Assembly: GCA_021740585.1 (NCBI GenBank)
Contig: JAIOZM010000002.1
Span: forward strand, 31,989 to 95,988
Source: Bacteroidales bacterium
Lineage (GTDB): Bacteria > Bacteroidota > Bacteroidia > Bacteroidales > GCA-2748055
Reading direction: 5' to 3'
Length of the DNA: 64,000 nucleotides
This document shows, one piece after another, positions 1 to 64,000 of this stretch. Below the pieces are notes generated by a model, which had not been told where the DNA came from, searched no databases, and saw nothing but the letters and a program-made list of their open reading frames with translations. How positions within the stretch are numbered: position 1 is the first letter of the stretch; each line of letters opens with the position of its first letter. The translations under genes and the position numbers were made by a program.

Positions 1-1432
1 TGAGGTAAGCCTTCGCACTTAGTCCGTACAAAATATTTTTCAGATCAAAGTCAAGTCCTGTATTAAACTGCGCTGTCCTGTGCATTGGATTAGAATATCC
101 GGCTGATACGAGATCTCCATAAATATTTTGTTGGAACTGTGAGGTTCCCCCAAGGATTTTTCCATCTTCCACATAATTGGTTATGATACCAGGATTAGGA
201 AGAGTAATATCGCTGGTATCAATCAGCATCGGATAATCGTTGGGGCGGATGCGTGCTGCATCAGACCAGAAGTCCCTGCCATCAGCAGGGCTGGGCTCAT
301 GACTTCGGTCAAAAATAGCTACAACATCCACATTCATCTTGATCTGTTCGGTAACCTTGAAATCAACATTGGCTCTAATGTTTAATCGGTCAGACCTGAT
401 ATCTGCACCTTCTCCTACCGTGATCAGGCTACCAGTGGTTCTCCATCCCAGATTCAGATAATAGCTGGCATTCTTATTCCCCCCGGAAAATTCCGTGATC
501 ACATTTGAAAATGGCCGGAAATTCCTTAGGAATGTTTCATCGTAATAATTCTGGTCTGGATAAAGCAAGCTATTCGTACGATCCCGGTATCCCACAAGAG
601 TAGCTGAATCGTACCTGGGAGACAGTCCGTCATTCAATGAAGCCTGATTATACATCCGGGCGTAATCATATGAATTCAGAAAATTCGGATACGAAATTGG
701 GATGTCGAAACCCTGCTCCACTGAAACATTAATCCGTTCTTTAAACCGGTGTCCCCTTTTGGTCGTAATCAGTATAATCCCATTATTAGCCTGAGTGCCA
801 TAGAGCAGCCTGTTACTGGCATCAGCCAGATAGGTTATTTCCTCAACTTCCTGCAGATTTATATTATCAGCATCTCTGGGTATGCCATCAACGACAATAA
901 GACACTGGGATATCCCACGGTTGTCGATATTACCAAACAGTCCGGGTACCCGGGTAGATAAAAAGCCTTCCACACCCTGACGCTGGTCGTATTCAAGGAT
1001 TTCATCACTTTTAAAGGTATATGCAGGTCCCACCAATTGTCTTTTTGACAGGGTCCCAAAGGGAAGTTGAACAACATCCTGCTCAGTCTGCCCGAAGGGC
1101 ATGCCGACCATCTGTAGTATGCTGCTTCCTCCTAGCAAACTGGAAACATTTACAATCATTGATTCATTCCCATCGGATTCAATGAGCAATACATCATTCA
1201 TATCTGTGTTGATAACAAAAGTACCATCCCCCTTTGTACTTGATTTTGCATTATTACTTTCTGAAAATATCCTTGCGTTTTCAATTGCCTGCCCGGATTC
1301 ATCAGTGACGGTTCCTAATACTTCTATGACTTTTTTTTGTGCCAACAGGCTTGTTGAAACCAGACAGAGCATTCCAAAAGTCAGCAATAGTCGAAATAAG
1401 TTGTTTGTCATATTTTTAGTCAATAGGTCCAT
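1..1432 (-). CDS. SusC/RagA-like TonB-linked outer membrane protein, C-terminus cut off by the window edge
   Basis: Own minus-strand translation from ATG at 1432 (or 1411): MTNNLFRLLLTFGMLCLVSTSLLAQKKVIEVLGTVTDESGQAIENARIFSE...; plug-like VPGLFGNIDNRGISQCLIVVDGIPRDADNINLQEVEEITYLADASNRLLYGTQANNGIILITTKRG. Open to position 1; absent from the ORF track. Confidence 0.88.
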   Translation of the reverse strand, partial: MDLLTKNMTNNLFRLLLTFGMLCLVSTSLLAQKKVIEVLGTVTDESGQAIENARIFSESNNAKSSTKGDGTFVINTDMNDVLLIESDGNESMIVNVSSLLGGSSILQMVGMPFGQTEQDVVQLPFGTLSKRQLVGPAYTFKSDEILEYDQRQGVEGFLSTRVPGLFGNIDNRGISQCLIVVDGIPRDADNINLQEVEEITYLADASNRLLYGTQANNGIILITTKRGHRFKERINVSVEQGFDIPISYPNFLNSYDYARMYNQASLNDGLSPRYDSATLVGYRDRTNSLLYPDQNYYDETFLRNFRPFSNVITEFSGGNKNASYYLNLGWRTTGSLITVGEGADIRSDRLNIRANVDFKVTEQIKMNVDVVAIFDRSHEPSPADGRDFWSDAARIRPNDYPMLIDTSDITLPNPGIITNYVEDGKILGGTSQFQQNIYGDLVSAGYSNPMHRTAQFNTGLDFDLKNILYGLSAKAYL

Positions 1433-1454
1433 ATTTGATAATTATTTTCAGTTT

Positions 1455-3251
1455 TTACCATCCAGGATTCTGATAATATCCTTCATATAACAATACCTCA
1501 TCCCTTTTAAGTGGCATCCAGTAATGCTTCTCAATGAAAACCCTGTCCAGGATCTTAGTCTTTGAAAAGCTGGTATGTTCCTTATTAAAGTCGAGTCCGT
1601 AAAGCGTTTTGTACTCCGGCAGGTGTCCTATATGCCATCTTCTGAGATCATGCCACCTGTGACCCTCAAAGCAAAATTCGATAGATCGTTCCACCCTTAT
1701 TCGCTCAGAAAATGTCTCTTTGTCAGTAGTAAATCTGGAATCCACATCTGGCATCTCGGCTCTGGTACGGACAATATTAACTGCTTCTACGGCTGTCATT
1801 CCTGTTTCACCATTAATAGTTGGCACAGCGGTAGGCCCATATAATTCATTAGCAGCTTCTGCATAGATGAGATATATGTCTGCAAGACGCAGGATAGGAC
1901 ATCTGAACATGAATTTCTGCCAGTCTGCATCCACAGAATTTACGCCATAGGGCCAGAATTTTTTAACCATATAGCCTGTTAGAGAGCCCTGGGCGCCGCG
2001 GTCGAGCCCACCGTTATACAGCTGCAAATAGGCCTTTGGATCGCTAACCGGCAAGGTCTTTACCCATCTGGTACTATCTGTAAGAATGGTTTTATAAAAT
2101 CTTGGATCCCTCCCATCCCAGGGATGTGCCGGATCAAATCCTGCATCTCCTTCGCTTATCGGCAATCCACTTGAATGCATCTCAAACAATTCGATCAGAT
2201 TTTCAGTTGGCGCCTCGCAGTTTTGGACCTGTCCCAAACGGCCTCCCATGAAAAGCCTTCCGGGCCCCTGATTCTTATAACCGGAATAACCTGTCTTTCC
2301 GATCCATTGTACCCTCTGCCAGATAATTTCCGTTCTCCAGGGTACGGTTCCATCAAGAGTATAGAAAATATTATTATAAGTACTTAGGGGCTCTAGAGCA
2401 TAATAGCCTTCGTCGGCCAGTTTCAAAAACTTGTGAGCCGTTTCGACAGTTTGTTCGAGCAGCTCAGTATTATAAACGAATCCGCTCCCTGTTGATTCAT
2501 TATTCATCAGTGGGCTTGCTGCAAACAGTAGGGCTTTTGCTTTAATACCCATGGCACTTCCTAATGTGGCCCGTCCCCGATTTGCTCCTATGGTCTGACC
2601 GCCGGTTTCAGTTTCATCCCAATCCTTGGGCAAGAGCGCGATGGCCTTATCCAGATCTTCAACTATTCTTTCTGTTGACTCATGGTAGGACAACCTTTCG
2701 AGCTTCATGTTATCGCTCGGTTCCAAAACCATATCAATATATGGCATGCCTCCGAAAGCCCTTACAATTTCCCAATGGAAAAAGGCTCTGAAGAAATAAG
2801 CCTGCCCCATAAGAAGATCCCGCTCCTCATCGGTAGCTTCGCTCAGATAATCAATATTTTTCAAACACAGGTTAGCTATTCTGATCCCTTTCCAGGAACC
2901 ACTCCATAGCCCCTCATCTTCATTATCACCGCCCGTAAAGATCGTCTTGCTGTTGGTGTACCATGCCCAGTAATTACCCACATCCCATTGATAGGCGGGC
3001 ATGCCGGAAGCATTTGCAACCACATGGTCTCCATAATTGTATGAACAATTATTAGTCTGATTATTATAAGCCACCACAAGATCATACATCTGGTCTGCAA
3101 AGCCCTGAAAAGTTATATAGGTGCCAAAAACATCTTCCTCTGTGATATCTGAGGCTTCCACCTTGTCCAGGTATTCTTCACATGACCATATGCCCATGAG
3201 CATCAGTCCGGCTATAATTAAAATAATTCGTGAATTCATATCGGTGTTCAT
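1455..3251 (-). CDS. RagB/SusD family nutrient-uptake outer membrane lipoprotein
   Basis: 598 aa; lipobox-like MGIWSCEEYLDKVEASDITEEDVF, SusD-type C-terminus (RSIEFCFEGHRWHDLRRW...YYQNPGW), directly downstream of a SusC. Confidence 0.93.
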   Translation of the reverse strand: MNTDMNSRIILIIAGLMLMGIWSCEEYLDKVEASDITEEDVFGTYITFQGFADQMYDLVVAYNNQTNNCSYNYGDHVVANASGMPAYQWDVGNYWAWYTNSKTIFTGGDNEDEGLWSGSWKGIRIANLCLKNIDYLSEATDEERDLLMGQAYFFRAFFHWEIVRAFGGMPYIDMVLEPSDNMKLERLSYHESTERIVEDLDKAIALLPKDWDETETGGQTIGANRGRATLGSAMGIKAKALLFAASPLMNNESTGSGFVYNTELLEQTVETAHKFLKLADEGYYALEPLSTYNNIFYTLDGTVPWRTEIIWQRVQWIGKTGYSGYKNQGPGRLFMGGRLGQVQNCEAPTENLIELFEMHSSGLPISEGDAGFDPAHPWDGRDPRFYKTILTDSTRWVKTLPVSDPKAYLQLYNGGLDRGAQGSLTGYMVKKFWPYGVNSVDADWQKFMFRCPILRLADIYLIYAEAANELYGPTAVPTINGETGMTAVEAVNIVRTRAEMPDVDSRFTTDKETFSERIRVERSIEFCFEGHRWHDLRRWHIGHLPEYKTLYGLDFNKEHTSFSKTKILDRVFIEKHYWMPLKRDEVLLYEGYYQNPGW

Positions 3252-3256
3252 TAATA

Positions 3257-6200
3257 TTAAAATGTAATATTTACCCCAAAATTGTAACGCTTAAGCATTG
3301 GGTAATTATGCTCATCGTAGGATCCCCCCTCTCTGTCTTCAAGCATCTTCGACCATATGAAGAGATTGTTCCCATTTATGAAAATGCGTAATCTGGATAC
3401 GGCGATACGACTCAGGAATTTTGCATTCAGGTTATAAGCCAGCTCTGCGTTTTTAAGTCTCAGATAGGATGCATTTTTAATATTATAGTATCCCGAGGGT
3501 GAGCCCATGTCGTATCTGAGTACAGGATATGTAGCCGTTTCCCAGGTTTCGGGTGTCCATCCTTCTTCCATGTGGAAAGGTCTGGCCACGGACATACCTC
3601 CAGAGAATGCGGAAAGTGAGATGTTCCTACTTACGTTACGCACTCCATAAAACTGAACCGATGCACTGAAGCCTTTGAATTCAATTCCTGCAGACAAATT
3701 ATAGTTATATTGTGGCCTTGAAGGAAAGGCGTAAGGGACATTATCATAGCTGTTTGTTACACCGTCTGAATTAAAATCAACAATACTATAATCTCCCGGT
3801 ATCCTGAATGTATTACTCTCTCCCAATGTACTGGTATAAATATCGTCCCAGGTATGCATAAAACCTGCTGTTAACTGCGTTGTAGTCTGTCCTATTTGAT
3901 ATCCGGCATCTTTTTGATAATCCAGCATCAGTTCAGGATCCTCCCGGTAAATAACCTCATCAACCACAAAGCCATAGCTACCATTAAACCAGTAGCGCAA
4001 CCCGGAAGAAGAAGCCTGCCGCTTAAACCTCATTTCCACTTCCCATCCATGACTTTTTGTACTTCCCAGGTTAGCTGCGACTGGTGCAGCCCCAAACCAT
4101 GGAGGAATGGTCCTTTGTTCCCCGCTCATGAATATGTCGTCTCGATTCTCCCAAAAAAAATCAAGATCAAAAGAAAGCATATAATCCAGAAAGGAGGTCT
4201 CCATTCCAATGTCTCTTTTTCGGGCCACTTCCCAGTGAATTTCGGGATTGGCTATAATATCCTCCCTGTACATGTCATATGAAGGCTGAAGGTTTGGATA
4301 GCCAAAACTCATCCTGCTATTTGTCAGTTCCCAGCCTCCCACATAGCCCCAACGTGGAATTCCCCTGTCACTTCCAACTTTTCCATCAGAATAGCGAAAC
4401 TTTAATTTGTTGACCGTCTCGGAAATGGCTTCGAAAAACTTTTCGTTGGAAACGATCCATCCCACTGCAAGGGAAGGGAAAAAACCAAATCTGTATTTCG
4501 GCCCGAATTTCTCAGAACCATTATAGGCAGCATTTGCTTCAAAAAAGTAACGTTCATCATAATTATAGGTTACACGACCTACCCAGTCTTCGCGATAGCT
4601 CGGAAAATCCGTGCCACTCGTCCTTTGATCTCTGTTCAGCAGGGCAAGCGCACTTATGTCGTGCAGTCCAAAAGCTCTTCTATAGTTGAGTGAAAACTGG
4701 TAAAAAAGATTTCTGGTGATATTTGAAGAGGCACTTTCTGCAGTTGACACAAAGGGTTTGTCAACAAAATTGAACTGATGTATTTCAACGCCATAGGTCG
4801 CCGGGAAATCATATTCTACAGCAGAAATCGAATCTTCAGCATTCTGTGCACTCAACATAAGTTCGGGTACAATATATTTGTACACGGTTCCTTCGTCTTC
4901 CACATTAACACCATTGGTTCGGTATAAATTATCGTAGGAGAATTTTGCATTTACTGACAAGCCCTTGGTAATGAAATCCAGCTTCTGGTTAAATTTGAAG
5001 TCGGATAACAGCTGTGTCATGTTTTCAGTATTATAGCCCCCCAGATTTAGCGCAGCAACAGGATTGTCATACCGGTCCCATCTGGATGTCTGTCCGAAAA
5101 ATCCATCGGAATATTGCACAGGAAACAAGTCAGGGGGTTGCGAATAAACACCCTTCCAGTATGCGTTAGAACCACCCGCAGGCTCTCTTTTCGAAGAATA
5201 GTATCCAGACACATCTATGCTGAGGCTCGTTGTTTTCGTAAGCTTGAAATCCAGATTGCTCCTGAAATTATACTTGTCATAGGAGTAATTCGGATCATAA
5301 CCCTGGCCATAATCCTTGGTTCCAAGAATATCGCCTTCCGTCAGGTAGGACAAGGAACTGAAATACTTTACAAAATCGGTTCCTCCGGATACGTTCATGT
5401 TGATATTGTGACTCAATGCATAGTCTTCAACCATGTGTTCATGCCAGGCAACATCAGGGAACAGTTCGGGGTCTTCCTGTAAGCGAAATTGTTCCAATAC
5501 CTCCTGAGGCATATACCATCCCCAGCTAGATTCGTTAACATTAATCTCCCTCTCAATTGCATCATTCTTGAGCCTTAAAGCATCATATGAACCCAGTAGA
5601 ACCGGGATCCTGGATACAGTTTTAACCGTAGTATTAGCGCTGATATTCAGCTCTGGTTTTCCTTCCTTACCTCTTTTGCTGGTAACAAGGATTACACCGT
5701 TCGCCCCCTTAACTCCAAACACAGCAGTTGCAGAAGCATCTTTAAGCACAGATATACTCTCCACCTCTCTGGGATCAATATCATTCAATTCTCTTTCCAC
5801 CCCATCCACAAGTATCAGGGGTTGTGCATTATTCCATGTTGTTTGCCCCCGAATAAAAATAGTTGCAGCGTCATTACCCGGTTCTCCTGAGTTTTGTATT
5901 GTAACCACACCAGGAAGCATACCGGTTATCGCATTGCTTAGGTTTGTAACTCCACCTGCCTTTAACAATTCATCTCCTTTAACCTGTGATATAGATCCAA
6001 CAACGCTGGCCTTCTTTATTTGACCGTAACCCATTACAACAACTTCATCAAGCGATGTAACGGTTTCCATCAAAGTAACATTTATTACTGTATTTTCACT
6101 GACTGCTTTGAATACCTCCTGACTTCCTACAAAACTGAATTTTAACCGATCTTGACCGGAAGCTTGAATGCTATAGTTTCCATTCAAATCAGTTACTGTT

Positions 6201-6352
6201 CCCACAGAAGTGCCTTCAACTACAACGGTAACTCCAATCATAGGTAGTCTTTCTTCATTCAAAACAGTGCCTGTTATTTCACGTACCTGAGAAAAAAGCG
6301 GTAAGGAAAGAAATATTAAAACAGCAACCTGAAAGATTCTTTTTGCAGTCAT
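3257..6352 (-). CDS. SusC/RagA family TonB-linked outer membrane protein
   Basis: 1031 aa; carboxypeptidase-like N-domain (ITGTVLNEERLPMIGVTVVVEGTSVGTVTDLNGNYSI), MGYGQIKKASVVGSIS, plug, beta-barrel C-terminus NFGVNITF. Confidence 0.95.
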   Translation of the reverse strand: MTAKRIFQVAVLIFLSLPLFSQVREITGTVLNEERLPMIGVTVVVEGTSVGTVTDLNGNYSIQASGQDRLKFSFVGSQEVFKAVSENTVINVTLMETVTSLDEVVVMGYGQIKKASVVGSISQVKGDELLKAGGVTNLSNAITGMLPGVVTIQNSGEPGNDAATIFIRGQTTWNNAQPLILVDGVERELNDIDPREVESISVLKDASATAVFGVKGANGVILVTSKRGKEGKPELNISANTTVKTVSRIPVLLGSYDALRLKNDAIEREINVNESSWGWYMPQEVLEQFRLQEDPELFPDVAWHEHMVEDYALSHNINMNVSGGTDFVKYFSSLSYLTEGDILGTKDYGQGYDPNYSYDKYNFRSNLDFKLTKTTSLSIDVSGYYSSKREPAGGSNAYWKGVYSQPPDLFPVQYSDGFFGQTSRWDRYDNPVAALNLGGYNTENMTQLLSDFKFNQKLDFITKGLSVNAKFSYDNLYRTNGVNVEDEGTVYKYIVPELMLSAQNAEDSISAVEYDFPATYGVEIHQFNFVDKPFVSTAESASSNITRNLFYQFSLNYRRAFGLHDISALALLNRDQRTSGTDFPSYREDWVGRVTYNYDERYFFEANAAYNGSEKFGPKYRFGFFPSLAVGWIVSNEKFFEAISETVNKLKFRYSDGKVGSDRGIPRWGYVGGWELTNSRMSFGYPNLQPSYDMYREDIIANPEIHWEVARKRDIGMETSFLDYMLSFDLDFFWENRDDIFMSGEQRTIPPWFGAAPVAANLGSTKSHGWEVEMRFKRQASSSGLRYWFNGSYGFVVDEVIYREDPELMLDYQKDAGYQIGQTTTQLTAGFMHTWDDIYTSTLGESNTFRIPGDYSIVDFNSDGVTNSYDNVPYAFPSRPQYNYNLSAGIEFKGFSASVQFYGVRNVSRNISLSAFSGGMSVARPFHMEEGWTPETWETATYPVLRYDMGSPSGYYNIKNASYLRLKNAELAYNLNAKFLSRIAVSRLRIFINGNNLFIWSKMLEDREGGSYDEHNYPMLKRYNFGVNITF

Positions 6353-6422
6353 AATGAATAGCTAGTTTAGTTTAATTTCGAATACTAATTTATATTGAAA
6401 TAAATAATTTTGGTCTAATAAT

Positions 6423-6437
6423 CTCTTAATTTAAGAG
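6423..6437. promoter_or_regulatory. Perfect inverted repeat CTCTTAA-T-TTAAGAG in the divergent susC/sulfatase intergenic region
   Basis: Read directly: ctcttaatttaagag, 7-bp arms around a single T. Confidence 0.4.
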
Positions 6438-6532
6438 GTAAATAAATAAAATTTGAAATAAATACAATGGAATATCTCTTGCCGGACAGATGTTTTTTTT
6501 ATCAGTGAAAATCATAATTATGAAATAATTAG

Positions 6533-6562
6533 TTCGGTATTAATACTAAAAATATAAGTTTG
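6533..6562 (+). promoter_or_regulatory. Candidate Bacteroidota sigma-ABfr type promoter for the sulfatase gene
   Basis: TAAGTTTG at 6555-6562 matches the -7 consensus TAnnTTTG; TTCG at 6533-6536 is a weak -33 candidate, 18 nt upstream. Confidence 0.45.
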
Positions 6563-6586
6563 TTTTTTAATTAAAACCATTATAAC

Positions 6587-9226
6587 ATGATTACCAAATA
6601 CCTATATAAACAACCACTTGGTATCTTCACAATCTGTTCATTGACTGTAACAATGAATCAAGCAGTTGCTCAAGAGATATCCTTGCCTAACATCATTATA
6701 ATCATAACCGATGATCAGGGATATGCCGATTTAAGTTTTAATGAACACCACCCGGCCGAAGTAAACACTCCAAATATGGATGCCCTGGCATATGAAGGAA
6801 TTTTTTTTTCACAAGCATACATATCTGGTAATGTTTGTTCTCCGACACGTGCAGGACTGCTCACTGGCCGATATCAGCAGAGAGCAGGTGTTTATACTGC
6901 CGGTGAGGGAGGTTCGGGTATCGATCTTAGTATCCCCCTCTTTCCAAAATTTTTGGAATCAAAAGGATATGTAATGGGAGCTTTTGGTAAATGGCACATG
7001 GGATCAACCCCTGAATACAATCCTGTTGCAAGAGGTTTTAATGAATTTTACGGTTTTATGGGCAGGGGCGCGCATGATTATTATGATCTGGACGATTTGG
7101 ATGACCCCTTGTTCAGAGGCCTCGATAAGATAACTGCAGAAGGCTACTTGACCAACTTATTGACCGGTGAAGCAGTTAATTTCATTAAAAATCATAAGGA
7201 TGAGCCCTTCTTCTGTTATCTGGCATACAACGCAGTCCATTCTCCCATGCAGGCGCCTGCAGAAGACATAGCTGATTTTGATACCGGTGATACCACAAGG
7301 AATATACTGATGGCCATGCTCAGACATCTCGACAACGGGGTAGGAGAGGTGGTCAATACACTTAAAGCAGAGGGACTGTGGGAAAATACCTTGTTGTTTT
7401 TTCTTACTGACAATGGTGGAGCCGGAGCAACCCATGCCAATAATTCCCCGCTCAGAGGATTGAAAGGCCAGAATTGGGAAGGTGGTATCAGAACACCCTT
7501 CGTGATTAGCTGGCCGGTGCGCTTCGCGGGCAGCAGAATTGTCGACACCCCTATTATATCCCTCGATATTTTACCCACTGTGCTGGATGCTCTGGATATT
7601 GAGGAACCAACAGATTTACCACTGGATGGAAAAAGTATTCTTCCCGCTCTCACAAATGAAGATACTGCACACCACAAATTTATGTTCTGGTCTGAAGGGG
7701 GCGATAAGGGTACATGGGCAGTACGTTATAAGGATTGGAAACTGGTAGTGGATAAAGACGAATTTCATCTGGCCGACCTGAAGAATGATATTTCTGAAAG
7801 TATCAATCTCATAGATATTTATCCTGATACCGCTGATCAGATGATCAACGCCTATCTTACCTGGCTGAATGAAATGGCCGAGCCCATGCAAGAACCTGGT
7901 AAGGAATGGATCCCTAAAATTGAATCAGGCCAGCTGGTAAGTCTCTACAACAGACTCTATTTCAGGGGAAATGTTCAGAATTTTAATAAAGCAGGCGTAT
8001 ATAATGCAGCAGACCTGACAGAAATTGGTGAAGATAAGGCTCAATCAATCCTGATAGCAGACGGATATGAAGTAAAAGCATACAGTGAAGATGAACAAAA
8101 AGGAACTGAGCTAATTGCAAATATATCCATCCCTTTTTTTAATTATCCGGATTATGGACTTTCTTCTTTCATAATCGCACCAAAAGGTGGCGCAGCCGGA
8201 CAGGATGTAGGAGATGTAACAATATCTGCATCAAATGCTCAAAACTCCATGTTATGGATCCGGGATAATGATTATGACACGTATTGGGAGTCGGCTACGC
8301 AAGGAGACTGGATTCGGTTCGAATTCTGCCAGAAAGTTTCAATAAACGGTATTCATATTGCATTTAAAAGAGGTCATCTAAGAAAATCATATTTTGATGT
8401 AGAAACCTCCTTAGACGGACAAACATGGTACAAGGTTATAAATGGGGGTGAGAGTAGCGGCACGACAGTAAATACGGAGTTTTTTCCATTCCCGCTTACT
8501 ACTGCAAGATACCTTCGGATTGTGGGTTTTGGAAATTATGACAATAACCAGAATCATTATACTGAGGTGAAATTCTCGGTTGTTGACTTCGTATTAGACG
8601 GAATCGTAATTAAAGCAGAAGAATTCACGAATTCATCTCAAATGGATGTCCTTGCAATTGATGACTGTGTTGGTTATTTCGGGATTACAAATGAAGCTTC
8701 TGATGCTACCGTGGAATATAACATAAATGATGTTCCGGAAGGAAACTATCAATTCAAAATTAGAGCCAAACTTATAAATACTGGTGATCTGGATATTCAA
8801 ATTAACAACGCATCGACAGGTAATTTTCCAATAATGGCTAACATGCTTGGAGCTTCCTGGACTGAAATAACTAGATATTTCAAAATTCCTTCAGGTGACA
8901 AGAAATTAAAACTAACCTATAGCGGCAATGGAAGCAAAGGTATAGAGCTGAACTGGTACCAGCTCACGCCCTCAACAAATCTTATGGAAAGAGAGATCAG
9001 ATCTACACAGATTTATCCTAACCCATGTTTGGATAAACTTCATATCGATGCAGAAGAATCCATAAGTAAAATTGAAATATTTGACAAGACAGGCAGGAGA
9101 ATAATACAGCATTTGGATCCAGGAAATTTTGTAACCCTGCCTTTGGAACACCTAATGGATGATGTTTATTTTATAAGAATTCTTCATACGGAGGGCATCG
9201 AAATATTCAAATTTATAAAAATGTAA
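6587..9226 (+). CDS. Secreted sulfatase with F5/8C-like and CBM6-like regions and a T9SS type A sorting domain
   Basis: 879 aa; NIIIIITDDQGYADL, CSPTRAGLLTGR (Cys-type sulfatase motif CxPxR), GKWHMG; discoidin-like region (DYDTYWESATQGDWIRFEFCQKVSINGIHIAF); CBM6-like VIKAEEF...; C-terminus IYPNPCLDKLHIDAEESISKIEIFDKTGR. Confidence 0.93.
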   Translation: MITKYLYKQPLGIFTICSLTVTMNQAVAQEISLPNIIIIITDDQGYADLSFNEHHPAEVNTPNMDALAYEGIFFSQAYISGNVCSPTRAGLLTGRYQQRAGVYTAGEGGSGIDLSIPLFPKFLESKGYVMGAFGKWHMGSTPEYNPVARGFNEFYGFMGRGAHDYYDLDDLDDPLFRGLDKITAEGYLTNLLTGEAVNFIKNHKDEPFFCYLAYNAVHSPMQAPAEDIADFDTGDTTRNILMAMLRHLDNGVGEVVNTLKAEGLWENTLLFFLTDNGGAGATHANNSPLRGLKGQNWEGGIRTPFVISWPVRFAGSRIVDTPIISLDILPTVLDALDIEEPTDLPLDGKSILPALTNEDTAHHKFMFWSEGGDKGTWAVRYKDWKLVVDKDEFHLADLKNDISESINLIDIYPDTADQMINAYLTWLNEMAEPMQEPGKEWIPKIESGQLVSLYNRLYFRGNVQNFNKAGVYNAADLTEIGEDKAQSILIADGYEVKAYSEDEQKGTELIANISIPFFNYPDYGLSSFIIAPKGGAAGQDVGDVTISASNAQNSMLWIRDNDYDTYWESATQGDWIRFEFCQKVSINGIHIAFKRGHLRKSYFDVETSLDGQTWYKVINGGESSGTTVNTEFFPFPLTTARYLRIVGFGNYDNNQNHYTEVKFSVVDFVLDGIVIKAEEFTNSSQMDVLAIDDCVGYFGITNEASDATVEYNINDVPEGNYQFKIRAKLINTGDLDIQINNASTGNFPIMANMLGASWTEITRYFKIPSGDKKLKLTYSGNGSKGIELNWYQLTPSTNLMEREIRSTQIYPNPCLDKLHIDAEESISKIEIFDKTGRRIIQHLDPGNFVTLPLEHLMDDVYFIRILHTEGIEIFKFIKM

Positions 9227-9255
9227 CTTCCCGGTTGATTTGTTGCATGCCCTGA

Positions 9256-9277
9256 ATCTTTTTCACCTGAAAAAGAT
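9256..9277. terminator. Candidate AT-rich hairpin between convergent genes
   Basis: ATCTTTTTC-acct-GAAAAAGAT, perfect 9-bp arms, between the 9226 and 9368 gene ends; no strong U-tract, so weak as an intrinsic terminator. Confidence 0.35.
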
Positions 9278-9367
9278 GACTTTACACAATCTTTCAATTC
9301 TGCTCCGCAATTATGTTTGTATTATAATGTATCGCGATAAATTAATAAATTCAGGGTATTAAGCTAA

Positions 9368-10483
9368 TCATTCCAGACTCATCAGCCATGCTCCGCTCAT
9401 ATTCATGCTTTCCCTGAAAGTAATTAATGCGTTCAGAGCCTGATTTTTATCGCTGAATGACATGGCACTCACCCGGTAAATTCCATTCCCAAGATCAAGG
9501 GTTATGGCCGGATAGCCTTTTAATACCAGCTCCTTCTGAAGATCATCGGCATTTTTAGCGTCTTTAAAGCTCCCGGCAATAATGTAATATTCATTCAAAG
9601 AGCCCTCCGCTTCCTTATCCTCTTCGGTTTCTGTTGGTTTTAGTGCATTTTTAATTGAAGTTATAGAATCAATATCCTTTTCAAATTCATTTACGAGCTC
9701 ATCAAAATTGAAGTCTTCATCCCCTGACTCAGGAATATTATCCTCAATTATTACTTCCTCTTCACCGAAAAAGGAATCGAAGTTTAACTCATTATTCGTC
9801 AGGTTGGTTTGAAAAGAAATGATTATAATGGCAGCCATAAGGACCACAACAGCACCAACTACAAACCAAACGGTACTCCGGTTATTTTTTCTTATGGGGG
9901 GAATAACAACTGAACTACTTTTTTCCACAGGCACAGACTCCTTTATGGTTTGCTCAGTTACTTTTTCACTTTGGACTTTTTTATCCGGCTCCTCTTTCTT
10001 TTCAACTTCCTTCAAAGGCTCGCTTACATCACTTTTTCTTTTTTCTGTCTCAGAAGATTCCTGCACCTCTTCCTCAAAATCATCCAACTCAAAACTCTCC
10101 AATCCAAAATTATCAGGGTCAAGAACTAATTCAGAATCCTTTTCAAGGCTGATATTGTTATCTTCATCCCGTAAAATTTTACACAATCCGGGAATTGTAT
10201 ACGCTTCTCCTTTGTCGAGTGAAAATTTAATTTCATCAATAAATTCAAGCACTTTCTGCCTGGCCTCCTCCATGGGTAAATCTTCTGCGTTGGATAGCTT
10301 ACTGCTTAACAAATCGTCATCCATAGATTCGGTGGCATCGAAAATTAATTCCGATTTTGGGGCAGTAATCTTATTACCTGATACCTTTGCGGGCACCTTA
10401 ATAATTTTCAGGCTCCCAAAGCCCGGTAAAACTACTTTTTCGGAAAATAATAAAAGCTCGCGTAAATAATTCAGAATATTCAA
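9368..10483 (-). CDS. HU-like (CCDC81-type) N-terminal domain protein with TM segment and C-terminal SPOR domain
   Basis: 371 aa; MNILNYLRELLLFSEKVVLPGFGSLKI... IHF/HU-like fold signature; TM STVWFVVGAVVVLMAAIIIIS; C-terminal YYIIAGSFKDAKNADDLQKELVLKGYPA = SPOR-like. Confidence 0.75.
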   Translation of the reverse strand: MNILNYLRELLLFSEKVVLPGFGSLKIIKVPAKVSGNKITAPKSELIFDATESMDDDLLSSKLSNAEDLPMEEARQKVLEFIDEIKFSLDKGEAYTIPGLCKILRDEDNNISLEKDSELVLDPDNFGLESFELDDFEEEVQESSETEKRKSDVSEPLKEVEKKEEPDKKVQSEKVTEQTIKESVPVEKSSSVVIPPIRKNNRSTVWFVVGAVVVLMAAIIIISFQTNLTNNELNFDSFFGEEEVIIEDNIPESGDEDFNFDELVNEFEKDIDSITSIKNALKPTETEEDKEAEGSLNEYYIIAGSFKDAKNADDLQKELVLKGYPAITLDLGNGIYRVSAMSFSDKNQALNALITFRESMNMSGAWLMSLE

Positions 10484-10626
10484 GTTGCCGTTTTTTAAAT
10501 TAGATTTTCAAATTTAGTTCTGGATTTCATATCATCCAAAAAAAATTACTAACTCTTTTCTGTTTTCGAATAAACCTTTTCTGAATAGAATCGTTATCTT
10601 CGTATTAAAATTAGATTTTCTTGGCG

Positions 10627-11754
10627 ATGGAAAATATCCAAATGGTCGATTTAAAGGGCCAATATGATAAAATTAAAGTAGAGGTCAATTCTGCAATCCA
10701 ATCTGTTATTGATAGTTCAGCATTTATTAAAGGCCCCGCCTTAAAAAAATTTCAAAAGGAACTTGAAACTTATATGGCCGTTAAGCATGTAATTCCCTGT
10801 GCGAACGGAACCGATGCTCTTCAGCTGGCTCTCATGGGCTTAAATCTGAAACCCGGCGATGAGATAATCACCTCCCCTTTTACTTTCATTGCAACCATTG
10901 AAGTAATTCAACTCCTCGGCTTAAAACCGGTATTGGTCGATATTGACCCGGATACATTCAATATCAATCCTGAGAATATCAAAAAAGCCATTACCAGCAG
11001 AACAAAAGCTATTATGCCAGTCCATCTTTTTGGGCAATGTGCCAATATGGATAAAATTTTGGAACTGGCAGAAACCCATAATCTTTTTGTAATAGAAGAT
11101 ACAGCCCAGGCTATTGGAGCCAAATATAATTTCAATAATGGCAGAACCGGAAAAGCAGGTACTCTGGGCCACATAGGAACCACCTCTTTTTTCCCATCCA
11201 AAAATCTGGGAGCCTTTGGAGATGGTGGTGCCATATTTACAAATGATGACGAACTTGCTGAAAAGCTTTCCATAATTGCAAATCACGGAATGAAACAGCA
11301 ATATTATTATGAGCAGGTAGGTCTGAATTCGAGATTAGACAGCCTTCAGGCAGCTATACTCTCTGTAAAACTCAAATATTTAGACGCTTACAACAAAGCA
11401 CGCCAAAAAGCTGCCGCTTATTATGATACTGCATTTCAAGAAAATCCTCAGATATCTCCACCTTTTCGGTTTAAAAATTCAGAACATATCTTCCATCAAT
11501 ACACCCTTAAAGTAAAAAATGGAAAACGAGATGCCCTGAAGCATTTTTTAAATGAAAAGGGAATTCCGGCTATGATATATTATCCTGTTGGGCTTCATTT
11601 GCAGGAGGCTTATAAAAATCTCGGCTATGTTGAGGGTGATTTTCCCATTACAGAAAAAATTTGCACAGAAGTTCTCTCCTTGCCCATGCACACAGAACTG
11701 GATGAGTTGCAATTAAAGTATATTACCGAATCGGTTAATGAATTTTTTAAATAA
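10627..11754 (+). CDS. DegT/DnrJ/EryC1/StrS aminotransferase (WbpE/WlbC-like)
   Basis: [72 protein letters not shown] (PLP-Lys). ATG at 10627 preferred over the track's TTG at 10621. Confidence 0.93.
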
Positions 11755-11756
11755 TT

Positions 11757-12338
11757 ATGTCTGAAAAAGAATACTTTGCTCACGAAACAGCGGTGATTGA
11801 TCCCGGGTGCAGGATTGGAAAGTCAACCAAAATCTGGCACTTCAGTCATATTATGCCCAATTGTATTATTGGAGAACATTGCAATATTGGTCAGAACGTT
11901 GTTATTTCACCAGATGTAATACTTGGAAATAATGTAAAAGTCCAGAATAACGTCTCCATTTATACCGGCGTTATATGCGATGATGATGTATTCCTCGGTC
12001 CGTCGATGGTGTTTACAAATATAGTGAATCCGCGTAGTGCTGTAATCCGAAAAGATCAGTACCTTAAAACCCATGTTAAAAAAGGCGCCAGTATAGGTGC
12101 AAACGCTACTATAATCTGTGGTAACCCGATTGGGAAGTATGCTTTTATTGGTGCCGGCGCAGTGGTTACCAAGGAAGTTGACGACTATGCCCTTGTTATT
12201 GGTAATCCGGCCAAACATATTGGCTGGATGAGTGAATTTGGGCATCGGCTTGAATTCGATTCTCAAAATATCGCCGTATGCAAAGAGAGCAAGGAAAAAT
12301 ATATTCTTGAAAATGGAAAAGTGAGAAAAACTAATTAA
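11757..12338 (+). CDS. Left-handed beta-helix N-acetyltransferase (WbpD/WlbB-like)
   Basis: 193 aa hexapeptide repeats; [56 protein letters not shown]. Confidence 0.9.
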
Positions 12339-12349
12339 TTTTATATACA

Positions 12350-13306
12350 ATGAATGAGAAAAAGGGGGTGAAGAATTTTGCCATAATTGGAGTTGCAGGA
12401 TATATAGCAATAAGACACGTTCAGGCTATTAAGGAGACAGGTCACAACCTGATTGCCGCCCTCGACAAATTTGACAGTGTTGGATTTATAGATAATTATT
12501 TCCCCGATTCAGATTTTTTTGTTGAATATGAACGATTTGACCGCCATCTGGATAAATTGAGAAGAAAAAACGTAAATGTTGATTATATAAGTATCTGTTC
12601 TCCTAATTATCTGCACGATTCACACATCCGCTTTGCCCTAAAATCGGGCGCCGATGCTATATGTGAAAAGCCCGTGGTATTAAATCCGTGGAACATTGAT
12701 GGACTTATTGATTTTGAAAAACAAACCGGCAAAAAAGTACATAACATATTACAGCTCAGATACCATCCGAGTATTATAGCTCTCAAGGAAAAAATAGAAA
12801 AAGGCCCTGCCGACCAAATGCACGATATCGACTTATCCTATATTACATCACGTGGACACTGGTACCATTATTCATGGAAGGGTGATGTTGAAAAATCTGG
12901 TGGCGTGGCAACCAACATAGGTGTTCATTTTTTTGATATGCTTACATGGATCTTCGGCGATGTTATGGAAAACAAGGTGCAACTACTGGAAAAAGATAAA
13001 GCGGCCGGAGTTCTTCAGCTGGAAAAAGCAAGGGTGAGGTGGTTTATGAGCCTGGACTATAACGACTTACCTAAAAACGTGAAAGAAAAAGGTCAAAGAA
13101 CATACAGGTCCATAACCATAGATAAGGAAGAAATTGAATTTAGCGGGGGATTTACCGATCTGCATACTACAACCTATCAGAATATTCTTGCCGGAAATGG
13201 ATTTGGACTTCAGGATTCTAGACCCTCCATTGAACTGGTTTATAATATTAGAAACTCTGAACCCATAGGACTAAAGGGTGATTATCATCCATTGATTAAA
13301 AAATAA
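12350..13306 (+). CDS. Gfo/Idh/MocA-family nucleotide-sugar 3-dehydrogenase (WbpB/WlbA-like)
   Basis: 318 aa; KNFAIIGVAGYIAIRHVQAIKETG, ICSPNYLHDSHIRFALKSGADAICEKPVVLNPWN. Confidence 0.9.
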   Translation: MNEKKGVKNFAIIGVAGYIAIRHVQAIKETGHNLIAALDKFDSVGFIDNYFPDSDFFVEYERFDRHLDKLRRKNVNVDYISICSPNYLHDSHIRFALKSGADAICEKPVVLNPWNIDGLIDFEKQTGKKVHNILQLRYHPSIIALKEKIEKGPADQMHDIDLSYITSRGHWYHYSWKGDVEKSGGVATNIGVHFFDMLTWIFGDVMENKVQLLEKDKAAGVLQLEKARVRWFMSLDYNDLPKNVKEKGQRTYRSITIDKEEIEFSGGFTDLHTTTYQNILAGNGFGLQDSRPSIELVYNIRNSEPIGLKGDYHPLIKK

Positions 13307-13317
13307 AACCAAATAAT

Positions 13318-14607
13318 ATGTATTCTGAAATTAAGGAAAAGAAAAACAAACTTGCCGTAATAGGACTAGGTTATGTAGGCCTCCCAATTGCCCTGGAATT
13401 TGCGAAAAAAGTTCCTGTAATTGGATTCGATATTAAAGATGAACGGGTTAAGCTTATGCAACAGCAAATAGACCCAAGTAATGAATTGGTAAAGGAAGAT
13501 TTTAATAATACCGATATAATCTTCACTTCACATATTGAAGACCTTAAAGAAGCACGGTTCTTTATTGTGGCAGTTCCAACACCTATCGACGATTATAAAA
13601 AACCCGATCTTCGCCCACTTCTAAGCGCCACAAAATTTGTAGGCCAGGTGCTGAAAAAAGGCGATTACGTAGTTTATGAGTCAACGGTTTATCCTGGTTG
13701 CACAGAGGAAGATTGTGTTCCTTTGCTTGAGGAAACTTCAGGATTAACATGTGTCAGAGATTTTAAAGTCGGATTTTCTCCGGAGAGAATTAATCCGGGT
13801 GACAAACTCCATACCTTAACAAAAATTACCAAAATTACCAGTGGTATCGATGCTGAATCGGCTGAAGAAATTGCTAAAACCTACGAATTAATTATTACAG
13901 CTGGAGTGTTTCGGGCTGCTTCAATAAAAGTGGCAGAAGCTGCAAAAATTATTGAAAACAGTCAGCGCGATATCAATATTGCATTTATGAATGAACTTTC
14001 CATGATTTTCAACCAAATGAATATCAATACCTATGAGGTACTGGAAGCCGCAGGTACAAAATGGAATTTTCTGAATTTCTTTCCCGGCTTAGTCGGAGGC
14101 CATTGCATTGGTGTTGATCCTTATTATTTAACCTATAAAGCTGCAAAATTTGGGCATCATGCCCAGATAATTAATTCGGGCAGAGCAATCAATGATGGAA
14201 TGGGTGAACACATAGCTAAGGAAATAGTACAAAAACTTATTTTCATGAATAAAACACCCAAGCAGGTAAAAGTGCTGATAATGGGTGTTACCTTCAAGGA
14301 GAATGTTAGTGACATTAGAAATTCAAAAGTAGTTGATGTGATCAAAGAATTACAGGATTATGGCCTGAATATTGATGTGGTAGACCCCTATGCTTCTGCA
14401 GATGAAGTTCATGAAGAATATGGAATAAAACTGACAAAAAGAATCAATCCTCCCTACGATGCGGTTGTAGTCGCAGTTAGTCATAAGCAATATACGAATC
14501 TGGACGAGGATTACTTTAAAGCCATCATGGATAACAACTCTCTTTTCGTTGACCTTAAAGGTGTTTACAGAAATAAATTTAAAAATCTGAATTATTGGAG
14601 CTTATAA
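13318..14607 (+). CDS. Nucleotide-sugar 6-dehydrogenase (UDP-GlcNAc/UDP-HexNAc type; WbpA/TviB-like)
   Basis: 429 aa; LAVIGLGYVGLPIALEFAKK, VYESTVYPGCTEEDCVPLLEETSG, FFPGLVGGHCIGVDPYYLTYKA. Confidence 0.92.
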   Translation: MYSEIKEKKNKLAVIGLGYVGLPIALEFAKKVPVIGFDIKDERVKLMQQQIDPSNELVKEDFNNTDIIFTSHIEDLKEARFFIVAVPTPIDDYKKPDLRPLLSATKFVGQVLKKGDYVVYESTVYPGCTEEDCVPLLEETSGLTCVRDFKVGFSPERINPGDKLHTLTKITKITSGIDAESAEEIAKTYELIITAGVFRAASIKVAEAAKIIENSQRDINIAFMNELSMIFNQMNINTYEVLEAAGTKWNFLNFFPGLVGGHCIGVDPYYLTYKAAKFGHHAQIINSGRAINDGMGEHIAKEIVQKLIFMNKTPKQVKVLIMGVTFKENVSDIRNSKVVDVIKELQDYGLNIDVVDPYASADEVHEEYGIKLTKRINPPYDAVVVAVSHKQYTNLDEDYFKAIMDNNSLFVDLKGVYRNKFKNLNYWSL

Positions 14608-14608
14608 G

Positions 14609-15637
14609 ATGATATTAGTAACAGGAGGAACGGGATTTATTGGTTCACATACCAGCGTTGAACTACTCAGGGAAGGTTTTGAGGTTCTTATAGCCGACAA
14701 CCTTTCAAACAGCTATGCGGATGTTATTGACAGGATAGAAGAAATTACAGGAAAAAGACCCTTTTTTGAAAGAACCGATCTATCCAATTCCGAAGAAACC
14801 GATCTTCTATTCGAAAAGTATCCAAAAATTGAAGCCATAATTCACTTTGCGGCCAGCAAAGCTGTGGGTGAGTCGGTCGAAAAGCCTTTGTTATATTACA
14901 AGAATAATTTGAATTCATTGATGAATATTCTTGAAAATATGAAAAGGCATTCGGTTAAGAATCTTGTTTTTAGCTCTTCATGCACGGTTTACGGGGAACC
15001 CGACGAATTGCCTGTTCATGAACGTTCGCCAATAAAGATTGCAAATTCACCTTATGGCAATACAAAACAAATTTCGGAAGAAATTATACAAGATGTGGCT
15101 AAAGTCAGCTCTGAGATAAACTTTATTTCTTTGCGATATTTCAATCCAATCGGAGCACATCCTTCAGCATTGATTGGCGAACTGCCCCTGGGTATTCCAA
15201 ACAACCTGATTCCTTATATTACTCAAACCGGATATGGTTTGAGGGAAGCATTAAAGGTTTTTGGGGATGATTATAATACACCCGACGGTTCGGCTATCAG
15301 GGACTATATCGATGTTGTGGATTTATCGCGGGCACATATTATCTCCATTAAACGATTGCTGAATCATAAAAACAAAGCCAATTTTGAAATTTTCAACCTT
15401 GGCACAGGAACCGGCAGTTCTGTTTTTGAGGTAATAAGAACTTTTGAAAAAGTATGCGGCCAAAAAATTAATTTTAAGGTTGTTGGCAGACGGGAAGGCG
15501 ATATAGAAAAAGTTTGGGCAGATACCCGCTATGCCAATGAAGAATTGGGTTGGAAAGCTGAAAAAACCTTAGGTCAAAGTCTTAAAACTGCCTGGGATTG
15601 GGAAAATTATTATCGTAAAAATCTGGAAAAAAAATAA
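14609..15637 (+). CDS. galE: UDP-glucose 4-epimerase
   Basis: 342 aa; ILVTGGTGFIGSHTSVELL, SSSCTVYGEP, SPYGNTKQISEEI, GDDYNTPDGSAIRDYIDVVDLSRAH. Confidence 0.94.
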   Translation: MILVTGGTGFIGSHTSVELLREGFEVLIADNLSNSYADVIDRIEEITGKRPFFERTDLSNSEETDLLFEKYPKIEAIIHFAASKAVGESVEKPLLYYKNNLNSLMNILENMKRHSVKNLVFSSSCTVYGEPDELPVHERSPIKIANSPYGNTKQISEEIIQDVAKVSSEINFISLRYFNPIGAHPSALIGELPLGIPNNLIPYITQTGYGLREALKVFGDDYNTPDGSAIRDYIDVVDLSRAHIISIKRLLNHKNKANFEIFNLGTGTGSSVFEVIRTFEKVCGQKINFKVVGRREGDIEKVWADTRYANEELGWKAEKTLGQSLKTAWDWENYYRKNLEKK

Positions 15638-15786
15638 AGATCAAAACCTGTATTAATAATTTAAAATAAACAGGCTTTTTTAATTCCATGGAGAAAATGC
15701 AGTTAAATAAGAGATATTTAAGCTACTTTAAAATTAAAATGTCAGGTGGTTAAGCTTGAAAATATTTCTGAAAAAATAATTTAGTC

Positions 15787-16839
15787 ATGAAAAAGATACT
15801 TATTACCGGAGGTGCAGGATTTATAGGATCTCATGTAATCCGCCATTTTATAAACCATTACCCCGATTACATCATTTATAATCTTGATGTTCTTACCTAT
15901 GCAGGAAATTTAGAAAACCTCAACGATATTGATAAAAACAAAAATTACAACTTTATTAAAGCCGATATTACCGATGCCACTTTAATAAATGATTTGTTTA
16001 AAGAGCATAATTTTGATGCCGTTATTCATCTGGCAGCCGAATCGCATGTAGACAGATCTATAAGCAGTCCTATGGACTTTATCTATACCAATATCGTTGG
16101 AACGGCAAATTTACTTAACGCAGCCAGAGCAATTTGGGCAGAAAATTATGAAGGAAAGTTATTTTATCATGTGTCTACCGACGAGGTTTATGGAAGTCTT
16201 GGCGATACCGGATTTTTCCTTGAAGACACCTCATACGATCCGCAAAGTCCGTATTCAGCATCAAAAGCCAGCTCCGATCATTTAGTCAGAGCATACCACA
16301 ATACCTACAAACTCCCGGTAGTTATTTCAAATTGCAGTAATAATTACGGCGGCAATCAGTTTCCGGAAAAACTTATTCCGCTGGCAATCAACAATATAAA
16401 AAACATGAAGCCCATTCCTGTTTATGGTAAAGGTGAAAATATAAGGGATTGGCTGTATGTGGTTGATCATGCTTCAGCCATAGACGCTATTTTTCACAAG
16501 GGAAAAATTGGCGAAACTTACAATATTGGAGGAAATAATGAATGGAAGAATATCGATTTGATACATGCATTATGCAAGATCATGGATAAAAAGTTAAATC
16601 GCAAACCGGGCACTTCTGCCGGACTCATTACCTTTGTTACCGACAGAGCGGGGCACGATTTGCGTTATGCCATTGATTCTTCAAAATTGCAAAACAATCT
16701 TGGCTGGTCGCCTTCTTTAGAATTTGAGGAAGGTCTGGAAAAAACGGTAGACTGGTATCTTGCCAATCAGGAATGGCTTCACCGCGTTGTTAGTGGTGAA
16801 TATCAGAAATATTATGATGAAATGTACGGGAAAAACTAA
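15787..16839 (+). CDS. rfbB: dTDP-glucose 4,6-dehydratase
   Basis: 350 aa; KILITGGAGFIGSHVIRHF, HLAAESHVDRSI, HVSTDEVYGSLGDTG, SCSNNYGGNQFPEKLIPL. Confidence 0.94.
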   Translation: MKKILITGGAGFIGSHVIRHFINHYPDYIIYNLDVLTYAGNLENLNDIDKNKNYNFIKADITDATLINDLFKEHNFDAVIHLAAESHVDRSISSPMDFIYTNIVGTANLLNAARAIWAENYEGKLFYHVSTDEVYGSLGDTGFFLEDTSYDPQSPYSASKASSDHLVRAYHNTYKLPVVISNCSNNYGGNQFPEKLIPLAINNIKNMKPIPVYGKGENIRDWLYVVDHASAIDAIFHKGKIGETYNIGGNNEWKNIDLIHALCKIMDKKLNRKPGTSAGLITFVTDRAGHDLRYAIDSSKLQNNLGWSPSLEFEEGLEKTVDWYLANQEWLHRVVSGEYQKYYDEMYGKN

Positions 16840-16840
16840 T

Positions 16841-16863
16841 AAAGATGCACGGCCGTGTGTCCC
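16841..16863. repeat. Short palindromic element, CACGGCCGTG core
   Basis: aaagatgcacggccgtgtgtccc; perfect 10-bp palindrome CACGGCCGTG at 16848-16857 with flanks resembling a decayed ...GACGCACGGCCGTGCGTC... element; in the convergent rfbB/glmS gap. Confidence 0.5.
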
Positions 16864-16890
16864 AACGATTCCATTAATAAGATAATAGTT

Positions 16891-18726
16891 TTACTCCACC
16901 GTAACAGATTTAGCAAGATTCCTCGGCTGATCGACATGGCATCCTCTTAGAACTGCCATATGATAGGCGATAAGCTGAAGGGGAACCACCGATAATAGAG
17001 CCATAAGTTTCTGATCTGTATGAGGAATCGCCAATGTATAATCGGCCATGCCGGATATAGCTTCCTCTCCTTCAGTAACTATAGCAATTACGCTACCTTT
17101 TCGTGCTTTGACTTCCTGAATATTGCTTACAATCTTTTCGTAGGAATCATCGCGGGTGGCAATAACAACAACTGGCATATTTTTATCGATCAATGCAATG
17201 GGACCATGCTTCATTTCGGCTGCAGGGTATCCTTCAGCGTGAATATAACTTATTTCCTTAAGTTTGAGAGCGCCTTCCAGAGCAACAGGGAAAGAATAAC
17301 CACGTCCTAAATACAGAAAGTTTGTGGAATCTTTATATTTTTTTGCAATATGTAAAAACTTGTCGTTTTGGGTTAGAATTTTTTCAATTTTTGTCGGTAT
17401 TTCAGACAATTCTTTGATTAACTCAGCATAACGTCCGGCAGCAATATGTCCTCTTTTATATCCCAGAAAAAGTGCCATCATTGTTAAAACTGTTACCTGA
17501 GCAGTAAAAGCTTTTGTTGAAGCCACACCTATTTCCGGACCTGCATGGGTATAAACACCTGCATGTGTTTCTCTGGAAATACTCGATCCAACCACATTGC
17601 AAATTCCTAATACAGTAGCTCCCTTTTCCTTTGCCAGTTGGATGGCGGAAAGAGTATCGGCTGTTTCTCCACTCTGGCTGATTGCAATAACAATGTCGTC
17701 TTTAAATATTAGTGGCTTCCTGTATCTGAATTCTGAGGCATATTCAACCTCAACCGGAATTCGGGCCACATCCTCTAAAAGATATTCACCAATAAGTCCT
17801 GCATGCCAGGAAGTACCACAACCAATAATAATAATCCTTTTGGCAGCAATTAATTTTTCTTCCACAGAGAAAAGCCCCCCAAGATGAATGGAGCTGAAAT
17901 CAGTGGCAATCCTACCCCTGAATGTGTCCTGAATGGATCTGGGTTGCTCAAAAATTTCCTTGAGCATAAAATGGTCGTAACCTCCTTTTTCAATCTCACT
18001 CAAATCCAGATCAAGCTTTTCGATTTTTGGCTCCAGTTTATTATTCTGAATCGTTTTTAAGATTAATTCATCTTTCTTAATAATCGCTACATCTTCGTTA
18101 TTAAGATAAATAACACGATCGGTAAATTCAATAATCGGAGTGGCATCGGAAGCTACAAAATACTCACCATCACCTATTCCAAGAACCAATGGACTACTTT
18201 TCCGGGCAGCAATTAATTTATCAGGCTCCTCATTGCAAATTACAACAAGTCCATAGGCACCTATTACTTTTGTAAGAGCGAGTCTGACAGCAATTTCTGC
18301 ATTTACCTTCCCATATGAATAAATAAATTCGATAAGATTAGCTAATACTTCTGTGTCTGTCTCGCTTTTAAAGCTATAGCCCCGAAGGATGAGGCGCTCT
18401 TTAAGGTGACTGTAATTTTCAATGATTCCATTATGAATAATCGTAAAAATTCCGTTCATTGAGGTATGCGGATGTGCATTTACATCGCTGGGTTCTCCAT
18501 GCGTTGCCCAACGGGTATGCCCGATCCCAATCGTACCCGAAATATCTTTTCCTTCAACAAAGGCTTCCAGTTCAGATACTTTACCCTTTTTTTTATAACA
18601 ATTTAAGCTTGAGTTTAAAAGAGAAATCCCCGAAGAATCATAACCACGGTACTCAAGTCGCTTTAATCCATTAATCAGAATTGGATAGGCATTTTTATCA
18701 CCAATATAACCTACAATCCCACACAT
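16891..18726 (-). CDS. glmS: Glutamine--fructose-6-phosphate aminotransferase (isomerizing)
   Basis: 611 aa; MCGIVGYIGDKNAYPILINGLKRLEYRGYDSSG, GHTRWATHGEPSDVNAHPH, two SIS domains, C-terminus PRNLAKSVTVE. Confidence 0.98.
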   Translation of the reverse strand: MCGIVGYIGDKNAYPILINGLKRLEYRGYDSSGISLLNSSLNCYKKKGKVSELEAFVEGKDISGTIGIGHTRWATHGEPSDVNAHPHTSMNGIFTIIHNGIIENYSHLKERLILRGYSFKSETDTEVLANLIEFIYSYGKVNAEIAVRLALTKVIGAYGLVVICNEEPDKLIAARKSSPLVLGIGDGEYFVASDATPIIEFTDRVIYLNNEDVAIIKKDELILKTIQNNKLEPKIEKLDLDLSEIEKGGYDHFMLKEIFEQPRSIQDTFRGRIATDFSSIHLGGLFSVEEKLIAAKRIIIIGCGTSWHAGLIGEYLLEDVARIPVEVEYASEFRYRKPLIFKDDIVIAISQSGETADTLSAIQLAKEKGATVLGICNVVGSSISRETHAGVYTHAGPEIGVASTKAFTAQVTVLTMMALFLGYKRGHIAAGRYAELIKELSEIPTKIEKILTQNDKFLHIAKKYKDSTNFLYLGRGYSFPVALEGALKLKEISYIHAEGYPAAEMKHGPIALIDKNMPVVVIATRDDSYEKIVSNIQEVKARKGSVIAIVTEGEEAISGMADYTLAIPHTDQKLMALLSVVPLQLIAYHMAVLRGCHVDQPRNLAKSVTVE

Positions 18727-18730
18727 AATT

Positions 18731-20047
18731 TTAGAACTTTGTATAAGTAATTTTTAATTCCATTTTTCTGTCGCTGGCATAAGCGCTGTTAAGTATCACT
18801 CTTTCTGCAGCACCAGAATTGCTAACCGATACAAGTATCAGATTCAGATTATCGATATCTCCGTTTATATACGATTGAAGATGCATTCCTATATTAAAAA
18901 CATAGTTGTTGTTTTCAATATCATAATAACCTCCGAAATAGCTCCCGCTTGCATCAATCCTGTAATCGTGCAGGTAATCAAAAACATTATCCTCATCATA
19001 AGAAAATAACAATAATCTGGATGGATAATTATCATTACTCTCTCCCGTTAACAGGGTGTCGGCCACAGGTATAACTAACTCTGCTTTATTTATGGCAACA
19101 GGTAAGGTGTCGATATTCCGCCAGGTTTCAAAATCCTCAATATTTATTTTGGTGTCCAGTCCGGCCATAGAGGATATAAACATCAGGGTATCGTGCTGAT
19201 CGGGTAAATCTTTAAAAGTGGTGGCCCTGCTGTTTGTAAAATCGTGGGAATACATATTTACCTTAGGTGTATAAATATTCATAAACATATTAAGGACTTT
19301 TTTGTCGGTGGTATCATCCTCATGCTTGTAATACATTTTTATTCCTGTATCAGCATCTACAAGATTGAGATAAAGTATGCTTCCTCCTTCGGTTACATCC
19401 TCAGAAGTAATATACAATCCCCGAAATAAGTCCCCAAACTCCAACGCATCGCTAAAAACCGAATCGGGAGCATTTGTAAGGCGGTCGAACAAATCAGCAT
19501 TGCTCAATTTAAAATTTATTAGGGTGTCAAGCGGATCCACTTCCTCGTCAAAAAGAGTAATAGCAGGATTATAAAAACCATCTGCCGCTGTATCTGAATA
19601 AAAAACACTATTGTAAGCCAGAGTATCCCTGAGTTCAAAAATCTTAATTCTTGGCTTATAATCGACATCCCCCATAATTCGGGTAAGTTTAAGGGACAAC
19701 ACCATAGAATCAATTATTCTTTCTGATCCCATAGTCACCGGATAAATATAAAACCTGGTCATAAAATCAGCCTTGCTTCTGCCAAAAATACTGTCTGCTT
19801 TGCTTCCCAGAAGCATGGTAGAATTTGCCGAAGTAGCAACAGGTTTAGCTTCGCTAACTATATTGGTTAGTATTGTTTTATCATTAAATCTGGTGAACAG
19901 GTCATCGGTTGGAGGGAGAAGATCCCTGCCCAGAAAGCCAGGATCCTCATTACAGGAATTAAAAAAAACTAAGCCTGATATAAAAAATGCAAAAATATAT
20001 TTTGAAGCAACACTTCCGGTGCTCTTCAAACCTGATCTATAACTCAT
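18731..20047 (-). CDS. DUF4270-type putative lipoprotein
   Basis: 438 aa; FFNSCNEDPGFLGRDLLPPTDDLF, a typical DUF4270 start. Confidence 0.75.
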   Translation of the reverse strand: MSYRSGLKSTGSVASKYIFAFFISGLVFFNSCNEDPGFLGRDLLPPTDDLFTRFNDKTILTNIVSEAKPVATSANSTMLLGSKADSIFGRSKADFMTRFYIYPVTMGSERIIDSMVLSLKLTRIMGDVDYKPRIKIFELRDTLAYNSVFYSDTAADGFYNPAITLFDEEVDPLDTLINFKLSNADLFDRLTNAPDSVFSDALEFGDLFRGLYITSEDVTEGGSILYLNLVDADTGIKMYYKHEDDTTDKKVLNMFMNIYTPKVNMYSHDFTNSRATTFKDLPDQHDTLMFISSMAGLDTKINIEDFETWRNIDTLPVAINKAELVIPVADTLLTGESNDNYPSRLLLFSYDEDNVFDYLHDYRIDASGSYFGGYYDIENNNYVFNIGMHLQSYINGDIDNLNLILVSVSNSGAAERVILNSAYASDRKMELKITYTKF

Positions 20048-20054
20048 TCTAATT

Positions 20055-20894
20055 CTATTCTGTTAAGATTTTATCATAAAAATCGGAATATTCATCTATA
20101 TAATTTTCAGGATCCTGGTATTCCAGAACAGGAACCTTCAATTCCTTAATTTGTTGTTCTAAGGTGGTCGAAAGTTTTTCACTTCCTCTGATTACCCCGT
20201 CTGAATATTTAAAAGCAAAATTGGTGAGTTTATCAAAGGTAGGATTCTCCATCATTTTTAAATCCTCATCCATAATTCCCTCATATTTAATTTTATTAAG
20301 GAACACTTCTCTGAACGTTTCGTTCATTGAATTATTATAGGCTGAGAAAATTACTTTAGAATTAGCAAATAAGGGTTCATCAGCGTAGGACTTTTTTAAG
20401 TATAATGGAACCAGGCTGGTAAACCAGCCATGACAATGAACGATATCAGGAGACCAACGCAATTTTTTTATAGTTTCCAAAACTCCTCTGGCAAAAAATA
20501 CCATTCTTTCATCATTATCTTCATGGAATTTCCCCTTATCAGTTTTAACCGTGGTTTTCCTGTGAAAATAATCATCATTATCAATAAAATACACTTGCAT
20601 TCGTGCTGCCTGAATAGAGGCCACTTTAATAATCAAAGGATGGTCTGAATCTTCAATAATCAGATTCATTCCGGAAAGTCTGATTACCTCGTGAAGTTGG
20701 TTTCGTCTTTCATTAATATTTCCAAACCGAGGCATGAAAGTTCTAATTTCCCGACCTTTTTCCTGAATGCCCTGGGGCAAATATCTGCCAATCAGAGACA
20801 TTTCAGATTCGGGAAGATAGGGCGATATTTCTTGAGAAATAAACAGAACTTTAGTAGTTTCCATAGGGAGATTATGTTTACAAACAGTGTGCAA
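20055..20894 (-). CDS. Stand-alone GT5 N-terminal domain-like protein (truncated glycogen/starch synthase homologue)
   Basis: 279 aa; KVLFISQEISPYLPESEMSLIGRYLPQGIQEKGREIRTFMPRFG, DIVHCHGWFTSLVPLYLK; no C-terminal GT-B domain. Likely start at METTKVLF. Confidence 0.75.
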   Translation of the reverse strand: MHTVCKHNLPMETTKVLFISQEISPYLPESEMSLIGRYLPQGIQEKGREIRTFMPRFGNINERRNQLHEVIRLSGMNLIIEDSDHPLIIKVASIQAARMQVYFIDNDDYFHRKTTVKTDKGKFHEDNDERMVFFARGVLETIKKLRWSPDIVHCHGWFTSLVPLYLKKSYADEPLFANSKVIFSAYNNSMNETFREVFLNKIKYEGIMDEDLKMMENPTFDKLTNFAFKYSDGVIRGSEKLSTTLEQQIKELKVPVLEYQDPENYIDEYSDFYDKILTE

Positions 20895-21017
20895 AGATAC
20901 GAATAAAAATTTAATTAATAAGAATTCCCCTGGGGAGGTATACAGATAAGGAATGCTTCTTAACCAAATAAAACAGTTTTTTTGAATATTTTTTCATTCA
21001 GCTTCATTCTTTATCAC

Positions 21018-21025
21018 TAATTTTG
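21018..21025 (+). promoter_or_regulatory. Candidate -7 box (TAATTTTG) upstream of panC
   Basis: Matches TAnnTTTG, 17 nt before the panC ATG; no clear -33 box at correct spacing. Confidence 0.4.
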
Positions 21026-21041
21026 CGCCGAAAAAGAAAAA

Positions 21042-21884
21042 ATGGAAATAATATATAATTTACCTGATTTCAGGGAATTTCGAAGTTTACTTGATTCTCA
21101 ATCAAAATCAATTGGTTTTGTTCCTACCATGGGAGCCCTGCATAATGGACATCTATCCCTGATCCAAAAGGCAATGGAAAGTTGTGAGATTGTAATTGTA
21201 AGCATTTTCGTCAACCCCACACAGTTTAACGATCCGAATGATCTTAAGAATTATCCCCGGGAAATTGAAAAGGATATTAAGAAACTTTCTCCGTTAAATC
21301 CCAATGTAATTTTCATTCCGGGTGTTGAAGATATTTATCCGAAACCGGATACACGAATTTTCGATTTTGGTAATCTGGATAAGGTAATGGAAGGTGCTAC
21401 CCGTCCCGGACATTTTAATGGCGTGGCTCAGGTAGTTAGCCGGCTGTTCGACATAGTGAGACCGCATAAAGCCTTTTTTGGTCAAAAAGACTTTCAGCAA
21501 CTGGCAATTATTAAAGCCATGGTGCTTCAACTGGATTATAAAATAGAAATCGTTTCCTGTCCGATCATCAGAGAAGAAAACGGCCTGGCCATGAGCTCCA
21601 GAAACAGTTTGCTCACTGAGGCTGAGCGCAAGAATGCTTCATTTATATATAAAATTCTTAAAGAAGCTAAAGCTTCATACCCGGCTTTAACCATTGAAGA
21701 AATTTCCAATACCGCCGTCAAAAAATTCGAAAATCAGCCCGGAATTAACCTGATATATTTTGAGATAGTTGATTCCAAAAGTCTGGCCCCAGTAAAAACA
21801 CCTGATAACAGCTCAGAAATAGTGGCCTGTGTTGCTGTCAAAATTAATGCTGTCAGACTTATAGATAATCTTATTTTTGATTAA
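21042..21884 (+). CDS. panC: Pantoate--beta-alanine ligase
   Basis: 280 aa; IGFVPTMGALHNGHLSLI, SIFVNPTQFNDPNDLKNYPR, RPGHFNGVAQVVSRLF, FFGQKDFQQLAII, MSSRNSLL. Confidence 0.97.
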   Translation: MEIIYNLPDFREFRSLLDSQSKSIGFVPTMGALHNGHLSLIQKAMESCEIVIVSIFVNPTQFNDPNDLKNYPREIEKDIKKLSPLNPNVIFIPGVEDIYPKPDTRIFDFGNLDKVMEGATRPGHFNGVAQVVSRLFDIVRPHKAFFGQKDFQQLAIIKAMVLQLDYKIEIVSCPIIREENGLAMSSRNSLLTEAERKNASFIYKILKEAKASYPALTIEEISNTAVKKFENQPGINLIYFEIVDSKSLAPVKTPDNSSEIVACVAVKINAVRLIDNLIFD

Positions 21885-21889
21885 CTTTG
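21882..21889 (+). promoter_or_regulatory. Candidate -7 box (TAACTTTG) immediately before panD
   Basis: TAACTTTG overlaps the end of panC and sits 7 nt before the panD ATG (21897). Confidence 0.4.
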
Positions 21890-21896
21890 TAGCATT

Positions 21897-22247
21897 ATGA
21901 ATATTGAAGTCGTAAAATCAAAACTCCACCGGGTCACAGTCACTGAGGCTGATTTGAATTACATTGGAAGCATTACCATTGATGAGGATTTAATGGATGC
22001 TGCCAACCTGATTCCGTTTGAAAAAGTACAAGTCGTTAACATTAACAATGGGGAACGACTCGAAACCTATGTTATAAAGGGAAACCGGGGAACCGGACAA
22101 ATATGCATGAATGGTCCGGCTGCCAGAAAAGTTGCCGTGGGCGACATAATTATAGTTATAGGATATGCAACCATGGATTTTGAAGAAGCTAAAAAATTTA
22201 CTCCCTCACTGGTCTTCCCTGATACTTATACAAATAAATTAGTATAA
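21897..22247 (+). CDS. panD: Aspartate 1-decarboxylase
   Basis: 116 aa; [44 protein letters not shown]. Confidence 0.97.
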
Positions 22248-22255
22248 CAACTACC

Positions 22256-23278
22256 TTGAAATCGACACTTTTAAAAACAATTAAGTTTATTGCATTTCTT
22301 AGTGTCGGAGCTGCGCTATTGTATTTTGCTTTCAGGGGAATCAACTTTGAGGATCTAAAAGAAGACTTTCGAAGTGCAAGCTATGGCTGGGTTCTTCTTT
22401 CTCTGCTATTTGCCATATTTGCTTATATTTCGAGAGCAATACGATGGAAATTACTAATTGAGCCACTAAATTTTCAACCCAAACTTAGCAATACCTTTTA
22501 TTCTCTTTTACTTGGTTATCTGGCCAATTTTGCCTTCCCCCGTCTTGGTGAGGTAACCCGTTGTGCAAGTCTGGCAAGGAAGGAAAAAATACCTGTCGAT
22601 AAATTATTTGGAACTGTAATTGTTGAAAGGGTCATCGATCTTTTTTCGCTTTTTATCTTACTAATAATCCTCATTGTATTCCGCTTCGAAAAATTCGGCA
22701 ATTTTTTCACAGAAACTGTTTTTACTCCACTTGGCGAAAAAATTTCCAGCTCACTGGCTTTATCAAAACTTATATGGATTATATTAATCGCAGGTTTTCT
22801 GGCCGGCTCTTTTCTCGTTTTTATTTTCCGTAAAAAATTAAGCCGGCTTAAAATAGTCCGGAAATTTAAAGCTCTTGCTCTGGGAGTGATTGAAGGTCTA
22901 AAGTCGATCTATAAAATGAAAAAGCGCTGGGCATTTATTTTTCACTCAGTATTTATCTGGGCCAATTACTGGGCCATGACATGGGTTGTTGTTTTTGCTC
23001 TTACTTCTACTTCCCACCTGGGAATAATTGACGGACTTTTTCTTTTGGTAATCGGAGGTCTGGGCATGGCTGCCCCTGTTCAGGGAGGCATTGGCGCCTA
23101 TCATTGGATTGTTTCCCGGGGATTGGTTGGTGTTTATTCCGGAATAAGCCTTGAAGACGGACTGGTTTTCGCAACTCTTTCTCACGAATCGCAGGCCATT
23201 CTTATTTTACTATTAGGGACATTTTCTTTTCTTATGCTTATTCGGAAAAAAAACAAACCTGAAACTGTAAATTCATAA
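22256..23278 (+). CDS. Lysylphosphatidylglycerol synthase TM region/UPF0104-like membrane protein
   Basis: 340 aa polytopic; SRAIRWKLLIEPL, GYLANFAFPRLGEVTRCASLARKEKIPVDKLFGTVIVERVIDL. TTG start in the track. Confidence 0.85.
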   Translation: MKSTLLKTIKFIAFLSVGAALLYFAFRGINFEDLKEDFRSASYGWVLLSLLFAIFAYISRAIRWKLLIEPLNFQPKLSNTFYSLLLGYLANFAFPRLGEVTRCASLARKEKIPVDKLFGTVIVERVIDLFSLFILLIILIVFRFEKFGNFFTETVFTPLGEKISSSLALSKLIWIILIAGFLAGSFLVFIFRKKLSRLKIVRKFKALALGVIEGLKSIYKMKKRWAFIFHSVFIWANYWAMTWVVVFALTSTSHLGIIDGLFLLVIGGLGMAAPVQGGIGAYHWIVSRGLVGVYSGISLEDGLVFATLSHESQAILILLLGTFSFLMLIRKKNKPETVNS

Positions 23279-23287
23279 ATTAAGATT

Positions 23288-23761
23288 ATGAATGCAAGAA
23301 AAAAAATAGCGTCTAAGATAATTTCCGCCTCCGATTTTTTAGCTCTTCACAGCAAGGAAAAAATCGTATTTACTAATGGCTGCTTCGATATTATTCACAA
23401 AGGTCATATTGAATACCTCTCCAGAGCTTCTGATTTTGGTTCTAAGCTTATCATTGGATTAAACAGCGATTTGTCGGTAAGGCGTCTGAAAGGTGAAGGC
23501 AGACCAGTACAGGATGAAGATTCCAGAGCATTAATTCTTGCCTCTATGGAATTTGTTGACTATGTTATTTTGTTTCAGGAAGATACTCCATATGAATTAA
23601 TCAACCTTATTCAACCTGATGTGTTAATAAAGGGGGGCGATTATAAACCTGAAGAAATAGTCGGCTATGATCTGGTTACTAAAAAAGGAGGCGAAGTCTA
23701 TTGCCTGAATTTCGTTGATGGCTATTCAAGTACAAAAATAATCAACAAGCTGAAAAGCTGA
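23288..23761 (+). CDS. rfaE2: D-glycero-beta-D-manno-heptose 1-phosphate adenylyltransferase (RfaE2/HldE C-domain type)
   Basis: 157 aa; IVFTNGCFDIIHKGHIEYLSRASDFGSKLIIGLNSD, VLIKGGDYKPEEIVG. Confidence 0.9.
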   Translation: MNARKKIASKIISASDFLALHSKEKIVFTNGCFDIIHKGHIEYLSRASDFGSKLIIGLNSDLSVRRLKGEGRPVQDEDSRALILASMEFVDYVILFQEDTPYELINLIQPDVLIKGGDYKPEEIVGYDLVTKKGGEVYCLNFVDGYSSTKIINKLKS

Positions 23762-23802
23762 ATCCTGAATCAAGCTTTGGTTATTAAGCTGAAAACACAT
23801 TC

Positions 23803-23831
23803 AAAATTGATTAAGCTAAAATCAATTTTTT
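23803..23831 (+). terminator. Candidate AT-rich intrinsic terminator between rfaE2 and radA
   Basis: AAAATTGAT-taagctaaa-ATCAATTTTTT; 9-bp arms running into a U-tract. Confidence 0.4.
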
Positions 23832-23846
23832 ACTACCTTTAAGGCC

Positions 23847-25211
23847 ATGGCAAAAACTAAAAGTGTTTACTTCTGTCAAAATTGCGGCGCCGAATCTTCA
23901 AAATGGATTGGCCGTTGCCCATCTTGCGGGGAATGGAATACCTATGTTGAAGAAGTGATAAGCAAAAAAATAGTGACTTCCTACCATTCCGATGAAAAAC
24001 AAAAAGCAAAACCTTCCCGGTTAAAAGATATTAACGTTGAGCAAACAATTAGAATTAAAACCAATAACGAAGAATTCAACCGTGTGCTCGGTGGCGGAAT
24101 TGTACCGGGATCTTTAATTCTGATTGGCGGAGAACCCGGTATAGGAAAATCTACACTGGCACTTCAAATTGTAATGCAATTAAATAGTATAAAATCCCTG
24201 TATATTTCGGGAGAAGAAAGCATACAGCAAATTCGTTTAAGAGCAGAAAGACTTGGCGATTTTTCTAAAAGTGAATGTCTTATTCATACTGAAACTCAAT
24301 TAGAAGCCATTTTAAACATTACAAAACAGGAAAAACCGGGTCTGTTACTAATCGACTCCATTCAGACTATTCATTCTGAACTTGTGGAATCCTCTCCAGG
24401 AAGCGTATCTCAGGTGAGGCATTGTGCCGCCGAATTATTAAAGTTTTCGAAACAAAGCGATGTTCCTGTTTTAATTATAGGGCATATTACCAAGGATGGT
24501 TCCATTGCAGGTCCCAAAGTGTTGGAGCATATTGTTGATACCGTGCTCCAGTTTGAGGGTGATCAACACCATATGTACAGAATATTGAGGTCTGCAAAAA
24601 ACCGCTTTGGCTCCACAAACGAGATTGGGGTTTATGAAATGCGCAGTTCCGGACTCAAAGAAATCCCTAATCCCTCCGAAATATTAATCAGCCAGAATCT
24701 CGAAAATTTAAGTGGGGTGGCAGTTTCGGCAACTATTGAAGGCGTTCGACCGTTTCTTGTTGAAGTTCAGGCACTTGTGAGTAATAGTGCTTATGCCACA
24801 CCTCAACGGTCCACCACCGGTTTCGATCTTCGCCGCCTGGGAATGCTTTTGGCTGTTCTTGAAAAAAGAGCCAATTTCAAGCTCCTCACAAAAGACGTCT
24901 TTCTCAACATTGCCGGGGGGATAAGAGTGGATGATCCGGCCATTGATTTAGCTGTAATTTCTGCCATTCTCTCATCTACTGTCGACATCCCAATTCCTAA
25001 GAACACCTGTTTCGCGGGAGAAATTGGCCTGTCGGGAGAAATAAGGCCTGTTAACCGACTGGAGCAAAGAATTTCAGAAGCTGAGAAAATGGGATTCGAA
25101 GAAATGATATTATCGACATACAGTGAAAAAGGGGTTGATTTTAAAAAGTATAAAATAAAATTAAATTTTGTTTCAAAGGTTCAGCAATTACCAAAAATTC
25201 TCTTTGGATAA
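23847..25211 (+). CDS. radA: DNA repair protein RadA
   Basis: 454 aa; zinc finger CQNCGAESSKWIGRCPSCGEWNT, GGEPGIGKSTL, KNRFGSTNEIGVYEM. Confidence 0.97.
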   Translation: MAKTKSVYFCQNCGAESSKWIGRCPSCGEWNTYVEEVISKKIVTSYHSDEKQKAKPSRLKDINVEQTIRIKTNNEEFNRVLGGGIVPGSLILIGGEPGIGKSTLALQIVMQLNSIKSLYISGEESIQQIRLRAERLGDFSKSECLIHTETQLEAILNITKQEKPGLLLIDSIQTIHSELVESSPGSVSQVRHCAAELLKFSKQSDVPVLIIGHITKDGSIAGPKVLEHIVDTVLQFEGDQHHMYRILRSAKNRFGSTNEIGVYEMRSSGLKEIPNPSEILISQNLENLSGVAVSATIEGVRPFLVEVQALVSNSAYATPQRSTTGFDLRRLGMLLAVLEKRANFKLLTKDVFLNIAGGIRVDDPAIDLAVISAILSSTVDIPIPKNTCFAGEIGLSGEIRPVNRLEQRISEAEKMGFEEMILSTYSEKGVDFKKYKIKLNFVSKVQQLPKILFG

Positions 25212-25222
25212 TTATTTAAACT

Positions 25223-25690
25223 ATGAATGGGGTGCCACTTTTACGGGAGGATTATAAACCCTCACCTAATGTACTTAAGGTTAAAAAACCCGATATTGTC
25301 TCGGGTTCGGTTTATTATTTTGAAACAGCCAGCAAACTGACTTATCAGGTAATCTTTGGTAAGAAAAAAAATAATTATCTCGGGAACATCGTAAATTTCA
25401 GTGTTCTTTCGGAAGATTTTGAAGATGAGTATTCTGAGACAAACCGCGGAGAAGTATATAGTATAATTTCCACCCTTATTTACATCATACAATTATACCA
25501 CGAGGCTCATCCCTATTCAAACTCCTATGAGTTTTCAGGCGAATATAAAGACGATGAGGACACATCATCCGCTAGTATACGAACCCGTTTGTATATAAAA
25601 ACTGCCTATAAATTTATAGACCTGAATTATTGGGAAATTCACCCTGAAGGGAATAAAGTATTGATTTCCAGAAAGCCAAGAATTGAATAA
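25223..25690 (+). CDS. Hypothetical protein (155 aa)
   Basis: Uninterrupted ORF 11 nt after radA on the same strand; family not recognised. Confidence 0.6.
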   Translation: MNGVPLLREDYKPSPNVLKVKKPDIVSGSVYYFETASKLTYQVIFGKKKNNYLGNIVNFSVLSEDFEDEYSETNRGEVYSIISTLIYIIQLYHEAHPYSNSYEFSGEYKDDEDTSSASIRTRLYIKTAYKFIDLNYWEIHPEGNKVLISRKPRIE

Positions 25691-25776
25691 CTGGTTTTTA
25701 ATCCCATTTTGAATTTATTGATTTCAAACCAGAACCTATCCTTCCAAAAAACAATAAAAGGAAAGGTATTTTAAAT

Positions 25777-28155
25777 CTAAAACTTATCGGGTTCTTCAAA
25801 CATATTGTTCCTTAACACGCCTACACCTTTTACCACATCAGGACAATTAAGATTTACGTTAAAATTTAAGGGCTCCTCCCAAACATCTTCCTGACTAACA
25901 CCTAAGGTTGAATCTGCATAAACCTGCTGCATAAAATACCCGTATATCGGAAGGGCCATATGCGATCCTGATCCTTGTCCCAAATATTCAAACCGAACCG
26001 ATCTGTCTTCTGCACCTACCCATACACCGGCAGTAAGTTTCGGACTTATACCCACATACCAGCCATCGGACTGATTTTGAGTAGTTCCGGTTTTCCCCCC
26101 AAGTTCTCCATCAAAATTATAAAAATACCTCAGGCGTTGTGCTGTGCCCTGATTAACCACATTTTGAAGTAGTTTTATCATCAAATAAGCCGATTTATCC
26201 GATATGGCTTCGAATTGTTGTGGAACAAATTCGGATATTACATTCCCATAGCGATCTTCAATTTTGGTTACATACAGAGGTTCAATATAAAAGCCCTTGC
26301 TCGAGAAGGTATTATAGGCACCTACCAATTCCTCAACAAAAATATCAGAAGTGCCGAAAATAACTGAAGGTACAGCATCTACCTGACTTTTAATCCCCAT
26401 TTTATGCATGAGGTCAACCACCGGCTGGGGACCGAATCTTTTAACCAGCCAGGCAGAAATATAATTTACCGAATTAGCCAGACCCCATTCGAGGGTTACG
26501 TTCTTCCCTTCCATGTCAAAATTTCCCGAGTTTCTGGGTGTCCATGTTGAATCATGATCCATAAATGTTATGGGCACATTTTGAACGATATCGCATGGGG
26601 TATGACCTTCCTGCATAGCAAGAGTATACATAAATGGTTTTATGGTAGATCCCACTTGTCTCTTCCCCTGAGTAACCTGATCGTATTTGAAATACTTATA
26701 ATTATGTCCTCCCACATAAGCCTTAACCCTTCCTGTGTTTGGCTCCATAACCATCATTCCGGCTCTTAAAATATGCTTATAATATTTAAGTGAATCCATT
26801 GGCGACATAATGGTGTCCCTATCGCCCTTCCAGGTGAAATATTTCATTGGTACGGGAACCTGAAACACCTGCATAATTGAATCCCAGTCGGCACCCAAAG
26901 CCCGCAAATGCCGGTATCGATCGGTGCGTCTGATGGCCTGATCCATTATAATTTTAATATCCTCTTTTTTTAGGTCATCTGAAAAAGGCGGGTTTCTCAT
27001 GTGTTTTCTATCGGCGAAAAATTCTTTCTGCAATAGTCCGCCTAAGTGCTCCTCTACCGCATTTTCAGCATATTCCTGCATTTTAAAATTAATGGTGGTA
27101 TATATTTTTAAGCCGTCGGTATATATATTATATTTACTTCCATCAGGTTTAAAATTTTTATTTGTCCAGCCATACAGCATATTGGTTTGCCATTTAATAC
27201 TGTCGTTTTGAAAATTTAAATAGGAATAATACTCTTCTCTAAGCGGCTGTGTTGCGTTCATCGTTTTTGCAAGAAAATCGCGGAAGTGATTCGCCCGGCC
27301 TGACACATGACTCTGACTGTAATAGCCTGAAATAAGGGGAAGTTGCTTAACCGAATCTCTTACATCTTCATCCAAAAAACCGTATTTATGCATTTGATTG
27401 AGAACCACATTTCTCCTTTTTATTGCATTTTCAGGATTTACCACAGTGCTGTATCGGGTTGGAGCTTGAAGGAGACCAGCCAGCACGGCTGCTTCTTCAA
27501 GTTTTAACGAATCGGGACTCGTATCAAAAAATATCTGGGCGGCCGACCTAATCCCAAATGCTTCGTGACCAAAGGAAACTGTATTCAGGTACATCAGTAA
27601 TATTTCCTTCTTGGTATAATGCCTTTCCAGCTGAACAGCAGTAACCCATTCAGAAAATTTAAATGTGATTAACTGAAGTTTCCTGCGTATTTTTCCTTTC
27701 GCCTGAAATTCTCTCGTATTATAGAGATTTTTCGCAAGTTGCTGAGTAAGCGTACTGCCTCCACCGGTATTTTGGCCACCTAATACCGTTCTGAATAAAA
27801 CTCTGGCCAAACCGCGGGCATCTATTCCCGAATGCCTTTCAAAACGAATGTCTTCAGTCGCTATTAGCGCATTTATCAGATTTGGGGATAAATCTTCAAA
27901 AACTGCAAAAGTTCTGTTTTCAATAAAATATTTTTGTAAAATCTGATTATCTTCGGTGATAATAACAGATGCAAGGTTGTTTTTTGGATTTTCAAGCTCA
28001 TCAAAATTCGGAATGTATCCAATTACCCCTTTGCTTATCAATACAAATAATAATGTGATAATTATTATAGGGCTGGCGAATAAAGTCCAAAATAACGTGA
28101 TATACAAATTGTTGCGATTCTTTTTTTCTGACATTTTAGCATAGATTTGGAGCAA
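25777..28155 (-). CDS. Bifunctional penicillin-binding protein 1A-type transglycosylase/transpeptidase
   Basis: 792 aa; ATEDIRFERHSGIDARGLARVLFRTVLGGQNTGGGSTLTQQLAKNLY (GT51), QVGSTIKPFMYTLAM (SxxK), GELGGKTGTTQNQSDGWYVG (KTG). Likely start at MSEKKNR (28134). Confidence 0.96.
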   Translation of the reverse strand: MLQIYAKMSEKKNRNNLYITLFWTLFASPIIIITLLFVLISKGVIGYIPNFDELENPKNNLASVIITEDNQILQKYFIENRTFAVFEDLSPNLINALIATEDIRFERHSGIDARGLARVLFRTVLGGQNTGGGSTLTQQLAKNLYNTREFQAKGKIRRKLQLITFKFSEWVTAVQLERHYTKKEILLMYLNTVSFGHEAFGIRSAAQIFFDTSPDSLKLEEAAVLAGLLQAPTRYSTVVNPENAIKRRNVVLNQMHKYGFLDEDVRDSVKQLPLISGYYSQSHVSGRANHFRDFLAKTMNATQPLREEYYSYLNFQNDSIKWQTNMLYGWTNKNFKPDGSKYNIYTDGLKIYTTINFKMQEYAENAVEEHLGGLLQKEFFADRKHMRNPPFSDDLKKEDIKIIMDQAIRRTDRYRHLRALGADWDSIMQVFQVPVPMKYFTWKGDRDTIMSPMDSLKYYKHILRAGMMVMEPNTGRVKAYVGGHNYKYFKYDQVTQGKRQVGSTIKPFMYTLAMQEGHTPCDIVQNVPITFMDHDSTWTPRNSGNFDMEGKNVTLEWGLANSVNYISAWLVKRFGPQPVVDLMHKMGIKSQVDAVPSVIFGTSDIFVEELVGAYNTFSSKGFYIEPLYVTKIEDRYGNVISEFVPQQFEAISDKSAYLMIKLLQNVVNQGTAQRLRYFYNFDGELGGKTGTTQNQSDGWYVGISPKLTAGVWVGAEDRSVRFEYLGQGSGSHMALPIYGYFMQQVYADSTLGVSQEDVWEEPLNFNVNLNCPDVVKGVGVLRNNMFEEPDKF

Positions 28156-28249
28156 AAATAAGAATTATTTCCCATCAAATTTTGAACTATGGGATTGTTT
28201 TAATTTACTTTGCATAATTTATTTTATAAAAGTTGTAGGAAGTTGGGAT

Positions 28250-30559
28250 ATGAAGGAAGTAAATCTTGTTATAGTTGAGTCTCCCGCAAAAGCGAAGACC
28301 ATAGAGAAGTTTTTAGGAAAAGATTTCATAGTAAAATCCAGTTTTGGTCACATTCGTGATTTGGCAAAAAAGAACCTGGGTATTGATATAGAGAACAATT
28401 ATAAGCCGGATTATATTGTTCCCACAGATAAGAAAAAAGTTGTTGACGAATTAAAAAAGTTGGCAAAGTCGGCCAGTATTGTTTGGCTGGCATCTGATGA
28501 AGACCGCGAGGGAGAAGCCATTGCATGGCATTTGTATGAGGTCTTAAAATTAAGTCCCGAGAAAACACGCCGAATTGTTTTCCATGAAATTACCAAAGAA
28601 GCTATTTTAAAAGCAGTAGAAAATCCTCGTTTTATCGATCTGGATCTGGTTAATGCCCAACAGGCAAGGCGAATTCTCGACAGGCTCGTCGGATTTGAGA
28701 TATCCCCTATACTTTGGAAAAAAATTAAACCTGCTTTATCAGCAGGACGTGTACAGTCTGTAGCTGTCAAGCTAATTGTTGAAAGAGAAAGGGAAATTGG
28801 TAATTTTGTTTCCGTTTCATCATACAGAATTATTGGACATTTTAAATCCCTTAAAGAAATTATACCGGTTCAAAACTTAAGTGCCGAACTAAACAGGCGG
28901 ATTTCGCAAGACGCTGAGGTAATAGGTCTGCTTGAAACATTTCGTGATGCGGATTTTCAGGTTGCCGATATAAAAAAGAAACCTACAAAAAAATCTCCCT
29001 CTCCGCCATTTATCACTTCCACTTTACAACAGGAAGCAAGTCGAAAACTCGGCTTTAGTGTTAGTCAGACTATGGCCGTTGCACAGCGTTTGTATGAAGC
29101 AGGTAAGATTACCTACATGAGAACCGACTCCTTAAACCTGGCAGACTCCGCACTGGCTGCATCTGCCGAAGCAATTAAAAATATCTACGGTGAAAAGTAT
29201 TTAAATACGCGTAAATTTAAAACTAAGGCAAAAGGAGCACAGGAAGCTCACGAAGCCATTCGTCCTAGTTATATGAATCAGCCCACGGTTGAAGGTTCAA
29301 GGCAGGAACAAAAACTGTATGAGTTAATTTGGAAGCGAACCATAGCCTCACAAATGAGTGATGCACTACTTGAAAAAACTACCATAGATATTCAGAATAA
29401 TAAAAATTCCGAAGTATTTGTTGCTACCGGTGAAGTGCTGAAGTTTGATGGATTTTTAAAAGTCTATTTTGAATCAAAAGACGATGAAAATGATGAGGAG
29501 AACAAAGCTTTACTTCCTGCATTAAAAGTCAGTCAAAACCTTGATATGGAAAAGATTTGTGCTGAACAAAAGTTTACAAATTCGCCACCTCGTTATACAG
29601 AAGCCAGTTTGGTTAAAAAACTTGAAGAACTTGGTATTGGAAGACCTTCAACCTATGCTCCCACTATATCGACCGTACAAAACAGAGGATATGTAATTAA
29701 GGAAGATCGCGACGGGAAAACCAGAGATACAAAGGAGATAAAACTTATCGACGGGAAAATTAAAACTACTACAAAAAAGGAAAAATTCGGTTTTGAAAAA
29801 TCTAAAATCTTTCCAACAGATATTGGTCTGATTGTAAATGATTTTCTGGAGCAACACTTCCAAAATATTATGGATTATAACTTTACAGCTTCTGTAGAGG
29901 CAGAATTTGATAATATTGCTGAGGGAACAAAAGTTTGGACTACCATGCTGGACCGATTCTATAAACCCTTTCACTCAGTAGTTACAAAAACAGAGGAAGT
30001 TTCAGAAAGAGCCCGGGGGGAAAGAATATTGGGCACCGATCCAAAAAGTGGAAAACCTTTGCTTGTAAAAATTGGCCGTTATGGCCCCATTGCCCAAATT
30101 GGTGAAGTTTCGGAAGAAGAAAAACCAAAATTTGCTTCCCTGCTTAAAGGTCAGAGTATTGAAACAATTACTTTGGAAGAAGCCCTGGAACTATTCAAGC
30201 TTCCCAGAACCATTGGCGAATACGAAGACAAAGAAATTGTTATTGGGGTGGGTCGTTTTGGGCCCTATGTCAGACATAATTCTAAATTTTACTCCCTCAA
30301 AAAAGGAATCGATGATCCGATGAGCATTGAGGCTGAACGTGCCATTGAACTCATTGAAGAAAAACGGTTGCAGGATAAAAACAAATACATAAAGACTTTT
30401 GAAGAAATGCCCGGATTAGAAATCCTGAATGGGAGATTTGGTCCATATATTACCTACGAGAAGAAAAATTTCAAAATCCCTAAAGGCAAAAAACCTGAGG
30501 AATTAAGTTTGGAAGATTGTAAGGAAATCATGAAAAACACTGTAAAAAAGAAAAAGTAA
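28250..30559 (+). CDS. topA: DNA topoisomerase I
   Basis: 769 aa; NLVIVESPAKAKTIEKFLG, ASDEDREGEAIAWHL, ITYMRTDSLNLADSAL. Confidence 0.97.
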   Translation: MKEVNLVIVESPAKAKTIEKFLGKDFIVKSSFGHIRDLAKKNLGIDIENNYKPDYIVPTDKKKVVDELKKLAKSASIVWLASDEDREGEAIAWHLYEVLKLSPEKTRRIVFHEITKEAILKAVENPRFIDLDLVNAQQARRILDRLVGFEISPILWKKIKPALSAGRVQSVAVKLIVEREREIGNFVSVSSYRIIGHFKSLKEIIPVQNLSAELNRRISQDAEVIGLLETFRDADFQVADIKKKPTKKSPSPPFITSTLQQEASRKLGFSVSQTMAVAQRLYEAGKITYMRTDSLNLADSALAASAEAIKNIYGEKYLNTRKFKTKAKGAQEAHEAIRPSYMNQPTVEGSRQEQKLYELIWKRTIASQMSDALLEKTTIDIQNNKNSEVFVATGEVLKFDGFLKVYFESKDDENDEENKALLPALKVSQNLDMEKICAEQKFTNSPPRYTEASLVKKLEELGIGRPSTYAPTISTVQNRGYVIKEDRDGKTRDTKEIKLIDGKIKTTTKKEKFGFEKSKIFPTDIGLIVNDFLEQHFQNIMDYNFTASVEAEFDNIAEGTKVWTTMLDRFYKPFHSVVTKTEEVSERARGERILGTDPKSGKPLLVKIGRYGPIAQIGEVSEEEKPKFASLLKGQSIETITLEEALELFKLPRTIGEYEDKEIVIGVGRFGPYVRHNSKFYSLKKGIDDPMSIEAERAIELIEEKRLQDKNKYIKTFEEMPGLEILNGRFGPYITYEKKNFKIPKGKKPEELSLEDCKEIMKNTVKKKK

Positions 30560-31717
30560 ATGGATCTGAATCTATATTTCAATCCGGTTAGCCTCGAAAA
30601 ACCTCATTTGAATTACCTGAACGATTCTGAGAGCTTTGTTCATTCTGTTAGTATCCATACTCCGGATACTCCAATTTCAAATCTGGAGAACTATGACGTC
30701 GCTATAATGGGGATTGAAGAAGACAGAAATGCTTTAGTGCCAGGATCAGCTACTGCTCCTGACGCCATACGTAAAAATCTTTTTCTTCTGGGATATGTAA
30801 ATAAGAAAACTAAAATTATTGATCTGGGCAATCTGAAAATTACTTCAAACATTAGTGATAGCTATTTTGCCCTCAGAGATGTTTTTACAGAAATTACCGA
30901 AAAGAATCTTGTGCTTATTGTGCTAGGAGGTAGCCAGGATTTAGCAACCGGAATAACAAAAGCATTTGAAAACTATTCAGATATTTGGTCGGTTACCAGC
31001 CTAGACTCGCGACTTGATTTAAATTCGGGTAAAGAAATTCTCAGTTCCGGAAACTACCTTTCCCACTTGTTAAAACATAAAAATTCAAAAAAACTGAATT
31101 TTAATAACATTGGTCATCAGGTGTATTTTACACCAAACAGTCTTCTCGATAAATTTGAGAAAAAGGGCCAAAGTTCGTCCCGGCTGGGAAATATTCGCGA
31201 CAATATTGCCTCCATGGAACCCATTCTTAGAGATACCGATGTAATGGTAGTTGATTTGGGAGTTGTAAAACAATCTGAAGCCCCGGGTGCCTCCAGCCCC
31301 TCACCAAACGGATTAACAGGATATGAATTCTGCCAACTTCTGAGATATGCCGGAGCATCCTCAAAAATGAAGGCTCTTCTAATGAGTGAATTCATTCCAG
31401 ACAGGGATATCAACGAGCAAAGTTCTCATTTAATAGCTCAGGCAATTTGGTATTTTATTGACGGACTTTCGTTGAAAAAAGTTGAAAATCCACACGACAA
31501 AGGATGCAAAAAGTTCATAGTTAGTAATTCTTCCAGTGAACAGAATATGATTTTTATTAAAAGCAACAGCACCAATCGCTGGTGGATGGAGATTTCAGGA
31601 AAAGAAAAAAACAAAAACAAGAACCTTCTTTTCTCTTGTACGTATGAAGATTATCAAATGGCTTGTATAAATGAAATTCCGGATCGTTGGTGGAGGCTAA
31701 TGAGAAAGTTTGGCTGA
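30560..31717 (+). CDS. Arginase/formimidoylglutamase-fold protein with degenerate metal-ligand motifs
   Basis: 385 aa; GGSQDLATG in place of GGDHS, SLDSRLD in place of DAHxD, VDLGVVKQSEAPGASSPSPNGLTG corresponding to SxDxDxxDPxxAPG..PxPGGLT. Starts directly after topA. Confidence 0.75.
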   Translation: MDLNLYFNPVSLEKPHLNYLNDSESFVHSVSIHTPDTPISNLENYDVAIMGIEEDRNALVPGSATAPDAIRKNLFLLGYVNKKTKIIDLGNLKITSNISDSYFALRDVFTEITEKNLVLIVLGGSQDLATGITKAFENYSDIWSVTSLDSRLDLNSGKEILSSGNYLSHLLKHKNSKKLNFNNIGHQVYFTPNSLLDKFEKKGQSSSRLGNIRDNIASMEPILRDTDVMVVDLGVVKQSEAPGASSPSPNGLTGYEFCQLLRYAGASSKMKALLMSEFIPDRDINEQSSHLIAQAIWYFIDGLSLKKVENPHDKGCKKFIVSNSSSEQNMIFIKSNSTNRWWMEISGKEKNKNKNLLFSCTYEDYQMACINEIPDRWWRLMRKFG

Positions 31718-31985
31718 CATATACTATAATAAAGTTGTGTTTTTTATAAATACATTTTTTAAAACCAATTTCATGCTACAAGTTGTTTTAACCTATAGGG
31801 CTAAAAATAAGGTGTTTAATATTCATTAGATTCATTCTTACATAAAGAATATGTGGCTTTCTTAAAACAAAATAAAGTAATTAACAATAAACTGTTAATA
31901 AAATTTGTTACTAAGAAAGTTTTTTAGTTATTTTAAACTTTTACTAAAGGTCGGTATATCAGTGTTCATAAAGCTTAAGAACAGT

Positions 31986-32921
31986 TTGAAAGTCAGAAAT
32001 TTTAACATATTAATAATGCTTGTTTTTGTGTCTGCCAATGTATTTTCGCAGCAGGATCCTGAATTCAGTCAGACCAGATCGGTATTAACCGCTTTTAATC
32101 CGGCTGCAGCAGGAGCCAACGAGAAAGTATGCTTAAATATGGCTCATCACGAACAATGGGTTGGTTTTGACGGAGCTCCTTCCACATCATTTTTCAGTGC
32201 TGACGGTTCATTTAGTTTTTTTGGTGCTGATCATGGACTCGGGCTCTCTATTATGAATGACGCCTATGCTTTTAACTCTGATTTGGGTATAAGTCTAAAT
32301 TATGCCTACCGGATGGATCTAGGTGACGGAAAAATTTCTTTTGGCACCCAGCTGGGAATTATAAATAAATCGCTCGACCCCGAATGGATAAATAACGAGG
32401 GTGACATCGCAGGGGATCCTGAAATTCCACAAACAAAAGAAAGCCGGGTAGGTTTTGACATGGGATTAGGAATTTTTTATAATACTGAAAATCTTTTCTT
32501 TGGAATATCAACCACGCATTTAAATCAGGCAGAAATTAAATACGAGACAGCCACACCCTATTTAGTCAGACATTATTATGTTACAGCCGGATATAATTTA
32601 CAACTTTCTAATCCGATGTTCGAAGTAATGCCTACATTTGTTCTGAAATCTGACGGAAAAGCCAGTCAATTATATTTTAATACAAACGTCAGATACAATA
32701 AAAGATTTTGGGGCGGCGTTTCTTATAGACCAAGCGATGCCATTGTGGGTATTGTGGGCTTAGAATTGTTTAACGGAGTGAGAATCGGTTACTCCTATGA
32801 TTTTGTGATTTCTAAAATTAGTAAATATAGCTCTGGTACTCACGAACTTACAGTTGGATACTGTTTTGACCTTAGTTTAGACAAAACTCCACAAAGGTAT
32901 AAGAGTATTAGATTTTTATAA
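31986..32921 (+). CDS. PorP/SprF-family type IX secretion membrane protein
   Basis: Signal peptide NFNILIMLVFVSANVFSQ; QDPEFSQTRSVLTAFNPAAAGANEKVCLNMAHHEQWVGFDGAPST; start uncertain (track TTG 31905; TTG 31986 gives a conventional signal peptide; ATG 32016). Confidence 0.9.
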   Translation: MKVRNFNILIMLVFVSANVFSQQDPEFSQTRSVLTAFNPAAAGANEKVCLNMAHHEQWVGFDGAPSTSFFSADGSFSFFGADHGLGLSIMNDAYAFNSDLGISLNYAYRMDLGDGKISFGTQLGIINKSLDPEWINNEGDIAGDPEIPQTKESRVGFDMGLGIFYNTENLFFGISTTHLNQAEIKYETATPYLVRHYYVTAGYNLQLSNPMFEVMPTFVLKSDGKASQLYFNTNVRYNKRFWGGVSYRPSDAIVGIVGLELFNGVRIGYSYDFVISKISKYSSGTHELTVGYCFDLSLDKTPQRYKSIRFL

Positions 32922-32958
32922 TATTTTTGTCTTTTATTAATTAGAATTTTATTAGTTT

Positions 32959-32966
32959 TATATTTG
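32959..32966 (+). promoter_or_regulatory. Candidate -7 box (TATATTTG) upstream of gldK
   Basis: Matches TAnnTTTG, 38 nt before the gldK ATG; nearest TTTG upstream is about 29 nt away, longer than usual spacing. Confidence 0.35.
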
Positions 32967-33003
32967 TAAAATATTTTTTGAGAAAAATAACAACCTAAAA
33001 GTT

Positions 33004-34368
33004 ATGAAAAAGTTAGTTTCCTTAATGTTCGTGGTGGCAATCTTAAGTAGCTGTTCCGACTATAATAATGGTGAATTAGTTGGGGTTCAGGGACGGAAAG
33101 CCTATGTTGAGCCGGATCCATATGGAATGATATTTGTTCCATCCGGAAGTTTTGTTACTGGTCCAAGCGATCAGGATATCTCATTTGCACAAAACAATGC
33201 TTCCAAAACGGTAACGGTTGATGCATTTTGGATGGATGAAACAGAAATAACCAATAATGAATATCGTCAGTTTGTATATTGGGTGAAAGACTCCTTATTA
33301 CGTCAGGCTTTGGTTGATGACCAAATCGATGATTACATTCTTAAAGACAAAGATGATGAGCCCATTTATATGACTAAAAATGGGGTGGCTGATTCTCCAA
33401 GAATTAACTGGGAAACCGAAATTGATTATCAGGATGAGGAGGGTAATGTTCAGGCAGCCATTGAAAGAATTGGACTTTATTACACCGGCGACGCACAATT
33501 TTTTGGAAGAAAAGAATTAGCTGTTGAGAATTTATTATACACCTATTATTGGCTGGATTTACAACAAGCTTCAAAACGCGGAAATCGGTTTAACCCTGTA
33601 ACAAAAGAATATGAAGGAACTGTGGTTAACCCGGATGGAACCGTTTCTCCTATAGAAGGAAGACAATCTTTTGTATTTAAAAATGAAATTCCGGTTTATC
33701 CTGATACTTTGGTTTGGATTTCTGATTTTACATATTCCTTTAATGAACCTTATGCCAATTTATATTTTAACCATGCAGCATTCGATAATTATCCTGTAGT
33801 TGGAATAACCTGGAATCAGGCTAATGCTTTTTCAATCTGGAGAACTCAGTATTTGAACGCTTCATTAGCAGCTCAGGGTCAGCCTTTTGTTCAGGAATAC
33901 AGACTTCCTACTGGTGGTGAATGGGAGTATGCCGCTCGCGGTGACCTCGATCAAAGTATGTATCCATGGGGAGGACCTTATACCAGAAACCAATTGGGTT
34001 GTTTTGTTGCCAACTTTAAACCTTTAAGAGGTAATTATATTGACGACGGATCATTAATTCCTAACAGAGTAGGTAGCTATTCTCCAAATGAATATGGCTT
34101 ATATGATATGGCCGGTAACGTGGCAGAATGGACCTCAAGTGCCTACGACGAATCTTCCTTTATGTTTACACATAACATGAATCCAGACTACAAATACAAC
34201 GCTAAACCAGGCGATCCACCTGTAATGAAAAGAAAAGTTATCAGAGGAGGTTCCTGGAAAGATGTTGCATATTATCTTCAGGTTAGTGTAAACGATTATG
34301 AATATCAGGATACCGCTAAATCTTATATCGGATTCAGATGTGTAAGGTCTTATTTAGGTAATAATTAA
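33004..34368 (+). CDS. gldK: T9SS ring/gliding motility lipoprotein GldK/PorK
   Basis: 454 aa; lipobox ILSSCSDY; FGE/SUMF1-like fold (FVPSGSFVTGPSD, FWMDETEITNNEYRQFVYWV, YRLPTGGEWEYAARG, RGGSWKDVAYYL); first in K-L-M-N order. Confidence 0.95.
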   Translation: MKKLVSLMFVVAILSSCSDYNNGELVGVQGRKAYVEPDPYGMIFVPSGSFVTGPSDQDISFAQNNASKTVTVDAFWMDETEITNNEYRQFVYWVKDSLLRQALVDDQIDDYILKDKDDEPIYMTKNGVADSPRINWETEIDYQDEEGNVQAAIERIGLYYTGDAQFFGRKELAVENLLYTYYWLDLQQASKRGNRFNPVTKEYEGTVVNPDGTVSPIEGRQSFVFKNEIPVYPDTLVWISDFTYSFNEPYANLYFNHAAFDNYPVVGITWNQANAFSIWRTQYLNASLAAQGQPFVQEYRLPTGGEWEYAARGDLDQSMYPWGGPYTRNQLGCFVANFKPLRGNYIDDGSLIPNRVGSYSPNEYGLYDMAGNVAEWTSSAYDESSFMFTHNMNPDYKYNAKPGDPPVMKRKVIRGGSWKDVAYYLQVSVNDYEYQDTAKSYIGFRCVRSYLGNN

Positions 34369-34380
34369 AAATTCTATACT

Positions 34381-35346
34381 ATGAATATTGCTGAAATTGT
34401 TCAAAGTTCCGGATGGAAAAATTTTATGGCCAAGCTGTATGGTATTGGTGCGGCTGTTGTTATTATTGGTGCTTTGTTTAAAATTATGCACTGGCCAGGA
34501 GCTTCACTTATGATTACACTTGGTTTGGGTACAGAAGCCATTATCTTTTTCTTCTCTGCCTTTGAACCTTTGCATGAGGAACTTGACTGGACTCTCGTTT
34601 ATCCTGAGTTAGCCGACTTGTCAGATGAGGATGACCTTGACCAAATTAAGGAAGAAAGCCTTGCTGGTCGCGGAGGTGTTGGCCTTCAAAAATTTGACGA
34701 ACTTATTAAGGATGCCAATATTCAGCCTGAAACTATTAAGAGCCTGAGTAAAGGATTGACAAGCCTTAGTGAAACTTCAGGTAATTTATCAAGAATTTCC
34801 GAAGCTTCCATTGCAACCACTGATTATCTCAGTAATATGAAGGCTGCGGCTGCGGCTGTAAATTCTGTTGCTACTTCGTATGCAAGTAATTCTGATCATC
34901 TTAACGAATCAGTAAATTCATTAGCTTCTTCTTATAAAAAGACTGCCGACGTCCTGAATAAGTCAGGAGAAGATATAGCTCAGAAATTCGTTCAGCAATC
35001 TTCCGAACTAAGTAATTCCTATAAAGAATTAACAAATACTGTTAAAGCTGACTATACAAACATATCTCAGGGACATAAAGAATTTGGTGCCCAATTGGCT
35101 GGTTTAAATAAAAACCTTTCTGAATTAAATTCAGCCTATGAAAGTCAGATTTCCGGCAGTAAAGAACACTTGAAAGGAAATGATGCTGTTTATAAGGAAC
35201 TGTCCACCATGATGAAAGACCTGAAATCTTCTGTTGAAGAAACTCAGAAATATAAAGAGGAAATTTCCAAATTAAGTCAAAATCTTTCTGAATTGAATAA
35301 TATTTATGGCAATATGTTGTCAGCAATGACAATTGTTAAAAAATAA
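34381..35346 (+). CDS. gldL: T9SS motor protein GldL/PorL
   Basis: 321 aa; two TM helices with FKIMHWPGASLMITLGLGTEAIIFFFSAFEP; follows gldK. Confidence 0.95.
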   Translation: MNIAEIVQSSGWKNFMAKLYGIGAAVVIIGALFKIMHWPGASLMITLGLGTEAIIFFFSAFEPLHEELDWTLVYPELADLSDEDDLDQIKEESLAGRGGVGLQKFDELIKDANIQPETIKSLSKGLTSLSETSGNLSRISEASIATTDYLSNMKAAAAAVNSVATSYASNSDHLNESVNSLASSYKKTADVLNKSGEDIAQKFVQQSSELSNSYKELTNTVKADYTNISQGHKEFGAQLAGLNKNLSELNSAYESQISGSKEHLKGNDAVYKELSTMMKDLKSSVEETQKYKEEISKLSQNLSELNNIYGNMLSAMTIVKK

Positions 35347-35354
35347 TTAAACTT

Positions 35355-36947
35355 ATGGGTCACGGTAAGGAAACCCCTCGTCAAAAAATGATCGGCATGA
35401 TGTATTTAGTGCTAACAGCATTGTTAGCGCTAAACGTCGCTAAAAGTGTGCTTGATGCATTCACACTTGTTGATGCCGGTTTGACAAAGACTACTGCTAA
35501 CTTCAATGAAAAGAATAGTTCATACTATTCTGATTTTGAGACTGCCTATGAATTAAACAAGACAAAGGTCGAGTCCTGGAAAAATAAAGCGGATGAGGTA
35601 AGAGAAAAAGCTGAAGCTTTGGTTGAATTACTTCAGGAATACAAAAGAAAAATTGTTATAATTTCTGAAGGTGAAGATTCGGAAGCCATTCACGATGGAG
35701 AAGTTGATCTTGCGTTGGTAAACGGAAAAGACAATACCAGCATTGGTGGCCAGGTAATGATACTTGAAAAAGGTGGCGAAGATGTAAAAGAAAATATTGA
35801 TGCTTTTCGTAAATTTACCTTAGATCTTATTGATAATAAAGAAACATATGCATCGATTTATGCGGCCATCGAAAGCACTCTTGATACCAGTGACCCGAAA
35901 AATTCGGATGAACACGGTGGAGGACATGGTGGCGAATTGATTACCTGGGAATCGGAGCATTTTGAACACCTTCCTCTTGCTTCTGTAATTACCATACTTT
36001 CAAAAATGCAGATTGATGTGAGGTTTGCAGAGGCAGAAATTCTTTCTTATCTGTTGAGTCAAATCGATGCCGGTTCTTTCAAATTTAATAAAATTGAAGC
36101 TGTTGTTCTGGCAGGATCTGATTATGTATTCAAAGGACAGGATTATAAAGCTAAGGTTTTTCTCGCTGCCTACGACTCTACCAAAGCGCCTGAAATTATG
36201 TTAACCTCAGGTGAAAAATTGAATATTGAGGATGGTAAGGGAATATATGTTGGACCAACTTCAAGCATTGGCACTAAAAACTGGGGTGGCACCATTGTTC
36301 TCGAAGGAGATGGCCCCCCTATTGTAAGAAATTTTGAAGCTTCCTATCAGGTGGCCGAGGCTAGCGCCGTTGTTTCACCTACAAAGATGAATGTATTTTA
36401 CAGAGGAGTCAAAAACCCTGTAGCTATATCGGTTGCCGGTGTTTCTAAAGCAAGCATTAAAGCTGAAATTACTAAAGGAAGTATAAAACTGGGATCTGAT
36501 GGCGATTGGGTTGTTTCTCCTGCCCCCGGAGCCGAAGGTGAAGTTGTTAAAATTCGAGTTTACGCTGATGTTGATGGACAAAATAAATTCATGGGTGAAG
36601 TTCCATTCCGTGTGAAAAACGTTCCAAATCCTGTTGCTAAAATTGGTGGGAAATCTCAGGGAGGGATAACACTTACCCAACTTTCAAAAGCCACCGGAGT
36701 AGAGGCAGAAATGGAAGATTTTGATTTTGATCTTGAATTTCAAATTACTGAATTTACTGTCTCAGCTGTTGCTTCAGGAGGATTTACAAAGATGGAAAAA
36801 TCGACCAGCGGAAATTTTACAGAAGCTCAAAAAGATATTATTCGAGGATTGTCTAATGGAAAAAACTTTACTGTTACAGAAGTAAAAGCAATTGGTCCAG
36901 GAGGTGATGTAAGAGTATTAAATTCCATTGTATTGAAAATATTATAA
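35355..36947 (+). CDS. gldM: T9SS motor/periplasmic protein GldM/PorM
   Basis: 530 aa; GKETPRQKMIGMMYLVLTALLALNVAKSVLDAF. Confidence 0.96.
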   Translation: MGHGKETPRQKMIGMMYLVLTALLALNVAKSVLDAFTLVDAGLTKTTANFNEKNSSYYSDFETAYELNKTKVESWKNKADEVREKAEALVELLQEYKRKIVIISEGEDSEAIHDGEVDLALVNGKDNTSIGGQVMILEKGGEDVKENIDAFRKFTLDLIDNKETYASIYAAIESTLDTSDPKNSDEHGGGHGGELITWESEHFEHLPLASVITILSKMQIDVRFAEAEILSYLLSQIDAGSFKFNKIEAVVLAGSDYVFKGQDYKAKVFLAAYDSTKAPEIMLTSGEKLNIEDGKGIYVGPTSSIGTKNWGGTIVLEGDGPPIVRNFEASYQVAEASAVVSPTKMNVFYRGVKNPVAISVAGVSKASIKAEITKGSIKLGSDGDWVVSPAPGAEGEVVKIRVYADVDGQNKFMGEVPFRVKNVPNPVAKIGGKSQGGITLTQLSKATGVEAEMEDFDFDLEFQITEFTVSAVASGGFTKMEKSTSGNFTEAQKDIIRGLSNGKNFTVTEVKAIGPGGDVRVLNSIVLKIL

Positions 36948-36957
36948 ATTTATAATA

Positions 36958-37851
36958 ATGAAAAAGACCCTTTTAACTTTAGCCACTTTATTATTTGCCA
37001 TTACATTAGGCTTTAATGCACATGCACAAAATGCCGGTGTAACTCAAACTACTCAATTGGCATCTAATAATCCTCAGATTACTGGCGATTCTATTGCTAT
37101 TTTCAATGTATATGATAGAATTCATATAAGAAACAAAAAACCAATTCCTTACGTTCCAATAAGAGAAGCCGATGTTATGTGGTCGAAAGATGTTTGGAGA
37201 ACTATCGACCTTAGGGAAAAGATGAATCAACCTTTATATTTCCCTGAAAAACCTACCGGTCAAAGAATGAACTTCTTTAGTTTAATTCTGCATGGCATGA
37301 CGGAAAACAATCTTCATGCTTACCAGGATGATCCAAATAATATGTTTACTACCGAGTTATTAATGACCTATGACGAGGTTATTGAAAAGCTGGGTGCAGA
37401 TACCGTTTTTGGACAGGTTATACCAAGGTCTCATCAGGTAAAACAATTATTGGTTAAAGAAAAGTGGTTCTTTGATAAACAACATTCTACTATGAGAGTA
37501 AGAATTCAGGGAGTTGCTCCTATTCGGGTCTTTAATGAAACCGTTACCGATGCAAGTGGCAACACTATCACATTGCCTGAAGTATCAAGAGTAATTCTTT
37601 GCTGGATTTATTTCCCCGAATACAGAGATCTTTTTGCCCAATATGAAATCTATAACCCAAGAAACGATTCACAACCAACATCTTTCGATGACTTGTTTAT
37701 TCAGAGAAGATTTTCATCTTTCATTTCAAAAGAATCTAATGTGTTTAACAGAGCACTTGCAGATTATCTGACCGGAGATGATATTCTTCACGAATCTGAA
37801 AAAGTGAAAATGAAGCTCTTTGAATTTGAGCATGATTTATGGGAATACTAA
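36958..37851 (+). CDS. gldN: T9SS ring protein GldN/PorN
   Basis: 297 aa; PIREADVMWSKDVWRTIDLREKMNQPLYFP; ends the K-L-M-N set. Confidence 0.95.
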   Translation: MKKTLLTLATLLFAITLGFNAHAQNAGVTQTTQLASNNPQITGDSIAIFNVYDRIHIRNKKPIPYVPIREADVMWSKDVWRTIDLREKMNQPLYFPEKPTGQRMNFFSLILHGMTENNLHAYQDDPNNMFTTELLMTYDEVIEKLGADTVFGQVIPRSHQVKQLLVKEKWFFDKQHSTMRVRIQGVAPIRVFNETVTDASGNTITLPEVSRVILCWIYFPEYRDLFAQYEIYNPRNDSQPTSFDDLFIQRRFSSFISKESNVFNRALADYLTGDDILHESEKVKMKLFEFEHDLWEY

Positions 37852-37871
37852 TATTTATATAACATAAAAAA

Positions 37872-37894
37872 GGGGCTTAAAAGCCCCTTTTTTT
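37872..37894 (+). terminator. Intrinsic terminator after gldN, probably bidirectional
   Basis: AAAAAAGGGGCTTAAAAGCCCCTTTTTTT; GGGGCTT/AAGCCCC arms with A-tract upstream and T-tract downstream, between convergent gldN and manC. Confidence 0.88.
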
Positions 37895-37915
37895 ATACTA
37901 AAACCAGTATGTTTC

Positions 37916-39010
37916 CTATAAGAGAGAATTCCCTTTTTCTAATTTTACATCGTTTACAAAACTTTTAATCCGCTGCTCCTGATCTTTCTTACAAATCAAT
38001 AATACGTCCTCGCTGTCCACTACAATATAATCTTCAAGTCCCTGTAAAACAGCCAGTTTTTCACCTTTAATGCTTACCAGAGTATCCTTTGTGTCATAAA
38101 TAAAGGCACTTTTTGCTGTAATTGAATTCCCGTACTTATCCTTATCGCTTTGCTCGTATAAGGATCCCCATGTACCCAAATCTGACCAACCAAATTCAGC
38201 AATGTGGACATAAACATTTTCCGCCTTTTCCATCACCCCGTAATCAATGGAAATATTCCTGCATTCGGCATAAGTTTCCTCAATATATTTCTTTTCTTTT
38301 GCAGTTCCGTATATTCCAATCCCTTGAGCGAAAGCCTGATTAACCTCCGGTAAAAATTTGGCCAGAGCAGAAACAATAGACTTCACCGACCAGAAGAATA
38401 TACCTGCATTCCAGAAAAACTCACCGCTTTCAAGAAATATTTTTGCCAGCTCCAAATCCGGTTTTTCTGTGAATGTTTTAACCCTGTCAAACTTTGCCCC
38501 ATTACTCTCAATAGCCGCACCCTTTTCTGCCTGTATATAGCCAAATCCGGTCTCCGGTCTTGACGGAATTATTCCCATGGTTAACAAAGTTTCATTTTCC
38601 TTGACAAACAATAAGGATTGCTTAACGGAAATAAGAAACTTTTCTTCATTCAGAATCATGTGATCCGACGGAGCCACTACCATAACTGCTTCAGGATCCT
38701 TTTCCTTAATTTTATATGATGCATAAGCAATACATGGTGCGGTATTTCTTCTTTGTGGTTCAAGTAAAATATTCTCCTTCGGAAGGGATGGAAGCTGCTC
38801 ATGAATAATATCTGCATAATCACTATTACTCACAATAAAAATATTTTCTACAGGTATAATTTGGTTGAACCGGTCGAAAGTTTGTTGAATCAACGTTCTT
38901 CCAAATCCAAGGAAATCGAGGAATTGCTTGGGCTTAAGACTTCTGCTCAGCGGCCAAAAACGGCTCCCTACTCCTCCAGCCATTATAACGCAATAATTAT
39001 GATTTTTCAT
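37916..39010 (-). CDS. manC: Mannose-1-phosphate guanylyltransferase
   Basis: 364 aa; YCVIMAGGVGSRFWPLSRSLKPKQFLD, MVVAPSDHMI, FTEKPDLELAKIFLESGEFFWNAGIFFW. Confidence 0.93.
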   Translation of the reverse strand: MKNHNYCVIMAGGVGSRFWPLSRSLKPKQFLDFLGFGRTLIQQTFDRFNQIIPVENIFIVSNSDYADIIHEQLPSLPKENILLEPQRRNTAPCIAYASYKIKEKDPEAVMVVAPSDHMILNEEKFLISVKQSLLFVKENETLLTMGIIPSRPETGFGYIQAEKGAAIESNGAKFDRVKTFTEKPDLELAKIFLESGEFFWNAGIFFWSVKSIVSALAKFLPEVNQAFAQGIGIYGTAKEKKYIEETYAECRNISIDYGVMEKAENVYVHIAEFGWSDLGTWGSLYEQSDKDKYGNSITAKSAFIYDTKDTLVSIKGEKLAVLQGLEDYIVVDSEDVLLICKKDQEQRIKSFVNDVKLEKGNSLL

Positions 39011-39246
39011 TTCTGTGTTTTTACAAATTGTTTGGTTTGAAGGAAAAATATAAAGCTAATATATACTTTCTATTGTTTATACTTTTCCCCGAATTATTAG
39101 ATATGACCGGAAAAAATTCTCCAATCGTAATTTTAGTTTAGCAATCTTTTTGTGTTGGTTAAAATACTAAATTTTTATAGTAATATCGAATTCAAAATAT
39201 ACTTAATAACATCTCCGGAATTAAGTTCAGGGAAAATAAAATAAAG

Positions 39247-40044
39247 ATGGACAATAAGCCTCCCTTCAAGCAGATATTTAGTAATTTTACAAAAAAGTTT
39301 TTTATGATATTTTTCGAACAATTAGGGAAATTCTTTTTATTGCTGACAAAAGTTTTTGCCAAACCTGAGAAATACAGGATTTATTACAAACAAACTTTAC
39401 GCGAAATTGAGAGCCTTGGTATCAATTCATTCGGTATAGTTGTAATTGTATCAGTATTTGTGGGCGCAGTTATCACCATACAAACCAATTACAATATCGA
39501 AAATCCTCTCTTACCCAGCTATTTGGTTGGAGTAACAGTTCGCGACTCTCTGTTGCTTGAATTTTCTTCGACTATGGTTGCTTTAATTCTTGCAGGAAAA
39601 ATTGGATCCAGTATTTCTTCTGAAATTGGTACAATGAGAGTTTCTGAGCAAATCGATGCTCTGGAAATTATGGGGGTTAACTCTGCAAGTTTTCTGATTC
39701 TTCCGAAAATAATAGCCGCTGTTTTTTTCTTCCCCATCCTCTCTCTTCTTAGCATGTTTGTTGGGATTTTTGGAGGATACCTCATCTGTGTAATTGCAGA
39801 CGTGGTTCCGCCATCAGATTATATATATGGTATCCAATATGCTTTTTATCCGCATTACATTAGCTATGCAATAACCAAAGTTGTCTTTTATGCCTTTATA
39901 ATTGTTACCGTATCGTCTTTCCATGGATATTATGCAAGTGGTGGCGCACTCGAAGTGGGAAGATCAAGTACCAAAGCAGTTGTTCACAGCAGTATCTTAG
40001 TATTACTGGCCAATCTTGTCCTCACCAAATTAATTCTGTCATGA
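39247..40044 (+). CDS. mlaE: MlaE-family ABC transporter permease
   Basis: 265 aa; FVGAVITIQTNYN, LILAGKIGSSISSEIGTMRVSEQIDALEIMGVNSASFLILPKI. Confidence 0.92.
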   Translation: MDNKPPFKQIFSNFTKKFFMIFFEQLGKFFLLLTKVFAKPEKYRIYYKQTLREIESLGINSFGIVVIVSVFVGAVITIQTNYNIENPLLPSYLVGVTVRDSLLLEFSSTMVALILAGKIGSSISSEIGTMRVSEQIDALEIMGVNSASFLILPKIIAAVFFFPILSLLSMFVGIFGGYLICVIADVVPPSDYIYGIQYAFYPHYISYAITKVVFYAFIIVTVSSFHGYYASGGALEVGRSSTKAVVHSSILVLLANLVLTKLILS

Positions 40045-40790
40045 TAGAGGTAAAGAACGTTTCAAAAAGGTTTGGAGACACCATTGTTCTGGATAATGTA
40101 TCGGTAAACTTCGAGCAGGGTAAGACCAATCTCATTATTGGACAAAGTGGTTCAGGAAAAACGGTTTTGCTTAAATCAATTGTCGGGTTACATGATATTG
40201 ATGAAGGTGAAATCTGGTTTAGTCACAGGCATTTTAACGCATTAGGCTTCAAGGAAAGAAAAGAAATACGAAAGGAAATCGGTATGCTATTTCAGGGAGC
40301 CGCCCTGTTTGATTCTTCAACAGTAGAGCAAAATGTAATGTTCCCATTGGATATGTTCACAGATAAAAGCTATGAGGAAAAACTGGAAAGAGTGAATTTT
40401 TGCTTAAAAAGAGTGAATATTGAAAATAGTAACGGTCTTTTCCCTGCCGAGTTGAGTGGGGGAATGAAGAAAAGAGTTGGAATAGCCCGCGCCATTGCTC
40501 TTAACCCTATGTATCTCTTTTGCGATGAGCCTAATTCAGGCCTTGATCCTAAAACCGGAATCCTCATCGATAATCTGATTAAAGAGATCACAGAAGAATA
40601 CAATATCACAACCATCGTTAATACCCACGATATGAATTCTGTGGTTGAAATTGGAGATAAAGTAATCTTTATTTATGCCGGCGCTAAGTTATGGGAGGGA
40701 ACAAAGGAGGAGATAATGCATACTGAGAATAAGGAATTAAACGATTTCGTTTTTGCTACTTCACTAGCTCAGAAATTAAAAAAACAATAG
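40041..40790 (+). CDS. mlaF: MlaF-type ABC transporter ATP-binding protein
   Basis: 249 aa; IIGQSGSGKTVLLKSIVGLHDIDEGEIWF, ELSGGMKKRVGIARAIALNPMYLFCDEPNSGLDP; overlaps mlaE by 4 nt. Confidence 0.93.
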   Translation: MIEVKNVSKRFGDTIVLDNVSVNFEQGKTNLIIGQSGSGKTVLLKSIVGLHDIDEGEIWFSHRHFNALGFKERKEIRKEIGMLFQGAALFDSSTVEQNVMFPLDMFTDKSYEEKLERVNFCLKRVNIENSNGLFPAELSGGMKKRVGIARAIALNPMYLFCDEPNSGLDPKTGILIDNLIKEITEEYNITTIVNTHDMNSVVEIGDKVIFIYAGAKLWEGTKEEIMHTENKELNDFVFATSLAQKLKKQ

Positions 40791-40797
40791 GAATCTG

Positions 40798-41340
40798 ATG
40801 GCCAGACTTCATACTTTCATTATCACTGGAGATGTAGAAGGTGGGAAAAGCCTTTTTTTAAAAGATCTCTCAGAATTTCTAATCCTTTTTGAAAAGAGCC
40901 TGTGCGGTTTTATCAGCCGGGGACAGTTTAATTCTGAAGGACAAAAAGATTTTATCTTAAAAGATATAGCTTCTGATACTGAAATACATCTTGCCAGTAG
41001 AAATGAAATACCTTCCTACCTGCATTTTGGAAATTTCTATTTTAATCCTGTTGCTCTTGAAACAGGAAACCATATTATTCAAACAGCCATCACCTCAGGA
41101 GCAAAAATTTTAATTATTGATGAGATTGGCCCACTCGAACTTGCCGAAGAAATATGGTATAACAGCTTTTGTAAAGCTCTCGCAAATTATAATGGAATCC
41201 TGATTTTTAGCACACGACAACGTTTAATTAACGCGGTGGTAGATAAATTTCATATCAAAGAAGCTTATATTGAAAACATTGAACGAACAAGTGCCAGAAA
41301 AATTGGCGAAGCTATTCAAAGTCTATTAAATACAATATAA
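40798..41340 (+). CDS. THEP1/NTPase_1-like nucleoside-triphosphatase
   Basis: 180 aa; Walker A GDVEGGKS, Walker B-like KILIIDEIGPLEL characteristic of NTPase_1. Confidence 0.75.
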   Translation: MARLHTFIITGDVEGGKSLFLKDLSEFLILFEKSLCGFISRGQFNSEGQKDFILKDIASDTEIHLASRNEIPSYLHFGNFYFNPVALETGNHIIQTAITSGAKILIIDEIGPLELAEEIWYNSFCKALANYNGILIFSTRQRLINAVVDKFHIKEAYIENIERTSARKIGEAIQSLLNTI

Positions 41341-41378
41341 TTAGTTATTGTTGTCCGGTAAACTTATAAAACCTAAAA

Positions 41379-41406
41379 AGATTGCCGCGCTGCGCTCGCA
41401 ATGACT
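41379..41406. repeat. Dispersed palindromic element of the GTCATTGCGAGCGnAGCGnnGCAATC type
   Basis: agattgccgcgctgcgctcgcaatgac; outer arms ATTGC/GCAAT around GCGCTGCGC; in the gap before mobA. Confidence 0.65.
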
Positions 41407-41462
41407 CTGAATGTCAATTGACTACTCTGTATTTTTGCTTTCTTTAAAGCATATTTTATAAA

Positions 41463-42047
41463 ATGGATAAAAAAATAAGTGGTATATTACTCGCAGGTGG
41501 GAAAAGCACGAGAATGGGCGAGGATAAAGCTTTTATGAATTATTTGGGAAAAGATTTGTTTCGATATCCACTTGAAATACTGGAGCAATTCTGCGACGAC
41601 ATACTAATTAGCTCGTCAAATCCCCTTTTTTTAGAAACAAGACACCGGATTTATGCAGATGATATTCCGGGATTAGGCCCGATGGGTGGACTTTATACTT
41701 GTCTTAAAAAAATTAAAAATGAATACTCCATAGTTATAGGTTGTGATACACCTTTAATAGACAGTCGACTAATTTCTGATCTTATTAATAATATTGATCA
41801 ACATTCAATAATTGTTCCGCTAAACGACAAGGGATTTCCGGAACCTCTCGTCGGTATTTATAGAAAATCATGCAGCATTACTATTAATAAATGCATTGAA
41901 AACCAGAATTATAAAATGTCCGGCTTATTAAAACAAGAAGATACTCTTAGCCTTGAACTACCCTATCCGCATTCAGAATTAATCAGACTTTTTTCAAACA
42001 TAAATACTAAAAAAGATTTTCAATCTTTACATGGTGATGAAATTTAA
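41463..42047 (+). CDS. mobA: Molybdenum cofactor guanylyltransferase
   Basis: 194 aa; ISGILLAGGKSTRMGEDKAFMNYLGK, IYADDIPGLGPMGGLYTCL, GCDTPLI. Confidence 0.92.
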   Translation: MDKKISGILLAGGKSTRMGEDKAFMNYLGKDLFRYPLEILEQFCDDILISSSNPLFLETRHRIYADDIPGLGPMGGLYTCLKKIKNEYSIVIGCDTPLIDSRLISDLINNIDQHSIIVPLNDKGFPEPLVGIYRKSCSITINKCIENQNYKMSGLLKQEDTLSLELPYPHSELIRLFSNINTKKDFQSLHGDEI

Positions 42048-43239
42048 TAAAATTGAAAATATTCAACTTAGTGATTCCTGGTTAAAAGCCATTGTTATTG
42101 GAAGTCTGTGGGCTAGTTTTGAAATCATTGTGGGCAGTTTCATTCACAATTTACGCCTCCCCTTTGCCGGAACTTTTTTAAGCGCTTTTGCTGTAATATT
42201 TCTTATATCTTTCTACCAGATCTGGCCTGAAAAGTGGATCATCTTACGGGCAGGTATCATCTGTGCTCTTATGAAAAGCATATCTCCTTCAGCCGTAATA
42301 TTTGGTCCGATGATTGGAATCTTCTCAGAAGCTCTGATTCTTGAATTTACGATTATACTTTTAAGAAAAAACTTATTTTCCTATATGATTGGCGGGGGCC
42401 TTGCTGTTTTTAGTGCTTTACTGCATAAAGCTGTAAATCTAGTATTACTCTATAGCTTCGATCTGGTTAAAGTATATGTCAATTTGGTGAATTATGCTGC
42501 CGGTAAATTTAATCTGCCCCAAAGTTCGCCTCAGCAATTAATAATATTATTGTCGGGAATATATATTATTGCCGGAATATTATCTGCCATTTTAGGCTAC
42601 ATAATTGGGAAAAAAGCCTTAAAACGGAAACCTGAAAGAAAAGTGCACCGATTTGAAAATAATACCAAAGAAGAAAACAATCCCCAATCATATTTCTCCG
42701 GTATTCTTTTAATATTACATGTAGCCATGCTAATTCCGGGTCTGTGGTTTCTATCACAGAATTATAATTTCTTTCTTAAACTTTTAATTATATCCTCATA
42801 TTTATTATTCTGCTTACTGCGTTACAAAAATCTGATATACAGATTGTTAAAACCTCTTTTTTGGACTCAATTACTTATCATTCTTATTCTTGCAGCCCTG
42901 TTTCTTGAAAATTCAAAGCAGGATTTTTCATGGAGCTTTGCCTTATACTCCGGATTTACAATGGTGCTGAGGGCTCTTTTTGTAATAATCTGTTTTTCGG
43001 CAATAAGCAGAGAGATCGCAAATCCTGTGATTAAGAATTTTCTTCTTAAAAAAGGAAATGTTAGCATGAGAATATATTTTGCCCTTCAAACCGGATTTTT
43101 GGCTCTCCCCATAATGATAGAAAATTATTCTGAATTCAAATTCATTTATAAAAAACCACTGCATGCCTTAGTAAACATCGTTTCGGAAGCAGAAAATTGG
43201 CTTGAAAGCATAAAACACCACCAAGGAAGCAATTCATAA
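42031..43239 (+). CDS. Uncharacterised polytopic membrane protein; N-half ECF S-component-like, C-half EcfT/CbiQ-like
   Basis: 402 aa; overlaps the mobA 3' end by 17 nt. N-half GSLWASFEIIVGSFIHNLRLPFAGTFLSAFAVIFLI...RAGIICALMKSISPSAVIFGPMIGIFSEALILEF; C-half FTMVLRALFVIICFSAISREIANPVIKNFLLKKGNVSMRIYFALQTGFLALPIMIENY. Confidence 0.6.
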   Translation: MVMKFNKIENIQLSDSWLKAIVIGSLWASFEIIVGSFIHNLRLPFAGTFLSAFAVIFLISFYQIWPEKWIILRAGIICALMKSISPSAVIFGPMIGIFSEALILEFTIILLRKNLFSYMIGGGLAVFSALLHKAVNLVLLYSFDLVKVYVNLVNYAAGKFNLPQSSPQQLIILLSGIYIIAGILSAILGYIIGKKALKRKPERKVHRFENNTKEENNPQSYFSGILLILHVAMLIPGLWFLSQNYNFFLKLLIISSYLLFCLLRYKNLIYRLLKPLFWTQLLIILILAALFLENSKQDFSWSFALYSGFTMVLRALFVIICFSAISREIANPVIKNFLLKKGNVSMRIYFALQTGFLALPIMIENYSEFKFIYKKPLHALVNIVSEAENWLESIKHHQGSNS

Positions 43240-43347
43240 ACTTTCTAAATAAGAATATCTATCTGATTTACTGATTATTAAAAAATTTATGCTAAACAAT
43301 ATATCTAGATATGATAATACACGTATAACTTATTTATTAAATAGTTT

Positions 43348-43376
43348 TAAATTTGTCCGTTCGTTAAATAACGAAC
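43348..43376 (+). promoter_or_regulatory. Candidate -7 box plus overlapping operator for the molybdoenzyme/sulfur cassette
   Basis: TAAATTTG at 43348-43355 followed by perfect inverted repeat GTTCGTT-AAAT-AACGAAC at 43359-43376, 35 nt upstream of the ATG at 43411. Confidence 0.55.
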
Positions 43377-43410
43377 ATTAATCAGATGTTGCTTTGATAA
43401 TTAATCAATT

Positions 43411-45648
43411 ATGGCAAACCGCAGACAGTTTTTAAAATACTCCGCTCTTGGTATTGGCGGAATGACTATTGGCCTAGGTGCATGCAAATACATAGATGAT
43501 TTCACTGAAATTAAAAATAACCCTGGCGCTCTTAATGTCAACCTTACCCGTACCCCAACCTATTGTGAAATTTGTTTCTGGCAATGTGCCGGTTGGGTTT
43601 ACAAAACGAAGGATGGTCAGATATGGAAAATTGTGGGAAACGATGATGATCAGCACAGTAACGGTCGTTTTTGTCCCCGGGGAACGGGCGGGGTAGGGAT
43701 GTATAATGATGAGGACAGACTTAAAACTCCATTAATACGAACCGGTGAAAGAGGCGAATTTAAGTTCCGCGAAGCTAGTTGGGATGAGGCCTTGGACCTC
43801 GTAGCAGAGAACATGAAAAAAATTGCCGCTGAACATGGCCCGGAATGCATAGCCCTGCTTACTCACGGTTCGGGTGGTAAGTTTTTTGGAGAGACTTTAA
43901 AAGCCTTTGGTTCAGACAATATTGCGGCTCCATCCTATGCACAATGCCGGGGACCTCGTGAAGTTGCATTCACAAATACTTTTGGCGAAGGAGTTGGTTC
44001 TCCTGAAAGAATAGATATCCGTGACACCAAGTGTTTGGTTCTAATAGGATCGCATTTGGGTGAAAATATGCACAACGGTCAGGTTCAGGAAATGTCTGCC
44101 GCTATTGATAAAGGTGCCTCCATTATAACAGTTGACCCAAGATTTTCGGTTGCTGCAGGGAAATCGAAATTCTGGCTGCCAATAAAACCTGCAACAGACC
44201 TGGCTCTTTTGCTTTCCTGGATTCATGTAATAATTTATGAAGATTGGTACGATAAAGAATATGTCGAGAAATATACTTATGGCTTTGAATTTCTCAAAGA
44301 GCATGTAAAAACAATGACTCCCGAATGGGCTTATGGAAAGACAACAATTCAGCCGGATATTATAAGAAAAACGGCGAAAGAAATGGTCAATGCAGCTCCA
44401 TCTGTCATTATACATCCCGGAAGACATGTTACCTGGTATGGTGATGATACACAGCGCATGAGAGCGGTAGCTATATTAAATGCCATTTTGGGTTCATGGG
44501 GGCGCAGAGGCGGTTATTATAATCCCTCAAAAATTAGTGTGCCAAATTATCCTCATCCTGAGTATCCAACGCCAACAAAAACCTGGAGAGATGCCTTCCC
44601 CGGGAAATATAATCTTGTTGATGAAACTCTGGCATCAGGAATTTGTGATGCAACTATTCCGTCCATAGACAGAGCCTGTAATTTTAAAATGTGGTTAGTA
44701 AATGGAACGAATCTGATAAATACACTTCCGGATAACGCAAAAACACTTAGGGCAATTGAAAATCTGGATTTTATCGCCGTTGTTGACACCATGCCAATGG
44801 AAATTGTCAGTTATGCCGATGTTGTTTTACCAGAGTGCACCTATCTTGAAAGATACGATACTCTCCGTGTAAGCCCCCATCGCAAACCATCCATTGCATT
44901 AAGAATGCCCGCAGTAGAGCCAAAATATAATACAAAACCTGCCTGGTGGATGGCAAAGCAACTTGCTGAAAAACTTGGGATTGGTCATTATATACCTTAT
45001 AATACTATAGAGGAAATGCTCGACTGGCAGCTTAAAGAAGCTGGGACATCACTCGAAGAAATGCAAAAAGTAGGAGTTAAAAACTATGAGCGTGATTGGG
45101 ATGACTTATTCTTTACTGAAAATGAAGATGTTGAATTTTTTACCAATACAGGAAAAATTGAATTGTATTCAACAGCATTTGCACAGGAAGGTTTTGATCC
45201 CATGCCAAATTATACAGAGCACCCTCAGCCACCTGAAGGATTTTATCGCCTGAACTATGGAAGAGCCCCAATGCATACTTTTTCCCGTACTGCAAACAAT
45301 CCAAATCTAACCGATTTGATGAGTGAAAATGTTTTATGGGTAAATCCAAAAGTAGCAAGTCTTTGGGGACTTAAGGAAGCACAGCCTGTCTGGTTGATCA
45401 ATCAGGATGGTATTGTGTCGACTTTCCCAATTAAGGTTAGGGTTACTGAAAGGATTCGGTGGGACTCGGTATATATGGTTCACGGTTTTGGACACAACCA
45501 GAAACAATTAACCCGTGCTTACGGGAAGGGAGCCAGTGATACCCAATTAATTAGTCACGTAATGGAAGACCCGATAATGGGAGGAACCGGAATGAGAGGA
45601 AATTTTGTTAGCTTTTTAACTGAAAAACCAGAGGAGGCCGTACTATGA
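43411..45648 (+). CDS. Molybdopterin-dependent oxidoreductase catalytic subunit (PsrA/PhsA-like polysulfide/thiosulfate reductase type), Tat substrate
   Basis: 745 aa; Tat motif NRRQFLKYSALGIGG; 4Fe-4S motif YCEICFWQCAG...FCPRG; YAQCRGPREVA candidate Mo-ligand Cys. Confidence 0.9.
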   Translation: MANRRQFLKYSALGIGGMTIGLGACKYIDDFTEIKNNPGALNVNLTRTPTYCEICFWQCAGWVYKTKDGQIWKIVGNDDDQHSNGRFCPRGTGGVGMYNDEDRLKTPLIRTGERGEFKFREASWDEALDLVAENMKKIAAEHGPECIALLTHGSGGKFFGETLKAFGSDNIAAPSYAQCRGPREVAFTNTFGEGVGSPERIDIRDTKCLVLIGSHLGENMHNGQVQEMSAAIDKGASIITVDPRFSVAAGKSKFWLPIKPATDLALLLSWIHVIIYEDWYDKEYVEKYTYGFEFLKEHVKTMTPEWAYGKTTIQPDIIRKTAKEMVNAAPSVIIHPGRHVTWYGDDTQRMRAVAILNAILGSWGRRGGYYNPSKISVPNYPHPEYPTPTKTWRDAFPGKYNLVDETLASGICDATIPSIDRACNFKMWLVNGTNLINTLPDNAKTLRAIENLDFIAVVDTMPMEIVSYADVVLPECTYLERYDTLRVSPHRKPSIALRMPAVEPKYNTKPAWWMAKQLAEKLGIGHYIPYNTIEEMLDWQLKEAGTSLEEMQKVGVKNYERDWDDLFFTENEDVEFFTNTGKIELYSTAFAQEGFDPMPNYTEHPQPPEGFYRLNYGRAPMHTFSRTANNPNLTDLMSENVLWVNPKVASLWGLKEAQPVWLINQDGIVSTFPIKVRVTERIRWDSVYMVHGFGHNQKQLTRAYGKGASDTQLISHVMEDPIMGGTGMRGNFVSFLTEKPEEAVL

Positions 45649-46178
45649 GATATGCAATGGCAATAGACACTAAAAAATGTGTTGGCTGCTCCGATTGTGT
45701 CGTAGCATGTCAGACCGAAAATAATGTCCCAATCGGATATTGCCGCGATTGGATTGTTGAAGTAAACGATGGTACCTATCCGCAACTGGAAATGGAAATC
45801 CGCTCCGAGCGATGCAATCATTGCGACAATTCACCCTGTGTGCGCTGCTGCCCTACCGGTGCCAGTCATATTGTTGAAGGAGGAATCGTACTGGTTACCG
45901 CCAATGAATGCATAGGCTGTGGAGCTTGCATTTCATCCTGCCCTTACGATGCTAGATATCCTCATCCTGACGGGCATGTTGACAAATGTACTTTTTGTTT
46001 TCACCGCGTGGGAAAAGGACAACAACCTGCATGTGTAGAAGTTTGCCCAACAAATTGTATGTATTTTGGAGATCTTGACGATCCAAAAAGCGAGGTTTCA
46101 GAGATTTTAAAAATCCGAAAATATAAAACGCTTATCCCTCAAGCCGGGACAGAGCCCCAGGTTTATTATCTCATTTAA
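45645..46178 (+). CDS. 4Fe-4S electron-transfer subunit (PsrB/NrfC-like)
   Basis: 177 aa; CVGCSDCVVACQTENNVP, CNHCDNSPCVRCCP, CIGCGACISSCPYDARY; overlaps the upstream gene by 4 nt. Confidence 0.93.
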   Translation: MRYAMAIDTKKCVGCSDCVVACQTENNVPIGYCRDWIVEVNDGTYPQLEMEIRSERCNHCDNSPCVRCCPTGASHIVEGGIVLVTANECIGCGACISSCPYDARYPHPDGHVDKCTFCFHRVGKGQQPACVEVCPTNCMYFGDLDDPKSEVSEILKIRKYKTLIPQAGTEPQVYYLI

Positions 46179-46195
46179 ATTGAAAAAATAAAACT

Positions 46196-47137
46196 ATGAG
46201 AGAAGAAATTATTACAAGCGGCAGGATGAATGACAAAATTGATCCTTTCCTTAATATCTGGCACTGGGAGATCCCACTATATCTGTTTTTGGGAGGACTT
46301 GCGGCCGGTATTTTATTTTTTGCTGCCTTCTACAGCATTCGCGGAAAAGAAAAGGAGTTTCCATCCGCCATTGAGAAAGCTCCTTTAATTGTTCCGGCCT
46401 TATTAATTATTGGGTTAATCTCATTATTTTTAGACTTAAATCACAAACTCTATTTCTGGAGATTATACACAACTATTCGTTTAGAGTCACCAATGTCGTG
46501 GGGAGCCTGGGTGTTGATGATAATAACTCCTTTATCTTTTATCTGGGCTGCTATTCATTTAAAGAAAGTCTACCCTAACTTTAAATGGCCATTTCCCTGG
46601 CTTGATATAGTAGAGGAATTCTTTATAAAGTACAAAAAAGTGTTAGCCTGGAGTATGTTGGTATCGGCCCTTATTCTTGGTATGTACACCGGAATTCTCC
46701 TTTCTGCATTTAATGCACGTCCTCTGTGGAATACCTCTATATTGGGACCACTGTTTCTCGTATCCGGATTATCGACCGGTGCCGCCACCAATATACTGTT
46801 TGCTAAAACTCACCTGGAAAAGAAAACATTCTCTACCATTGACCTGGCTCTGATTGGAATAGAACTTTTTCTGATTGTTCACCTTTTCATGGGTCTTCTG
46901 GCAAGCACTCAGGTACAAATTGAGGCTGCAAACCTTTTTCTGGGCGGACCATATACAGCGGTATTCTGGGTATTGGTAGTGCTAATTGGAATGATAATAC
47001 CCGCTGTTATAGAAATACTTGAACTCTGGAAGTTTAAAATTCCTCTGTTAATACCTGCAATAATGGTATTATTTGGTGGGGTGTTGCTTAGATTTATTAT
47101 TACTTTTGCCGGCCAAACCAGCAGATGGCTATATTGA
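46196..47137 (+). CDS. nrfD: NrfD/PsrC-type quinol-interacting membrane subunit
   Basis: 313 aa polytopic; WHWEIPLYLFLGGLAAGILFFAAFYSI. Confidence 0.93.
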   Translation: MREEIITSGRMNDKIDPFLNIWHWEIPLYLFLGGLAAGILFFAAFYSIRGKEKEFPSAIEKAPLIVPALLIIGLISLFLDLNHKLYFWRLYTTIRLESPMSWGAWVLMIITPLSFIWAAIHLKKVYPNFKWPFPWLDIVEEFFIKYKKVLAWSMLVSALILGMYTGILLSAFNARPLWNTSILGPLFLVSGLSTGAATNILFAKTHLEKKTFSTIDLALIGIELFLIVHLFMGLLASTQVQIEAANLFLGGPYTAVFWVLVVLIGMIIPAVIEILELWKFKIPLLIPAIMVLFGGVLLRFIITFAGQTSRWLY

Positions 47138-47159
47138 CAATTTGTTTAAAATCAGTTAT

Positions 47160-47687
47160 ATGACAACAACTAAATTAAAATCAAAAACCTATATGAATCC
47201 ATACCTGGCAGGAGTTTTGCTGGGTTTAGTTTTACTAACCGCCAACTTTATCTCCGGGAGGGGTCTTGGAGCAAGTGGTGCTGTTAAAAGTGTTATTGTA
47301 ACAGCTGTTGATGCTGTTGCCCCGGGTCATGCAGAAAATGCTCCATTTTATGTTGAATATCTTGAAGCTCATCCAAAACCTATGAAATCATGGTTGGTTT
47401 TTGAAATGCTTGGCGTATTGGTTGGTGGATTCCTCTCCGGTGCCCTCGCAGGAAGATTAAAGTTTAAGGTTGAACATTCTCCAAAAATCACTTCGAGAAG
47501 AAGACTTATTTTTGCTTTAGCAGGAGGTATTCTTTTCGGTTTTGGATCCCAACTGGGACGTGGATGCACAAGCGGATCTGCCCTTAGCGGAATGGCTGTA
47601 TTATCTTTGGGAGGAATAATAACTATGGCTGCCATATTTGGAACTGGCTATGCACTGGCATATTTTGTTCGAAAAAACTGGATTTGA
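47160..47687 (+). CDS. YeeE/YedE-family sulfur transport protein, half 1
   Basis: GSQLGRGCTSGSALSGMAVLSLGGIITMAAIFGTGY; ATG at 47160 preferred over the track start 47073 inside nrfD. Confidence 0.88.
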   Translation: MTTTKLKSKTYMNPYLAGVLLGLVLLTANFISGRGLGASGAVKSVIVTAVDAVAPGHAENAPFYVEYLEAHPKPMKSWLVFEMLGVLVGGFLSGALAGRLKFKVEHSPKITSRRRLIFALAGGILFGFGSQLGRGCTSGSALSGMAVLSLGGIITMAAIFGTGYALAYFVRKNWI

Positions 47688-47771
47688 GAAATTCATATCC
47701 CGAACATTAGATTTATTACAAAAATAGATGCAGAATTAAAAAGAAACTGATAAAATTTAAAATATACTAAA

Positions 47772-48362
47772 ATGGGTCCTTTAGCAGCAAACGAAATAAT
47801 TTCACAAGATACTAATCTGATCTTTGCCTTTCTTATTGGTATAGGTTTCGGATTTGTTTTAGAAGGTGCCGGCTTTTCATCGAGTCGTAAGCTGGCAGGC
47901 GTGTTTTACGGTTACGACACCGTTGTGCTTAAAGTGTTTTTTACAGCAGGAATTACCGCTATGATAGGCTTATTGTTTTTCAGTCTTTTTGGCTGGATAG
48001 ATCTAAGTTTAATATATATTAATCCCACATTCCTTTATTCAGCCATTGCCGGCGGTGTAATCATGGGGGCCGGATTTATTCTTGGAGGTTTCTGTCCCGG
48101 CACAAGTTTTTGTGCTGCTTCCATTGGTAAAATTGATGCCTTAGTATTTATTGGCGGACTCTTAATCGGAATATTAATCTTTGGCGAAGGATATGCACTC
48201 TGGGAAGGTTTTTATAATGCTAAATTTTTAGGCATACCAAAAATCAGCGAGTCCCTTGGTCTTAAAGATGGTCTGATGGCTCTAATTATCGTGCTGGTTG
48301 CATTCGCCATGTTCTGGGTTGGAGAATGGGCTGAAAAGAAATTTCCAAGAGAAGAATATTAA
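47772..48362 (+). CDS. YeeE/YedE-family sulfur transport protein, half 2
   Basis: 196 aa; FVLEGAGFSSSRKLAGVFYGYD, MGAGFILGGFCPGTSFCAASIGKIDALVFIGG. Confidence 0.9.
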   Translation: MGPLAANEIISQDTNLIFAFLIGIGFGFVLEGAGFSSSRKLAGVFYGYDTVVLKVFFTAGITAMIGLLFFSLFGWIDLSLIYINPTFLYSAIAGGVIMGAGFILGGFCPGTSFCAASIGKIDALVFIGGLLIGILIFGEGYALWEGFYNAKFLGIPKISESLGLKDGLMALIIVLVAFAMFWVGEWAEKKFPREEY

Positions 48363-48438
48363 AATATTATTTAAGCTTACTATTATTTTTTAATTTTGAG
48401 CATTGCATTTTTATGCAGGTTCACAAAAAATAAAAATT

Positions 48439-49056
48439 ATGAATTCAAGAATTTTACTGGCTGGTTTCCTTATCCCGATGGCAATGATTATCGCAGCCGT
48501 GCCATCGAATAAAACAAAACAATATAAACTCACGGCTAACCAACTCCTTCAGGAAGCTGTAAGCTACGAGCCTTATATTCATCCTGATAATGTAGCTGAT
48601 ATGCTGGTTCAACAGGATCCTTCACTTCAATTGATCGATGTGCGCACACCGGATGAATTTGATAAATTCAGTTTGCCGGGAGCCATAAACATCCCACTTT
48701 CCGAACTACTCGCCGACCAATATGTAGACCTGCTTGATCAGGGGGTTAAGATGAATGTTTTTTATTCTAATGGCACCTTGAAATCGAATGAAGCTTGGAT
48801 GATTACAAGGCAATTAGGTTATTCTAATAATTATGTCCTTCAGGGTGGATTAAATTACTGGGCAGAAACCATAATTAATCCTGTTCCCCCAGCTTCAACA
48901 AGTCCTGATGAAGAAATTGCCAAATACAATTTCCGCAAAGGTGCTTCAATGGCTTTGGGTGGTGATGTAGATACAAAATCGGCTGAAACTGCTGTACCTG
49001 CTGTACCAGTAATCACAGCCAAGCAAGCTAAAAAAAGAGTTGCTGGTGGTTGCTAG
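48439..49056 (+). CDS. Exported/membrane-anchored rhodanese-like domain protein ending in Gly-Gly-Cys
   Basis: LIDVRTPDEFDKFSLPGAINIPLSEL, MNVFYSNGTLKSNEAWMITRQLGYSNNYVLQGGLNYW, C-terminus AKKRVAGGC; start ATG 48439 preferred. Confidence 0.88.
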   Translation: MNSRILLAGFLIPMAMIIAAVPSNKTKQYKLTANQLLQEAVSYEPYIHPDNVADMLVQQDPSLQLIDVRTPDEFDKFSLPGAINIPLSELLADQYVDLLDQGVKMNVFYSNGTLKSNEAWMITRQLGYSNNYVLQGGLNYWAETIINPVPPASTSPDEEIAKYNFRKGASMALGGDVDTKSAETAVPAVPVITAKQAKKRVAGGC

Positions 49057-49087
49057 GTATTAAAATAAAATTAAGGCTTGTAAAAAG

Positions 49088-49297
49088 CTAAACATCCTCA
49101 AAATCAACATAGTCGCCTTCGGCTTTGTTGATTTTTTGTTTATTTGAATTTGTATCTTTTATAGTAATACTTCCCTCTTTCTCCTTATTTTGATTCTGAT
49201 ACCCTGTATTTGAATTAGCAGGAGGGGAAAAAAGCCTGGTTAAAAACCTTACAATAACGTATACCAGTAATATTATTAAAAGTAATCTGAAAAACAT
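49088..49297 (-). CDS. Small membrane protein, DUF4834-like
   Basis: 69 aa; MFFRLLLIILLVYVIVRFLTRLFSP... and acidic end EGDYVDFEDV. Confidence 0.65.
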   Translation of the reverse strand: MFFRLLLIILLVYVIVRFLTRLFSPPANSNTGYQNQNKEKEGSITIKDTNSNKQKINKAEGDYVDFEDV

Positions 49298-49357
49298 AGG
49301 TAATTATTTCAGGCAAAAATACAAAAAGAGAATTAATCTATAAAGAAATTAATAATC

Positions 49358-50830
49358 CTAATCGACTAAAGGCATATCATAAACCCTGTCTTTTTTATTC
49401 TCGCTTCTCTTATTTGGATTTCCCATCATAAGATTTACTCCTACCTTAAGGTTTAGCATTCGTGCCTCCGGAGGCCAAAAGTATATAGACGGACCTGTAT
49501 CTGTAAGAATATAAATATTAAGGGGTAAGAGCTTCAGAGCTACTCCTAAACCCAGATTTTTATACGTTCCGTCGATAATTGAAAAGGAGAAACTTGTACT
49601 TAACAATCGAATAGGATAAATATTTGTTGAAAAAGTAAATTGCTGACGTATATCACCCCCAAAGAAATCTGTCCTCGATAAAGCACCAAAGCTAACAAAT
49701 CGTGCAGGATATAATGCAGCACCAACAAACAACTTAGTGGGAAGTGCTGTTCTGTAGGTCGCATCAGTTGCTGTAAAATTATCGAAAGTATTAATCAGAC
49801 TATCCTGAAAGTCATCAAAGAAATTTTCATTGGCAATATCTACCGGCACGCCTTCGAAGGAATAGCTGGAGGTGTTAATTATATTAATCATCCCATCTTT
49901 CCATTTAATCCCGCCAAAATCTACAAGACTGGCATTTACCTGCAACCAATCAAAAACTCTGTAATCGGCCCCAATATCTATACCAAATCCCATATTCTTT
50001 GTATTAAGCACCATACCTGTAATTTCTTGTACGTCTGGCGTTTGAATGTCCATATTTTCGAAATTCTCTGTTATTGTTGCAATAGGAACTGCTGTTGCGT
50101 AGGCTACATAGTCGGAAAGATATGGCCCTGATGTCTGAACGTTAATATTATTCTCAACAAGGATAGTTTCTGTGCTGGTTTCAAGATGTATATTCAGATC
50201 ATTAGTATTAACATTTGCCTGTCCAAATAAGAGTTTTCCTCTAACACCTATTGTTAATTTGTCACCGATCTTTTGTGAAACGCCTAATGACATTTCATTG
50301 TACAGAGACATATCCATATCAAGGCCCATATTAAATATTTCCCCGTCTGCAGGTCCAATAATCGGTAATCGGAAAAAGTCCCTGGAATAGTCGAAGCCCA
50401 GATTCAGCCTTTCTCTGACATCTATTGTAATGAATGTTTTATCAGACCGGAATCCCATAGAAAAAAGGCTGGTTGAGACTTCTGTGTTTAATGAATTCAT
50501 ATCGTCCAATCGATTCAGGAATTCTTCACCTCCAATGGCCGCTGCTGAGGTTGGATGCAGAAAGTTAACTAAAGAATCGAGATCTGGGTCATATTGAAAT
50601 ATATCCTCCAATCCGAATTCGGTTTCAACTTGCAATTTCAAAGGAGAGACCCCGGGAATACCAAAGAAGAAATTACAATCGGGTTGAATGGCAGGATTTA
50701 TCTGATATACCTGTGGAATACCTCTCATATAATACATGGTATTTACATCCTGGGAATACATATTTACTGATATCGCAAATAGAGATAGCAGTAAAATTAT
50801 ACTTCTGAGTCTTTTGATAAGTAATTGCAT
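49358..50830 (-). CDS. DUF5723-like outer membrane beta-barrel protein
   Basis: 490 aa; signal peptide, MYYMRGIPQVYQINPAIQPDCNFFFGIPGVSPLKLQ. Confidence 0.75.
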   Translation of the reverse strand: MQLLIKRLRSIILLLSLFAISVNMYSQDVNTMYYMRGIPQVYQINPAIQPDCNFFFGIPGVSPLKLQVETEFGLEDIFQYDPDLDSLVNFLHPTSAAAIGGEEFLNRLDDMNSLNTEVSTSLFSMGFRSDKTFITIDVRERLNLGFDYSRDFFRLPIIGPADGEIFNMGLDMDMSLYNEMSLGVSQKIGDKLTIGVRGKLLFGQANVNTNDLNIHLETSTETILVENNINVQTSGPYLSDYVAYATAVPIATITENFENMDIQTPDVQEITGMVLNTKNMGFGIDIGADYRVFDWLQVNASLVDFGGIKWKDGMINIINTSSYSFEGVPVDIANENFFDDFQDSLINTFDNFTATDATYRTALPTKLFVGAALYPARFVSFGALSRTDFFGGDIRQQFTFSTNIYPIRLLSTSFSFSIIDGTYKNLGLGVALKLLPLNIYILTDTGPSIYFWPPEARMLNLKVGVNLMMGNPNKRSENKKDRVYDMPLVD

Positions 50831-50841
50831 AATGTATAATA

Positions 50842-52506
50842 TTAAAGGTCTCTGGAATTTATAATAAAGGTCGACTCCATTTTTACTTTGAAGTAAATGT
50901 TGTAATAATCGAAGAATTTCACAAAATCTCCATTTTCAACACCGGTTGTGTTGAGAGAGGCACGCACAAACAAATATTTTGTGGTTTTAATTTTCTCAAG
51001 TCTATCTGTGTCAAAGATTACTTTTTTGGTATACTCAACCGGCTCCGCTACCTTGCCATCACCATCCAGAGTTGGCGAAAGAAGAAATGCATCATCAACA
51101 AACATTGAATCCAGCATGTTGAAAAGCTCATCCTTGAAAAATAATTGCATTCCTACTTCCAGTGGTAAGCCGTTTCTTACATCCAATTCTAAAGCGAAGG
51201 TTTCTATAAAATCTACATTCGTTCCTATCTGATCTTCAAAATCAAAATCGATGGTGTCTTCTAAGGCAAATTCATCTGCTTTTAAATGAATTGGCAGAAC
51301 AATCTCTACCCCTACTTCCATAATGCTTGAGTCTGTAATAAAATTATAGGAATCGCCTGGCCCCAATGGATTTGAAACTGCTGAAACCGTATAATAAAAT
51401 TTCCTGGGTAAGGTTTCAATTGCCTCTGCAATATTAGTATTTGTTCTGTCAATCGATATGGGCGTCTCAACCGAAGTCCCTATTGAATCAAGTACCGGGG
51501 CATTAATACTAACAGGATTCCCGGACGTAAACACTATTGGGGTTGTAACATCATTTATTGAAGAATAGGTACTAACGTCTTTAAGTTCCACCTGAACCGG
51601 AACTCCGTAAGAATTATCGACCGTTAATACTAATTGAGGATCATAAAAAGATATCAGCCCGTCAATTTCTGTATTGTCAAATAATTCAATGGTAATATCT
51701 CCATCCTCAATCATTAGATCATACATACCAAAATATCCAAAAGCAGAGTTGTATTCAATATTAATAAAACTCATTGTGATGGAACAATAATCGGTAGCTC
51801 CGACAGGATTCCCCGATTTAATTAAAAACAAATCCGTTTCCAAAGGCAAAAATGTTTTTCCGGGTACCGAATTCTCGAAATAAATAACACAATTGCTTAG
51901 GTTAATAATATAGGTAGTATCAAAGTCCCCATTTGCTGAGCTAATTTGGATTAGGTCTGAAAAAGATTCTCCATCTTCCAGAAATACACTATCGGAAGAC
52001 ATCTCAAGAAGACCTTTATGTTTAAAAGTAGATATTACCTTTATTTCCAAATCCATCGATTTGATACGAGCACTATCCAATCTTTCCTCATTATCAAATT
52101 TAAAATCCCCTTGTATTCTTTTTTCAAAAAGAACTGTGTCTTCTAATGGATCCATCCAATTAGGCTCATTTATAATGTCTGCCTCAATATAAATTTCAGA
52201 GAAGTCCTGATCCGGAACATCAAAAACGTCCTTTGCGGAATAAGAAAACAGACTTTGCCCATAGGAAATATACAGTAAGCTATCGTTGTCGTATTGCTTC
52301 ACATAACCAGTGCTGTCAAACTCTGTTAAGATATCTTTAAGAGATAACTCCCCATAAGCAATAGGCGTGGCCACGCTGGGGGTTAGAACAAACTCCTCTG
52401 AAATTTTATTAAAATCCCAACCATCATCGAGGCATGAATTCAGACCTGCCAGAGCTCCGGCCAAAAAAATGCCTGTAAAAATCCTGTGTTTCAGTTTTGC
52501 TTTCAT
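50842..52506 (-). CDS. Hypothetical lipoprotein
   Basis: 554 aa; lipobox LAGLNSCLDDGWDFNKISEEFVLTPSVATPIAYGELSLKDIL; adjacent to the DUF5723-like gene. Confidence 0.7.
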   Translation of the reverse strand: MKAKLKHRIFTGIFLAGALAGLNSCLDDGWDFNKISEEFVLTPSVATPIAYGELSLKDILTEFDSTGYVKQYDNDSLLYISYGQSLFSYSAKDVFDVPDQDFSEIYIEADIINEPNWMDPLEDTVLFEKRIQGDFKFDNEERLDSARIKSMDLEIKVISTFKHKGLLEMSSDSVFLEDGESFSDLIQISSANGDFDTTYIINLSNCVIYFENSVPGKTFLPLETDLFLIKSGNPVGATDYCSITMSFINIEYNSAFGYFGMYDLMIEDGDITIELFDNTEIDGLISFYDPQLVLTVDNSYGVPVQVELKDVSTYSSINDVTTPIVFTSGNPVSINAPVLDSIGTSVETPISIDRTNTNIAEAIETLPRKFYYTVSAVSNPLGPGDSYNFITDSSIMEVGVEIVLPIHLKADEFALEDTIDFDFEDQIGTNVDFIETFALELDVRNGLPLEVGMQLFFKDELFNMLDSMFVDDAFLLSPTLDGDGKVAEPVEYTKKVIFDTDRLEKIKTTKYLFVRASLNTTGVENGDFVKFFDYYNIYFKVKMESTFIINSRDL

Positions 52507-52525
52507 TGTAAAATATATTAATCCA

Positions 52526-55198
52526 TTACTTTACGGAATAATTATACAAAAAGTTGTCTTTATTACTCACTAATAAATTGAATCTGTCCTTCAATCCGGG
52601 AAACGAGGATATGCTGAACAGAGCCGAACCGTTCAAGGGAAACCCATTATAAAGAGTTCCATCACTATTATAGAGATATATTTTACCCGTTTTGGTTGCA
52701 ACAAGGCCAATTTTTTTATCGTTTGTACTAAATTCATAAACAACGGGTTGGGAATTAATGGTTTCGGGTATTGTAGCTGAAAACAGTAAGTCTTTATCCG
52801 AATTATAAACCAATAATTCATTATCATTTGTGAATATAAACTCTTTTTTTCTATCCCCCACAATATTTTCAGCCAAAAAAAAGTGATCTGCCCGGAAATC
52901 ATTATCCATTACTTTTTCTACTTTTTCGTTAAAATAGAAATAAAACACACTTCCTTTTTCATCTGAGGCTATTACTTTTTCTTTTCCTGTACCTGATGTT
53001 TTATCTATAAAAACCTGGTTCCTGTCTGAAAAATGAATCTGCCGTTCAGGCTTAATACGTTTTTTACCTTTTCTATCCAGAAAATAAATCTGGTATGAAT
53101 CTTTAGCAATTATAAAATCTTTGTCTTCTATTTTGGTATGAACAACCGACTTATTAATTATATGGTCTGTAGTGCGGAATTTCCAACCTGAGACAACATT
53201 TCCACTACGATCGTACATAACAATCTGCTTATTACTTAATGGAAGTGAAATTCTCCAATCGCCTGAATTATCATAATCAAAAAGACTATTACCTGCTGTA
53301 GCATCAGCTATGAATTCTATAGGAAATTTCTCCACAGAATTCCCGTTTCTATCAATCAGATATAGTTTTTTAACTGTATTAAAAAGGTATTGTAACTTTC
53401 CGTTATTATAATAATCAACCTGAATAATGTCGCTTATTATTGGGCCATCAGATTTTATTTTCCATAAAATATCTCCTGAATTTCCAATTAGATAAACATT
53501 TCTATCTTCATCCTGAATAAATATTTCTTTATCCTTATTATTATAATTTCTTACTATAGCCGGTTTAAAAACGGATATTGTATCGAGTTTTCTTTTCCAA
53601 ACTGTATTTACGGTTTCACTCCGAACTCCGGTATAATTTAAAAAAACTCTGAAATAATGCAGACTATCAGATCGGGTACTCTGGAAGCTGAGTGCATTAA
53701 ATTTACTCCAGCTGTCTCTTGTCTCAGTAATGAATTTCAGGGCATCTGGCCTTAAATTCAATGTTAAATAATCCAGATAAGTAGCTGGATTAACATAAGA
53801 AAAAACGTTTGAATTACTGGCAAAATTATCTGACAGATTATTAAATGACCTGTCGTTTGACAAATTGTTCCCGAGTTCATTTTGCTGAATAAGGTATAAA
53901 ATATCATTTTGTGTTTCAGCAAAGATCAAACTGTTATCATAAATAATAAAGGCCCCATATTCAGTATCGGGATTAAAACCGATCATTTCCAAAATAGTGT
54001 TGGAATGGATGGTAGCGAATGGGAATATCTTTTCTCCAATTCTAATTTCCTTAATCTCCGGGGAATATTCTGAGCCCAGAATTTCTTTTGCTTCATTTGT
54101 AAGAAAATCCCACATATTTCCTCCGGAAATCAGACTTACAAAGGCATATTTACTATAATCCTCACCCCTTTTACAAATTAGACTTGCTGAATTAGACTTC
54201 GATAATTTCTCAAATCCGGACACAAATAATTTTTCAGCTTCACTTTTAACTTCTGCATTTAACAAACTTGGTTGTCCCTTCATTTCACTAAAGTAAACAG
54301 GACCTGAGGGAAAAAGGTGGTATAATGATTTTCCCTTCAGTTCAGGCATTTTAAAATGCAGGTAGGTTGATGACTTCGAATTTTCAAAACTTGTAAAGCC
54401 ATTAAGAATTAATTTATCAGGATAAATTTCCAGATCGAGCACTGAAGCTGTGAATAGTTCATTCAGAGGAATCAGTAAATCACTTTCCAAAACTTTCCCG
54501 GTTAATTTTGAGAGCTCGGTATAATTGATATATACGTTTGCAGGAACATCTTTACCTGCTGTTTCAATAATTCTTTTATACGCGGGGCTTTCAAAGGTTT
54601 TTTCTTCTGCTCCGGAGGCTCTGACCGATTCCTTAATCAATTCCAATGAGGAGGAAACAGCAAATGCTCCCTTGAATTCATAAAAAAACAGATCCGGGAA
54701 GATATCCTCCTCAGCATTTTCTATCTGGTAAACCGTTTGATTTTCAAACTTAGATTTTAAAACTTGCCGTCCTTTGCCAATTACCTTCACCAGCACATCT
54801 GTGGCTTTTATTCCATGACAGCCAAAGCTTGCCAGAAATTCATACCTATCGCTAATTTTATGAACCGAAATAAAAGCATCATTTGTAAAAAGGACTTCCA
54901 GTTCTTTATTCATATTCCTGAGGCTATCGAAATCTATCAGAAATTTATCAAACTTGTGAAAATTAGTATATTTCTCGTTTAGCTTAAATTCCTTCCAAAT
55001 TTCATTCCTTTCCGTTATACTTTCCTCAATCTTAAGGAGATTATCCGTTTTAAGGCAAAGTATAAAACTCTCAGGAATGAAGTCGCCCGGATTATTATCT
55101 GTAAAGCTCTCTGTTCTCAACCACAAAATTCCAAGGACTGCTGCCACCAGAATCAAAGAAATACTTAATATTAATATGATTCGTCTTATTGAGTTCAT
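52526..55198 (-). CDS. Large membrane-anchored protein, DUF3352-like N-terminal region and beta-propeller-like C-terminal region
   Basis: 890 aa; single N-terminal TM, FIPESFILCLKTDNLL..., repeated Y(D/L)xxGN/DRxGxxV motifs in the C-half. Confidence 0.6.
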   Translation of the reverse strand: MNSIRRIILILSISLILVAAVLGILWLRTESFTDNNPGDFIPESFILCLKTDNLLKIEESITERNEIWKEFKLNEKYTNFHKFDKFLIDFDSLRNMNKELEVLFTNDAFISVHKISDRYEFLASFGCHGIKATDVLVKVIGKGRQVLKSKFENQTVYQIENAEEDIFPDLFFYEFKGAFAVSSSLELIKESVRASGAEEKTFESPAYKRIIETAGKDVPANVYINYTELSKLTGKVLESDLLIPLNELFTASVLDLEIYPDKLILNGFTSFENSKSSTYLHFKMPELKGKSLYHLFPSGPVYFSEMKGQPSLLNAEVKSEAEKLFVSGFEKLSKSNSASLICKRGEDYSKYAFVSLISGGNMWDFLTNEAKEILGSEYSPEIKEIRIGEKIFPFATIHSNTILEMIGFNPDTEYGAFIIYDNSLIFAETQNDILYLIQQNELGNNLSNDRSFNNLSDNFASNSNVFSYVNPATYLDYLTLNLRPDALKFITETRDSWSKFNALSFQSTRSDSLHYFRVFLNYTGVRSETVNTVWKRKLDTISVFKPAIVRNYNNKDKEIFIQDEDRNVYLIGNSGDILWKIKSDGPIISDIIQVDYYNNGKLQYLFNTVKKLYLIDRNGNSVEKFPIEFIADATAGNSLFDYDNSGDWRISLPLSNKQIVMYDRSGNVVSGWKFRTTDHIINKSVVHTKIEDKDFIIAKDSYQIYFLDRKGKKRIKPERQIHFSDRNQVFIDKTSGTGKEKVIASDEKGSVFYFYFNEKVEKVMDNDFRADHFFLAENIVGDRKKEFIFTNDNELLVYNSDKDLLFSATIPETINSQPVVYEFSTNDKKIGLVATKTGKIYLYNSDGTLYNGFPLNGSALFSISSFPGLKDRFNLLVSNKDNFLYNYSVK

Positions 55199-55292
55199 TA
55201 ATTGGTACTTAAAACAATTGGTTTTATTAAACTTATTTATTTTTTGCGATTTGGAATAATTTTTGATGTTATTCGCATCTAACTAACATCCT

Positions 55293-57701
55293 ATGAAAAT
55301 TCTTCTGTTTTCTATTGCCTTCATTTTATTGGAGACATTCTGTGTAAACGCACAAAACATTTCAGTTTTAAACGGTTCTTCCCATGAGCCGGTGAGTAAT
55401 GTTGCCCTATATAATTCCGAAAGAAATATTGCAACACTAAGCGATGCAAATGGTATAGCAAATATCAGCATTTTCAGGGAGAACGACAGTATTTTTTTTC
55501 AACACCCCTCTTTTATCTCAATAGGGCTTTTAAAAAGCGATTTATCGGGCAGAAAAAGGATCTTATTAAGTAAAAAAATAATACTGATCGACGAATATGT
55601 TATCTCGGCTACCAAATCGAGGGAAAACAAGAAAGATGTCGCCTACCAGATAGATGTATTAGACAAATTACAGCTAATGTATAATACCGGACAAACTGCT
55701 GCCGATATACTTTTATCCTCAGGAAATCTGGTGATTCAAAAATCACAGGGAGGAGGGGGAAGTCCAATTTTAAGAGGAATGGAGGCAAACCGTGTCTTAC
55801 TTGTTGTTGATGGTGTTCGGCTAAATAATGCTATATACAGAAGCGGTCATTTACAAAATTCAATAACACTCGATAATTCTATACTCGACCGGGTTGAAGT
55901 TACCTTTGGACCTACATCTCTGATTTATGGAAGTGATGCTCTGGGCGGTGTTATTCATTATTATACAAAAGAACCCGTTTTTAGTCCGGATAGCCTGAAT
56001 TATAATTTTAATGCCCAGGCGTTCACTAGTTATTCCTCAGCAAATTCAGGAAAAATTGCCCATTTCAATATGAACAACGGATTTAAAAATATTGCTTTTC
56101 TAAGTTCTGTTTCTTATAAAGACCTTGGCGATGTAAGGATGGGAAAATTCAAAAATCCTTTTTACGGCGATTTTGGTGAAATAACCCATTATGTTGCAAA
56201 TGTAGATAACAAGGACCTTACTATGGAAAACCCTGATCCTTATACACAGCTGAATACAGGCTATTCACAATTGGATTTATTACAAAAAATCAAGTATTCT
56301 CCTTCCAGGTATTATGATTGGGTATTTAATTTTCAATTCTCATCCTCTTCTGAAATCGACCGTCTTGATATGCTCAATGATTATTCCGGCGACGATCTGG
56401 CCTATGCAGAGTATTACTACGGTCCCCAAAACCGTTTGTTAACCTCATTAAAATCTGTGATTAAAAAAGACAATGCCTTGTTTACGAACATGACTTCCAT
56501 TCTGGCATATCAGCGAATTGATGAAGACAGATTTACCCGAAAATTTGATGCTGCTGAACGAATGGTTCAAAGGGAAGATGTTGACGTATATAGTCTGAAT
56601 ATCGATTTATTAAAATTAATCAATTCTCAAAACAGAATTAATTATGGACTTGAAGTAAATCATAATTCCCTTGGATCAAGTGCGTATTACGAGAATATTA
56701 TAAATTTAGACAGGGGAATAGCTGATACCCGATATCCTGATGGAGGGAGCTCAACCTGGTCGTATTCTGCTTACGGTAATTACAAATGGTTTTTAAATCA
56801 AAAATTTATATTCTCCACAGGGGCACGCTATCATTACGGACAATATCACTCCGATTTCCTGGCTGAAGGTATGGGGGCTTTGCTCCCTTATAGTTATATA
56901 GACATCAACAATGGAGCTCTCACAGGTAGTTTAAGTATGGTTTATTCTCCGGGGAATAACTGGAAAATTCAAACCATAGCTTCCACTGGTTTTCGCAATC
57001 CCAATATAGATGATTACGGAAAAGTACGGGCTAAAAACAACCTTGTTACCGTTCCTAATTCTGATCTTAAACCGGAGTATAGCTATAATTTCGAACTCGG
57101 ATTCTCTAAAACTATTGAAGGTTATATTCAATTAAATGCCACCGCTTACTATACTTTCCTGACTGATGCAATTGTAAGGACAGATTATAGCTTAAATGGT
57201 TCTGATAGTTTAGAATACGACGGCGATATGTATAAAATAATAACAAATTCTAACGCTTCTTCAGCCTATATTCGTGGAATCTCGATGAATCTAATCTCAG
57301 ATCTTAACTCTAATTTGAATTTTAAATCTACCCTGAACTTCACTCAAGGATTGAATAAAACTGAGAATGTTCCCCTGGGACATATTCCTCCGATATTTGG
57401 AAGGACTACCATAAAATATAAAATGAAGAATAATATTACTGAAATGTTTGTTGATTATAATGGATGGAAGAAAATGGAAGACATTAATCCATTTGGTGAA
57501 GATAATGAGGAAGAAGCCACAGAATATGGTTGGCCGGGCTGGTACACCCTAAACCTTCGGACAAGCTTCCAGTTGAACGAACTATTCCTGCTTCAAATTG
57601 CCGTGGAAAATATTTTTGACAACTTTTACAAGCCATTCGCGTCGGGCATCGCCGGACCGGGAAGAAATTTTATAGTTACCCTGAGAGCGAATATTAATTA
57701 A
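55293..57701 (+). CDS. TonB-dependent receptor (CirA/HmuR-like)
   Basis: 802 aa; plug ILRGMEANRVLLVVDGVRLNNAIYRSGHLQNSITLDNSILDRVEVTFGPTSLIYGSDALGGVIHYYTK; C-terminal barrel strand. Confidence 0.93.
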   Translation: MKILLFSIAFILLETFCVNAQNISVLNGSSHEPVSNVALYNSERNIATLSDANGIANISIFRENDSIFFQHPSFISIGLLKSDLSGRKRILLSKKIILIDEYVISATKSRENKKDVAYQIDVLDKLQLMYNTGQTAADILLSSGNLVIQKSQGGGGSPILRGMEANRVLLVVDGVRLNNAIYRSGHLQNSITLDNSILDRVEVTFGPTSLIYGSDALGGVIHYYTKEPVFSPDSLNYNFNAQAFTSYSSANSGKIAHFNMNNGFKNIAFLSSVSYKDLGDVRMGKFKNPFYGDFGEITHYVANVDNKDLTMENPDPYTQLNTGYSQLDLLQKIKYSPSRYYDWVFNFQFSSSSEIDRLDMLNDYSGDDLAYAEYYYGPQNRLLTSLKSVIKKDNALFTNMTSILAYQRIDEDRFTRKFDAAERMVQREDVDVYSLNIDLLKLINSQNRINYGLEVNHNSLGSSAYYENIINLDRGIADTRYPDGGSSTWSYSAYGNYKWFLNQKFIFSTGARYHYGQYHSDFLAEGMGALLPYSYIDINNGALTGSLSMVYSPGNNWKIQTIASTGFRNPNIDDYGKVRAKNNLVTVPNSDLKPEYSYNFELGFSKTIEGYIQLNATAYYTFLTDAIVRTDYSLNGSDSLEYDGDMYKIITNSNASSAYIRGISMNLISDLNSNLNFKSTLNFTQGLNKTENVPLGHIPPIFGRTTIKYKMKNNITEMFVDYNGWKKMEDINPFGEDNEEEATEYGWPGWYTLNLRTSFQLNELFLLQIAVENIFDNFYKPFASGIAGPGRNFIVTLRANIN

Positions 57702-57751
57702 ACATTCGACTATTATTGTATAGAACTACATCTTTTCCTAATTTCGTTTCT

Positions 57752-58441
57752 ATGGAAAAAATCGATCCCCAAATCCATGAAAGCTGGAAAAACATCCTTT
57801 CAGAAGAGTTCAATCGCGACTATTTTCTGAATTTGAAATCCTTTTTAATTGAAGAAAAAAAGCATCATATAGTATACCCGGCCGGGAGTAATATTTTTCA
57901 TGCTTTTAATCAAACGCCTTTTGAAAGTGTAAAACTCGTCATCTTAGGGCAAGATCCCTACCATGGTTCCGGACAAGCACATGGACTATGTTTTTCTGTT
58001 CCATTTGGAATTAAACCACCACCTTCACTGGTAAATATATTTAAAGAAATTCAATCTGATTTGGGATTCCCGGTTCCGAATCATGGGAATCTCGATTACT
58101 GGGCTTCTCAGGGAGTATTGCTTTTAAATGCTACTCTAACTGTACGAGCCAATCAGGCTGGTTCACATCAGAATCGGGGTTGGGAACTATTTACTGACAC
58201 AATTATTAAAAAACTTTCTGATGAACGAGAGAAGATTGTCTTTCTTCTGTGGGGTAAGTTTGCTCAGGCTAAAGCAGAATTAATAGACAGGGAAAAACAT
58301 TTTATTCTGGAGGCTCCTCACCCCTCTCCTTTTTCAGCACGAACAGGTTTTTTCGGTTGTAAACATTTCTCTAAATCGAATGAACTTCTTGAAAAATCAG
58401 GGAAAACCAAAATTGACTGGAGGGTACCGGATGTTTTATAA
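57752..58441 (+). CDS. ung: Uracil-DNA glycosylase
   Basis: VKLVILGQDPYHGSGQAHGLCFSVP, HPSPFSARTGFFGCKHFSKSNELL; ATG 57752 preferred over the track TTG 57716. Confidence 0.97.
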   Translation: MEKIDPQIHESWKNILSEEFNRDYFLNLKSFLIEEKKHHIVYPAGSNIFHAFNQTPFESVKLVILGQDPYHGSGQAHGLCFSVPFGIKPPPSLVNIFKEIQSDLGFPVPNHGNLDYWASQGVLLLNATLTVRANQAGSHQNRGWELFTDTIIKKLSDEREKIVFLLWGKFAQAKAELIDREKHFILEAPHPSPFSARTGFFGCKHFSKSNELLEKSGKTKIDWRVPDVL

Positions 58442-58471
58442 TTTTAAATAATTATAGAGGAATAATCAAGT

Positions 58472-58488
58472 TTGGCATCGAATTTGCA
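58472..58488 (+). promoter_or_regulatory. Candidate sigma-54 (RpoN) -24/-12 promoter
   Basis: TTGGCATCGAATTTGCA: GG (58474-58475), exactly 10 nt, GC (58486-58487); close to TTGGCACRNNNNTTGCW. Confidence 0.6.
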
Positions 58489-58498
58489 TTTCTATACA

Positions 58499-58570
58499 TA
58501 ACAGTTCCAGCAAAAATATACCTGACTATTTCAGGGCAAACCGGGTTTACAGACCCGGTTTTATTTTTTA
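58499..58570 (+). ncRNA. Putative small RNA, predicted from the sigma-54-like promoter to an intrinsic terminator
   Basis: Predicted start about 12 nt after the -12 GC; no ATG-initiated ORF in the 58499-58570 stretch; ends in an 8-bp hairpin and U-rich tail. Inferred, not demonstrated. Confidence 0.4.
58539..58570 (+). terminator. Strong intrinsic terminator
   Basis: AACCGGGT-ttacag-ACCCGGTT then TTATTTTTTA. Confidence 0.85.
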
Positions 58571-58609
58571 TACGTAAGCTGAAGTTTTTCCTGCTTGCAA
58601 CAACCCTGG

Positions 58610-59599
58610 TTAAAAACTTTTAAAGCCCATTATTTTACGCACATCTTTTAGGGTTTGTGATGCGCTTGCTCTGGCTTTTTCCTCCCCCATTTTTACCACT
58701 TTTGAAAGATAAACCTCATCGTTATATATTTCATTTATCCTGGTTCTTAAGGGATCTGTAAACTTAATGATGTCTTCTGCTAATTGTTTCTTTAAATCAC
58801 CATAACGAATAGTGCAGGTATTATAGGCATTTCTGAAATGATCAAGGGTTGACTTCTCAGACATTAGTTCGAGAAGATAAAACAGGTTTTTTACCGGTTC
58901 AGTCATTTCCTGATTTGGTTTTACAGGTCCTGAATCGGTTACCGCACTCATCACTTTCTTCCTTATTGAGGCTGGTTCTTCAGCAAGGTAGATGCCATTT
59001 CCATCCGATTTTCCCATTTTTCCTGTTCCATCTAAACCGGGAACTTTAACCAACTCTTTCCCAAAATTAAAAGGATCGGGCATATGAAAATACTCAACCC
59101 CATACATGTGATTAAATCTCTTTGCAAACTTCCGGGTCATTTCCAGATTTTGCTCCTGATCTTTTCCAACAGGAACTTTGTGTGCTCTGTGTATAAGAAT
59201 ATCGGCTGCCATCAGAACCGGATAGGTTAATAATCCGGCGTTTACATTTTCAGGTTGTTTCCTTACCTTATCTTTAAATGTGGTTGTTCTTTCCAGTTCA
59301 CCAATATAGGAATTCATATTTAGAAGCAGATACAATTCGGGGATTTCAGGAACATCGCTTTGGATATATAAAGTAGCTAGTTCGGGATCGATGCCTGCCG
59401 CCAGATATTCAGCAAAAACCTGCTTAACATTATTATGCAGGTTATCTGGTTTTGGGTGGGTGGTAAGAGAGTGATAATCGGCTACGAAAAAGTAACAATT
59501 ATATTCCTGCTGCATTTTTAAAAAATTCTGAACTGCACCAAAATAATTACCCAGATGCAAATTACCGGTAGATCTGATTCCGCTTAAAACTGTTTCCAT
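58610..59599 (-). CDS. trpS: Tryptophanyl-tRNA synthetase
   Basis: 329 aa; SGIRSTGNLHLGNYFGAV, VPVGKDQEQNLEMTR, GKMGKSDGN. Confidence 0.96.
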   Translation of the reverse strand: METVLSGIRSTGNLHLGNYFGAVQNFLKMQQEYNCYFFVADYHSLTTHPKPDNLHNNVKQVFAEYLAAGIDPELATLYIQSDVPEIPELYLLLNMNSYIGELERTTTFKDKVRKQPENVNAGLLTYPVLMAADILIHRAHKVPVGKDQEQNLEMTRKFAKRFNHMYGVEYFHMPDPFNFGKELVKVPGLDGTGKMGKSDGNGIYLAEEPASIRKKVMSAVTDSGPVKPNQEMTEPVKNLFYLLELMSEKSTLDHFRNAYNTCTIRYGDLKKQLAEDIIKFTDPLRTRINEIYNDEVYLSKVVKMGEEKARASASQTLKDVRKIMGFKSF

Positions 59600-59836
59600 T
59601 TTAATTTATTCTTCAAGAGCTCAAACCATAAAAAGCATAGCTCAATATTTATAATATCTATTCATGGTTGTTAACTTCCTGCTTCGAGGATCGTTTATTC
59701 CAATTTTTCACCTGAGCAAAATCAACCTGAAATTATTGAACTGCAAAATTAATAAACTAATCCATTAAACTTCCATCTAATTTTTCATGGTTGAAACTCT
59801 TTTACATACAATTCCAATGTGCATTAGAAAAAAACT

Positions 59837-59844
59837 TACTTTTG
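59837..59844 (+). promoter_or_regulatory. Candidate -7 box (TACTTTTG) upstream of rbfA
   Basis: Matches TAnnTTTG; no clear -33 box. Confidence 0.35.
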
Positions 59845-59911
59845 CAGTGCAACATAAAACCAATCCTGTCGGTCATAATAATTACCGGATCCGGGAAAAA
59901 GAATCAATATA

Positions 59912-60253
59912 ATGGAATCAACTCGTCAAAAAAAAGTTTCGAGATTGCTTGAAAAGGAACTCGGAAATATATTCCAAAAAAAGGGCCGGGAATATAATGG
60001 CAAAATGATAAGTGTAACAAAAGTCAGAATTACCCCCGATTTAGGACTTGCCAAAGTCTATCTAAGTGTATTCCCACCTCAAAAAACAGGCGAAGAAAGC
60101 GTGATGGAGCTCATAAAAACCCAATCTTCGCATATTCGCTATGAAGTGGGTAAACTGGTGGGTAAACAATTAAGGATTGTTCCGGAGCTTTCTTTTTTTA
60201 TCGACGATAGCCTGGATTATATAAATAATATTGAAGACCTGTTGAAAAAATAA
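59912..60253 (+). CDS. rbfA: Ribosome-binding factor A
   Basis: 113 aa; RQKKVSRLLEKELGNIFQKKG, ISVTKVRITPDLGLAKVYLSVFP, LRIVPELSFFIDDSLDY. Confidence 0.95.
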   Translation: MESTRQKKVSRLLEKELGNIFQKKGREYNGKMISVTKVRITPDLGLAKVYLSVFPPQKTGEESVMELIKTQSSHIRYEVGKLVGKQLRIVPELSFFIDDSLDYINNIEDLLKK

Positions 60254-60256
60254 ATT

Positions 60257-61066
60257 ATGCAATACGACCCCATTAAAAAAAGTCTTGGTAATGTTTTTAA
60301 TAAAAATGCCTTCCTGCGTGTAAGCTTTTACAAACTTCTCGACCTTCTTTTATTGCGAACCTGGCATATTAAAAAGGAAATCAAAAATTTGAAAAAGACC
60401 TTATCCGGGAATTCTTATTTTCTGGATGCGGGCTCGGGATATGGACAATACAGCCATTTTCTCGGAAGAAAATTCAGGGATGCCAAAATTTATGCCGTTG
60501 ATGTGAAGGAAGAACAAATTAAGGATTGCAACCTCTTTTTTTCAAAAACATCTATGGCCGATCGCGTTGTATTTGAAGTAGCAGATCTAACCCTCTACTC
60601 AGAAAAAGACAAATACAAGCTTATATTGTCGGTTGATGTAATGGAACATATTGAAGAGGATGTAAAAGTTTTTCAAAATTTCTATTTTTCCTTAAAAAAG
60701 GGCGGTGTGTTGTTAATTTCCACACCGTCTGATCAGGGAGGTTCAGACGTGCATGACGATCATGAGGAATCCTTTATCGATGAACATGTGCGCGACGGCT
60801 ACAACATAAATGAAATTGAAGACAAATTGCGCTCAGTCGGATTTACCGAGGTCGAATCAAGATATTCGTATGGAAGTCCGGGTAAAATTTCATGGCGACT
60901 ATCAATGAAATATCCAATAAGTCTTCTGAATATAAGTAAAGTCTTCTTTATAATTTTACCTTTCTATTATTTAATTACCTTCCCTATTAGCTTAATTCTG
61001 AATTATCTCGATATAAAATTCAGACATAAAACCGGTACCGGATTGATCGTAAAGGCCATAAAGTAA
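60257..61066 (+). CDS. Class I SAM-dependent methyltransferase with C-terminal TM region
   Basis: 269 aa; FLDAGSGYGQYSHFLGRKF, LILSVDVMEHIEEDVKVFQNFYFSLKKGGVLLISTPS; C-terminal hydrophobic FFIILPFYYLITFPISLIL. Confidence 0.88.
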   Translation: MQYDPIKKSLGNVFNKNAFLRVSFYKLLDLLLLRTWHIKKEIKNLKKTLSGNSYFLDAGSGYGQYSHFLGRKFRDAKIYAVDVKEEQIKDCNLFFSKTSMADRVVFEVADLTLYSEKDKYKLILSVDVMEHIEEDVKVFQNFYFSLKKGGVLLISTPSDQGGSDVHDDHEESFIDEHVRDGYNINEIEDKLRSVGFTEVESRYSYGSPGKISWRLSMKYPISLLNISKVFFIILPFYYLITFPISLILNYLDIKFRHKTGTGLIVKAIK

Positions 61067-61070
61067 TAAA

Positions 61071-62303
61071 GTGAATTTTTCATTCTACATAGCGCGTCGA
61101 TACTTGTTTGCAAAGAAAAAAAGAAATGCAATCAATATTATTTCATTTATTTCAATTTTAGGTGTAACCGTAGGTGTAACAGCTCTTGTGGTAGTCTTAT
61201 CTGTATTTAATGGTTTTGATCAGGTTATCCAGTCTTTAATCAATTCCTTCGATCCTGATCTTAAAATAAGCGTTGTGGAAGGGAAAACCTTTCTTCCTGA
61301 AGATGCCAAAATATCAAAACTATACGAAATTGAAGGCATAGAAGCTATTTCAGAAATTCTTGAAGAAACCGCTTTGATAAAGTATGATGAACGACAGTTT
61401 ATTGCTACCCTGAAAGGAGTGGATAACAAGTTTGCTGCCGTTACCGGTGTCGATTCAATGATGCGTGAAGGTGTATTTATGCTTGAAAACAACAATAAAG
61501 TCTTTGCTGTTGTGGGGCAGGGAATTGCATACTCCTTAAGAATTGGGTTGAATTTTATCCAGCCTCTAATTTTTTATGTTCCAAAACGAACGGGTGATAT
61601 AAGTATGGCTAATCCAACCAACTCTTTCAACAGATCGGTCGTTTTCCCTTCAGGAATATTCAGCATTGAACAGGAATACGATTCTAAATATGTCCTTCTT
61701 CCAATACAAATAGTCAGAAACCTCCTCGAGTATTCAAAAGAGGTCAGCTCCCTGGAAATAAAAATTAAAGATGGCTTCAACAGGGAAGAAATTCAGCAAC
61801 AAGTAAAACTGATTGCAGGTGATAATTTTAAAGTATTGAATCGTTATGAACAGAACGAGGTTCTTTATAAAATAATGAAATCTGAAAAATGGGCTACCTT
61901 TTTAATTCTGACACTTATACTTTTCATTGCCTCCTTCAATATTGTGGGTTCACTTACCATGTTAATTATAGATAAAAAGGAGGATATTCTAAGCCTTAGA
62001 AATCTTGGCGCCAATGAATCGCAGTTAAAAAGCATTTTTTTAATGGAAGGCTGGCTGATTTCAATTATAGGATCAGCAGCAGGAATTTTTCTGGGAACAT
62101 TAATCTGTCTTGCTCAGGAATACCTGGGAATTATTAAGATTGGCGGCAGTGGGACCTTTGTTATTGACGCGTATCCTGTTCATTATCAGATACCTGACAT
62201 AGCGCTTGTTTGGTTCACTGTACTATTAATAGGTTATTTTGCAGCCTATATTCCGGCAAGCAAAATTTCTGCCGATTATCTGGGTGAAGATGTAAATAGT
62301 TGA
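61071..62303 (+). CDS. FtsX-like/LolC-LolE-type ABC transporter permease
   Basis: 410 aa; FYIARRYLFAKKKRNAINIISFISILGVTVGVTALVVVLSVFNGFD; MacB-like periplasmic domain; GTG start. Confidence 0.9.
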   Translation: MNFSFYIARRYLFAKKKRNAINIISFISILGVTVGVTALVVVLSVFNGFDQVIQSLINSFDPDLKISVVEGKTFLPEDAKISKLYEIEGIEAISEILEETALIKYDERQFIATLKGVDNKFAAVTGVDSMMREGVFMLENNNKVFAVVGQGIAYSLRIGLNFIQPLIFYVPKRTGDISMANPTNSFNRSVVFPSGIFSIEQEYDSKYVLLPIQIVRNLLEYSKEVSSLEIKIKDGFNREEIQQQVKLIAGDNFKVLNRYEQNEVLYKIMKSEKWATFLILTLILFIASFNIVGSLTMLIIDKKEDILSLRNLGANESQLKSIFLMEGWLISIIGSAAGIFLGTLICLAQEYLGIIKIGGSGTFVIDAYPVHYQIPDIALVWFTVLLIGYFAAYIPASKISADYLGEDVNS

Positions 62304-62311
62304 AAACTATT

Positions 62312-62353
62312 ATTGAATGACGGTGTATTATTGATAAACATTCAATATTTTTA
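62312..62353 (+). terminator. Weak candidate terminator after the LolC/E-type gene
   Basis: ATTGAATG ... CATTCAAT then ATTTTT; 8-bp arms with a 19-nt loop. Confidence 0.3.
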
Positions 62354-62462
62354 ATTTACATAATTATTGTCTGTTAAAAGATTAGTAAATATTCTGCAAC
62401 TTAAATGAGTCTGTAACGTAAAAATATTTTTAAAAGCCAGAGCATAATGTAAGATCTCAAAT

Positions 62463-64000
62463 ATGAAAAAATATATAATATTATTGTTCTTTCTTCTTTC
62501 TCAGAGCGTCTATCTGTTCGCTCAGCCTTCTATTGTTGAGATAATTACCACTAACGTTACCTGTAACGGAGGAAGTGACGGAAGCGTTTTTGTGAGAATT
62601 ACAGGAGGTTTGGCGCCATATACATATACTATTTTTAGAGGGGCAACCTTTGTTAGTAATTCTGCTGTTTTGGATACTTTTTACACTTTTAATTCAGTAA
62701 CTGCAAAATCCTGGCATGTAACAGTGGAAGATTCTAATGGTGATGGACTTACGGTATTTAATGGAGGGATTGTTACTCAGCCAAACGTGGCATCTATTTC
62801 AAGTGAAATCATTACGCCTATAACATGCAATGGGTTTGCAGATGGTATTTTACAAATTACAGGAACTGATGGTTCAGGAAATTACAGTTACGAATTGAAT
62901 CCGGGAGCCATTACCAGTGCCGGAGGTATATATTCCCCATTGGGTCCCGGAACCTATACTATTACACTCACCGATGTTACTTGTCTCACCAGTGTTGTTT
63001 CTAACAATTTAATCCTTAGCGATCCAAGCTTATTAAGTTTTATTTCTGAAACGGTTTCTGATGTAAGCTGTAATGGAGGAAGCGATGGTTATGTTCATGT
63101 TACCGCTGCCGGAGGTACTGGTGCATACACATATACCTTAAATCCTGGTGCTGTTGACATAAATTCTACCGGGAATTTTGATGCTTTACCAATTGGCATT
63201 TATTCTGTAGATGTTACCGATGTTAATTCATGTCCTTCAGCCACAAGTAATCTTCTTGAGGTAAAAGAACCTCCTCTTTTGATTTTTTCATCTCAATCTT
63301 CAACAAATATTACTTGTAATGGCGCTGGGGATGGAACCGTAGCCGTAACGGCTGCCGGTGGCACAGGCCCTTATTCATATACTATTAATCCGGGTGGTAT
63401 TACCAATGCCACTGGATTCTTCCCCGGACTTGTTCCCGGAACGTATTCCGTAAGTCTTACCGATAGTGAGTTATGCGGTCCTGTTATCAGCAATAATTTT
63501 ACCATTGTTGAACCGGGTATCATTACCATCACCTCAACCAATTTTACCGATATCCTCTGCAATAACGACAACGACGGAACCATTACAGTTACCGCTACCG
63601 GTGGCAATGCTCCCCTCACTTATACCCTTAATCCGGGTGCCATACAGGTAAAACCTACCGGTGACTTTACAGGAATTGCAGCCGGCACTTATTTTGTGAA
63701 TGTAAGCGATCCTTTGGGTTGTCCCGAAGCTGTTTCAGGAGCCATTATTATCGATAATCCCGATCCTGTAAGCATAACATCTGAAGCAGAAACCGATATC
63801 AGTTGTAATGGCAGCAACGACGGTAGTGTTTCTGTTACGGCCATAGGCGGAACCGGATCCCTGCATTATACTTTGAATCCGGTTGCCACAACGCAAATTG
63901 ACAATGGCGTTTTCAACGGGCTTTCTCCAAATGTATATTCCGTAAGCGTTACCGATGATAATGCTTGTCCTGCAGATGTGAGCTCCAATTTCAATATTAC
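62463..64000 (+). CDS. SprB-repeat surface protein (gliding/T9SS adhesin-like), C-terminus beyond the window
   Basis: Own translation: MKKYIILLFFLLSQSVYLFAQPSIVEIITTNVTCNGGSDGSVFVRITGGLAPYTYTI...; repeated xxxCNGxxDGxxxVTAxGGTGxYxYTLNPG. Absent from the ORF track because it runs off the edge. Confidence 0.92.
   Translation, partial: MKKYIILLFFLLSQSVYLFAQPSIVEIITTNVTCNGGSDGSVFVRITGGLAPYTYTIFRGATFVSNSAVLDTFYTFNSVTAKSWHVTVEDSNGDGLTVFNGGIVTQPNVASISSEIITPITCNGFADGILQITGTDGSGNYSYELNPGAITSAGGIYSPLGPGTYTITLTDVTCLTSVVSNNLILSDPSLLSFISETVSDVSCNGGSDGYVHVTAAGGTGAYTYTLNPGAVDINSTGNFDALPIGIYSVDVTDVNSCPSATSNLLEVKEPPLLIFSSQSSTNITCNGAGDGTVAVTAAGGTGPYSYTINPGGITNATGFFPGLVPGTYSVSLTDSELCGPVISNNFTIVEPGIITITSTNFTDILCNNDNDGTITVTATGGNAPLTYTLNPGAIQVKPTGDFTGIAAGTYFVNVSDPLGCPEAVSGAIIIDNPDPVSITSEAETDISCNGSNDGSVSVTAIGGTGSLHYTLNPVATTQIDNGVFNGLSPNVYSVSVTDDNACPADVSSNFNI
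62562..64000 (+). repeat. At least six tandem SprB-type protein repeats (about 81-88 codons each)
   Basis: Cys codon of the CN(G/N)xxDG motif at 62562, 62826, 63069, 63315, 63558 and 63804; spacings 264, 243, 246, 243, 246 nt, all multiples of 3. Confidence 0.9.

Follow-up and report, generated by a model that had tools for sequence, protein, structure and literature searches.

A membrane protein of 402 amino acids, encoded in a stretch of 64,000 nucleotides from a Bacteroidales bacterium (the window), is proposed to unite in one chain the two membrane modules of an ECF-like importer, one for substrate binding (S) and one for energy coupling (T); the motor would be a THEP1-type NTPase encoded two genes upstream, in place of an ABC ATPase. 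In several relatives, the gene of a dedicated TonB-dependent receptor lies next to the system, and such a receptor would bring the substrate through the outer membrane. At the inner membrane, the substrate would be bound by the S module and then released into the cytoplasm by the energy of NTP hydrolysis, relayed by the T module. Most likely, it would be molybdopterin or the complete molybdenum cofactor (Moco), to which MobA, whose reading frame overlaps that of the membrane protein, would afterwards attach GMP to give the MGD form for the adjacent Psr-type reductase. This explanation as a whole, with its chief weight on the importer and the cofactor, is judged to be finely balanced.

The first-pass annotation of this DNA had described a 402-codon ORF with two hydrophobic halves and a charged linker, starting inside the stop region of mobA and followed by a molybdoenzyme gene, and each of these features is present in the window (Table 1). 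The ORF begins with ATG, has a second in-frame ATG at 42037, and overlaps mobA, whose TAA stop codon occupies 42045–42047, by 17 nt. The same type of junction recurs in relatives, with an overlap in 35 of the 49 clean adjacent pairs from the named loci, and with either an overlap or a gap of at most 20 nt in 42 of the 49. The catalytic subunit of the downstream Mo-bisPGD oxidoreductase has a TAT-type start, its best NCBIfam match is PhsA, and it is the proposed client enzyme of the membrane system.

Table 1. Features around the 402-codon ORF, in positions of the window.
Feature	Position	Strand	Evidence or remark
MlaE/MlaF-like ABC pair	39247–40790		directly upstream of the NTPase gene
THEP1/NTPase_1-type P-loop NTPase, 180 aa, proposed motor	40798–41340	+	PF03266 E=5.5e-12
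mobA, Mo-cofactor guanylyltransferase	41463–42047	+	PF12804 E=1.9e-31; NF001457 MobA E=1.2e-36
S+T membrane protein (proposed), 402 aa	42031–43239	+	ORF, homologues, AlphaFold2 model
S-like module, residues 15–198	42073–42624	+	30-member alignment, separate S genes, PF09819/PF09605 matches
Charged linker, residues 199–223 (approximate)	42625–42699	+	sequence; low-confidence stretch of the model
T-like module, residues 224–401	42700–43233	+	alignment; separate T genes match TIGR02454 ECF_T_CbiQ
Mo-bisPGD oxidoreductase, PhsA/PsrA-like catalytic subunit	43411–45648	+	PF00384, PF01568, PF04879; NF012032 PhsA E=6e-140
4Fe-4S subunit of the oxidoreductase	45645–46178	+	PF13247
NrfD/PsrC-type membrane subunit of the oxidoreductase	46196–47137	+	PF03916 E=4.7e-47

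The 402-aa protein matches no Pfam or NCBIfam model above the cut-off, and a sequence search of the PDB found nothing; matches to PRIMA1 (PF16101, E=0.001) and DUF2371 lie far below the cut-off, fall on a hydrophobic helix, and were set aside as spurious. Homologues were found in 29 of 61 related genomes, with identities of 32–73%, and a scan of GTDB contigs confirmed 505 stretches encoding homologues, of which the best 80 were kept, mostly from Bacteroidales/Bacteroidetes MAGs with a few labelled Chlorobiota. This recurrence indicates that the ORF is not a product of chance.

A phylum-wide search with a sequence alignment led to distant loci in which the two halves are separate genes (matches of E approximately 1e-4 to 1e-5 on the P-loop of unrelated NTPases were not counted as S-positive). 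Five distant operons (L153, L154, L155, L165, and L167) encode S proteins of 198–217 aa and T proteins of 181–202 aa in the order S–T–TonB receptor, with the NTPase at the end in L153–L155. These split operons sit behind genes for nitrate reductases of the Nap or Nar type, NapA-like by NCBIfam in L165 and assigned by eye in the other four. In addition, proteins fused in the order NTPase–S–(T) are encoded at L156–L158. Taken together, the fused protein, the separate genes, and the reversed fusion show that S, T, and the NTPase belong to a single machine whose parts can be rearranged and exchanged. Proteins of 347–371 aa at L159–L168 have an S domain followed by a C-terminal half that the T profile misses; this half has a conserved arginine and is probably a diverged T.

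The likeness to ECF components in sequence consists of weak matches of separate S and T proteins to ECF models, all below the cut-offs. Four separate T proteins match TIGR02454 (ECF_T_CbiQ) with E values of 2.9e-5, 8.1e-5, 6.2e-5, and 1.8e-3, below its cut-off of 111.8 bits. Separate S proteins match PF09819, the YkoE family, at E=3.7e-4 and 1.7e-3, and PF09605, a putative ECF S family, at E=0.007–0.016, all below the gathering scores. YkoE has been described as an ECF S component (PMC5037267). The AlphaFold2 model of the 402-aa protein (pLDDT 86.6, pTM 0.86) has six main helices and one extra helix in the S module (S components such as RibU and YkoE have approximately six), and four long hydrophobic helices followed by amphipathic helices in the T module. 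Profile searches of the PDB with S and T found nothing, and Foldseek with the membrane models of the 402-aa protein and of a fused relative found no significant similarity to ECF S or EcfT; the only alignments of the former, of the MFS type with TM below 0.2, were dismissed as noise.

Across 30 diverse members, the invariant residues of S are E31, G35, P44, G47, and G182 in the numbering of the window protein, and W27, L38, H39, K82, and G142 are near-invariant; E31, H39, and K82 may be substrate contacts. The T alignment has just two invariant positions, G308 and R314, with P360 near-invariant, and no conserved X-R-X motif, of which two are expected at the coupling-helix ends in EcfT. Two X-R-X motifs at these positions are a defining feature of T components and couple them to the ABC subunits (PMC6828968), so their lack of conservation fits a motor other than an ABC ATPase. 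The S+T reading of the first-pass annotation thus holds in outline, with its two halves borne out by the separate S and T genes of relatives and by weak but consistent matches to ECF models, while neither Foldseek nor the PDB profiles confirmed the fold. The resemblance of S and T to ECF proteins is consistent and falls short of proof, and an ECF-like importer architecture is regarded as likely.

The partner NTPase of the window scores 46.3 bits against PF03266 (cut-off 23.9), and its motifs are intact, with a Walker A of GDVEGGKS and a DEIG. In many distant relatives, the ORF is approximately 570–600 aa long and carries a C-terminal P-loop domain that belongs to Pfam NTPase_1, the THEP1 family. 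These fused domains score 45–75 bits against the same cut-off (74.8 in L041 and 50.2 in L046) and, as in L013, L018, and L028, are joined in frame right behind the T helices. In the 80 named loci, the NTPase is fused in 13, lies within 1.5 kb in 14, and lies within 9 kb in 7; it is thus fused or adjacent in 27 of the 80. Among the 61 genomes, an NTPase_1 gene is present in 28 of the 29 carriers vs. 7 of the 32 non-carriers (p=1.3e-9, a value that ignores shared ancestry). Of 80 NTPase domains, 77 retain Walker A and all 80 retain DE[LIVF][GS], and LSGG, from the ABC signature LSGGQ, occurs in just one of the 80 proteins.

In the AlphaFold2 model of the fused relative L125 (pLDDT 89.3, pTM 0.83), the NTPase part matched human NTPCR (2i3b, E=8e-6) and Aquifex THEP1 (1ye8, E=5.4e-5) by Foldseek, with a RecA-like fold and a target-normalised TM of 0.70. 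The domain is also weakly similar to MobB. By profile and predicted fold, the partner NTPase is a member of the THEP1/NTPCR family, and its service as the motor of the importer is considered fairly likely.

Nine TonB receptors are encoded next to the system or next to its NTPase (L153, L154, L155, L165, L167, L040, L045, L050, and L071). They form one family, with mutual scores of 190–1170 bits vs. at most 54 bits for the other receptors in the fetched loci, and their best NCBIfam models are heme and vitamin B12 receptors. The window itself encodes no TonB receptor of this family. The travelling of one receptor family with the system indicates that the latter is probably an importer, and the receptor link speaks for a substrate that is rather large or in short supply. 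At L071:609–9522, in a genome (G045) that is 99% complete, NarGHJI genes are followed by the receptor and the NTPase of the system, and no S or T gene was detected near them.

The link to molybdenum or pterin cofactors, which the first-pass annotation had drawn from the overlap with mobA and the molybdoenzyme gene downstream, is well supported by gene neighbours and by co-occurrence across genomes. In 51 of the 80 named loci, mobA adjoins the membrane gene. Genes for Psr-type reductases are found among the neighbours, together with a Dms-type enzyme at L053, a NarI gene beside the system of L043, and MoeA and MogA genes directly downstream in L048. Genes for ModE-type regulators lie at L040:12521–12865 and L045:13646–13993, beside the TonB receptor and the fused transporter; both regulators consist of the DNA-binding domain only, without the molybdate-binding domain. 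A gene for an S-only protein of 229 aa, with an NTPase_1 gene, is located beside xanthine dehydrogenase and XdhC genes (L066:8294–9633). The genome of this locus (G040) also carries an S+T protein elsewhere, and its single NTPase may serve both. Proteins of the DUF364/DUF4213 "heavy-metal chelation" type adjoin the fused form in L044, L045, L048, L052, L108, and L134 (identified by Pfam in L044, L048, and L052), and a role in handling the cofactor or metal after import is possible for them.

The same 61 genomes were scored for MoeA, MoaC, ModB, and the Mo-bisPGD enzyme domain. Neither MoaC nor MoeA was detected in 18 of the 29 carriers, including the genome of the window; six of these are at least 96% complete (G002, G008, G011, G016, G020, and G038), and all except G038 and G024 have the Mo-enzyme domain. 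Among relatives at least 90% complete that have a Mo enzyme and in which MoaC and MoeA were not detected, nine of ten carry the membrane protein, and the tenth is G045, where the NTPase gene lies together with those for the TonB receptor and nitrate reductase. Similarly, in the phylum sample, S was found in 8 of 18 genomes with a Mo enzyme and no MoeA vs. 7 of 156 with both (p=1e-5, again ignoring shared ancestry), and in two single-contig genomes, G184 and G192, Mo enzymes occur along with the system and neither MoaC nor MoeA was detected. In carriers that lack MoaC and MoeA, imported molybdate alone would be unusable by the known pathway, and molybdopterin or Moco would be needed. Approximately one-third of the carriers have MoaC as well as MoeA; the system thus extends beyond auxotrophs, and salvage would be supplementary in those with their own pathway.

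MoaE was dropped as a marker of auxotrophy because it is missing from most MoaC-positive relatives as well: among the 61 genomes, MoaE (PF02391) is absent in 13 of the 15 with MoaC. Molybdopterin synthase may therefore be non-canonical in these Bacteroidota, and since the group may replace known steps by substitutes, a missing canonical gene does not prove auxotrophy. Free Moco is very unstable, which makes its availability outside cells uncertain. Given an importer, molybdopterin or Moco is viewed as the somewhat favoured substrate.

The same S, T, and NTPase parts could instead import molybdate (or tungstate) and replace ModABC. The window's genome has no ModB match, none of the S-positive genomes in the phylum sample reaches the curated cut-off for ModB, and the ModE-type regulators of L040 and L045, the MoeA and MogA genes of L048, and the DUF364 neighbours would all suit a molybdate importer. 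However, with MoaC and MoeA both undetected in many carriers, the known route from molybdate to the cofactor would be blocked; the heme/B12-like receptor suggests a larger substrate, and Tup/Wtp-like permeases are also present in several carriers. Import of molybdate is therefore held to be rather unlikely, and a cofactor importer is preferred.

Two further explanations concern the machine itself. An ordinary ECF importer could draw on an ABC ATPase encoded elsewhere, leaving the NTPase as a regulator or a processor of the imported cofactor. Group II ECF systems do share their A components in trans (PMC5037267), and the window itself has an MlaE/MlaF-like ABC pair just upstream; this pair is absent from most loci and was rejected as the motor. 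The lack of a conserved X-R-X coupling motif in T, the NTPase fused directly behind the T helices in many relatives, and the retention of its active-site motifs in 77–80 of 80 domains argue against an ABC partner in trans, which is accordingly thought improbable. The membrane protein might also not be a transporter at all, acting instead as an inner-membrane factor that makes, holds, or inserts the Mo cofactor for exported reductases, with the NTPase as a chaperone-like switch. The overlap with mobA, the TAT-exported Mo enzymes close by, and the weak similarity of the NTPase domain to MobB, a cofactor adaptor, are in keeping with such a role, but the single co-travelling TonB receptor family, the matches to ECF S and T models, and the S-only form beside xanthine dehydrogenase genes speak against it, and it is deemed distinctly improbable. 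Overall, the first-pass annotation (S+T protein, Mo/pterin link) is partly supported; it had missed the NTPase component, the TonB receptor, and the evidence that favours the cofactor over molybdate as the probable substrate.

ECF transporters are defined by ABC motors. Group I members, such as YkoEDC for thiamine and CbiMNQO for cobalt, resemble the present system in combining S and T membrane modules with an NTPase, encoded in operons in a micronutrient context. They differ from it in that here a THEP1-type NTPase takes the place of the ABC ATPases, X-R-X is not conserved in T, S and T are often fused to each other and also to the NTPase, and a TonB receptor is part of the operon. As two ECF-defining features (the ABC partner and the X-R-X motifs) are missing, the system is not filed as an ECF member. 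THEP1 proteins include human NTPCR, and the partner NTPase belongs to THEP1/NTPCR (COG1618, PF03266) by profile and by predicted fold (2i3b and 1ye8); the described members are soluble and stand-alone (PMC1079890), whereas those found here are fused or linked to membrane transport modules. The ModABC importer shares the tie to molybdenum enzymes and ModE-type regulators, but the membrane protein here has no ModB match in Pfam or NCBIfam, the motor is different, and the system occurs in MoeA-less genomes. Heme and vitamin B12 (BtuB) receptors provide the best models for the co-travelling TonB receptors, which nevertheless are a family of their own, tied to S, T, and the NTPase and to molybdoenzyme operons.

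The way in which the Mo cofactor crosses membranes has been called unknown (PMC9793310), and at the time when the THEP1 structure was solved, its function in vivo was likewise unknown (PMC1079890). T11SS outer-membrane proteins, which are of a different kind from the proteins described here, have been suggested for molybdopterin uptake in Proteobacteria (PMC12282271). A literature search, with preprints and most subscription papers outside its scope, returned no paper describing the S/T/NTPase system or a bacterial Moco importer. An undescribed route of Moco uptake is put forward tentatively, in which a TonB receptor would serve the outer membrane and ECF-like S and T modules the inner one, with a non-ABC motor in the form of a THEP1-type NTPase. 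If true, Bacteroidota could run molybdoenzymes without making the cofactor, and many environmental members would depend on neighbours for it. The THEP1/NTPCR family would gain a role together with a physical and genetic partner, and an S/T pair driven by an NTPase of unrelated origin would mean that ECF motors are exchangeable, so that Moco membrane crossing, THEP1 function, and ECF motor exchange become testable together.

Other genes accompany the system at some loci. In one genus (L058–L070), the NTPase gene is found apart from the transporter, in a conserved cluster that also holds genes for a decarboxylase and a methyltransferase and an alcohol-dehydrogenase-like gene; genomes in which no transporter was found have this cluster too. 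QueA (approximately 410 aa), encoded beside the NTPase in several loci, was judged by eye to be a housekeeping protein and not a part of the system. In the window, the Psr-type cluster is followed by two half-size genes for YeeE/YedE-type sulfur transporters (47073–48362) and by a rhodanese gene (48403–49056), and this pair and the rhodanese gene are conserved with the Psr-type cluster in many loci.

Follow-up and report, generated by a model that had tools for sequence, protein, structure and literature searches.

Gene organization of the locus

The window analysed here, that is, the whole stretch of 64,000 nucleotides from a Bacteroidales bacterium, contains an operon that runs in the order molybdopterin subunit, FeS subunit, NrfD, two YeeE halves and a rhodanese-fold protein ending in cysteine (Table 1). 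We refer to this last protein and its homologues as tailed rhodaneses. The preliminary description had placed it at the end of a polysulfide/thiosulfate-type operon, behind two YeeE/YedE genes. This held, and the reductase trio was confirmed, with two corrections: the two YeeE genes encode a single channel in complementary halves, and the best solved relative of the reductase is 2vpw.

Table 1. Coordinates of the operon genes and of the parts of the tailed rhodanese, in window positions
Feature	Position	Strand	Basis or remark
Molybdopterin catalytic subunit, PsrA/PhsA-like	43411..45648	+	PF00384/PF01568/PF04879
4Fe-4S electron-transfer subunit, PsrB-like	45645..46178	+	Pfam Fer4 family
NrfD/PsrC-like membrane subunit	46196..47137	+	PF03916, E 4.7e-47
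YeeE half, C-terminal half of Sulf_transp, PmpA/YedE-like, RGCTSG Cys	47160..47687	+	PF04143 positions 170-308
YeeE half, N-terminal half of Sulf_transp, PmpB/YedE-like, GGFCPGT Cys	47772..48362	+	PF04143 positions 11-157
Terminal-cysteine rhodanese-fold protein	48439..49056	+	205 aa, ATG start, end ...KKRVAGGC and stop
N-terminal hydrophobic helix, residues 3-20	48445..48498	+	AlphaFold helix
Rhodanese-fold domain, residues 37-148	48547..48882	+	PF00581; VIA match to 3tp9_B
Ser110 codon TCT	48766..48768	+	Canonical catalytic Cys position
Flexible basic tail, residues 173-205	48955..49053	+	Low pLDDT, no secondary structure; basic charge of relatives' tails
Gly203-Gly204-Cys205, invariant terminal cysteine	49045..49053	+	Column conservation in 149 members

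The best PDB match of the molybdopterin subunit is 2vpw_A (E 7.6e-192, residues 3-735), deposited as a thiosulfate reductase and belonging to the Thermus Psr complex. The criterion of full-length similarity to a Psr/Phs-like enzyme is met, and in this the trio adjoining the tailed rhodanese is like the known Psr/Phs molybdoenzymes; to our knowledge, neither a YeeE pair nor a tailed rhodanese occurs in known Psr/Phs operons. The match to NCBIfam PhsA (E 6e-140, 467.6 bits) stays below the cut-off of 694. An RR motif near the N-terminus of the subunit may point to Tat export, an inference made from sequence alone.

Among relatives of the two YeeE halves, the GC.SG cysteine of the C-terminal type is kept in 151/151 (147 GCTSG and 4 variants) and the CPG[TAS] cysteine of the N-terminal type in 154/154. 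The pair meets the criterion for a PmpA/PmpB-type system, namely complementary halves with one conserved Cys each. It is similar to PmpA/PmpB, that is YedE1/YedE2, in which two half-channels with one essential Cys each import zero-valent sulfur (PMC10812762); the split-half arrangement has been described both for PmpA/PmpB (PMC11582611) and for YedE1E2 (PMC10812762). What differs is that here a terminal-Cys rhodanese is encoded beside the halves or fused with one of them, and that Psr/Phs or octaheme reductases are linked to them.

Two further blocks flank the operon. Upstream of the reductase (40798-43239) lie genes for an NTPase_1 protein and a MobA-like NTP transferase, probably involved in molybdenum cofactor maturation, and for a membrane protein without a Pfam match that recurs in the operons of relatives. 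Downstream (49358-57698) there are a DUF5723 protein, two large proteins and a TonB-dependent receptor, a block conserved beside the operon in three other genomes (G001, G009 and G011).

A rhodanese fold that has lost its loop cysteine

The only Pfam match of the tailed rhodanese is PF00581 (E 4.1e-14, residues 53-143); neither SoxY (PF13501) nor DsrC families appear in its Pfam result. Structure comparison with 3tp9_B gives a VIA Z-score of 15.3 and an rmsd of 1.9 A over 100 residues. In the AlphaFold model (45 relatives) the rhodanese domain is confident, with pLDDT mostly >90, and the tail from about residue 173 has no secondary structure, with pLDDT of about 57-70. The N-terminal helix is inferred to be a signal peptide or, with better likelihood, a membrane anchor.

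The translation places Ser110 at the catalytic Cys position, in the loop VFYSNGT, and in an alignment to solved rhodaneses the FYCASGKR loop of 3d1p pairs with FYSNGTLK. The sole cysteine of the protein is Cys205, its last residue. Both observations had been made in the preliminary description, and both held. As to the criteria of the rhodanese superfamily, the fold and PF00581 are satisfied and the catalytic loop Cys is not; both the rhodanese fold and the missing loop Cys are shown. Rhodaneses lacking the loop Cys are known as such. By contrast, we found no description of a rhodanese with a cysteine relocated to the terminus in the open-access literature searched.

Two explanations could be set aside. 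A sequencing error, named at the outset as a possible refutation, fails: the homologue in a genome of the same genus (G001), at 89% identity, likewise combines this Ser with a terminal Cys, and close relatives within the family agree. Selenocysteine at the terminus is excluded by the codons, which are TGT or TGC.

The terminal cysteine is a family trait

We searched 61 relatives, 395 genomes of the phylum and named genomes, plus neighbourhoods taken afterwards. The family rhodanese profile gave 183 matches, all distinct and complete, spread across Bacteroidota, with Labilibaculum, Marinifilum, Carboxylicivirga and Mariniphaga among the taxa represented. Cysteine is the last or penultimate residue in 172 of them. 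The remaining 11 are double or canonical rhodaneses, one tail-less fusion and one truncated gene: eight of the double or canonical rhodaneses carry a loop-Cys motif, a double rhodanese at locus L048 shows none under the pattern applied, the YeeE-rhodanese fusion at the same locus has no tail, and the gene at L221 is truncated. The tailed matches form 52 single-linkage clusters at 50% identity and 27 at 40%. Their terminal Cys codon is TGT in 87 cases and TGC in 85, and the mix indicates that the residue is kept at the amino-acid level. Among other ORFs of the loci collected by the time of the family alignment (below), only 15 of 1530 have Cys as their final or penultimate residue. Set against 172/183, this means that the terminal cysteine is not due to chance.

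The family alignment has 149 members and represents an earlier stage than the collection of 183 matches. Its last three columns, G-G-C, are conserved at 87, 99 and 100%, the linker columns shown are poorly conserved (down to 30-81%), and the terminal Cys is better conserved than the remainder of the protein. At the loop position, 112 members have Ser, 14 Gly, 13 Ala and 6 Cys, so that Ser, Gly or Ala replaces the loop Cys in 139/149; in 128/149 no other Cys is present in the domain and linker. The preliminary description had proposed aligning homologues adjacent to YeeE genes as a check on terminal GGC conservation and loop Cys loss, and this check was passed, the terminal Cys being invariant.

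It had also specified what would count as refutation: homologues in the same context that keep the loop Cys and lack a terminal Cys. As a guard against circular selection, a second set of genomes was chosen through the YeeE half instead of the rhodanese. In the loci examined in this way the family rhodanese beside or fused to YeeE has a Cys ending (GGC, GGCA, GGCS, GGLCS, EGC or MGC; even the distant one of genome G195 ends ...KVANEGC), with two exceptions. One is the truncated gene of L221; the other is L219, a weakly matching PmpAB-type cluster whose multidomain protein is canonical and has a loop Cys.

What had been noticed in a single gene is therefore a family trait and not an oddity, and it is very likely that the cysteine has been relocated to a conserved, functional terminal position. 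It should be kept in mind that these counts come from related genomes and do not represent independent events, that many of the sequences come from metagenome-assembled genomes, and that our data on occurrence essentially concern Bacteroidota, with hardly any coverage beyond the phylum. A search of plasmids returned only generic rhodaneses with <40% identity.

The terminal variants seen (GGC, GGCA, GGCS, GGLCS, EGC, MGC, DGC and FQC) bear on the possibility that the protein is a carrier of the ThiS/QbsE type, in which GGC would lose its Cys and the exposed diglycine would be converted to a thiocarboxylate. The GGC and GGCx ends do recall the end of QbsE, which terminates in GGCF. However, it is the Cys that is conserved and not the diglycine, as the first Gly reaches only 87% and EGC, MGC, DGC, FQC and GGLCS ends occur; the fold is that of a rhodanese and not a beta-grasp; the neighbouring genes inspected yielded neither an E1-like enzyme nor a protease; and ATP-dependent activation is unlikely in the periplasm. 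We therefore give this explanation very little weight.

The basic GGC tail might instead be a signal for processing, anchoring or modification (lipidation, sortase-like attachment or a cross-link) and no sulfur site at all. In favour of this, the tail resembles C-terminal sorting signals in having a short conserved end behind a basic, variable linker, and the tails match within a genome. Against it, the ending is not general. The genome of the window has 42 places with a GGC-then-stop pattern (30 in a reversed control), and among the 30 of these 42 that we examined, only in the tailed rhodanese gene does the pattern close an ORF of >=50 aa in frame; 12 of the 42 places remained outside this check. 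In the collected loci just one further ORF ends in GGC, and it encodes a rhodanese from within the same operon. In addition, copies fused to YeeE, which are already membrane proteins, still keep the tail. A general C-terminal sorting signal was accordingly rejected, and the explanation as a whole appears highly improbable.

Linkage to YeeE and variety of operons

The linkage of tailed rhodaneses to YeeE halves is clear: an N-terminal-type half lies within 1.7 kb of 129/172, and in 31/172 the two are fused. The fusions retain a hydrophobic segment ahead of the rhodanese domain. Measured from a conserved Phe, the arm has a median length of 32 residues in fusions versus 42 in stand-alone proteins. 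In 97% of the stand-alone proteins the last 20 residues carry a net positive charge; a few tails are acidic instead of basic. The AlphaFold model of a YeeE-rhodanese fusion is poor in its membrane part (pLDDT mostly 30-50), and we make no claim about docking.

Four kinds of operon were seen among the collected loci. The first combines a Psr/Phs-type reductase with YeeE and the tailed rhodanese. The second resembles it and has a MerR-like regulator, with EGC tails in most cases. In the third, there are a cytochrome b and an octaheme cytochrome of the tetrathionate-reductase family (TIGR04315, above cut-off), and the tailed rhodanese is usually fused to a YeeE half. The fourth consists of a YeeE pair and a mercaptopyruvate-sulfurtransferase-like rhodanese without a reductase; no reductase is found near YeeE and the tailed rhodanese at L097-L099 and L213. 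The reductase thus changes between operons, and YeeE and the tailed rhodanese persist.

Individual loci illustrate this variety. An octaheme cytochrome, cytochrome b, a YeeE half and a GGC-ending YeeE-rhodanese fusion are found at L047:7100-12821, L084:7665-11634 and L032:15315-17686; the TIGR04315 match is in L047 and L084. In this type of operon the octaheme enzyme replaces the molybdoenzyme. At L097:5302-7590, L098:6891-9520 and L099:4898-7503, a YeeE pair and a rhodanese ending in LVRMGC or LMRMGC stand beside the mercaptopyruvate-sulfurtransferase-like rhodanese.

YeeE may not be strictly required, or may not be the sole partner, in view of two arrangements. Genome G356 (99% complete), in which Sulf_transp was not detected, has a Psr trio and two EEGGC-tailed rhodaneses (L094:7-5200), the genes lying at a contig end. 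At L150:8236-10522 the tailed rhodanese gene directly adjoins a membrane-protein gene on one side and a TatC-like gene on the other; reductase and YeeE genes are missing beside it, which could reflect either a real deletion or a misassembly.

The same context speaks to whether the terminal Cys serves metal binding, or delivery of copper or selenium, instead of sulfur. A terminal Cys could be a ligand, and certain relatives of YedE bear the name of selenium transporters (NCBIfam TIGR04112, a family matched here only weakly and below cut-off). On the other hand, the tail has no further conserved ligand (His, Cys or Met), and the gene context is one of sulfur-oxyanion or polysulfide reduction. 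We regard this possibility as remote.

A putative swinging-arm sulfur carrier

Taken together, our preferred reading is that the tailed rhodanese is a periplasmic, membrane-anchored sulfur carrier with a Cys-terminated flexible arm on a rhodanese scaffold. We consider this likely (probability roughly 0.72), in the absence of biochemical data. The rhodanese domain, catalytically retired, would act as the docking body, from which a positively charged flexible arm of 30-40 residues would extend with the working Cys, that of the GGC, at its tip. The terminal thiol would take up sulfane sulfur as a persulfide, or possibly a thiosulfonate, and the arm would shuttle it between partners whose genes lie next to its own: on one side the Psr/Phs-type reductase, or in its place the octaheme cytochrome, and on the other the two-half YeeE channel. 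The preliminary description had inferred that sulfur is carried on the flexible GGC tail; this is supported, with the qualification that flexibility rests on the low-confidence AlphaFold tail and that sulfur carriage is still an inference. Likewise inferred are the periplasmic side, the sulfur load and persulfide chemistry, which partners give and receive the sulfur, and the direction in which it moves. The location is deduced from the hydrophobic N-terminal segment together with the Tat-like motif on the reductase. Import is favoured as the direction because YedE1E2, whose Cys residues are essential for zero-valent sulfur import (PMC10812762), imports and does not export such sulfur. With a reductase next door, it is conceivable that the arm also presents S-S bonds for reduction.

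The closest parallel is SoxY of SoxYZ, in which a Gly-flanked carrier Cys (GGCGG) sits on a C-terminal peptide swinging arm (PMC6067878); this criterion is met by the tailed rhodanese as a sequence feature only. SoxY has been proposed to feed the YeeE-type channel SoxT, and handing sulfur from its Cys along the channel cysteines has been considered conceivable (PMC11582611). The tailed rhodanese differs in lacking PF13501, in having its GGC at the very end, and in its basic linker and membrane anchor. SoxY (PF13501) was not found in the bacterium's own genome, which is 92.5% complete, and is present in 1/60 genomes of relatives. With GlpE, PspE and the periplasmic Sud of Wolinella the protein shares a single rhodanese domain (PF00581), whereas these have a loop Cys and the tailed rhodanese has Ser in the loop and its sole Cys at the terminus. 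The criterion for Sud, which also serves polysulfide reductase, is a polysulfide-binding loop Cys, and it is not met (FYSNGT). DsrC/TusE carries sulfur on the penultimate Cys of a mobile C-terminal arm; the likeness lies in this near-terminal Cys, with the load of the tailed rhodanese being inferred. DsrC/TusE is cytoplasmic and its fold is unrelated to that of the tailed rhodanese.

Carrier arms ending in Gly and Cys are thus known from SoxY; it is the combination, its Bacteroidota-wide conservation and the fusion to YeeE that appear to be undescribed. If our reading is correct, the trick of SoxY would have evolved convergently on a rhodanese fold, and a function could be given to many "rhodanese-like" proteins without a catalytic Cys in Bacteroidota. 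Import of sulfur into the cytoplasm of sulfur oxidizers has been described as poorly understood (PMC11582611). A putative carrier fused to a half-channel, with one invariant arm Cys, makes sulfur hand-off directly testable.

Shared tails within operons

At 13 loci there are two or three tailed proteins, which gave 11 comparable within-operon pairs. Over the last 12 residues the mean identity is 75% within operons versus 37% between genomes, and the bodies of same-operon tailed proteins are only about 26% identical. At L039 a tail ...KKKKQAAAGGCE is common to three proteins, at L040 ...EEEEGGC is found on two, and at L041 a glycine-rich GGGGGGC is found on three. Tail DNA of same-operon paralogues often differs at synonymous sites; at L094 its last 27 bases are identical. 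The pairs are few and the invariant GGC is shared by all, so we only tentatively suggest that the tail is a shared, exchangeable module. The pattern might arise because a single partner recognizes every tail in an operon, or because recombination has repeatedly exchanged tails; our data do not separate the two.

Multiple tails per operon also bear on a rival role for the terminal Cys, that of a thiol-redox site which would form a reversible disulfide with a Cys of YeeE or the reductase, or with a second tail, and so release the sulfur of another carrier. A single Cys suits mixed disulfides, and the two to three tailed proteins of an operon could pair. Furthermore, a DsbA-like protein with a carboxy-terminal CxxC, encoded beside soxT1A, has been proposed to free SoxYZ sulfane sulfur (PMC11582611). 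Nevertheless, the tailed proteins have no CxxC and no thioredoxin fold but a rhodanese body, and a long arm with a single Cys at its end is more like carriers (SoxY) than oxidoreductases. We consider this role unlikely.

Returning to the sulfur-carrier reading, a bolder version of it can be formulated, toward which we lean with only a slight margin of confidence. Tailed rhodaneses would form a Bacteroidota-wide class of carriers on a rhodanese scaffold, in which the reactive Cys has moved from the loop to the end of the tail and sulfur would pass directly into the two-half YeeE channel, the reductase or both; exchange of tails between paralogues would then give all carriers of an operon the same key. 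Some tails occur on double rhodaneses with an intact loop Cys (L039, L041 and L047), which could perhaps load the tail; double rhodaneses beside the operons of L049, L091 and L104 are without the operon tail. Near-identical tails on different proteins of one operon can be seen at L039:5011-7445, L041:2903-5594 and L047:7100-10600.
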